Source: Acidobacteriaceae bacterium (GTDB lineage: Bacteria; Acidobacteriota; Terriglobia; Terriglobales; Acidobacteriaceae). Taken from it: a stretch of 34,793 nt of DNA. The position numbers were made by a program, and so were the translations under genes. Below are positions 1 through 34,793 of the stretch, piece by piece. How positions within the stretch are numbered: position 1 is the stretch's first letter; every line of letters starts with the position of its first letter. Location: positions 557 through 35,349 of the forward strand of contig PKUV01000174.1 in the NCBI GenBank assembly GCA_003131315.1. Direction: 5' to 3'. Under the pieces are notes generated by a model. That model did no database searches. It had not been told where the DNA came from and was given only the letters and a program-made list of their open reading frames with translations.

Positions 1-70
1 CGGGCGGGGACGCCCGGCTCTCCACCAACAAATTTGCATCGACAGCAATACTAATTACTCGGTCGCAGCA
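1..70. repeat. Left-edge intergenic with partial GC palindrome
   Basis: The window opens with a GC-rich palindromic piece (CGGGCGGGGACGCCCGG, 1-17) of the REP-like kind seen throughout this window. It is cut by the window edge. The helicase stop codon follows at 71-73. Nothing else is recognisable. Confidence 0.4.
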
Positions 71-1282
71 CTAGACAAAAACCTCACCCGGCAAAGCAGT
101 TAACGTCCGCGATGCGAGGGTGTTTTCGACAAACCGCTTCGGCTGCTGGCTGGCTGAGGCATTCACCTGCTTGCGTTCGATGCGCAGCTTCAAGGTGCGC
201 TCGATATTGCGAAGTTCCAGAACCTCCACGCCTGTGACCAGTGTGGAGGCTCGGCCCTGAGAGCCAGCCCGTCCGGTACGCCCGACGCGGTGAATGAAGT
301 CTTCCGCCATCTTCGGCAGGTCGTAGTTGATCACGTGCGCCACGTCATCGCAGTGCAAGCCACGCGACGCAATATCGGTCGCGACCAGCACCTGGTAGCG
401 GCCTTCCTGAAATCCGCTCAAGGCGGCGTTGCGCTGTGACTGCGTGCGATCGCCGTGAATCATGGCGGCCGTGAAGCCATCCCGCTCGAGGTCCTTGGCC
501 AACCTTTGCGAGCCGCGTTTGGTGCGGGTAAAGATCAGGGTCTGCCCCTTCTCCGCATACAGCAACTGCCGAAGCACATCCAGTTTTTCGGACGGGCGCA
601 CCTCATAGGCTTCGAGTGACACGCTTTCCGCGGGCTTCAGGACCGAGCCCAGCGCGATCCGCACCGGCTCACGCATGTAGTCGTTGACCAGCGCGGCCAC
701 CGACTGTTCCATGGTGGCCGAGTAACACAGCGTCTGCCGGCGCTGTGGCAGAATTTGCAAGATACGCCGGATGGCCGGAAGAAAACCCATATCCAGCATG
801 CGGTCGGCTTCGTCGAGCACAAGTATCTTCACGTGACGCAGGTCGGCAAACTTGCGGGTGATGAAATCCTGCAAGCGTCCCGGGGTGGCAATAACAAATT
901 CGCAGCCGGGGCGCAGACTCTGAATCTGCCCCTTCTCGGCTACGCCGCCCATCACCAATGCCGCCTTCGGCATTTTCTTGTCGCGGAGTTGTTCGTACTG
1001 TTCGTGAACCTGCATGGCTAGTTCGCGTGTGGGCAACAGGACCAGGGCGCTGACGTTCTTGGCTGATCCATTCTTAGACGATTCAGCGCGCAGCATCTCG
1101 ATGATCGGAATCAGGAACGCGAGAGTTTTGCCGGTGCCGGTCTGGGCGGTGCCAATCACGTCCTTGCCTTCAAGGGCAGGAGAAATGGCGCGCGCCTGGA
1201 TGGGTGTGAGGGTAATGAATTGAGCTGCCGCCAACTTCTGCTGCAAGGCAGCAGACAGGGGCAGTTCCGTAAATGTGGTCAT
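71..1282 (-). CDS. DEAD-box ATP-dependent RNA helicase (RhlE-like)
   Basis: This 403-aa protein carries the full DEAD-box motif series. The Q-motif region (LTPIQ) is near residue 25-30, motif I (AQTGTGKT) near 46-53, then PTRELA, TPGR, DEAD, SAT, and the C-terminal RecA-lobe motif HRVGRTGR. It is an ATP-driven RNA unwinding or remodelling enzyme of the cytoplasm, a family used in ribosome assembly and mRNA turnover. The tail after the helicase core is short, which fits a minimal RhlE-type protein rather than DeaD or DbpA, which have an extra RNA-binding domain. The ATG at 1280-1282 is in good context with the Q motif, although no strong ribosome-binding site is visible. The gene stands alone and points away from a 675-bp gap. 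The family is certain; the subfamily is less so. Confidence 0.93.
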   Translation of the reverse strand: MTTFTELPLSAALQQKLAAAQFITLTPIQARAISPALEGKDVIGTAQTGTGKTLAFLIPIIEMLRAESSKNGSAKNVSALVLLPTRELAMQVHEQYEQLRDKKMPKAALVMGGVAEKGQIQSLRPGCEFVIATPGRLQDFITRKFADLRHVKILVLDEADRMLDMGFLPAIRRILQILPQRRQTLCYSATMEQSVAALVNDYMREPVRIALGSVLKPAESVSLEAYEVRPSEKLDVLRQLLYAEKGQTLIFTRTKRGSQRLAKDLERDGFTAAMIHGDRTQSQRNAALSGFQEGRYQVLVATDIASRGLHCDDVAHVINYDLPKMAEDFIHRVGRTGRAGSQGRASTLVTGVEVLELRNIERTLKLRIERKQVNASASQQPKRFVENTLASRTLTALPGEVFV

Positions 1283-1544
1283 TCGATTGTTTTCTTTCTG
1301 GAGGGGCTTAACGTAAATTTCTCAGACTCGTGCTCATAGACTAGTGTCGAGAGTTCGCATGCCGCTCTTATTGAAATTGGCGCTGGAACCAAACGGCGGG
1401 CAGGAAATGGCGGAAGTGTATCGGATCCAACAGGATCCCCGCGTGACGAGCAAACCGTAGCAAAAGCGTTAACAGCAGTATAGCAGAAGAAGACGCGGCG
1501 CGCGGTTACGTCGGTCATAGAGTAGAGTAACGTGTTGATAAACA
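1283..1544. other. Intergenic stretch with no recognised feature
   Basis: No open reading frame with coding character, clear promoter or RNA fold was seen here. It forms the upstream region of the helicase gene and presumably holds its promoter. Confidence 0.4.
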
Positions 1545-1584
1545 AGGCACTGGGGACTCGAACCCCAGACCTCTACCGTGTCAA
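1545..1584 (-). tRNA. 3' fragment of a tRNA-Val(GAC) gene, 5' half missing
   Basis: Read on the minus strand, the 40 nt start in the anticodon loop (TTGACAC, anticodon GAC). They continue through the 3' anticodon stem, a variable loop, and a perfect T-arm (TGGGG, TTCGAGT, CCCCA) into the 3' acceptor strand GTGCCTT. The matching 5' acceptor strand (AAGGCAC), D-arm and 5' anticodon stem are absent: the sequence on the 5' side is unrelated and runs into an inverted-repeat element from 1601. A fragment cut at the anticodon is what tyrosine-integrase insertion or excision at a tRNA gene leaves behind, so this may be a displaced attachment-site half. It cannot be a functional tRNA on its own. Confidence 0.65.
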
Positions 1585-1600
1585 TTTTGAGGTCAGAACC

Positions 1601-1771
1601 CTAAAGTGTGTGCGTGAGAACTTCGGTCGTCCCTCCGGGACTTGAGTCGTCATTCCACTTTACCCCGCGCTGAAGCGCGGGGCTAGGCTAGTTCGCCCCT
1701 CCGGGGCTGGGTTCTCGGGCATTTCATTCCACCAGGTTGCCCGAAAACGAGTTCTCATGCACACACTAAAG
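1601..1771. repeat. 171-bp element with imperfect terminal inverted repeats
   Basis: Two 21-nt arms, 1601-1621 and 1751-1771, are inverted copies matching at 18 of 21 positions. Between them lie three short perfect palindromes: GTCCCTCCGGGAC (1629-1641), CCCCGCGCTGAAGCGCGGGG (1663-1682) and GCCCCTCCGGGGC (1695-1707). The layout resembles a non-autonomous MITE or a REP cluster. No transposase is encoded. The element sits directly beside the truncated tRNA fragment. Confidence 0.6.
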
Positions 1772-1893
1772 CCCTTCCCTCATCTAGCTTTTCCGCACTC
1801 TATTAAGATCTCGGAAGGTCTCGGAATAGCCCAGTTTTGATGGCGAGTTGATGGCAAGTTTTCCTGCTCTTGCGGTGAGGCAATGACCCTGAA

Positions 1894-1921
1894 TTGGAAT
1901 CAATCAACGCTCCGGTATTAT
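1894..1921 (+). promoter_or_regulatory. Possible sigma-70 promoter of the NTF2-like gene
   Basis: TTGGAA (1894-1899) and TATTAT (1916-1921) are separated by 16 bp, about 37 bp upstream of the ATG at 1958. A purine-rich AGAGGAG lies between them and the start. Sequence match only. Confidence 0.4.
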
Positions 1922-1957
1922 AGAGGCGTGGATTGCCCACAAGAGGAGCCCATCGGG

Positions 1958-2417
1958 ATGATGAGGACAAGAGTTGTAGTGTGCTTGCTGTGGCTCGCGG
2001 GTTCTCTGGCCGACGCTCAGAATCCCGCTGCGTCCGCACACGGGAACGACAGTTTATTGATTGCGCTGGAGAATGGCTGGAACCAGGCACAGTTGCATCA
2101 CGATTCGAAGGCGCTGGACGGGTTGGTGGCCGATACCTTCATCAGCACGGACAATGACGGTACTTTCACGACGAAGACCCAGTTCCTGGCTGACAATAGA
2201 GACCTCTCCTACGCTCCTAGCCTTATGACAAATAGTGACGAGCGGATCTTCCTATATGGCAACGCGGCCGTGGTTGCTGGAATCTATCACGCCAAAGGGC
2301 TTAACAAAGGTAAACCCTTTGATCATTAATGGGCGATTCACGGACACGTGGGTTTATTTGAACGGCAAATGGGTGTGCGTCGCCAGTCATACAAGCGCGC
2401 TCAAGAAACAACATTGA
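1958..2417 (+). pseudogene. Secreted NTF2/SnoaL-like (DUF4440-type) protein, frameshifted
   Basis: The reading frame starts at ATG 1958 behind an AGAGGAG ribosome-binding site. It encodes a signal peptide (hydrophobic VVVCLLWLAGSLADA) and then a small alpha+beta domain like the NTF2/SnoaL or DUF4440 family, often used for small-ligand binding or as uncharacterised secreted proteins. The frame ends at TAA 2327-2329, just after GKPFDH. The expected C-terminal strand (GRFTDTWVYLNGKWVCVASH) continues in the next frame to the TGA at 2415-2417. The total span, 460 bp, is one base more than a multiple of three. One extra base in the ATTAAT run near 2325-2331 explains the break. It could be a real disabling mutation or a sequencing error. 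The exact substrate or role is unknown. Confidence 0.65.
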
Positions 2418-2479
2418 GGATAACGGCCTACCTCACGAGCATGACCGCCAACGTGTCAAGGTAATTGATCTTAGTACAG

Positions 2480-2545
2480 CAAGAGCGGGGTGCCCCAGTC
2501 ATTCGCGTTCTTTGCGAAAGAGTGGGCGGGCGGCCCAGCGAATGC
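2480..2545. repeat. Short palindromic repeat with GGGTGCCCC-type ends
   Basis: A hairpin-forming stretch between convergent genes includes inverted pieces around TTCGCGTTCTTTGCGAA (2503-2519). It resembles the palindrome with 'ACTCATCGC...GCGATGAGT' arms found inside the ligase gene near 15343, but only loosely. Confidence 0.35.
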
Positions 2546-2560
2546 ACGGCCCTACTCTTC

Positions 2561-2749
2561 AGGGTGCTCCGTCCAAGCTCCGCTTGGGTGCCGGGCGTTC
2601 GTCGATCATTAGCTCGACTACGGACTTCAGAGTAACGACAACCCCTAGTTAACATCAGTAGCAGGGTGCCCCGTCCAAGCTCCGCTTGGGCGGGGGTGTT
2701 CGTCGGTCACTAACTCGACTGCAGACTTCGGGGTAACGACAACCCTAGT
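2561..2749. repeat. Two direct repeats of about 88 bp
   Basis: Copy 1 (2561-2649) and copy 2 (2663-2749) run in the same direction with about 13 bp between them. Both contain the hairpin CCAAGCTCCGCTTGG, the run GTTCGTCG, the word CTCGACT and the end GTAACGACAACCC. The copies differ by scattered substitutions and small indels. The right end of copy 2 contains the TAG stop codon (2745-2747) of the glycosidase-like gene. Confidence 0.85.
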
Positions 2750-4943
2750 GCGCCGCAACGTTTCCGCGGATTACCACCACCGACGCCGCCGGCAGATCGT
2801 AAAGCGTGTCTTTCGTGCCGTTCTGTTTTGAGCGTGCGATGGGGCCGTCGGGATCAGCCGTGCCGTTCGTGTAGGCGACGACCGTGGGGGCAGCGGCTTG
2901 TTCGGCGTGCGCCATGAAGCGCGTCCGCGGCGGGTTCCACTTGTACTGAGCGCTGCCGAAGGTTGCGATCTCGACTGGACCGGCAAAACCCGCAACCGAA
3001 TCCGCAGTCCCACGAAACGCGATGCGCACGCGGTGAGGGTTCTGTTGGTCGCGATTGACCACCAGCAGCGACCATTCGCCATCGGGACGCTTCAGAGCAT
3101 AGGCAGTGACGAGTTCGCGGCCAGCGCCGTCGTCGATATCGGACTTGGCCGAATAGACTTGATGCTCTCCGCCGCCAGGCTGGATCCACTCCAGATTAAT
3201 GAGTTGCGCAACAAAGAATTGCGCCAGGGGCTGCTGAATTTTGTAGGCAGCGTCCACCGTGAACATGCCGAAGGTGCCGGGGGAACTGTTGCAGCCGGGC
3301 TCCATGTGCAAGGGCAGATAGTGGAAGAAATAAACGCCCTTGCCTCCCGCATCGAGTAACGATCCGATGTAATCCGCCAGCCAGATGCCGGAGAAAATGT
3401 CCTGGTAGGTTTCGCTGGCGCCGGAGGAAAGATTCCCCTCGGTGACGAACATCGGCATGTCGACGGGGACGCCGTCCTCATGCCACACCTGAATGATGTG
3501 GCGGATGAGTTCGGGCTCGTCATAAAGCACGCCCCACGGCGTTTTGCACGGGTCGTAGGGATAGTGCTCGAAGGAGAAGAAGGCGAGATCCTTCATGCGG
3601 CCGTGCTGCTTCAGATAGTCGAGGAAGCGCGCGGTCCAGGAGACTCGGCCGCTGGCGTCGGGCCAGACTTCGATGTCCTTGTTGACGCCCTGGAAAGAAG
3701 GACCGCCCAGTTTGAGCGTGGGATCGAGGCGATGGAGCGCGCTCGCCCACTGCACATAAAGGGCGGCATAATCTTCGGGAAGCATGTACTGCCCGTCGGC
3801 CTCCTCGCCCATCTCGACGTAAGAGATCGGATAGTGGCGGCGCTCCAGGTAGGCGATCTCGGCAACTGCGTTGTCGGGAGTGTCGTAGAGCAGCGCGACC
3901 GGAATCATGGCGGGCAATCCGCGAGTGACGCCGCTGGTGAAGAAAAGGTCAAAGCCCACCTGGGCCTGGCGAGTGGAGCCGAGATTGGAAGGCTCATGCC
4001 ATGGATCGACGGAAGAGCAATAGGTAGTCGTCTGCTCTTGATCGGCCGTGTGGCGCAGGGAGTCGTGGAAAGCGCCGTCGTCAGTGCTAGTTCCTGTGAA
4101 AGTTCCAAGATAGAGTTCGCGGATGGAGTAGCCGACGCAGTTGCGGGGATCGGCGGAGCCGTCGGCATCGCAGGTGTTGGAGGACTCGGTCATCCAGATG
4201 CGAACGAAACGCACGGCGAGCGGGGCGGTAACGAGGCGAACGGTTTCGGTATGGCCATTGCCGGTGGTGACGGTAGCCTGCGGGAATGTTTGCCAGACGC
4301 CGCGGGTGGGCGATCTGATGGGATCGTCGCCGGTCCAATACTGGACGACGTAGTGGGTAGCGTACGGCTCGCCCCACGCGATGCGAATGCTATTGACGGG
4401 CTGAGGCTGCGCGAGATCGAGGACGATCCACTGCGGATGCAGGGCGTCACTTTCGCCGGTGAAATGTTGGGTGAGATAGGGATTGCTCTTCCAGAAAGTG
4501 TTGAGGTCACCGTCGGTGAGGCGGGAGAAACCGGCGTTTTCGGTGCCGTCGTTGCGGGTGAAACCGCGACGAGGAAGCGCATATCCGTAGGAGTAGCGAA
4601 TACTTTCCGTGGGAACGGCAGCGCCCGTGAAATAGCCCTTGCCGGCGGGAGCGCTCCCATCGCTCCATGTCCCCTGGGGATTCCAGTGCCAGGCTTCGAC
4701 GGCCAACTCGGTATTCTGGCGGTAAGACACCGTCTGCCAGCATGAGGACAGCGTTGCCTCGATCGAGGGTGCAAGCAGATCTTTGTCGATGGCCTCGGCG
4801 GGAATGCGGTCGACGCCCGCGCCCAGAGTTTCACTAGGGACAAAGTGGTTGGTGGAGTGCGAGACGTCAACGGTGATGGTTTGGGCGGCGGCAAAAACAG
4901 TGAGAATCGTGACGACTGCGAGAACGGTGGCCGGACTTTTCAC
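2745..4943 (-). CDS. Secreted discoidin-domain protein with clan-A-like glycosidase domain
   Basis: The protein is 732 aa from a GTG start at 4943, chosen because GGAGG lies about 7 nt upstream and a typical signal peptide follows (VLAVVTILTVFAAAQ). An upstream TTG would only add MEAR. Residues about 130-275 look like an F5/8 type C (discoidin) carbohydrate-binding domain, with motifs such as WIVLDLAQPQPV and VRFVRIWM. Residues about 300-600 look like a TIM-barrel glycosidase. The sequence YVEMGEE (E377, E380, E381) fits the strand-4 acid/base and FVTEG (E502) fits the strand-7 nucleophile of retaining clan GH-A enzymes. A C-terminal beta-rich region follows. The likely role is binding and cleaving plant or microbial polysaccharide outside the cytoplasm. 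The exact GH family and substrate cannot be named from sequence reading alone. Confidence 0.72.
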   Translation of the reverse strand: MKSPATVLAVVTILTVFAAAQTITVDVSHSTNHFVPSETLGAGVDRIPAEAIDKDLLAPSIEATLSSCWQTVSYRQNTELAVEAWHWNPQGTWSDGSAPAGKGYFTGAAVPTESIRYSYGYALPRRGFTRNDGTENAGFSRLTDGDLNTFWKSNPYLTQHFTGESDALHPQWIVLDLAQPQPVNSIRIAWGEPYATHYVVQYWTGDDPIRSPTRGVWQTFPQATVTTGNGHTETVRLVTAPLAVRFVRIWMTESSNTCDADGSADPRNCVGYSIRELYLGTFTGTSTDDGAFHDSLRHTADQEQTTTYCSSVDPWHEPSNLGSTRQAQVGFDLFFTSGVTRGLPAMIPVALLYDTPDNAVAEIAYLERRHYPISYVEMGEEADGQYMLPEDYAALYVQWASALHRLDPTLKLGGPSFQGVNKDIEVWPDASGRVSWTARFLDYLKQHGRMKDLAFFSFEHYPYDPCKTPWGVLYDEPELIRHIIQVWHEDGVPVDMPMFVTEGNLSSGASETYQDIFSGIWLADYIGSLLDAGGKGVYFFHYLPLHMEPGCNSSPGTFGMFTVDAAYKIQQPLAQFFVAQLINLEWIQPGGGEHQVYSAKSDIDDGAGRELVTAYALKRPDGEWSLLVVNRDQQNPHRVRIAFRGTADSVAGFAGPVEIATFGSAQYKWNPPRTRFMAHAEQAAAPTVVAYTNGTADPDGPIARSKQNGTKDTLYDLPAASVVVIRGNVAAH

Positions 4944-5112
4944 GCGTGCCTCCAAGAAAGCCGTTTATTAAAACGATTGAATTATACGGATTATGCGACT
5001 CGGGCACGAGCAGTTTTCGCCGCGCGTGCGGGAAACCGCGTGCACGCGAGACTGAGATCGCCCCGGGGCGAAAGGCTTGGTGAGGGGTGCTAGGGCACGC
5101 TCCGAACATCGC

Positions 5113-5817
5113 TTACTTTTTCTTGTTGCTCATTTTCTCGGCGAGTACCGTTGCGTCATCGAGCATTTTGCCAATGCGGCGGGCTTGGGCTTCCGGCGTT
5201 CTGTAGTAGAAGATGCCAAACAGGTGCATGCGCCGGCGCGAGGCCGACATGCCATCCCAACCTCCACGAGCGCGTGGATGGCGCGCGAAAGCTACCTGCA
5301 GAATCGGCGGTAGTTCCCGTTCCGCATCCATGACGTTGAGCAGGCGTTCCGCAATTTGTTCCGCGCGACGCCCGCGGGCTTCGGCGCTCTTGGGTTCGGT
5401 GATCCACTTGGCGATATCGTTGCGTGCGGAATGATCCAACTCGTCATACCAGCGCCGAAGCGAGCGATCTTGGCTGAGAATGCGCTTGAGCTCATCGGGG
5501 ATGGTTACGGTCCGTTCTTCGCTGTCGATTTCAATCTGAAAACGGGCGACGCTGCCTTCCGCGGCTCGCGCTCCTTTTTGCATCCGCTTGTTGACCAGCA
5601 GAATGTGCCGGCCCGCTCGGGTGGAAAACAGCGAAGTACGGAACGCGAACCCGTTGATTTCGCCTTTCACTTTGATCTGGCCGCGCATCCCCCAGACTTT
5701 GGCTGCATCGAATGGCACGTGGATAATGATCCAGTTGAGGCGGGAGCGCAGGCGCTCGAGCCTGGCCTCGAAACGCTTCGCGGCGGGCGCGGGCTTGGCT
5801 CTGGAGGCTTTCGGCAT
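5113..5817 (-). CDS. DUF1905 / YdeI-OmpD-associated family protein
   Basis: This is a 234-aa soluble protein. An Ala/Lys-rich N-terminus is followed by a DUF1905-type small beta-barrel (about residues 27-110: WIIIHVPFDAAKVWG, KGEINGFAFRTSLF). The C-terminal helical region carries the YdeI/OmpD-associated 'bacteriocin-protection' signature (HSARNDIAKWITEPKSAEAR, then RRAEQIAERLL). Residues about 175-234 add a further helical tail (PRARGGWDGMSASRRRMHLFGIFYY). The biochemical role of the family is not established; some members are linked to stress or peptide resistance. The start at ATG 5817 gives the usual N-terminus, without a strong ribosome-binding site. It is divergent from the zinc-ribbon gene, about 100 bp away. 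Confidence 0.8.
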   Translation of the reverse strand: MPKASRAKPAPAAKRFEARLERLRSRLNWIIIHVPFDAAKVWGMRGQIKVKGEINGFAFRTSLFSTRAGRHILLVNKRMQKGARAAEGSVARFQIEIDSEERTVTIPDELKRILSQDRSLRRWYDELDHSARNDIAKWITEPKSAEARGRRAEQIAERLLNVMDAERELPPILQVAFARHPRARGGWDGMSASRRRMHLFGIFYYRTPEAQARRIGKMLDDATVLAEKMSNKKK

Positions 5818-5916
5818 GGGCGTGAACCGGGCGTTTGCATTCTAATATGAACAGACGAACGCAATGACATCGCTGGCGCGGGTTAAACTGTAGGAGAGGA
5901 CATCCGGAGAACCATC

Positions 5917-6996
5917 GTGATCTGCCCGAAATGCGGTGAGGATAATTCGGACAACTTCCGCTTTTGCGGAATGTGTGGCACCTTGCTCGAGGCTCGGCGA
6001 CCGGCGGGCGCACCAGCACCGAACCCACTATCAGCGGTCCCGCCAAAGATAGCGAACGCGCCGGAACCGCAGCGGCCTCCCGTCGTGGAGAACGCGACCA
6101 GAGCCGCAAACAAACAGGTGCCGTCGATCGGCGGACCCTCGGTGCTGGGCTTGAATCAGCCTGGCCCAAATCAGCCCAGCCCGAATCAGCCGAGCATGGA
6201 CTCGCTGCGGGAAAGATCTTTCTCCGGCCTCGATTCTTTTTTTGAGCCCGAGCAGCCAAAGACCGGCGGACGGCGGATCCTGCTGCTGGTGGCGCTGCTC
6301 GTAGCATTGGGCGGAGCAGGCTGGTGGACGTACACAAACTATCTCGGTGCGACGGAGAGTCGAAAGCCGGAGGCCGCGACTTCGAGCACCGGCGAAGCTC
6401 CGGCCGAGAAGCCATCGACGAAACCGGCGGTCAAGGACTCGGCTCCAGCGCTCGATGCAGGCTCGTCGCAGACGGTGGTTCCGTCAGCAGGAGTTCCGGA
6501 GAGTCAGGCCGATCATGCCAGCGCTGGTCCCGACTCTGCGCCAAAGCCCGTGGACGCAACCGCAAAGCCCAAAGCGAAACCGGTGGCTCCGGCGAAGATC
6601 GCGCTGGCCAACAAGCGTGCGGCGAAACGCGAGCCTAGCGTGACCTCGGCCAAGGCTTCGAAATTGCCCGCGCCCGCCGCGGCTGACACCGGGGACGTGG
6701 CCTTCCGCAAAGGCGAGGCCTATCTCTACGGGCGAGGCGTGCCGAGAAACTGTGACGAGGCAGTGAAAAATCTGAAGGCTGCTTCGGCCAAATCCAATGC
6801 CAAGGCCCGGAGCGCGTTCGGAACCATGTATGCCACCGGCCACTGTGTGCAGCGCGATCTGCCGACATCGTATTTATGGTTTGCGCTGGCTCTGCGGGTG
6901 GATCCGAATAATCAGATCCTGGAAAAAGATTTGAGCGCGGTCTGGAATCAGATGACGCCGCCGGAACGGCAGTTGGCTACGAGAATGAAGCAGTAG
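5917..6996 (+). CDS. Zinc-ribbon, single-TM protein with Sel1-like repeats
   Basis: This 359-aa protein starts at GTG 5917 (GGAGA 6 nt upstream, AGGAGAGGA a little further). The N-terminus is a zinc ribbon with C3, C6, C17 and C20 (CPKCG...CGMCG). A low-complexity linker follows, with the repeat NQPGPNQPSPNQPS near 84-97, then one transmembrane helix (about 120-141, LLLVALLVALGGAGWW). A long Ala/Pro/Lys-rich linker leads to a C-terminal Sel1/TPR-like segment (about 259-335, with AYLYGRGVPRNCDEAVKNL and MYATGHCVQRDLPTSYLWF). Zinc ribbon inside plus Sel1 repeats outside suggests a membrane scaffold or sensor. Partners are unknown. The gene stands alone, converging on nuoB across a long hairpin. 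Confidence 0.75.
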   Translation: MICPKCGEDNSDNFRFCGMCGTLLEARRPAGAPAPNPLSAVPPKIANAPEPQRPPVVENATRAANKQVPSIGGPSVLGLNQPGPNQPSPNQPSMDSLRERSFSGLDSFFEPEQPKTGGRRILLLVALLVALGGAGWWTYTNYLGATESRKPEAATSSTGEAPAEKPSTKPAVKDSAPALDAGSSQTVVPSAGVPESQADHASAGPDSAPKPVDATAKPKAKPVAPAKIALANKRAAKREPSVTSAKASKLPAPAAADTGDVAFRKGEAYLYGRGVPRNCDEAVKNLKAASAKSNAKARSAFGTMYATGHCVQRDLPTSYLWFALALRVDPNNQILEKDLSAVWNQMTPPERQLATRMKQ

Positions 6997-7008
6997 TAGA
7001 TATAGATT

Positions 7009-7086
7009 GTCATCCTGAGCGAAGCGAAGGACCTGCTGTCTTCGCGCTGCAAGAAACAGCAGGTCCTTCGCTTCGCTCAGGATGAC
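7009..7086. repeat. Perfect 31-bp hairpin repeat, probable bidirectional terminator
   Basis: Arms 7009-7039 and 7056-7086 are perfect inverted complements with a 16-nt loop. Each arm contains CCTGAGCGAAGCGAAGG. It lies between the convergent ends of the zinc-ribbon gene (+) and nuoB (-). A second, slightly shorter copy lies at 11329-11401, also between convergent genes. The structure could stop transcription in either direction, although no long T tract follows. Confidence 0.85.
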
Positions 7087-7121
7087 AACTTGATATTTGA
7101 AAGCTGAGAGCTGGTTGATCC

Positions 7122-7694
7122 TTACTCGCCGCTAGGTACGAGATTCAACGCCTTCTTCACCGTGCCGCGTTCGATCATGATTTTCTGCTGCAACAGCGTG
7201 ATCGCGTAGATCAACTGCTCCGGACGCGGCGGGCAGCCGGGGACATAGATATCCACGGGAATGACTTGGTTCACGCTCTGCACGAGCGCGTAATTGTTGA
7301 AAACGCCACCGGAAGTCGCGCACGCCCCCATCGAAATGACCCACTTCGGTTCCGGCATCTGCTCCCAGAGCTGGCGGATCACCGGGGCCATCTTATTCGA
7401 GACGCGCCCGGCGATAATCATCAGGTCCGACTGCCGTGGCGACGGCCGGAACACTTCCGCTCCGAAGCGCGCAATATCGAAGCGCGACGCGCCCATCGAC
7501 ATCATTTCAATGGCGCAGCAAGCGAGGCCGAACGTCATCGGCCAGATCGAATTCTTGCGGTTCCAGTTGACGACCGCGTCGAGCGTGGTCATGACGATGC
7601 CTTCGGGCACGCCGTCTCCGAAGACCAATTCCTTGACTACCTTCTTGCCGTTTTCGATGTCAACGTAGGGGCCGAAGCTGAGTTTTTGCGCCAT
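7122..7694 (-). CDS. nuoB: NADH-quinone oxidoreductase subunit B
   Basis: This 190-aa protein is the complex I peripheral-arm subunit that carries the [4Fe-4S] cluster N2, the last electron donor to quinone. The ligand cysteines are all present: adjacent C59-C60 (LACCAIEMM), C125 (GACATSGG) and C154 (GCPPRPE). The length is normal for NuoB. It acts at the cytoplasmic face of the membrane with NuoC/D. It is not flanked here by nuoA, nuoC or nuoD, which is unusual because nuo genes normally form one operon. Either complex I genes are scattered in this genome or this is an extra copy. A CCGCAGAGGACGC-type repeat sits immediately upstream. Confidence 0.95.
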
Positions 7695-7704
7695 GGGGCT
7701 ATTT

Positions 7705-7735
7705 TAACCGCAGAGGACGCCGAGAGCGCAGAGAA
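7705..7735. repeat. Interspersed repeat of the AACCGCAGAGGACGC family
   Basis: AACCGCAGAGGACGCCGAG begins near 7709, directly upstream of nuoB. Related copies occur at 10521-10540, 10625-10644 (inverted), 11252-11282, about 8078-8097 (inverted), 32270-32300 and about 32465-32481 (inverted). Confidence 0.7.
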
Positions 7736-7788
7736 AACAAATCCTGACGGAGGGTACGGAGGGACACAGCAGGAAACGTCGTTCGCTG

Positions 7789-8028
7789 TCAACCTCTGAC
7801 GGCGGCTGCTCGCCGGATCGCTCTTTCCGCCGACTGAGGAAGTTGCACCGCGACGAAGTATTCTTCTGGATAAAGATAATCCTCGCCGGACTCATCGATC
7901 ACGCGAATCTGGTGGAGCTTTGCCGCCACCTCATCGGAGACCACCTGGTAAAGCTTCCGCAACTCGAGCGATGCGGCATAGTCCTTGTTCTTCACACAAA
8001 TAGCAAATTTCGGCTCAGTTCGCTTCAT
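7789..8028 (-). CDS. Small uncharacterised protein, 79 aa
   Basis: The ATG at 8026-8028 starts MKRTEPKFAICVKNKDYAAS. An in-frame start 39 bp upstream (8067) would add 13 residues, but they look non-coding. The protein is compact and charged: KNKDYAASLELRKLYQVVSDE, then HQIRVIDESGEDYLYPEEYFV. I recall short proteins of this pattern in several environmental bacteria but know no function. No signal peptide, membrane helix or cysteine motif is present. It lies between the oxidoreductase gene and nuoB on the same strand and may be cotranscribed with the former (74-bp gap). The codon use and regular length support a real gene. Confidence 0.6.
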   Translation of the reverse strand: MKRTEPKFAICVKNKDYAASLELRKLYQVVSDEVAAKLHQIRVIDESGEDYLYPEEYFVAVQLPQSAERAIRRAAAVRG

Positions 8029-8102
8029 TGGATTTCCACAATACGCTGATCTTGAACTCCTCGCCAACCTTGGCGTCTTCTGCGTCTCGGCGGTGAAACC
8101 TC

Positions 8103-9125
8103 TTACGGGTTCAGCACGATCTTGCCGAACATCTGGCTCTTCTCCATGTACTCGTGGGCAGTGCGAATGTCTTTCAAGGGGAAAGTATGGTCGATGACCG
8201 GCTTGAGGCGTCCGGCGAAGACGTGGCCGAGCACTTCATGGAGTTCGCTCATCGTGCCCATGTACGATCCAAGCAATGCCAGCTGGCGCGAGAACAGAAA
8301 CCGCAGATCGAGTTCGACTTTCGGTCCAGAGGTCGCACCGCAGGTGACGAGCGTGCCTCCGGCCTTGAGCGACCGCACACTCTCTTCCCAGGTGGCGTGC
8401 CCGACGTGCTCGACGACGATGTCGACCCCCTCGAAGTTAGTGATCTTGCGAACTTCCTGCGAAATCTTCTGCTGATAATGGTTGATGACGAAGTCGGCGC
8501 CGAGTTCGCGGGCGCGCTCCATTTTGCGCTCGTCGCCCGCGGTAGCGATCACGCGCGCGTGAAATAATTTCGCGATCTGGATGGCGGCAGTGCCCACTCC
8601 TGAGTTCGCGCCCAGCACGAGAACGGTTTGTCCCGGATGAATCGCGGCGCGCCCCGTAAGCATGTGCCACGCCGTGACAAAGACCAGCGGAACGCTGGCG
8701 GCCTCATTGAAATCGAGCCAATCGGGGATGGGGATGACGTTGACGGCCGGAATTGCGAAGAGTTCGCAGTTGCCGCCGTCGACGCCGTTGCCGAGTACGG
8801 TGTACTGGCGGCACTGGTTCTGCAGTCCGGCAACACACTTGGCGCAGTGATTACAGAAATGCATGGGCGCGACCAGCACGCGCAGTCCGGGCTTGAGGTC
8901 GGTGATGTACTCGCCGACTTCGACGATTTCGCCGGCGATGTCGCTGCCAAGGATGTGCGGCAGGTTAACGCCGGGCAGGCCTTTGCGCACGAAGAGGTCG
9001 AGGTGGTTCAGAGAGCAGGCGCGGACACGGATGAGGACTTGATCTTTACGTGGTTTGGGATCGGGAACGTCTTCGTAGGTGAGGACTTCGGGTCCACCGA
9101 ACTGATGAATGCGAACGGCTTTCAT
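8103..9125 (-). CDS. Zinc-binding alcohol dehydrogenase (MDR superfamily)
   Basis: This 340-aa protein starts at ATG 9125 (MKAVRIHQFGG), with AGGAG about 6 nt upstream; an upstream start would add seven unlikely residues. It has the MDR fold. The N-terminal GroES-like domain holds a structural-zinc cysteine set (HFCNHCAKCVAGLQNQC). The Rossmann domain has the nucleotide-binding glycine motif (VLVLGANSGVGTAAIQIAK). It is an NAD(P)H-linked oxidoreductase acting on alcohols, aldehydes or quinone-like substrates. The substrate cannot be inferred, and the neighbours do not point to one pathway. Confidence 0.88.
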   Translation of the reverse strand: MKAVRIHQFGGPEVLTYEDVPDPKPRKDQVLIRVRACSLNHLDLFVRKGLPGVNLPHILGSDIAGEIVEVGEYITDLKPGLRVLVAPMHFCNHCAKCVAGLQNQCRQYTVLGNGVDGGNCELFAIPAVNVIPIPDWLDFNEAASVPLVFVTAWHMLTGRAAIHPGQTVLVLGANSGVGTAAIQIAKLFHARVIATAGDERKMERARELGADFVINHYQQKISQEVRKITNFEGVDIVVEHVGHATWEESVRSLKAGGTLVTCGATSGPKVELDLRFLFSRQLALLGSYMGTMSELHEVLGHVFAGRLKPVIDHTFPLKDIRTAHEYMEKSQMFGKIVLNP

Positions 9126-9258
9126 GGGGGCTCCTGGTCCCAGCAATGTGTCGTGTGCCGATTTGGCACGTTAGCTGGAAATGTACCAAAAGCGGTGTGA
9201 CTCGCGGCACAGAATGAGTCCCCGCTAAATCGTAGATTGTACATCGCGGGCTGAGTCT

Positions 9259-9347
9259 GGAGGGCGTTTCCAGCGGGTACTGGACACGGTCCGCGAAACC
9301 GGTGAGTGGCTCCATCAGCCACTGCAGTTCGAGTCTGCCGCCCTCCG
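9259..9347 (+). tRNA. tRNA-like gene with 8/4 acceptor/T-stem and long variable arm (allo-tRNA type)
   Basis: The 89 nt fold by eye into a class-II cloverleaf. The acceptor stem has 8 perfect pairs (9259-9266 GGAGGGCG with 9339-9346 CGCCCTCC). The T-stem has only 4 pairs (GCAG 9324-9327, CTGC 9335-9338) around a canonical TTCGAGT loop (9328-9334). The D-stem has 5 pairs (TCCAG 9269-9273, CTGGA 9280-9284) with a CGGGTA loop. The variable arm has 7 pairs (9305-9311 with 9317-9323, loop CCATC). The discriminator is G9347 and CCA is not encoded. The anticodon stem pairs 9287-9290 with 9298-9301, and may be extended by 9285-9286 with 9303-9304 if G9302 bulges. The 7-nt loop CCGCGAA gives anticodon GCG, with C in place of the usual U33. 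An 8/4 branch is not canonical (7/5); tRNAs of this kind have been reported from Acidobacteria. G73 and a long variable arm are serine-tRNA features. Whether it is charged and translates is unknown. Confidence 0.75.
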
Positions 9348-9370
9348 TGCAGTCACTCACAAAAATACCC

Positions 9371-9446
9371 TTGACACAGGCTATGCTCGGCGAGACCATA
9401 TATTTGCGGGCCGTGTAAATTAGGTACCCACTGGTCTAACGCCAGT
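9371..9446 (+). ncRNA. Candidate short non-coding transcript upstream of a terminator
   Basis: TTGACA at 9371-9376 is followed at 19-21 bp by CCATATAT-like sequence that could serve as a loose -10. A gene-free stretch of about 50 nt then contains a small hairpin (ACTGG 9430-9434, CCAGT 9442-9446) and runs directly into a strong terminator. It could be an independent small RNA or the 3' part of the transcript that carries the tRNA-like gene. No known RNA family is recognised. Confidence 0.35.
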
Positions 9447-9480
9447 AGCCCCGGGAGTGATGACCCGGGGCTTTTGCTTT
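9447..9480 (+). terminator. Rho-independent terminator
   Basis: A 9-bp perfect stem (AGCCCCGGG 9447-9455, CCCGGGGCT 9464-9472) with an 8-nt loop is followed by TTTTGCTTT (9472-9480). The T-rich side is on the plus strand, so it ends plus-strand transcription. No plus-strand protein gene lies upstream for several kb; the only candidates it could serve are the tRNA-like gene and the possible short RNA. Confidence 0.8.
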
Positions 9481-9589
9481 AGCGGACCAACTCAGATTCT
9501 GGCACCATAGTCGGTGTTGCGAGTCCAGAAGATGCAGATGGGAAGACTTGTTGGCGGCTTGCTCCTCCCGGCTTTGGCTCTGCGTAGGG

Positions 9590-9614
9590 ACGGCCGCCCC
9601 CGGCCGTCCAGTCG
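9590..9614. repeat. GC-rich palindromic repeat
   Basis: GGACGGCCGCCCCCGGCCGTCC (about 9595-9615) is a near-perfect hairpin of the same general class as the GAGACGCGGC repeats. It lies upstream of the xdhC-family gene. Confidence 0.5.
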
Positions 9615-9645
9615 AGCGCAGCCCGACGTTCGCTGACGCCCACGT

Positions 9646-9675
9646 TTGACCTTCCCCCGCTCACCGAACCATAAT
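9646..9675 (+). promoter_or_regulatory. Promoter of the XdhC-family gene, apparently leaderless
   Basis: TTGACC (9646-9651) and CATAAT (9670-9675) are 18 bp apart. The ATG at 9683 begins 7 nt after the -10, so transcription would start at or next to the start codon. No ribosome-binding site is seen. Confidence 0.5.
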
Positions 9676-9682
9676 CAACGAT

Positions 9683-10522
9683 ATGGACCTGTATGAGGAG
9701 ATCGTCCGCTTGCGAAAAGACAGACGGCGCGGGGCAGTGGCGACCATTGTGAATGTGCGCGGGTCGATTCCTTCGTTCGAGACCGCCAAGATGCTGGTGC
9801 GGGACGATGGCTCGATCGTCGGGACAATCGGCGGCGGCTGCGTTGAGGCCGAGGTGTGGCAGGCGGCGCGCGAAGTGATGGAATCGGAGAGGCCGCGGAC
9901 CCTGACGTTCGATCTGAATCAGGATCCGAAATACGACACCGGCCTCGTCTGCGGCGGAACGCTGGAGATTTTCGTGGAGCCGATTTTGCCTCCAGCAGAT
10001 CTTTATATCTTCGGCGCAGGTCACATAGCCGCAAGCCTTTACAAGGTTGCACGCATCGCCGGATTCGACGTCACGGTGGTGGACGATCGGGAAGCCTACG
10101 CGAACCGCGAACGCTTCCCCGAGGCGAAGGAGGTGATCGCTGAAGATTTCGACAAGGCCGTGGCGCAGCTCGCGCCCGGCGAGTCTTCATACATCGTGAT
10201 CGTCACGCGCGGGCACCGCGACGATATGCGAATGCTGCGCTGGGCGGTGCAGACTCCAGCGCGCTACGTAGGCATGATTGGGTCGAAGCGGAAGACGATC
10301 ACCATCTACAAAGAGCTGCAGCAGGAAGGTCTGCCTGCGCACTTATTCGACCGTGTCCACGCCCCAGTCGGGCTGGATATCGGGGCAATTACGCCGGAAG
10401 AGATTGCCGTGTCGATCACGGCGGAACTGATCGCGAAACGGCGCAAAGTGGAGCGTGACCTGCCGCACATGAGCTGGTTCCATCGCCGTCCGGCTGAGGT
10501 GGAACCGAAAGAAAACCACTAA
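9683..10522 (+). CDS. XdhC/CoxI family protein
   Basis: This 279-aa protein has the two expected parts. The N-terminal XdhC_CoxI domain (about 10-80) carries GSIPSFETAKMLV and GTIGGGCVEAEV. A GLVCGGTLEIFVEP segment is near 93-106. The C-terminal Rossmann-type domain (about 110-240) begins with LYIFGAGHIAASLYKVARIAGFDVTVVDDR and ends with IGSKRKT and ITPEEIAVSITAELI. XdhC proteins bind molybdenum cofactor and help sulfurate and insert it into xanthine-dehydrogenase-type or CO-dehydrogenase-type enzymes. No such enzyme is encoded in this window, so the client is unknown. The stop TAA overlaps the first bases of an AACCGCAGAGG repeat. Confidence 0.88.
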   Translation: MDLYEEIVRLRKDRRRGAVATIVNVRGSIPSFETAKMLVRDDGSIVGTIGGGCVEAEVWQAAREVMESERPRTLTFDLNQDPKYDTGLVCGGTLEIFVEPILPPADLYIFGAGHIAASLYKVARIAGFDVTVVDDREAYANRERFPEAKEVIAEDFDKAVAQLAPGESSYIVIVTRGHRDDMRMLRWAVQTPARYVGMIGSKRKTITIYKELQQEGLPAHLFDRVHAPVGLDIGAITPEEIAVSITAELIAKRRKVERDLPHMSWFHRRPAEVEPKENH

Positions 10523-10672
10523 CCGCAGAGGACGCGGAGAGAGGCTTGTTTCCGATTCTCCAGGCAATCTGCTTCATGAAGAGCCAGCAAATTACTTCTT
10601 CGCTCCGAAAATCCATTTTCGTATTCTCCGCGTCCTCTGCGGTTCAAGCTTTTTGCGCGCTCGGCGGTTAAG
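10521..10672. repeat. Inverted pair of AACCGCAGAGGACGCGGAGA repeats
   Basis: A 20-bp sequence at 10521-10540 reappears in perfect inverted form at 10625-10644, with 84 bp between. A further related inverted half (GCGCGCTCGGCGGTTAA) follows at about 10656-10672, just before the CYTH start. The arrangement looks like a small MITE-like unit filling the whole gap between two plus-strand genes. Confidence 0.8.
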
Positions 10673-10680
10673 ATTTCAAC

Positions 10681-11253
10681 ATGCCGAAGGAAATCGAAAT
10701 TAAGTTTCGAATTGAGGATCTGCCCGCACTGACTCGTGCGCTGAAGCAAGCGGGCTTCAACCAGCTCACCCGCTCCACCCACGAAATGAATTCACTCTAC
10801 GACCTGCCTGGCCAGAAGCTGCGCAAGCGGGGCGAAATGCTGCGACTGCGCCAGTATGGCGAGACCTGGGTGCTGACGCACAAGGCGAAAGGCAACGCCG
10901 GTCGCCATAAAGTGCGGGTTGAGCTGGAAACGCGTGTGGGGGACGGACAGCAGATGGACGCCATTCTGTGCGCGCTGGGGTTCGCGCCCACGTTTCGCTA
11001 TGAAAAATATCGCGCGGAGTGGAGCGACGGTACGGGCCACGTGGTGTTGGATGAGACTCCGATTGGGAACTTCGGCGAGATCGAAGGGCCGTCGCGATGG
11101 ATTGACCGCACAGCTCGTGCGCTCGGGATCGATCGAGGCGATTACATCACCCAGACCTACGCCCCTATGTTCTTTGAATGGAAGCGGCGCACGCACAGCA
11201 CAGCTACGGAGATGACGTTTCGCGCGCTCCGCAAGAAATCAAAAAGCGTTTAA
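10681..11253 (+). CDS. CYTH-domain protein (class IV adenylate cyclase / triphosphatase type)
   Basis: This 190-aa protein opens with the CYTH signature ExExK (E4, E6, K8 in MPKEIEIKF). The tunnel-fold basic and acidic residues follow: RLRQYGETWVLTHKAK, KVRVELET, RYEKYRAEW, VVLDETPIGNFGEIEG. CYTH enzymes act on triphosphates with a divalent metal: CyaB-type adenylate cyclase, thiamine triphosphatase or inorganic triphosphatase. The fold is clear; which activity applies is not. The start at ATG 10681 is directly behind a repeat, and the stop TAA is shared with the start of another repeat (TTTAACCGCGG). Confidence 0.87.
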   Translation: MPKEIEIKFRIEDLPALTRALKQAGFNQLTRSTHEMNSLYDLPGQKLRKRGEMLRLRQYGETWVLTHKAKGNAGRHKVRVELETRVGDGQQMDAILCALGFAPTFRYEKYRAEWSDGTGHVVLDETPIGNFGEIEGPSRWIDRTARALGIDRGDYITQTYAPMFFEWKRRTHSTATEMTFRALRKKSKSV

Positions 11254-11282
11254 CCGCGGAGACGCCGAGAGCGCGGAGAAAA
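11252..11282. repeat. Repeat of the AACCGC(A/G)GAG family
   Basis: AACCGCGGAGACGCCGAGAG begins in the stop codon of the CYTH gene and continues to about 11282. It is related to the units at 7709 and 10521. Confidence 0.7.
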
Positions 11283-11328
11283 AGCTGGAAAGGGTTGATT
11301 CACTAGGAACAACGCTTTTCATGACTTT

Positions 11329-11401
11329 GTCATCCTGAGCGAAGGACCTGCTGTCTCATGCACCGAGAAGAAAGCAGGTCCTTCGCTTCGCTCAGGATGA
11401 C
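11329..11401. repeat. Hairpin repeat, second copy, probable bidirectional terminator
   Basis: The left arm (11329-11352) and right arm (11373-11401) are the same inverted sequence as at 7009-7086. The left arm has lost five bases (one GCGAA unit), so the stem would carry a bulge. It again lies between convergent genes, the CYTH gene (+) and secA (-). Confidence 0.8.
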
Positions 11402-11485
11402 AAGAGTTAGGTATTTCGCTCTTAGGGGCCGGGGACCTAGATTGCTCGAGATTTTTTCGGCGCAATCAGTCCCGCCCGGTGATGC

Positions 11486-14500
<3,015 letters not shown>

Positions 14501-14554
14501 AACAGAAATCCTTCGGAGGACACGCGTCCTAAAGTATCAATAAAGCCTAGCACA

Positions 14555-14833
14555 TTAGATGCGGGAGGGATGACGCACGGCGCGAAGCGGCGAAGCAGAC
14601 CTCGAAACACGAAACTTGCAGCCCGTGCATGAGCGCAGTCTCAGTCCTCCATCTATTTGCGCCTTTTGCGATTCTTCGGCTCTTGCGGAGTGGGTTTCCA
14701 CCTGCCTTCTCCGAAGGTCTTTCAACCATTGCCGAACTTCTTCTTCCAGAGTAGTGCCTTTTTCTTCCGCAATCCGTTTAGCCAGTTCGAGAAGGTCCGC
14801 GTCCGCATTAAATGTGATCTTCTTCATCACCAT
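14555..14833 (-). CDS. Orphan antitoxin-like ribbon-helix-helix protein
   Basis: The first 40 or so residues (MVMKKITFNADADLLELAKRIAEEKGTTLEEEVRQWL) look like a ribbon-helix-helix antitoxin of VapB type. A beta strand for DNA contact is followed by two helices, with AEEKGTTLEEE between them. The C-terminal half (from about residue 48) is Arg/Ser-rich and does not resemble an antitoxin tail, so the gene may be truncated or frameshifted there. No toxin (PIN or other) follows: the next gene downstream is secA, 54 bp away. It is either a decayed toxin-antitoxin remnant or a small stand-alone regulator. The start may be M1 (14833) or M3. Confidence 0.55.
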   Translation of the reverse strand: MVMKKITFNADADLLELAKRIAEEKGTTLEEEVRQWLKDLRRRQVETHSARAEESQKAQIDGGLRLRSCTGCKFRVSRSASPLRAVRHPSRI

Positions 14834-14907
14834 CGTATTGTCCCCAATTTAAGATCGACGCGGTTCCTAGTTTTCACTAGCTGTCTTTAGTATATTCACT
14901 TCGACCC

Positions 14908-17787
14908 ATGCCCACCTTCTACCAGCGATTCCAGGAATCGGCCCGGAAGTTCCCCGACAACATTGCCCTTGAGATTCAGCGGCAGCAGACGGTTGAGCGT
15001 GTCACCTTCGCGGAACTGACCCGGATGTCGGAGAGCGTGGCGCAGTGGCTCTCGACTCGGGTGCCACGAGACGCGCGCGTAGCGATTCTGGCGGCGAACC
15101 ATCCGCGGTGGGTGGCGGCATATTTAGGGATCATCGCCGCCGGCAGAACGGCGGTTCCGCTCGACACGGCTTTTCGCGCTGACCAGGTGAAGAAGTTGTT
15201 GATCGACAGTGGAGCTTCCCTGCTGTTCTGCGATGTGAAGCATCTCCCGGTGGCGAGGGAAGCGGTCCGGGGACTCAACGTGGGTTTGGTAATGACTTCG
15301 GCGGCAGCAGAGCGGATCGGGACCACCGCGGCATCCACGAATCCCACTCATCGCACAGAACGCGATGAGTGGGGCACCCAAGGTGTGACGCAGCGAGCAA
15401 CAGACGAGTTGGCCGCCGACCTCGATTCCATCTTCGCCGCCGGCGCCGCTGGCTTTCAGCCCATCGTCCCCGCTGAGGGCGACCTCGCGGCGCTGCTCTA
15501 CACCTCAGGCACCACCGCCGATCCGAAGGGCGTCATGCTCACCCACGCCAACCTCGTCGGTGAGGCGAATTCGGTGCTCGCGGTAATCAAGATTGGTCCA
15601 GAGGACGCGCTGCTGGGAATTCTCCCGATGTTTCATGTCCTCGCGCAGATGGCGAACCTTTTCCTGCCCCTATTCAATGGCGCGCGCGTCGTGTACCTGG
15701 AAACGCTGAACACAACCGAATTGCTGCGCGCTTTACAGGAACGCGACATCACCACGTTTTGCGTTGTGCCTCAGTTTTTCTACCTGATTCACGAGCGCAT
15801 TTTCAAAGAACTGAACAAACGCGGCAAGTTCACTCTGCGGCTGGTGCGCGCGCTGATGGCCTTCAACCGCGGGCTGCGGCGAGTCGGAGTCAACGCGGGC
15901 AAACTTTTCTTCGGAAAGATTCACGCGACCTTGGGCGCTCGCATGCGCTATCTGGTGACCGGCGGTTCGCGATTCGATCCGGCCATCGCCCGCGATTTTT
16001 ACTCTTTTGGCATCGACGTTCTGAACGCCTACGGCCTGACGGAGACCACTGGCGGCGCCTTCATCAACCCTCCGGGTCACGTTGTATTTGGCTCGGTCGG
16101 ACGGCCTTTTCCTGGCGTCGAAGCCAAGATTGTGGACCCGCAACCGCTGGAAGAAGGCGCGCCGCCCGCGGGTGAGATTGCGATCCGCGGCGCGATCGTG
16201 ATGAAGGGATATTGGAATCGCCCGGAGGCCACAGCAGAGGTGCTTCGCGACGGCTGGTTCTACACCGGCGATCTGGGCTACTTCGATTCCGGCGGCAATC
16301 TATTCATCACTGGGCGGGGCAAGGAAATCATCGTCCTCGCCAATGGGAAAAATGTTTATCCCGAGGAGATCGAGGCGCACTACCTCCAGGCGCCGTACGT
16401 GAAGGAGATTTGCGTGATGGCACTCGAGGCGCGCCCGGGAGATCCGACGTCAGAGCGGCTGCATGCCGTGGTCGTGCCCAATTTTGAACGGCTGCGCGAG
16501 CGCAAGATCGTCAACTCAAAAGAGGTGATCCGCCTCGACATTGAAGCGCTCTCCCACAAGATCGCTTCCACCAAGCGTCTGGGCAGTTATGACATCTGGC
16601 AGGAGGACCTGCCGCGCACGACCACGCGCAAGCTAAAGCGCTTCCAGATTGAAAAGAAAGTTCGGGAGCTGAAACAAAACGACGGCGGCGGCGATTCGGA
16701 CGTTGGCGTGGAGAAGCCGCTAACCGCCGACGACCAATTGTGGCTCGAGCGAGAGGATGTGAAGCGCGCCCTCACCATCGTGCGGGAGTCTTCGCGCAAC
16801 CAGCTCGACGCGATTCATCCCACCCACAATCTGGAGCTCGATTTTGGACTCGATTCCATGCAGCGCGTTGAATTGCTGACCGCACTCGAGCAGCAGTTTG
16901 GCGGCGAAGTGCCCGAGTCGCAACTGGCGGAAATTTATTCGGTGCGCGATCTGGTCGATGCCGTTCTGGCGAGCGCGAGCCGCGGCGAGGGCCAAGCCAG
17001 AGCGGCGGCGCCGGCTTGGTCGACAATCTTGAGCGAGCCGGCGACCGATCCCGAAGTTCTCGCACTCGCTCGCCACAACATCTTCGCTGAAGTCTTTTTC
17101 TTTCTGCTGGGGCGGCTGATTTATCTTTTCGCGCTCGACCGCTTTCACCTCAAAATGCGCGGACTCGAAAATCTGCCCGAAAAAGGCCCCTACCTGCTCT
17201 GCTCGAATCACCAGAGCTATATCGATCCGCTGGTGCTGACGGGGGCGCTGCCGTGGCGAATGTTTCGCGACACATTTGCGCTGGGCACGAGCGACATTTT
17301 CGGTAAAGGATTTATGCGGCGACTGGCGCGATGGCTTCGCGTGGCGGTCCTCGATCCGGACGCGAACCTGGTGCCGGCCATGCGCGCCGGAGCCTTTGGC
17401 CTGAGCCAAGGACACATTCTGATTCTGTATCCCGAGGGCGAGCGCACCAACGACGGGAACCCGACCGTATTCCGCAAGGGTGCCGCGATTCTCTCGATTC
17501 ACGCGCAAGCTCCGATTGTCCCGGTCGCGATCGAGGGCTTCTACGAAGCCTGGCCACGCCACAAAAAGTTTCCCAAGTTCACGGATTTGCAACTGGTATT
17601 CGGCAAGCCGATTCAACCCCCGCTGGCGAATGAGGCGAGCGAGGCCGCGTATGAACGGCTTACGTCCGAGTTAAAGTCCAGAGTGGTGGCGATGTGGCAG
17701 GAATTGCGAGGACAAGAATTGCGCGGAAAAGATTCGCACGGGAGGGAATCCGACTCGAAGAGTTCGGCGCTGGCTGAAACCCTTTAA
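14908..17787 (+). CDS. Fused acyl-adenylating ligase, carrier domain and PlsC acyltransferase
   Basis: This 959-aa protein has three parts. Residues about 1-560 form an AMP-dependent acyl ligase, with P-loop LLYTSGTTADPKG near 196-208, then YGLTET, GWFYTGDLG and GRGKEIIVLANGKNVYPEEIE. Residues about 620-690 form an acyl-carrier domain with the phosphopantetheine serine in DFGLDSMQ (S near 649). A hydrophobic helix (FFFLLGRLIYLF, about 725-740) leads to a PlsC/LPLAT domain with HQSYID (HX4D, near 765) and YPEGERT (near 840). The fusion suggests that a fatty acid is activated, loaded on the internal carrier and passed to a lysophospholipid. This is like the Aas acyltransferase-ligase, but with a built-in carrier and the ligase placed first. 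The lipid acceptor is unproven. Residues 145-160 are encoded by a palindromic repeat. No ribosome-binding site precedes the ATG. Confidence 0.88.
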   Translation: MPTFYQRFQESARKFPDNIALEIQRQQTVERVTFAELTRMSESVAQWLSTRVPRDARVAILAANHPRWVAAYLGIIAAGRTAVPLDTAFRADQVKKLLIDSGASLLFCDVKHLPVAREAVRGLNVGLVMTSAAAERIGTTAASTNPTHRTERDEWGTQGVTQRATDELAADLDSIFAAGAAGFQPIVPAEGDLAALLYTSGTTADPKGVMLTHANLVGEANSVLAVIKIGPEDALLGILPMFHVLAQMANLFLPLFNGARVVYLETLNTTELLRALQERDITTFCVVPQFFYLIHERIFKELNKRGKFTLRLVRALMAFNRGLRRVGVNAGKLFFGKIHATLGARMRYLVTGGSRFDPAIARDFYSFGIDVLNAYGLTETTGGAFINPPGHVVFGSVGRPFPGVEAKIVDPQPLEEGAPPAGEIAIRGAIVMKGYWNRPEATAEVLRDGWFYTGDLGYFDSGGNLFITGRGKEIIVLANGKNVYPEEIEAHYLQAPYVKEICVMALEARPGDPTSERLHAVVVPNFERLRERKIVNSKEVIRLDIEALSHKIASTKRLGSYDIWQEDLPRTTTRKLKRFQIEKKVRELKQNDGGGDSDVGVEKPLTADDQLWLEREDVKRALTIVRESSRNQLDAIHPTHNLELDFGLDSMQRVELLTALEQQFGGEVPESQLAEIYSVRDLVDAVLASASRGEGQARAAAPAWSTILSEPATDPEVLALARHNIFAEVFFFLLGRLIYLFALDRFHLKMRGLENLPEKGPYLLCSNHQSYIDPLVLTGALPWRMFRDTFALGTSDIFGKGFMRRLARWLRVAVLDPDANLVPAMRAGAFGLSQGHILILYPEGERTNDGNPTVFRKGAAILSIHAQAPIVPVAIEGFYEAWPRHKKFPKFTDLQLVFGKPIQPPLANEASEAAYERLTSELKSRVVAMWQELRGQELRGKDSHGRESDSKSSALAETL
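15343..15373. repeat. Palindromic repeat inside the ligase coding sequence
   Basis: CCCACTCATCGC (15343-15354) and GCGATGAGTGGG (15362-15373) form a perfect 12-bp stem with a 7-nt loop. The frame stays open through it, encoding about THRTERDEW in a variable region of the ligase N-domain, followed by GGCACCC, a flank often seen with this kind of repeat. Confidence 0.8.
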
Positions 17788-17805
17788 GTCTATGAACCCG
17801 CGATC

Positions 17806-18714
17806 CTATGCCCCTGCGCCCATAGCTTGCCCGCCCAAGATTTTCGTGAAGGCGTCCACAACGCCGGCGTGGAACTTCTGGCCTGCTCCCGCCACAATCT
17901 CCTGCTCGGCCTGGTGAGGCGACAGAGCTTTGCCGTCAGCACCGCTGATCAATTTCTGGTAGGCATCCGCCACAGCGAGAATGTGAGCCTCGATTGGAAC
18001 GTTGACCGAGCGCGCTCCTTGATCCTGCAAAATCTGCTGCGCGACGATGATCGGAATCACCCGCCGCAGCGAATTTCCGACGGCCTGGGCGCGCGCATCG
18101 GCCTTGCGGGGCTTGCGGAAACTCGCCACCACTTCGTCGCGGCTCATATCGGCGGCCTTGTAGAGAATGTCGTTCGTGATGCCGATCTTGCTCAGATCCC
18201 TCAGTAACACCGCCGACCGCAGCAACTCGACGCGATCCGAACCCAGGCCCATCGCCTCCGCCATTCTTGTCGACGCCTCCACCACCCGCTGGTTTTCACC
18301 TACGCCGAGCTTCTCGTTGGCCATGAAGTGTTGCAGAACCAGCAGCAGCCCGCTGAAACTTTCCCGGATGTCGGTGGTCATCGCCTGCTTGCGCTCGTAA
18401 AGTGTACCCATCACGTAGCCGACAACCACCAAAACCCCAGCCCAGATGGCAAAGTTGAACACCCGCTCCCCAGGCAACGACAGCACCCGGTGTCCGGGCA
18501 TCATGTTGTTCAGGAAGTCCAGCAGAACGACCAGGAATACGCAGGCGAAGGCGGTGAGAGTCGCGTGGCGACGTCCGAAGTAGTACGCCGAGTACAAAGT
18601 CGGCAGAAAGTAAAAGCAGAGCGCCATGGGCAGCGACTGGGCGAAGAATTGCACCGTCGCCGCAATCAGGAACAGCGATAGCAGCAGGACACTTTCCTTG
18701 GCGATTTTACTCAT
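17806..18714 (-). CDS. Membrane protein with degenerate HD-GYP domain
   Basis: The protein is 302 aa from ATG 18714 (MSKIAKESVLLL), which has GGAAATTGAAG upstream; a start at 18780 would add 22 residues. The N-terminal third is hydrophobic with about four membrane helices, followed by a short coiled linker (YERKQAMTTDIRESF). The C-terminal half follows the HD-GYP layout, but the metal-binding HD is changed. Where active enzymes have LLHDIGKIGI, this one has LLRDLSKIGI, so the His is lost. The HHE and GYP motifs expected later are absent (IPIIVAQQILQDQGARS). The terminal part (VPIEAHILAVADAYQKL, KALSPHQAEQEI) is well kept. It is therefore probably not a cyclic-di-GMP phosphodiesterase but a binding or regulatory relic. 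It is convergent with the ligase, with 18 bp between. Confidence 0.75.
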   Translation of the reverse strand: MSKIAKESVLLLSLFLIAATVQFFAQSLPMALCFYFLPTLYSAYYFGRRHATLTAFACVFLVVLLDFLNNMMPGHRVLSLPGERVFNFAIWAGVLVVVGYVMGTLYERKQAMTTDIRESFSGLLLVLQHFMANEKLGVGENQRVVEASTRMAEAMGLGSDRVELLRSAVLLRDLSKIGITNDILYKAADMSRDEVVASFRKPRKADARAQAVGNSLRRVIPIIVAQQILQDQGARSVNVPIEAHILAVADAYQKLISGADGKALSPHQAEQEIVAGAGQKFHAGVVDAFTKILGGQAMGAGA

Positions 18715-18889
18715 CTTCAATTTCCAATTTCCCGATCGTCCAGCCGTCGTTTGCGCGAGCGAGGAAACTCCTACTGCCATGTTGGAGCAATGGCGCGCCC
18801 GTGCAAAGTTACCGGGGTAATGACCTTCTTTTCAAAGTGGCACGGCGGAAATGTCAGGCACCGGACTCGATCCCACGCACCCAGGAAAC

Positions 18890-19939
18890 TCAGGCCTGCC
18901 GCAGAAAAAACCGGATCAAGCAGAAGGTCGCGGCGGACATGACCGCAGCCGCTGGAATGGTAACCAGCCAGGCCCACACAATTTGCCTCGCAACGCCCCA
19001 ACGCACCGCCGACAGCCGGTGGACAGCGCCCACGCCCACAATGGCCCCGGTAATCGTGTGCGTGGTGCTGACTGGGATTCCGGCCAGTGCAGTCGCGAAC
19101 AGAGTGATGGCCCCGGCGCTCTCGGCGCAAAAACCGCCAACCGGTTTCAGCTTCGTGATCTTCTGCCCCATAGTCCGCACGATGCGCCAACCTCCGAAAT
19201 AAGTTCCGGCAGCGATTGCGGCATGAGCGGCGAGGATGATGGGCCAGTGCAATTGTCCCCAGTTGCCGAGCATGTCTTCCTTGCTCATGAATCCGGCGGT
19301 GTAGAGAGCGCCGGCGACGATACCCATGGTTTTTTGCGCGTCGTTGCCGCCGTGTCCCAGGCTATAGCAGGCGGCCGAGAGCAGTTGCAGCTTGCGGAAC
19401 CACTTGTCGACCTGTTGCGGCGCTTTGTTCCTCAGCAGCCAATAAACGGCGACCATGAACGTGAAGCCCAGGACCAGTCCCATGATGGGCGCGACCACAA
19501 TGAAGATCAGGGTCTTGTACCACCCGGCGGCAATAATCACCGATGGAGCGGAACGCCATCCGGCATGGATTGCCTCATGCGTCATGGCGGCGCCAGCGTA
19601 TCCACCAATTAGCGCGTGCGACGAGGAAGTGGGTAGCCCCCACCACCACGTCAGCAGATCCCAGACAATGGCGCCGAACAGCGCGGCCAGCACCACGTAC
19701 TGATCCACCGCATCGAGCCGAATCATGCCGCGGCCGATCGTGTTGGCCACAGCGGTGCCCAGCAGAAAAGCGGCCAGGAAGTTGAATGCCGCCGCCCACA
19801 CGACCGCCAGCTTGGGAGAAAGAACACGCGTCGAAACAACCGTAGCGATGCTGTTGGCCGCATCGTGAAACCCATTGAAGAAGTCGAAAATCAGAGCGAC
19901 CAGAACCGTAATCACTACCAGCAGGACTTCCGCGTTCAC
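18890..19939 (-). CDS. pit: Low-affinity inorganic phosphate transporter (PiT family)
   Basis: This 349-aa integral membrane protein carries the two inverted PiT signature repeats. The first is FDFFNGFHDAANSIATVVST near the N-terminus and the second is in the C-half (GIPVSTTHTITGAIVGVGAVH). It also has GHGGNDAQKTMGI. About ten transmembrane helices are visible. The family moves phosphate as metal-phosphate with protons or sodium across the inner membrane. The DUF47 gene directly upstream on the same strand is its usual partner. The 228-bp gap between them holds repeated palindromes, which may affect readthrough. Confidence 0.92.
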   Translation of the reverse strand: MNAEVLLVVITVLVALIFDFFNGFHDAANSIATVVSTRVLSPKLAVVWAAAFNFLAAFLLGTAVANTIGRGMIRLDAVDQYVVLAALFGAIVWDLLTWWWGLPTSSSHALIGGYAGAAMTHEAIHAGWRSAPSVIIAAGWYKTLIFIVVAPIMGLVLGFTFMVAVYWLLRNKAPQQVDKWFRKLQLLSAACYSLGHGGNDAQKTMGIVAGALYTAGFMSKEDMLGNWGQLHWPIILAAHAAIAAGTYFGGWRIVRTMGQKITKLKPVGGFCAESAGAITLFATALAGIPVSTTHTITGAIVGVGAVHRLSAVRWGVARQIVWAWLVTIPAAAVMSAATFCLIRFFLRQA

Positions 19940-20057
19940 CTGGATTCGCTCCTTTGCGGCAGTGGCATCGGGATAGGGCTATCAGCTGTGGTGCAAGTGC
20001 GACTCATATCGGGGCAAGCGTTCACAGCTTGCGGAAAAATGCGCGATTCGTATCGGG

Positions 20058-20143
20058 GCATCGCTTTAGCGATACCGTATTCGTATCAGGGTATCGCTTT
20101 AGCGATACCGTAAGTCTCGCGAAATCGACGCCCCTTCAGGGGC
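20058..20143. repeat. Composite REP-like repeat: two GCATCGC/GGTATCGC palindromes plus GCCCC palindrome
   Basis: GCATCGCTTTAGCGATACC (20058-20076) and GGTATCGCTTTAGCGATACC (20090-20109) are followed by GCCCCTTCAGGGGC (20130-20143). The unit 20081-20143 matches, in inverted order, the unit at 28755-28818. A single hairpin of the same type lies at 34719-34736. Confidence 0.85.
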
Positions 20144-20167
20144 CGGGCATCACCGCGGGCGGCCAAC

Positions 20168-20782
20168 CTATGCGCTCTTCAGTACGATCGCTTCCAGTAC
20201 GTTGGCCGCGTCTTCGGCCTTGTCGGTAGCCATTTCGAGCACTTCATAGAGTTCTTTCATCTTGATCAGCTGGATGGGATCTTTCTCGTTTTCGAACAGC
20301 GCTCCAATCGCCTTGCGGCTGACTTGATCGGCTTCGTCCTCGAGCCGGTTGACTTCGTCGCAATGCTGCATCACCTTGCCATTTTTCTCGAGCAGCGAAA
20401 CGCCGCGCGCCAGTTCTTCGCTTTGCAGCACGAGGATTCCCGCCAGCTCCGCCGCCGCCGCCGTGGGCTGCGCGATTTTGTACATCACCAGGCGCGTAGC
20501 TGCCGTATTCATGAAGTCGAGAACGTCGTCGAGCGACGACGCCAGATGATGAATATCCTCGCGGTCGAAAGGCGTAATAAAACTCTGGTTCAGCTTGGTC
20601 ATGATCGCGTGGATCGCCTTGTCGCCCCGATGCTCGATGGCTTGCATCTGGTCGACCCGTGCTACCAGGTCGTGGGGATCTTCCATTATGCTGCGCAGCA
20701 AGCGGGCACCCCCGCTCATGCAGGTGGAAAGTTCGGCAAACAGATCGAAAAACTTGGTTTCGCGCGGAAGAAGACGGATCAT
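20168..20782 (-). CDS. DUF47/PhoU-like protein, PiT partner
   Basis: This 204-aa all-helical protein is of the DUF47 (PhoU-like) family. It begins MIRLLPRETKFFDLFAEL and carries the typical core HRGDKAIHAIMTKLNQSFITPFDREDIHHLASSLDDVLDF, with acidic metal-binding residues (EHRGD, DREDIHH, D/E pairs near 150). DUF47 proteins sit next to PiT genes and are thought to regulate phosphate uptake. Here it is the upstream gene of a DUF47-pit pair. About 100 bp separate it from xerC. Confidence 0.9.
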   Translation of the reverse strand: MIRLLPRETKFFDLFAELSTCMSGGARLLRSIMEDPHDLVARVDQMQAIEHRGDKAIHAIMTKLNQSFITPFDREDIHHLASSLDDVLDFMNTAATRLVMYKIAQPTAAAAELAGILVLQSEELARGVSLLEKNGKVMQHCDEVNRLEDEADQVSRKAIGALFENEKDPIQLIKMKELYEVLEMATDKAEDAANVLEAIVLKSA

Positions 20783-20885
20783 GACACCGTTAGCTGGTCA
20801 AAGGTCGGGAACTCGGTAATATCTCACGCCAGGGGAGCAACGCGCAAGGAAGCCGGTCACCTTAGTTTCGCCATCAGTTTCGCCA

Positions 20886-21818
20886 TCACTTCGCTCGCGG
20901 GTGGGTCTGATCGTAAACGTTCATCACATGCTTGACCGAGAGCTGGGTATAGCGTTGCGTGGTCGCCAGCCGCTCATGCCCGAGCAGCTCCTGGATGGCG
21001 CGCAGATCCGCTCCCTCTTCCAGCATGTGCGTGCCGAAGGCGTGACGCAGAGTATGCGGATGAACGTCGGGCGATAGTCCCCTAGCAACGGCGATTCGCT
21101 TGACGATGCGTCCCACACTGCGCGTCGTGAGCCGTCCGCCGCGCTGGTTGACGAGCAGCGCGGGCATGCCTTTCTCAGGCATCGTCTTCTTCAGCGTGTT
21201 CTTCAGAGTAACGAGCAGTTGTTGCCGCCACGGCAGGTAAACGGCAAGCGCCGCGAGCGCCGACCCTCCGAACGGCACGTAGCGTTCCTTCTTCCCTTTT
21301 CCGCGAATCAGAATGGCTTCGTTGCTAACGCCGATGTCATCGAGATTGATGCCGACCAACTCCGAGTTGCGAATGCCGCAGCCGTAGAGCAGTTCGAGCA
21401 TCAGACGATCGCGTTCCGGAAACGATGCCACCTCCGGCATTTTGCCGTCGAGCACAAAATTCATTTCCTCAATCGTCGGAACGCGCGGCAGTTTCTTCGG
21501 CAGCCGTGGCGTCGAAACCAGCTTCGCCGGATTCTGCTCGACCACGCCTTCCTGCGCCAGCCAGCGATAAAGCGACCGCACGGCGGCCAGCGCGCGGGCG
21601 ACGGAAGTCTTGCTCAATCCTTTGTCGTACAGATGCGAGAGGAAGCCGCGGATCGCGATGTGGTCAATCGTCTTCCAATCGCGCGAACCGATGTAAGCGG
21701 CAAAGTTGTCGAGATCTCCGCTGTAAGCCTTGATCGTGTGCGCCGAGGCATTGCGCTCCCGCAAGTGCCGCAGGAAATCGTCGGTAGCGCGTTCGACAAT
21801 AGTGCGAGGGTGAATCAT
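20886..21818 (-). CDS. xerC: Tyrosine recombinase XerC
   Basis: This 310-aa protein has an N-terminal SAM-like core-binding domain ([22 protein letters not shown]) and a catalytic domain. All catalytic residues are present: R ([10 protein letters not shown]), K ([11 protein letters not shown]), HxxR ([13 protein letters not shown]), H ([11 protein letters not shown]) and the nucleophile Y (QRYTQLS). The C-terminal [11 protein letters not shown] is XerC-like. XerC acts with XerD and FtsK at dif to resolve chromosome dimers. The ATG at 21816-21818 is preceded not by a ribosome-binding site but by an AT-rich repeat of ATTTGTA units. It is downstream of xerD on the same strand. Confidence 0.9.
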
Positions 21819-21820
21819 AA

Positions 21821-21928
21821 ATTTGTAATTTGTAATTTGTAATTTGTAATTGGAAAACCAGATCGAAATCGAGACGCCGAGTGCGGCACAAGCCCGGTTT
21901 CAAATTACAAATTACCAATTACAAATTG
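21821..21928. repeat. AT-rich inverted repeat between xerD and xerC
   Basis: Four tandem ATTTGTA units (21821-21848) followed by ATTGG face an inverted set (about 21899-21928, AAATTACAAATTACCAATT). The two arms could form a long AT-rich hairpin. The xerD stop codon (21919-21921) lies inside the right arm. Confidence 0.8.
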
Positions 21929-22848
21929 TTCCTCGCTTTCGCTCGCGGATGATGTTTCGCGTACACGCTCTTCAGCCGGTCGAGCGCAACGTGCGTATAA
22001 ATCTGCGTTGTCGAAATGTCGGCGTGGCCGAGGATGGTCTGCACCGTACGCAGATCGGCGCCATTCTCCACCATATGCGTCGCGCAGGAGTGACGCAGCA
22101 TGTGCGGACTGGCATGGCGTCCCGAAGCGAGACTCGCCTTCCCGACCAACTGCCAGACGCGCTGACGTGTCAGGCGGCGGCCTCCTGTGCCCAAGAACAA
22201 GAGCGGCGAACTTCTTTTCTTAGCCATCACTTCCCTACCGTTTTTCAAGTATCGCTGTAACGCTTGCTGGGCCGGCACTCCCAGCGGCACCATGCGCTCT
22301 TTGTCGCCCTTGCCGCGCACCAGGATGTATCCCATTTCCAGCTTCAGGTCTTCGAGACGCGCGTCGGCGACTTCGGAAACTCGCACGCCCGCGGCATAGA
22401 GAAGTTCCAACATGGCGTGATCGCGGAGCGCAAGCGCCCGCCCGCGCACCGTTTCATTTTGCGGCTTCGTTTCGACCAGCATAGCCCCGACTTCGTCGCG
22501 CGTCAGAGCCTTGGGCAGCACCTTCCACTGCTTCGGCGAGTCGATGTTCAGAGTCGGATCCTTGTCGATCTTTCCATCGAGCAGCAAATGCCGATAAAGC
22601 TGCCGGATGGCCGAAAGCTTCCGTCCCACCGAGCGCCCGTCAAGTTGGTTCGAAAATAATTCCTGGATGTACTCGCGCACGTCTTCCCGCCGCGCTCCGC
22701 TCAGAACCACGTGGCGCTTCTCCAGAAACTCCGCGAACTGTGCCAGATCGCTGGCGTAAGCCGCGATCGTCAACTTCGCAGACCCGCGCTCAACCCGCAG
22801 GTAGTCGAGAAAGGCAGAGAGCGTCCGGGCGTTGGCATCCAAGGCCAT
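21919..22848 (-). CDS. xerD: Tyrosine recombinase XerD
   Basis: This 309-aa protein is a paralogue of the downstream xerC product. Catalytic residues are complete: R (YAAGVRVSEV), K (GKGDKERMVPLG), HxxR (PHMLRHSCATH), H (LGHADISTTQ), Y (QIYTHVA). The motif STTQIYTHVALDRLKSVY and end HHPRAKA are XerD-like. Its partner, the terminus site dif, is not seen here. The final residues NNL and the stop come from the AT-rich repeat. Adjacent xerD and xerC genes are uncommon in classic models, where the two are unlinked. Confidence 0.9.
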   Translation of the reverse strand: MALDANARTLSAFLDYLRVERGSAKLTIAAYASDLAQFAEFLEKRHVVLSGARREDVREYIQELFSNQLDGRSVGRKLSAIRQLYRHLLLDGKIDKDPTLNIDSPKQWKVLPKALTRDEVGAMLVETKPQNETVRGRALALRDHAMLELLYAAGVRVSEVADARLEDLKLEMGYILVRGKGDKERMVPLGVPAQQALQRYLKNGREVMAKKRSSPLLFLGTGGRRLTRQRVWQLVGKASLASGRHASPHMLRHSCATHMVENGADLRTVQTILGHADISTTQIYTHVALDRLKSVYAKHHPRAKARNNL

Positions 22849-22920
22849 GAGATGAGTATGGGATGCCAGGCAGAACCCGAAAAGTAACGAGCGGGATGCG
22901 GGCTGGATTCAGCTGCCCTC

Positions 22921-23065
22921 AGCAGGCTGCGCAGAAACTCTGATGGAAGCGTGTTTTGGGAAGGGCACGACTTCAGTCGTGCCGTTGAGTCGTTGAAAAT
23001 GTGCCGGCGCTTTAGCGCCCGAGGTGTGCTTTCTACGCCCTCGGCTAGTTTTCCCGCAGCCTGCT
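22921..23065. mobile_element. MITE-like element with 11-bp perfect terminal inverted repeats
   Basis: AGCAGGCTGCG (22921-22931) and CGCAGCCTGCT (23055-23065) are perfect inverted ends of a 145-bp unit. Inside are the palindromes GGCACGACTTCAGTCGTGCC and GGCGCTTTAGCGCC. A related copy in opposite orientation lies at 25928-26087. No transposase is encoded, so mobilisation would need one elsewhere, for example a REP-associated tyrosine transposase. Target-site duplication is not obvious. Confidence 0.75.
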
Positions 23066-23192
23066 AGTCGAGACACTAGTTATTGTCTGCGGAATATCAT
23101 ATCGCTTACAGCTACTATCAAAACGATTTATCTTTCACGTGAAACACTTTTGATCGCAAACAAAGGACTTAGTCGAGTTTCTTGCGAGCAGT
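23066..23192. other. AT-richer intergenic segment carrying a parS-like site
   Basis: This segment between the MITE-like element and the DUF72 stop has visibly lower GC than its surroundings and holds the parS-like palindrome at 23131-23146. No DnaA-box cluster was seen. Confidence 0.5.
23131..23146. promoter_or_regulatory. Candidate parS centromere site
   Basis: TCTTTCACGTGAAACA matches the bacterial parS consensus TGTTTCACGTGAAACA at 15 of 16 positions, with the central 12-bp palindrome TTTCACGTGAAA intact. parS is bound by ParB for chromosome segregation and usually clusters near the replication origin. No parA or parB gene is in this window. Confidence 0.75.
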
Positions 23193-23915
23193 CTAGCCGC
23201 TCGCCTCGACGCCCGCTCGCAGCAAATCTACCGCATACAGCACGCCCTCCGGCGTCTCTTCGTGCTTGAAGTAGGCGAAAACATCGCGGCCGGCGGCGAG
23301 ATGCGCCCGTATGCGCCCGACCATCGCTTGGCGCTCTTCGGCGGTGTAGGTAGGCTTGCGGTAGCGGTAGTAGGCGTAGTCGGCGGTGACTACGTCGGGA
23401 GTGTCGCGCTCTTCCGTTTCGGCCACGCAGAGCGCGCTGTTCCGCTCGCGCAGCGTGTCCCATGTGGCGTCGGTGAACCAGGATTCGTGGCGGAACTCAA
23501 ACGCCGCGCGCACACTTCGCGGCAAGCTTTTCAGAAACTCGGAAAGCACCGCCTGATCCGCTTTGAAATTCGGCGGCAACTGAAAGAGCAGCGGGCCAAG
23601 TCGCCCGGCATGCTCTAACCCTTTGAGCGTGCCGAGAAAGCGCGCCAGAAATTCTTCCGCGCTCTTCAACCGCTTGATGTGCGTGAGCACCTGATGCGCC
23701 TTGATGGTGAAGCGAAAATGCTCGGGCGTTTCGGCGATCCAGTTCTGGACAGTCGTCTCTTTTACCAGCTGGCGGAAGGTGTAGTTGACTTCGACGGCAT
23801 TCAGTTTCGAGGCGTAGAAGTTTAGAAATTTCTTCTGCGCAAGTTTCTCCGGATAGAAAACAGGCTTCCATGTCGGATAAGCCCATCCAGAGGTGCCAAC
23901 GTAGAGATGCGCCAT
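23193..23915 (-). CDS. DUF72 family protein (YecE-like)
   Basis: This 240-aa protein has a TIM-barrel-like fold typical of DUF72: N-terminal YVGTSGWAYPTWKPVFYPEKL, then NAVEVNYTFRQL, FRFTIKAHQVLTH, GPLLFQLPPNF, AFEFRHESWF and a final FAYFKHEETP. The family is widespread but its reaction is unknown. The start at ATG 23915 fits the family N-terminus. Its upstream region faces the divergent arsR promoter, about 157 bp away. Confidence 0.88.
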   Translation of the reverse strand: MAHLYVGTSGWAYPTWKPVFYPEKLAQKKFLNFYASKLNAVEVNYTFRQLVKETTVQNWIAETPEHFRFTIKAHQVLTHIKRLKSAEEFLARFLGTLKGLEHAGRLGPLLFQLPPNFKADQAVLSEFLKSLPRSVRAAFEFRHESWFTDATWDTLRERNSALCVAETEERDTPDVVTADYAYYRYRKPTYTAEERQAMVGRIRAHLAAGRDVFAYFKHEETPEGVLYAVDLLRAGVEASG

Positions 23916-24038
23916 ATGGTTTGCGAGCCGGGATTATACCTTGCGCCGCTTGCCCGCGGCTGAGTTCCCTTTCGTCTTCGTCTTCGTCTTCTTCTTTGGG
24001 CGCGGCCGCGCTTGAGACAGCGGCCCGGGAAGGCGCTC
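23916..24038. other. Divergent intergenic with hexanucleotide run
   Basis: On the minus strand, a repeated GAAGAC hexamer (about 23972-23996 on plus as GTCTTC) lies here. It would encode a Lys/Thr run in one frame (PKKKTKTKTK) but lacks a start. It is probably a decayed or non-coding tract. Confidence 0.3.
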
Positions 24039-24072
24039 TTGACATGATCTGTATTTCTAGTATTATCGAAAT
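24039..24072 (+). promoter_or_regulatory. arsR promoter with overlapping operator, apparently leaderless
   Basis: TTGACA (24039-24044) and TATTAT (24061-24066) are 16 bp apart, a strong match. An inverted repeat TATTTC-N10-GAAATA (24052-24073) spans the -10, a position expected for an ArsR repressor operator. The arsR ATG (24073-24075) begins 6 nt after the -10, so the transcript would start at or next to the start codon. No ribosome-binding site is seen. Confidence 0.7.
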
Positions 24073-24435
24073 ATGGTCAGCGCTACCAGTAAGGTCCAAA
24101 CGAACAGCGACCGCGTCGCCCGCTACGCCGACATGTTTTCCGCCATGGGCACCGAGCCGCGACTGCGCATCATGCAATTGCTGCTCTCCGCGCACCCCGA
24201 GGGCCTAGTGGTCAGCGAGATTCAGGACGAGCTCGAGATCCCCGGCTCCACGCTCTCTCACCATCTTGACAAGCTCAAGAATGAAGAGCTTGTGCAAGTC
24301 GAGCGCAAAGGCACGTTTCTGCGCTACACCGCCAACACCGAAGCGCTGCGCGAAATTCTGCAATTTCTCTATGCCGAGTGCTGCACCCGGAACAAGGCGC
24401 TTAAGCCGCAAGACCTCGTCCAATTCTGTAAATAG
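24073..24435 (+). CDS. arsR: ArsR-family As(III)-responsive repressor
   Basis: This 120-aa winged-helix repressor has the recognition helix region IQDELEIPGSTLSHHLDKLKNEELV and wing VERKGTFLRYT. The metal-binding thiols are not in the E. coli ArsR position (CVCDL in helix 3) but in an adjacent pair near the C-terminus (AECCTRNKAL). This is a different inducer site, like other ArsR types with C-terminal cysteines. It is the first gene of the arsenic cluster, 11 bp before arsM. It is probably autoregulated through the operator that overlaps its own promoter. Confidence 0.9.
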   Translation: MVSATSKVQTNSDRVARYADMFSAMGTEPRLRIMQLLLSAHPEGLVVSEIQDELEIPGSTLSHHLDKLKNEELVQVERKGTFLRYTANTEALREILQFLYAECCTRNKALKPQDLVQFCK

Positions 24436-24446
24436 GAGAAACGATC

Positions 24447-25307
24447 ATGCCCGATGCCAATGTCAATATTAAGGAAGTCGTAAAAGAGAAATACGGACAA
24501 GCTGCTTTGCGAGTTACGAGTGGCGGCAGCAGTTGCTGCGGAGCGGCACCGGCCAGGGAATTCTGCGATCCGATCACCGCGAATCTCTATGACGAGTCGC
24601 AGGCCCAGCAGATTCCCGAAGAGGCGATGCTGGCTTCGCTCGGATGCGGCAACCCGACGGCGCTGGCGGAGCTGAACCCCGGTGAAACTGTGCTTGATCT
24701 GGGCTCGGGCGGCGGCATCGACGTGTTGCTCGCCGCCAAGCGCGTCGGGCCGACCGGCAAAGCCTACGGCCTCGACATGACCGACGAAATGCTCGCGCTG
24801 GCAAACGAAAACAAGCGCAAGGCGGGCGCGGAGAACGTCGAATTCCTGAAGGGCGAGATCGAAAGCATCCCCCTGCCCGACAACACGGTCGATGTCATCA
24901 TTTCCAACTGCGTGATCAATCTTTCCGCCGACAAAGACCGCGTGCTGCGCGAGGCATTCCGCGTGCTCAAACCGGGCGGACGGTTCGCTGTCTCCGACCT
25001 GGTCACACGCGGCGAAATCGCCCCCGAGGTGCGTCACAGTGTGCTGGCGTGGGTTGGTTGCATCGCTGGCGCTCTGGAAGAAAACGACTATCGCGGCAAG
25101 CTCGCCGCCGCCGGCTTTGAGCAGATCGAGGTTGAACCGACGCGAATCTATCGCGTCGAGGACGCGCGCGAGTTCCTCTCCTCCGCAGGCATTGACGTGG
25201 ACGCCATCGCGGCGCAGGTCGATGAAAAGTTCATGAGCGCATTTGTGCGCGCGGTGAAACCACGTCAAACGCAAGAGGCATGCTGTGGTCCGACGGGCTG
25301 CAGTTGA
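24447..25307 (+). CDS. arsM: Arsenite S-adenosylmethionine methyltransferase
   Basis: This 286-aa cytosolic enzyme methylates As(III) to methylated, partly volatile species. The SAM-binding motif is [15 protein letters not shown] (82-96). The As-binding cysteines expected for ArsM are present at C67 (LGCGNP), C155 (SNCVINLS) and C205 (WVGCIAG), with a further C40. An N-terminal SSCCGAA pair (C30-C31) and a Cys-rich end ([10 protein letters not shown]) are extra thiols that may hold arsenite or be substrate-loading sites. GAGAAACG upstream gives a reasonable ribosome-binding site. The next gene is arsC, with a palindromic repeat between. Confidence 0.94.
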
Positions 25308-25314
25308 CGCACGG

Positions 25315-25341
25315 GAGACGCGGCAAGCCGCGTCTCTACGG
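25315..25341. repeat. GAGACGCGGC palindromic repeat
   Basis: GAGACGCGGC (25315-25324) and its complement GCCGCGTCTC (25327-25336), separated by AA, form a 10-bp hairpin followed by TACGG. Same family at 30318-30344 and 34755-34793. It lies between arsM and arsC and could slow or partly terminate transcription. Confidence 0.8.
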
Positions 25342-25373
25342 ATAGCTCGCTGAAGACGAATCGGAGATTGGGC

Positions 25374-25865
25374 ATGGAAGCTCACTACAACGTTCTGTTC
25401 CTGTGCACGGGAAACTCGGCGCGTTCCATCATGGCCGAAGCGATCCTCAACCACAAAGGAAAGCCTGTCTTCACCGCCTACAGCGCTGGAAGTCATCCCG
25501 CGGAAGCGGTTCGTCCCGAAGCTCTGAAGCAACTGGAGATGGCTCGCATCTCAGCAACCGGCCTGCGCAGTAAGAACTGGGACGAATTCTCGCGTCCCGG
25601 CGCTGCCGCGATGCACTTCGTCTTCACGGTTTGCGACAACGCCGCCAAAGAAACCTGCCCGCTGTGGCCGGGACAGCCCATGACGGCGCACTGGGGAGTT
25701 CCCGACCCCGCTGCCGTTCACGGAGACTCCGCCGAAATCGAGCGCGCCTTCCGCGACGCGTTTTTTATTCTCGACCGGCGAATCAGTCTTTTTCTCGCTC
25801 TTCCACTGGCGGCCCTCGATCGGCTCGCGCTGAAAAAAGAAGTGGATCGCATCGGGGGGCAATGA
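25374..25865 (+). CDS. arsC: Arsenate reductase, low-molecular-weight phosphatase type
   Basis: This 163-aa protein starts at ATG 25374 (CGGAG 7 nt upstream), preferred to a TTG two codons before. The phosphatase-like P-loop CTGNSAR holds C11 and R17. Two further cysteines, C87 (TVCDNA) and C95 (ETCPLW), fit the thioredoxin-coupled triad that relays a disulfide after arsenate is reduced to arsenite. It is about 25 residues longer than the Staphylococcus aureus type, with a C-terminal helical extension (REDAFF-type helix, then LPLAALDRLALKKEVDR). It supplies As(III) to the acr3 exporter and ArsM. Confidence 0.92.
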   Translation: MEAHYNVLFLCTGNSARSIMAEAILNHKGKPVFTAYSAGSHPAEAVRPEALKQLEMARISATGLRSKNWDEFSRPGAAAMHFVFTVCDNAAKETCPLWPGQPMTAHWGVPDPAAVHGDSAEIERAFRDAFFILDRRISLFLALPLAALDRLALKKEVDRIGGQ

Positions 25866-25927
25866 CGCGGCAATGACAATGACTAAGGATGAAGAAGCTC
25901 CGGAAAAAGTAATCGAGGGCGGAAAAA

Positions 25928-26087
25928 GCACACCTCGGGCGCTAAAGCGCGAGCACATTTTCCAACGACTTACGGCACGACTGAAGTCGTGCCCTTCCCA
26001 AAACCGGCGCGAATTGAGAGTTTTTCCGCAGGCTGTAAACTTGTGCCCTTCCCTTTTCGCAGCAAAATTTAAGTTTTTCCGCAGCCT
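25928..26087. mobile_element. Second, partly nested MITE-like copy before acr3
   Basis: In reverse orientation, this segment repeats the palindromes GGCGCTAAAGCGCG and GGCACGACTGAAGTCGTGCC of the element at 22921-23065. TTTTTCCGCAGGCTG (26021-26035) and TTTTTCCGCAGCCT (26074-26087) are two copies of the element end. The outer end runs directly into the acr3 start codon. Confidence 0.7.
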
Positions 26088-27161
26088 ATGAAGCCATCCC
26101 GCCGTCTCAGCTTTTTCGACCGTTATCTCACCGCGTGGATCTTCGCCGCCATGGTCATCGGGGTCTCCTTGGGATGGCGATTGCCGGGGATTGTGCCGTT
26201 CCTGAATCGCTTCAGCATCGGCACCACTTCGATTCCGATTGCCGTGGGACTCATCGTCATGATGTATCCGCCCTTCACCAAGGTGCGGTACGAGAAACTG
26301 CACGAGGTTTTTCGCAACAAACGTGTGCTCGGCCTATCGCTCATCCAGAACTGGGTGGTCGGCCCGATCCTGATGTTTGTCTTGGCCGTTGTGCTTTTGC
26401 GCGGCTATCCCGAATACATGGCCGGACTCATCATGATCGGCCTGGCTCGCTGTATCGCAATGGTCATTGTCTGGAACGAACTGGCCAGCGGCGATTCCGA
26501 ATATGCTGCCGGCCTGGTTGCCTTCAATTCCCTGTTCCAGGTATTCTTCTATTCGCCATACGCCTGGCTGTTCATCACGGTTCTTCCCGCAAAACTTGGC
26601 CTCCACGGTGCTATTGTCCATGTCTCCATCGGGGAAATCGCGAAGAGTGTTTTTATTTATCTTGGCATTCCTTTTCTTGCCGGGTTCGCAACTCGCACGC
26701 TGCTGCTTCGGATTCGAGGGCGCGAGTGGTATGAGCGTATTTTCGTTCCCCGCGTAAGCCCGCTCACGCCGATCGCTTTGCTGTTCACGATTGTGGTGAT
26801 GTTCTCGCTCAAGGGCGCTTACATCGTTCGGCTCCCGCTCGATGTGCTGCGGATCGCGGTGCCACTGCTGATCTACTTCGTCGTGATGTTCCTGGTGTCG
26901 TTTTACATGGGGAAGAAACTCGGCGCCGACTATTCGAAGACGGCCACGCTCTCGTTCACCGCGGCCTCGAACAACTTTGAACTCGCGATTGCCGTCGCAG
27001 TTTCCGTTTTCGGCATTAACTCCGGGGCTGCATTCGCTGCCGTCATCGGCCCCCTGGTCGAAGTGCCCGTGATGATTATGCTGGTCAACGTAGCGCTTTA
27101 CTTCCAGCGCCGCTATTTTCCCGATGCCGCTCGTTTGACAACCTTCCCTGCCTCCACGTAA
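26088..27161 (+). CDS. acr3: Acr3-type arsenite efflux permease
   Basis: This 357-aa permease has ten predicted membrane helices. It pumps arsenite (and possibly antimonite) out using the proton motive force. The conserved cysteine of helix 4 is C122 ([14 protein letters not shown]). The helix 9 Glu motif is present ([17 protein letters not shown]). The ATG at 26088 directly follows a MITE end (GCAGCCT-ATG), and no ribosome-binding site precedes it. The conserved N-terminus ([13 protein letters not shown]) begins only 7 residues in, so this start is still the best one. It is the last arsenic gene. The M16 pair begins 34 bp after it. Confidence 0.95.
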
Positions 27162-27195
27162 CTTCGAATTTTTGGTGTTCAGTCGTGGAGGCAGG

Positions 27196-28740
27196 ATGAA
27201 ATCCCGCTTAACTCATATACAAACAATCGTCGTCTGTTTCGTGCTGTGCTCGATTGCTCTCGGGCAGGATCTGGCTTCGTTCGAGAAGCGCACCACGGTG
27301 AAGAAGCTCGCCAACGGCCTGACCATCATCGTCTGCGAGCGGCGGGAGGCGCCGGTGTTTTCTTTCTTCACGCACGTGGATGCGGGCTCGGTGCAGGACC
27401 CCATGGGCAAGACGGGCCTCGCGCACATGTTCGAGCACATGGCCTTCAAGGGAACGGACACGATTGGGACGCGCGACTATGCCGGCGAAAAAGTTGCGCT
27501 CGCGAAAGTCGAAGACGCTTATGCCGCGTACATTGCCGAGCGTGACCAGCCGGTTGGCCGCGACGACCAGAAGCTCAAGCAACTCGAGCAAAACTGGAAG
27601 GACGCGATTGCGTCCGCCGACAAGTTCTCCGCGCCCTACAACAACGAGTTCGGCAAGATCGTCGAAGGCGAAGGCGGCGAGGGAATGAACGCCTTCACCG
27701 ATCTCGACGAGACCGGCTACCACTACTCGTTCCCCATCAACCGGTTGGAATTGTGGGCCTATCTCGAATCGGAGCGCTTTCTGCATCCCGTAATGCGGCA
27801 GTTTTATAAAGAGCGAAACGTCGTGATCGAAGAGCGCCGCATGCGGACCGACAGCAATCCCATCGGGCGACTGCTTGAGCAATTCACCGAAGAGGCATTC
27901 GCTGCGCATCCTTATCACCGGCCAACGATCGGTTGGATATCGGACTTGAATTCTTTTTCGGCGACCGACGCGCAGAATTTCTTCGATAAGTACTACGTGC
28001 CTTCGAACATGGTCGTCACCGTCGTTGGAGACGTGAAAGTTTCGGAAGCGATGCCGATTGTCGAGAAATATTTCTCGCGAATTCCGGCGCGTCCGAAGCC
28101 CGACACGGCGACGACCACCGAGCCGGCGCAGAATTCCGAGCGGAGCGTCGTGCTGCACGAGCAGTCGCAGCCGCTCTATCTTGAAGGCTATCACCGCCCG
28201 GATTACCGCAGCGCGGATGACCAGGTCTACGACGCGATCGCCGACCTGATGTCGAATGGCCGCACGTCACGGCTCTACCGGGCGCTGGTCCGCGACAAGC
28301 AGATCGCGTCCGACTCGGCCGGATTTACCGGGCTGCCGGGAAATAAATATCCGCACCTGTTCGCGTTTTACGCGTTGCCGATCCCGGGCCACAAGCCGCA
28401 GGAGATGGCCGATGCGATTCATGCGGAGATTGAGCGGCTGAAGAAAGAAGACATCTCGGATGAAGAGCTGAAAATGATCAAGACGCGAGCCAAAGCAAAC
28501 CTGATCCGCTCGCTCGGATCGAATGAGGGTCTGGCGTTCGCGCTGGGCCTGAATCAGGCGCGCTATGACGACTGGCGGGAGCTGTTCCGTTCGGTCGACC
28601 GGATCGAAAAGGTTACGAAAGCGGACATTCGGCGGGTCGCGAATCAGACGTTTGTGCCCGATAACCGGACGGTGGGGATTATCGAGTTCGCGCCCCCGCC
28701 GCCGGGAATTGGTGCAGCGCCGCAAGGAGGTGGCCAGTGA
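27196..28740 (+). CDS. M16-family zinc metallopeptidase, catalytic chain
   Basis: This 514-aa protein starts at ATG 27196, with GGAGG just upstream; an earlier start would add 8 residues. A signal peptide is present (IVVCFVLCSIALGQ). The inverted zinc motif HxxEH is intact (H77, E80, H81 in GLAHMFEHMAFKG), with the downstream Glu region (GEGGEGMNAFTDLDETGY). The second half-domain has NMVVTVVGDV and RTSRLYRALV. It is an exported peptidase with a pitrilysin-like two-domain chain, acting on peptides or outer-envelope proteins. Its stop overlaps the next gene's start, so the two chains are probably made together and pair. Confidence 0.93.
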   Translation: MKSRLTHIQTIVVCFVLCSIALGQDLASFEKRTTVKKLANGLTIIVCERREAPVFSFFTHVDAGSVQDPMGKTGLAHMFEHMAFKGTDTIGTRDYAGEKVALAKVEDAYAAYIAERDQPVGRDDQKLKQLEQNWKDAIASADKFSAPYNNEFGKIVEGEGGEGMNAFTDLDETGYHYSFPINRLELWAYLESERFLHPVMRQFYKERNVVIEERRMRTDSNPIGRLLEQFTEEAFAAHPYHRPTIGWISDLNSFSATDAQNFFDKYYVPSNMVVTVVGDVKVSEAMPIVEKYFSRIPARPKPDTATTTEPAQNSERSVVLHEQSQPLYLEGYHRPDYRSADDQVYDAIADLMSNGRTSRLYRALVRDKQIASDSAGFTGLPGNKYPHLFAFYALPIPGHKPQEMADAIHAEIERLKKEDISDEELKMIKTRAKANLIRSLGSNEGLAFALGLNQARYDDWRELFRSVDRIEKVTKADIRRVANQTFVPDNRTVGIIEFAPPPPGIGAAPQGGGQ

Positions 28741-30290
28741 AGCGCGCACGCCCAGCCCCTAAAGGGGCAAGAGATTTCGAGGGATTTACGGTATCGCTGA
28801 AGCGATACCCTGATACGAAGCCACTGGTCGTCTTTGCTCTCGTCCTGTTCATTGGCTTCTTCAGCGGCAATGTGCAACTGTGTGCGCAGGCGCCGGCGTG
28901 GCAGCAGATACCGGTTTCCAAGTTGCCGGCGTTTCATCCGGCGCAGCCGAAGCGCATCGAGTTCCCAAATGGCATGGTGGTTTTTCTTCAGGAAGATCAC
29001 GAGTTGCCGACCATCGACGGCACCGCCCGCATTCGCGGCGGCGAGCGCTCGGTTCCGGCGAACAAGACGGGGCTGACCGAGATTTATGGCGAAGCGTGGC
29101 GCACCGGCGGCACCAAGACCCAGACCGGCGATCAGCTGGACGACTATCTGGAGCAGCGCGCAGCCAAGGTCGAGACCGGCGGAGGCGTCGACTCGACGAC
29201 TGTGAGCTGGTCGTGTCTGAAAGAAGATTTCGACGACGTCTTTCGCGCGTTCGAGGACGTGCTGAAGAATCCGGAGTTCCGCGCCGAAAAGATTGGAATT
29301 GCGCAGAAGGGGATGTACGACGGCATCTCGCGGCGCAATGACGATCCGGGACAGATTGCGGGACGGGAAGCGGCGAAGCTGGCGTATGGCGCAAATAATC
29401 CGTATGCGCGAGTCCCGGAGTATGCAACGGTAGCGGCGATCACGCGGCAGGATCTAGTCCAGTGGCACCGCGATCACGTTCACCCGAACAACATCATCCT
29501 CGGCGTGGTGGGCGACTTCGACTCGGCGAAGATGGAAGCTCGTCTGCGCGAGGCCTTCGCGTCTTGGCCCAGGGGGCCCAAGGGTCAGGCGGCGAACGAT
29601 CCGGAGATCAAGCCGGATCCCGCGAAGCCGGGATATTATCAGGTCGACAAGACCGACGTGAACCAAAGCAACATTCAAATGGTTGCGTTGGGCATTACGC
29701 GTAAGAATCCCGATTACTTCGCGACCTCGGTGTTCAACGAGGCCTTCGGCGGAGGATTCTCGTCGCGGCTGTTTGGCGACATTCGAACCGCCAAAGGACT
29801 CGCCTACGCAGTCGGCGGTGGAGTGGCGGCGGGCTGGGATCATCCCGGGATGCTGCGGCTGATGGTGAGCACCAAGAGCAAGACCACGATCGAATCCATT
29901 CAGGCGCTCGATGAGGAGATTGCCGACCTCGCCAAACGTCCCATCAACGATGAGGAAATCAAACGCGCCAAGGACGCTATTCTGAATTCTTTTGTCTTCC
30001 GTTTCGATTCACCGGCGAAGGTTTTGCGGGAAAAAATGGCTTATGAGTTTTACGGATATCCGCTGGATTTTCTGGAGAACTTTCAGAAAGGGATCGAAAG
30101 AGTTACGAAAGAAGACGTGGCGCGGGTAGCGGCGAAGTACATCCACCGCGAGCAGATGGCGGTGCTGGTGGTGGGCAACGTGAGCGAATTCGACAAACCA
30201 TTGTCATCGCTCGGGACGGTGAACAAACTGGATATTGCGATTCCGCCACCGCCGCCAGGGCTGGTTCCGGAACAGGGCGAGCATCCGTAA
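28737..30290 (+). CDS. M16-family protein, non-catalytic partner chain
   Basis: This 517-aa protein starts at GTG 28737, overlapping the previous stop in GTGA, with AAGGAGGTGG as ribosome-binding site. The M16 fold is clear (IEFPNGMVVFLQEDHELP, MVALGITRKNPDYFATSVFNEAFGGGFSSRLFGDIRTAKGLAY), including the Arg/Tyr pair used to bind substrate. The HxxEH motif is missing: the corresponding segment is KTGLTEIYGEAWRTGG. It is therefore likely the inactive half of a heterodimer with the upstream peptidase. The signal peptide hydrophobic core (LVVFALVLFIGFFSG) is preceded by about 28 residues (KRARPAPKGARDFEGF onwards), an unusually long n-region encoded by a composite REP-like repeat. Confidence 0.92.
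   Translation: MKRARPAPKGARDFEGFTVSLKRYPDTKPLVVFALVLFIGFFSGNVQLCAQAPAWQQIPVSKLPAFHPAQPKRIEFPNGMVVFLQEDHELPTIDGTARIRGGERSVPANKTGLTEIYGEAWRTGGTKTQTGDQLDDYLEQRAAKVETGGGVDSTTVSWSCLKEDFDDVFRAFEDVLKNPEFRAEKIGIAQKGMYDGISRRNDDPGQIAGREAAKLAYGANNPYARVPEYATVAAITRQDLVQWHRDHVHPNNIILGVVGDFDSAKMEARLREAFASWPRGPKGQAANDPEIKPDPAKPGYYQVDKTDVNQSNIQMVALGITRKNPDYFATSVFNEAFGGGFSSRLFGDIRTAKGLAYAVGGGVAAGWDHPGMLRLMVSTKSKTTIESIQALDEEIADLAKRPINDEEIKRAKDAILNSFVFRFDSPAKVLREKMAYEFYGYPLDFLENFQKGIERVTKEDVARVAAKYIHREQMAVLVVGNVSEFDKPLSSLGTVNKLDIAIPPPPPGLVPEQGEHP
28755..28818. repeat. Composite REP-like repeat inside the start of the M16 partner gene
   Basis: GCCCCTAAAGGGGC (28755-28768) and GGTATCGCTGAAGCGATACC (28790-28809), followed by TGATACGA, form the inverse of the unit at 20081-20143. 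Both palindromes are translated, as part of residues about 7-28 of the partner protein. Confidence 0.88.
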
Positions 30291-30317
30291 GGCACGTAAG
30301 TTCGCGCGCCGCAGAGA

Positions 30318-30344
30318 GAGACGCGGCAAGTCGCGTCTCTACGG
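30318..30344. repeat. GAGACGCGGC palindromic repeat supplying a stop codon
   Basis: A 22-bp near-perfect palindrome (GAGACGCGGC/GTCGCGTCTC arms) plus TACGG lies between convergent genes. The TAG stop of the minus-strand lipoprotein (30339-30341) lies within it. Same family as 25315 and 34755. Confidence 0.8.
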
Positions 30345-30902
30345 TTGCTGTGGTTTCCGATCCTGGTGAGGACTGGGGTGTCCGGGTGGCAGGGCACCCG
30401 CTGCGCCGTGCGGACTGCCTGTGCCCATCGGCGGCATCGGCATGTTCGTGTGGGAGCCGGCTCCCGCGCCCATCGGGAATGTGCCCGGGGCATAGCAGGT
30501 CACTCGGCCGCTTGGCGCCACGCGGAGTTCCGCAGGACAATCCCCACTCATCAGCCCCGCGCCACCCACTTGTGACTGCACAGAATACAGCTTCCCCTGA
30601 GCATTGCCAGCCACCGCAACATTCATGCCCGGCAATTCGTACTCCACATAAAACGGAGTCTTGGCTTTGGAGGCGTCCACAACGCACTGACTGGCGGCGT
30701 CCAACTCGGCCCTAACCTGCGAGTTGAAAAGGCCACAGTTTTTCGCGCCGCCGCCGGCGAGTTCCTGGAGTTTTTTCTGGACTGGATCGTCGCCGGAACT
30801 GGCAGCGCCAGCGGCGTTGGACGAAACGGTGGAAGACTTGGACTTGCTGCAGCCCGTCAGGAAGCAGGCAGCGATCAGGAATAAGGGAAGGGCTTTGCGC
30901 AT
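30339..30902 (-). CDS. Predicted lipoprotein of unknown function
   Basis: This 187-aa protein begins with a lipoprotein signal (MRKALPLFLIAACFLTGC, lipobox LTGC, C18). A Ser-rich linker is followed by a small domain with a Cys pair pattern (KNCGLFNSQV, SQCVVDASK) and AVAGNAQGKLYSVQSQVGG, then SGDCPAELRV and RVTCYAPG. The last 40 residues are Gly/Pro/His-rich (MPMPPMGTGSPHG). The middle region is loosely like small secreted domains of DUF4333 type, but this is not secure. It would be anchored at the inner or outer membrane. It is divergent from the phosphatase gene. The stop comes from a palindromic repeat. Confidence 0.7.
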   Translation of the reverse strand: MRKALPLFLIAACFLTGCSKSKSSTVSSNAAGAASSGDDPVQKKLQELAGGGAKNCGLFNSQVRAELDAASQCVVDASKAKTPFYVEYELPGMNVAVAGNAQGKLYSVQSQVGGAGLMSGDCPAELRVAPSGRVTCYAPGTFPMGAGAGSHTNMPMPPMGTGSPHGAAGALPPGHPSPHQDRKPQQP

Positions 30903-31022
30903 GATGCGTTTTATTTTATTCGACGGAGAGGCCGATGAGTCCGCTTTTGGAAGCGGTTAGTGCACTCGGAGGTACTGGCGCAGGCATGCGCAAGCTTCCA
31001 ACAAGCAGGGACGGCGCCAGCC

Positions 31023-31028
31023 TATAAT
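31023..31028 (+). promoter_or_regulatory. Possible -10 element of the phosphatase gene
   Basis: TATAAT (31023-31028) lies 14 nt before the ATG at 31043. No clear -35 was found. The leader would be only about 7-8 nt and lacks a ribosome-binding site. Confidence 0.4.
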
Positions 31029-31042
31029 GTTTGTTCCGCCAC

Positions 31043-32263
31043 ATGGCCTCTTCTGAGCACACTGTTCCCCGACGATCCCGATTCAAGACCGATGCCCGGC
31101 AGTTCTGGCATCGGGTGAGCGAGGGGCTGGCTATGGACCAGCTCTGGTCACAGTTTGAAAAAGACGCGCGATCAAGCTACCGGCTCTACTCGGCGGGGCT
31201 GGACAATCTGCAGGCGGAACCGTCCCGATTCCGGCGGGGCTGGCAAATCACGAAGGCGCTGTTCTGGGCGATCCTGGAAAAGCTGACCCCGGCGCGCCGC
31301 GTGCTAGTGCTGCTGGCTCTGATTCTGCTGTTCTTTCCTTCCGGCGGATTTTCTTACACCGACCGCGCCGGGCATGTCGAGAGCTTTCAACTTGACTTGC
31401 ACGTCTGGGCTGGATTGCTGTTGTTGCTGGTGCTGCTGCTGGAGTTGGCGGATCGGGTGGTGATGAAGCGCGACCTGGAGATCGCCAAGGACATTCAGGC
31501 GTGGTTGTTGCCGGGCGCACCGCTGCAGATTCCGGGATACCAGATTGCTTATGCGACGCGCCCGGCAAACACGGTGGCGGGCGATTACTACGATGTGATC
31601 CTGCGGCCAGGTCGCACGTCGAGCCGGACGTCGAGCCGGACGTCGAGCCGGACATTGAGCGAAGACCAGAGCGGAGACCAGAGCGAAGACCGCATTCTGT
31701 TTGTGGTGGCCGACGTGGCGGGAAAAAGCATTCCGGCGGCGATGCTGATGGCGACCTTCCAGGCCAGTCTGCGGACATTGTCGACGAGCGGCGTCGCTCT
31801 GGCGGAGCTGGTGGCCGGCGTGAATCGCTATTCCTGTTCGAACAGCATGGGCGGAGTTCGCTTCACGACCGCCTTCTTCGCCGAGCTGGATCCGGCGACC
31901 GGAGACGTGGCTTATATCAACGCCGGGCATAACGTTCCGATTCTGCGGAAGACCTCGGGCGCGGAGGAGCGGCTGGAGACAGGGGGCATCCCGGTAGGGA
32001 TTTTTGCGGAGTCGCCTTACGAGGTGGGCACGACTCGACTCGATGGTGGAGACTGGCTGGTGATTTTTACCGATGGGGTCGTTGAAGCGGTCAATCCGAA
32101 GGATGAAGAATACGGCGAACCGGAATTGATCAGGCTGGTGGATCGTGAGTCGGGGTCCGCTCCCGCAGAACTGCTCCGCAACCTGCTGGCGGAATTGGAT
32201 CGGCACGTGGGGAACACTCCGCAGCACGATGACATAACGTGCCTGCTGCTGAAGCGAACCTGA
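31043..32263 (+). CDS. Membrane-anchored PP2C/RsbU-type (SpoIIE) Ser/Thr phosphatase
   Basis: The protein is 406 aa from ATG 31043; a TTG at 31031 would add four residues. Residues about 1-80 are cytoplasmic and helical. Two membrane helices follow (VLVLLALILLFF and WAGLLLLLVLLLEL). The SpoIIE phosphatase domain occupies about 140-406. Metal-binding acidic residues are in AGDYYDV, VVADVAGKSIPAAMLMA, IFTDGVVEA and QHDDITCLLL. Such enzymes dephosphorylate anti-anti-sigma factors in partner-switching control of stress sigma factors. No anti-sigma genes are next to it. A loop at about residues 192-215 is made by a 12-bp tandem repeat (RTSS units). Confidence 0.9.
   Translation: MASSEHTVPRRSRFKTDARQFWHRVSEGLAMDQLWSQFEKDARSSYRLYSAGLDNLQAEPSRFRRGWQITKALFWAILEKLTPARRVLVLLALILLFFPSGGFSYTDRAGHVESFQLDLHVWAGLLLLLVLLLELADRVVMKRDLEIAKDIQAWLLPGAPLQIPGYQIAYATRPANTVAGDYYDVILRPGRTSSRTSSRTSSRTLSEDQSGDQSEDRILFVVADVAGKSIPAAMLMATFQASLRTLSTSGVALAELVAGVNRYSCSNSMGGVRFTTAFFAELDPATGDVAYINAGHNVPILRKTSGAEERLETGGIPVGIFAESPYEVGTTRLDGGDWLVIFTDGVVEAVNPKDEEYGEPELIRLVDRESGSAPAELLRNLLAELDRHVGNTPQHDDITCLLLKRT
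31616..31687 (+). repeat. In-frame 12-bp tandem repeat within the phosphatase gene
   Basis: Three exact units of ACGTCGAGCCGG (31616-31651) are followed by one diverged unit and two copies of a related unit ACCAGAGCG(G/A)AG (31664-31687). Twelve bases is four codons, so changes in copy number keep frame and would alter a Ser/Thr/Arg-rich loop. Confidence 0.85.
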
Positions 32264-32491
32264 GTTCTGCCGCCGAGACGCCGACAGCGCCGAGAAGACC
32301 CGAGGAAAGTCAAAATCTTCACCACAGGGGACACAGAGGTGCACAGGGTAAATCGAAACCTTGAACCCCTGGGCGCTATCGCCAGCGCGAGAGCGGGGAA
32401 TTTCAGGTTTTGAGCCCAAGTCAAGATTGGTTCCTTGCAGCCTGTCGTTTTCCCCAGCTTTTTCTCGGCGTCTCGGCGGTGGAAATTGTCT
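32264..32491. repeat. Intergenic with AACCGC-family fragments
   Basis: GCCGCCGAGACGCCGAC (about 32270-32286) and TCTCGGCGTCTCGGCGGT (about 32464-32481) are inverted relatives of the AACCGCAGAGGACGC family. ACCACAGGGGACACAGAGG (about 32321-32339) is a common interspersed repeat motif. No gene is seen. The stretch separates two convergent genes. Confidence 0.6.
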
Positions 32492-34336
32492 TTACAGCGG
32501 CTTCAGGCCGACAAAGGAGAGGAACCGCTCTGCCGCAGCTTGAGCCTGCACTAAATCCGGGGAAATCTGCTGGACTTGCGCCGAAGCGGAGTCGGCCTCC
32601 GCAGCGCGACCGGCCCGACGTAGAGCTTGCGCGAGGAGAAGGACATTCACATCGCTGGGATCGACTTTCACCGCGTGCATTAGCTGCGTGACCGCCACGT
32701 CGGACTGCCCCTGACGCAGCGCCAGGACGCCCGAACCCATCAGCGCCATTCCGTCCTCGGGATTCAGGCGCAGAGCATTCTGGTAGCTCTCGGCGGCCTG
32801 ATCGTAGTGGCGCAACTGCAAGTGAGCTTGGCCAAGCTCGCTCCACGCGACAGCCTGCACCTTCGGATCTGCGGAAGCACGCAGGGCCGAATCGCATTCC
32901 TCAATCGCTTCCTGGGGGCGCCCAACACGCAATTCGTAGAAGGCGAGTGCGAGAATTTGGTTGGGCGGATATTTGTGCAGTGCCTTGGCCGCCCGGAACT
33001 GAACGACCGCCTCCTCGGACCGTCCCTGCTTGGCCAAAGCGATCGCAAGATTGTCGTGCGCCATGTAATTCCGTTCGGTGACGCTCAACGTATAGCGCCA
33101 GAGGGTTTCATCGTCGCGCCAGTAACCGAGTTGGCGATAGGTGAGGCATCCCAGACTGAAGACCACGAGAACGGCGGCACCGGCGAGCCACGCCCTGGAT
33201 ATCCGACGCTCGGAAGCCACCGCGCCCAGGGCCCACACGACCGCGACAAACAAACCGATAAAGGGGATGTACGCGAACCGGTCGGCCATCGCCTGCTCGC
33301 CAACCGTGATAATCCCGATCATCGGGACTAAAGTTCCCAGAAACCAGAACCACCCGACGGGCAAATAGCGGCGGTCGCGCCAGCGCAGCACGAGCACGGA
33401 CACCAGAAGCAGCAGCGCCGCCGCTCCCGCCACCTGCCAGCCGGGCAACGAATTCCCTGGATGCGGATACATGGGAGCGAGCCGGGACGGCCAAAACGCC
33501 TTTCCGATATATCGCACATAGGAAACAAAGACGTTCTCCAACCGCGCCGACACCGAGACTTCCTCAGCCGTCCGCACCGCGTCCCCTGCGCGCTGTGCCA
33601 GCACCGTGACGACCGAATCCGCCGCGGCAAGAACGAAAAGGGGCATCTTCTCCCAAACCAGAAAGAAGAACGAGCGCGGAGCGGAAGCCGCAGGCGAGCC
33701 CCCTGCCGCGGATGCCGCGCCCATTCGCTGGAGCGGCCAGTAATCCCAAAGCAGCAGCACAAACGGCAGAGTGACGATCTGCGGCTTTGCCATCAGGCCC
33801 AGAGCAAAAAAAACGGTTACCGACAGATAAAGATAACGTCGGCCCGTGCGCGCATACCGGTCGTAAGCATGGAGGGCAAGCAGGAAAAACAGCATGCTGA
33901 GCACGTTCTTGCGCTCAGCGGCCCAGGCTACCGACTCAACGTTAACCGGGTGCAGGGCAAACAAAGCGGCCACGACCAGACTGGACCAGGTGAATCCAGT
34001 GGCCCGCCGCAATAACAAGAAGAGCAGCACAGCATTGGCCGCGTGCAGCAGAAGATTGGTGTAGTGGTGGCCGGCGGGATTGAGCCGGAAAATCTGGCAG
34101 TCCAAGGCATGCGACAACCAGGTCAGCGGATGCCAGTATCCGGCGTGAAAAGTCGTAAACGACCACTTCACGGTGTTCCACGTCAGGCCGCCCTGAACCT
34201 GGGAATTTTTCAGAATATATGCTGAGTCGTCAAAATCGGTGAACCGGTTATGGACGATGGGATTGTAGAAAGCGAGCGTGGCGGCCACCAACAGGAGACA
34301 AAAGATGACGACGTGCTTTTCGCGGGACGCGGACAT
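32492..34336 (-). CDS. TMTC-like polytopic membrane protein with TPR tail
   Basis: This 614-aa protein has about ten N-terminal membrane helices. It carries the motifs NRFTDFDDSAYIL (acidic DD in the first extracytoplasmic loop, as in GT-C glycosyltransferases), HPLTWLSHALDC, ALHPVNVESVAWAAERKNVLS and FALGLMAKPQIVTLP. About four tetratricopeptide repeats follow from about residue 430 (NYMAHDNLAIALAKQGRSEEA, PKVQAVAWSELGQAHL, NPEDGMALMGSGVLALRQGQ, DPSDVNVLLLAQALRRAGRA). This layout resembles the bacterial relatives of TMTC O-mannosyltransferases. The likely role is protein or lipid glycosylation at the outer face, inferred from fold only. Confidence 0.83.
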   Translation of the reverse strand: MSASREKHVVIFCLLLVAATLAFYNPIVHNRFTDFDDSAYILKNSQVQGGLTWNTVKWSFTTFHAGYWHPLTWLSHALDCQIFRLNPAGHHYTNLLLHAANAVLLFLLLRRATGFTWSSLVVAALFALHPVNVESVAWAAERKNVLSMLFFLLALHAYDRYARTGRRYLYLSVTVFFALGLMAKPQIVTLPFVLLLWDYWPLQRMGAASAAGGSPAASAPRSFFFLVWEKMPLFVLAAADSVVTVLAQRAGDAVRTAEEVSVSARLENVFVSYVRYIGKAFWPSRLAPMYPHPGNSLPGWQVAGAAALLLLVSVLVLRWRDRRYLPVGWFWFLGTLVPMIGIITVGEQAMADRFAYIPFIGLFVAVVWALGAVASERRISRAWLAGAAVLVVFSLGCLTYRQLGYWRDDETLWRYTLSVTERNYMAHDNLAIALAKQGRSEEAVVQFRAAKALHKYPPNQILALAFYELRVGRPQEAIEECDSALRASADPKVQAVAWSELGQAHLQLRHYDQAAESYQNALRLNPEDGMALMGSGVLALRQGQSDVAVTQLMHAVKVDPSDVNVLLLAQALRRAGRAAEADSASAQVQQISPDLVQAQAAAERFLSFVGLKPL

Positions 34337-34495
34337 GTCGGTAGGTGGAGACGGCTCCGTCGGCCGAAGGTTCGCTGCTCCTCGACAATATCGCGAAACT
34401 CCCTGCCGAAGCTGATTCTAGCGCGACCTGTGTTGACTTGGTCGATTCTGTGTCGCTCAGGACAAAACCGCGGTAACTAGGTCTCCCGACACTAC
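34337..34495. other. Intergenic with no recognised feature
   Basis: This is the upstream region of the TMTC-like gene. No repeat or RNA was identified. Confidence 0.35.
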
Positions 34496-34681
34496 CTATG
34501 CCGGCATGAGCTCGCGATACATCTGGTGGAAGGCGTGGACGCCTCTTTCCTGCTTCACACTGTAGCGGCCGGTGTGGTAGCTGCGGGAGTGGAGATTCTT
34601 CTGAACGATCTCGCGGATGCTGACGTCTTCGATCTGAATTCCGCCGCTGAAGGCTGAGGCGGAGAGATGAGTTCTCAGTTC
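34496..34681 (-). pseudogene. C-terminal remnant of a Rieske ring-hydroxylating oxygenase alpha-subunit
   Basis: The minus-strand frame ending at TAG 34496-34498 reads about 60 codons. It has IEDVSIREIVQKNLHSRSY, then TGRYSVKQERGVHAFHQMYRELM. This resembles the C-terminal end of aromatic-ring-hydroxylating oxygenase alpha-subunits (SRPBCC catalytic domain; the pattern RxxR/Y-GRYS...GVHxFHxxY). Upstream in the same frame there are TGA (34682-34684) and TAG (34685-34687) stops, then REP-like repeats. The Rieske domain and catalytic core are missing. It looks like a gene eroded or cut off by repeat insertion. The identification rests on a short stretch. Confidence 0.5.
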
Positions 34682-34718
34682 TCACTACACCGCCTGCCGC
34701 TTGTTTTCTCGCATCAGA

Positions 34719-34793
34719 GCATCGCTTCAGCGATGCCGAAAGTTTCTGCCTGTAGAGACGGGGCTTGCCCCGTCTCCGGAGACGCGGCAAGCC
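34719..34793. repeat. Repeat cluster at the right edge
   Basis: GCATCGCTTCAGCGATGC (34719-34736) is a single hairpin of the 20058/28790 type. GAGACGGGGC/GCCCCGTCTC arms (34755-34776) and a truncated GAGACGCGGCAAGCC (34779-34793) belong to the GAGACGCGGC family. The cluster is cut by the window end. Confidence 0.75.

Follow-up and report, generated by a model that had tools for sequence, protein, structure and literature searches.

Why bacteria keep tRNAs that would be expected to corrupt their proteome is the question raised by a locus in a window of 34,793 nucleotides (the whole stretch of DNA that was analysed) from an Acidobacteriaceae bacterium. In the allo-tRNA section of a review (PMC7609411), GCG is given among the commonest anticodons of 8/4 allo-tRNAs, and charging with serine or alanine, activity in translation and serine insertion in E. 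coli are reported for related allo-tRNAs; in the outlook of the same review the explanation of the allo-tRNA structures is called "more speculative". A tRNA of this kind with the anticodon GCG was found in the window. From the sequence comparisons presented here, it is judged rather probable that the locus forms a two-RNA module, consisting of a serine missense allo-tRNA that is conditionally expressed and a dedicated cognate antisense silencer RNA. The swap and register tests carry this estimate.

Positions 9259-9347 of the forward strand were found to contain an intact 8/4 allo-tRNA. The acceptor stem contained 8 bp (9259-9266, GGAGGGCG, with 9339-9346), followed by a D-stem of 4 bp, a variable arm of 7 bp (AGTGGCT/AGCCACT), a T-stem of 4 bp (GCAG/CTGC) with the T-loop TTCGAGT, and G73 at position 9347. 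The anticodon loop CCGCGAA (9291-9297) contained the anticodon GCG (9293-9295) preceded by C33 (9292), and CCA was not encoded, TGCA being present directly after G73. The coordinates given by the first-pass annotation proved exact, and the acceptor stem, T-stem, T-loop, variable arm and G73 that it described were confirmed, all 29 of 29 pairs being formed in the window copy; the GCG anticodon, C33 and serine-type features that it had named were read directly in the same stretch. Serine-type identity elements (long variable arm, G73) were found to be combined with a non-serine anticodon. The minimum free energy of the stretch was -43.4 kcal/mol (z -3.46, with 1 of 200 shuffles equally good); the free fold at this energy kept the acceptor, variable and T arms and not the D and anticodon arms, and the cloverleaf was found at -40.8.

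Compensatory changes were sought in relatives, as the annotation had proposed, and were found in a set of 14 homologous sequences (the window and 13 loci of the genus). In these, 96.8% of the cells were paired, against 24.9-57.8% when the partner was slid by 1-3 columns, and double changes were present at 8 pairs (1 in the acceptor stem, 5 in the anticodon stem and 2 in the T-stem), against 0-3 in the slid versions. The 8/4 branch is therefore read from 8 acceptor pairs and 4 T-stem pairs with double changes in both stems, and the T65-C81 pair required by a 7/5 branch was absent. The anticodon stem is preferably taken to have 6 bp and one bulged base, a reading supported by the extra pair, which was G-C in 10 of 14 sequences and A-U in 4 of 14; the plain 5-bp stem was broken in 4 of 14. 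A canonical 7/5 tRNA-Ser was rejected, since the 8th acceptor pair was G-C in 14 of 14 sequences and a 7/5 branch would need a T-C pair. A pseudogene was likewise rejected, since every pair forms in the window copy and C33 is shared by 22 of the 75 distinct anticodon arms compared. The same branch, serine-type features and long variable arm are described for the 8/4 allo-tRNAs of Mukai et al. 2017 (via the allo-tRNA section of PMC7609411), for which sense anticodons for many amino acids and Acidobacteria among the hosts are also given there, as here.

The allo-tRNA was not reported by ARAGORN or by the whole-window Rfam scan. When 9147-9682 was scanned alone, the Rfam tRNA-Sec model (RF01852) recognised it with 49.7 bits, the gathering cut-off being 47, and the genome search gave the same score. 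The tRNA shares with tRNA-Sec the 8-bp acceptor stem, the long variable arm and the extended anticodon stem, whereas tRNA-Sec has a UCA anticodon and a single selC-type gene. A tRNA-Sec identity was rejected on the GCG anticodon and on the presence of a separate tRNA-Sec in the genome (G000:C140, L018, 68 bits). Elsewhere in the window an Acido-Lenti-1 RNA (RF01687) was found at 1663-1708 (50.6 bits, cut-off 37). A further tRNA-like gene of the same genome (L024:1501-1591, G000:C42) was read as 7/5; it has G73 and a long variable arm, and its anticodon loop contains UAU.

When the flanks of the loci were compared side by side, a second small unit, resembling an RNA gene, was found 3′ of the tRNA on the same strand, at about 9371-9478 in the window. 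Across loci it was laid out as a TTGACA-type or extended -10 promoter followed by a complement of the anticodon arm and then by an intrinsic terminator. The presumed antisense promoter of the window (9371-9399) contained TTGACA (9371-9376), a distance of 17 nt and a weak -10 box GACCAT (9394-9399, 3 of 6), and scored below the threshold of the promoter scan. It was followed by the antisense element TTTGCGGGCCGTGT (9403-9416), which complements ACACGGTCCGCGAA (9284-9297), the anticodon-stem 5′ strand and the anticodon loop, at 14 of 14 positions with 2 G-U pairs. A second antisense block, GTACCCACTGG (9424-9434), complements the D-stem 5′ strand and the D-loop at 10 of 11 positions by direct reading, and an intrinsic terminator of the putative antisense RNA lies at 9447-9478 (stem 9447-9472, then a T-rich tail), all on the forward strand. 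The strong terminator that had been placed after the tRNA is present, but it is not simply the tRNA's own, as a TTGACA box and the antisense element intervene.

The signals that frame the antisense recur among relatives. The TTGAC of the promoter was invariant in 15 aligned orthologues, and for 82 of the 83 loci the best antisense promoter score was above the mean of the shuffles. In 65 of the 83 the antisense is followed by a strong terminator, against 0 of 83 in the shuffles (mean of three for each locus), and a strong terminator between tRNA and antisense was found in 0 of 83. From the antisense start to the end of the T tract, 49-82 nt were counted (median 65, in 65 loci). T-box-like control of a downstream gene was set aside, as the terminator is immediate and the sequences past it differ between subtypes. 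These framing signals and the fixed order of the elements argue against a reading in which the inverted repeats act as DNA, as a cruciform or as a recombination or transposition site, with RNA pairing as a by-product. Several inverted copies of one anticodon-arm stretch do lie within about 250 bp, as that reading would have it, but G-U pairs are tolerated and no phage or plasmid match was found, and we consider it very improbable.

The window match alone is modest. Scored ungapped (long duplexfold runs were dropped, as they allowed huge interior loops), its 14 nt gave z 3.9 with 1 of 200 shuffles as good, and z 3.2 with 2 of 100 in a repeat run. Taken by itself, it would leave room for an ordinary or decaying allo-tRNA whose downstream complementarity is a chance match or a duplication relic. 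Against this stand up to 24 of 24 contiguous pairs in a distant family (L051), the permutation result and the register-fixed covariation given below, and the lack of an antisense at UAU-type allo-tRNAs and at most controls, which together leave this explanation scarcely credible.

The distribution of the antisense was counted on 122 distinct loci, taken from two hit tables after removal of identical tRNA/flank pairs. The 26 loci lacking the D-arm motif were left out, namely 15 of the UAU type or with a TTTATA loop, 2 tRNA-Ser-like loci, L171, L177 and seven others (L044, L142, L146, L147, L156, L157 and L161), all seven of which contained an antisense match, a weak one in L142 (z 1.6). Removal of 2 loci with less than 120 nt downstream and of 2 near-duplicates from the 96 remaining gave 92 nonredundant loci. 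An antisense score of at least 31 was found in 83 of these, the nine loci below it being L125, L138, L011, L194, L145, L162, L111, L114 and L106. Counts at 31 are preferred because a threshold of 26 is lenient, swapped pairs having a mean of 25.7 and the match by which L162 reaches 26 not lying at the antisense position.

In toxin-antitoxin systems the effector does not occur without its antidote, and a corresponding pattern was seen among the 72 of 92 loci with fully paired acceptor and T stems. Strong antisenses (at least 31) were present in 67 of the 72, and four contained weaker ones at the usual place, L125 (30), L145 (28), L138 (27) and L111 (26), those of L145 and L111 being within the shuffle range (14 and 9 of 100 shuffles as good). 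The remaining one, L194, contained two Ns at the expected antisense position with an xdhC-like gene directly after, an apparent assembly gap. At least one stem mismatch was found in the other 20 loci, 16 of which still scored at least 31. No antisense was found in L114, which has one acceptor mismatch, or in L171. Of 26 core loci compared with dinucleotide shuffles, 25 gave z of at least 2.9, the exception being L011. This locus has the anticodon AUC with an antisense for UUC and L029 has the reverse, a reciprocal mismatch between two genomes, both at 1501-1589. Among 21 control loci (tRNA-Sec, tRNA-Ser, other tRNAs and UAU-type), two tRNA-Sec-like loci reached 34 and 32 (z 2.8 and 3.1), and none of the 15 UAU-type or TTTATA-loop 8/4 tRNAs reached 31, the best being 29 (L185) and 26 (L172).

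Those 15 tRNAs form a separate 8/4 group (L035, L046, L060, L062, L143, L172, L173 and L183-L190) that contained no convincing antisense; the anticodons of 11 were read as UAU, and 4 contained the related TTTATA loop. Two complete tandem modules, 311 bp apart, were found in L028 (1190-1278 and 1501-1589), with the anticodons AUC and GUC and each with its own antisense. In three allo-tRNAs (L041:1038-1179, L042:1501-1643, and L106:3999-4080 and beyond) the T-stem was broken where it meets the variable arm by similar REP-like insertions, each about 54 nt long or longer; the antisense was kept in L041 and L042, and the contig of L106 ends there.

Whether each antisense belongs to its own tRNA was read from a swap of antisenses among 75 distinct anticodon arms. 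Own antisenses gave a mean score of 42.1 and swapped ones 25.7, and 0 of 10,000 permutations reached the observed sum (z 24.8). For 29 of the 75 arms no other antisense outscored the own one, and for 50 of 75 the own one was within the top 5%; that it was best or tied in only 29 rows is explained by the antisenses of relatives, which fit too. Permutation within four groups (24 loci) gave 0 of 10,000 overall and 157, 0, 396 and 18 of 10,000 in the single groups, for which the result is weak. The pairing followed the anticodon base by base in 68 arms: base 34 was paired as GC 52, TA 5, AT 4, CG 4 and GT 2, base 35 as CG 29, TA 25, AT 10 and TG 4, and base 36 as CG 42, GC 18 and others, with 67 paired. 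Position 33 was paired as TA 44, CG 20 and others, also with 67 paired, so that in 20 of these arms C33 is faced by a G of the antisense. In the swap test the best-scoring register was taken for each locus, and the 68 arms of the per-position counts were picked by score.

The alignment of 15 orthologues is free of both of these score-based choices, as it was made without regard to complementarity. In 13 of the orthologues both neighbouring genes were in view, and in L044 and L111 the adh-like gene only. In register, 186 of 210 cells were paired, against 28-39% when slid by 1-3, and double changes were found at 9 of 14 antisense-tRNA pairs. The anticodons were GCG in 5, GCC in 2 and GUC in 8 orthologues, and the antisense followed them, although the match is weak in L111 and L145. 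A script made the anticodon assignments, and rare single cases are possibly misread. At one inherited site, anticodon and presumed silencer are thus found to change together. Partners were also compared within 12 multi-copy genomes, chosen by hand from 22 with two or more hits. Of the 35 tRNAs in them, 31 paired better with their own antisense than with any other; among the four failures, L114 and L171 lack an antisense, that of L145 is weak, and L159 gave a tie.

This co-change also bears on a reversal of roles, in which the antisense would regulate other targets and the allo-tRNA would be a stable tRNA-shaped sponge outside translation. C33 in 22 of 75 arms and the lack of an encoded CCA in 88 of 92 loci are in keeping with such a sponge. 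An antisense that changes with the anticodon at one syntenic locus leaves no fixed outside target visible, however, and the antisense of the window scored 34 with its own allo-tRNA, whereas seven canonical tRNAs from the same genome gave 17-23. As the conserved acceptor and T arms would moreover be needless in a sponge, the reversal is held to be improbable.

The flanks of the tRNA were found to contain further complements of the anticodon arm. The 5′ leader element (9244-9258, forward strand) complements 9282-9296 at 14 of 15 positions, G-U included, covering the D-stem 3′ strand, the anticodon-stem 5′ strand and the anticodon loop. The 3′ trailer element GTCACTCAC (9352-9360, forward strand) complements 9302-9310, the anticodon-stem 3′ side and the variable arm 5′ strand. 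For leaders and for trailers alike, the match to the own tRNA was better than that of permuted ones in each of 10,000 permutations (24 loci). The predicted fold of 9244-9362 contained two long hairpins at -50.0 kcal/mol, against -40.6 for the cloverleaf, with the acceptor stem undone and the anticodon sequestered by the leader. Among the predicted precursors of 92 loci, pairing of the leader to the anticodon loop was seen in 46% when the flanks were their own, in 9% when they were swapped and in 1% when they were shuffled. The full lock was the predicted minimum in 44 of 92, and at least 6 acceptor pairs were kept in 41 of 92 (45%). The mean energy gain was -9.9 with own, -9.1 with shuffled and -8.4 with swapped flanks, and the register-fixed pairing of the leader was modest (65% in register, 60% one column off). 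The precursor lock, which is modelled, is the softer part of the case. The alternative in the first-pass annotation, that an uncharged tRNA may act as a regulatory RNA, is incomplete, as the region also contains the RNA-gene-like antisense unit and a leader and trailer that are predicted to lock the precursor.

Upstream of the tRNA, a presumed -10 box TAGATT (9233-9238, forward strand) was read by eye and was not called by the consensus scan, and no TTGACA -35 box was seen by eye at the tRNA promoter. The consensus of CRP/FNR-type sites is TGTGA-N6-TCACA, and a palindrome with one mismatch to it, TGTGACTCGCGGCACA (9196-9211, forward strand), has its centre about 41 nt upstream of the presumed transcription start of the tRNA. 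It is a putative activator site, although the divergent adh gene may be served by it too. Similar sites (at most 2 mismatches, within 120 nt upstream) were found in 17 of 90 loci, the window included, against 3.4 expected from shuffles and 6 of 90 in a control stretch far downstream, and in 12 of these loci the site begins 63-67 nt ahead of the tRNA; the motif had been noticed in the same loci before it was counted. TACTTTCGTGGGATTGC was present in 17 of 90 loci, 16 of them 62-65 nt before the tRNA, against 0.15 expected, a count that is circular because the motif was read off the same loci.

These features suggest how the two-RNA module might work. In the primary transcript, pairing of leader and trailer to the anticodon arm would keep the acceptor stem from forming and leave RNase P without a proper substrate. 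In trans, a short antisense RNA, presumably transcribed from its own promoter, would cover the anticodon loop and the flanking stem and so silence the tRNA by hiding its anticodon. Read-through from the tRNA would also yield antisense RNA, since there is no terminator in between. Release is probably conditional, because the tRNA promoter lacks a -35 box and is accompanied by an activator-like site; the logic would be that of a regulated tRNA with a plain promoter for its silencer.

The long variable arm, the GGA...UCC acceptor and G73 mark the allo-tRNA as serine-type. With its anticodon GCG it would therefore be expected to insert serine at CGC/CGU once free and charged, and a misreading of these codons as serine is plausible. 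C33 and the missing CCA could make for weak decoding. Among the 75 distinct anticodon arms, U73 was found in 12 (several with a GCC or GCG anticodon) and A73 in one, so serine identity is not uniform across the family and some U73 or A73 copies may lack serine charging. In five open reading frames of the window, the codons CGC, GGC, GAA and GAC, which are read by anticodons of the family, were counted at 49, 48, 49 and 39 per 1000, CGC being the commonest arginine codon. A free allo-tRNA would be expected to be costly, because CGC is so frequent and the other anticodons of the family read common codons too.

The host genome (6.0 Mb, 194 contigs) contained one copy. In the genus, 10 of 24 genomes contained covariance-model hits of at least 56 bits, and 13 of 24 contained hits at E <= 0.001, the weaker ones being partly tRNA-Sec. 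In the family sample, 72 of 398 genomes, in 21 of 79 genera, were hit at E <= 1e-6 with up to 5 hits per genome, a count that includes UAU-type allo-tRNAs. A second family gave 7 of 89 genomes, two of them with weak tRNA-Ser-like hits. In the phylum sample, 5 of 396 genomes were hit; three belong to the same family, among them one with a UAU-type copy only (L143), and the other two are weak hits elsewhere. The exact D-arm pattern was found in 53 stretches of named genomes and was confirmed by the model in 52, all but Halobellus. Of these stretches, 51 were titled Acidobacteria, Acidobacteriaceae, Acidobacteriales, Terriglobia, Terriglobales or Ca. Sulfotelmatobacter, and the remaining two were one Verrucomicrobia MAG and the Halobellus. 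No match was found in viral contigs (one exact D-arm pattern) or in plasmids or phages (distant blastn), and a phage or plasmid origin was rejected on this ground. The tRNA lies between a gene at 8103-9146 on the reverse strand, which we take from its sequence to be zinc-type alcohol dehydrogenase-like (adh-like), and one at 9683-10522 on the forward strand, presumably XdhC/CoxI-like, likewise by its sequence. Both conserved neighbours are kept at no fewer than 14 loci, in at least 5 genera.

The patchy occurrence at the 56-bit level and the up to 5 hits per genome would suit an RNA-RNA addiction module, like a type VIII toxin-antitoxin, in which the allo-tRNA poisons translation, the antisense is the antitoxin and the module persists through the lethality of antisense loss and not through any use of the tRNA by its host. 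The tight coupling of the antisense to intact tRNAs (strong in 67 of 72 and weaker in 4; it is strong, too, beside 16 of the 20 tRNAs with stem mismatches) and the common codons read by the anticodons point the same way. The retention of both neighbours, however, looks like vertical inheritance, and matches in viral contigs, plasmids and phages were absent from the searches described. Addiction is a special case of the two-RNA module, with which its probability overlaps, and it is regarded as possible but on the unlikely side.

RNA effectors with a nearby pairing RNA are known from type VIII toxin-antitoxin systems and antisense sRNA pairs such as SdsR-RyeA, and the architecture of the two-RNA module resembles such antisense-controlled RNA effectors, as here too a nearby RNA would pair with the RNA effector. 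Here, in contrast, the presumed effector is a tRNA, and the antisense, encoded 3′ of it in the same orientation, changes with the anticodon. To our knowledge, no other tRNA has an antisense gene of its own. CreT RNA toxins are small RNAs that disable a tRNA, so that a small RNA is likewise set against a tRNA. CreT is the toxin, however, and sequesters a host tRNA via the codons of a mini-ORF (PMC8501985), whereas here the tRNA would be the harmful part and the small RNA its silencer by antisense pairing. In the 8/4 allo-tRNA section of PMC7609411, neither an antisense partner nor a self-complementary leader or trailer is described, whereas both are present here; the toxin-antitoxin idea raised in that review concerns the UAU group, which was found to lack the antisense. 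The word "antisense" is absent from the main text of the review. The kind of tRNA was thus already known, and the antisense partner is one that the allo-tRNA section of the review does not mention, although an earlier mention elsewhere may exist.

There is about an even chance that the locus represents a new class of RNA-only control or toxin-antitoxin, in which a tRNA rewriting a common sense codon is the effector and a co-evolving anticodon-arm antisense RNA is the antidote, the anticodon having been repeatedly re-specified along with its antidote at one inherited chromosomal locus. Engineering of the genetic code could make use of such a module as an RNA switch. For the bacteria that carry them, the presence of an anticodon-matched silencer at nearly every examined locus of the subfamily suggests that these tRNAs would be held off and perhaps released on demand.
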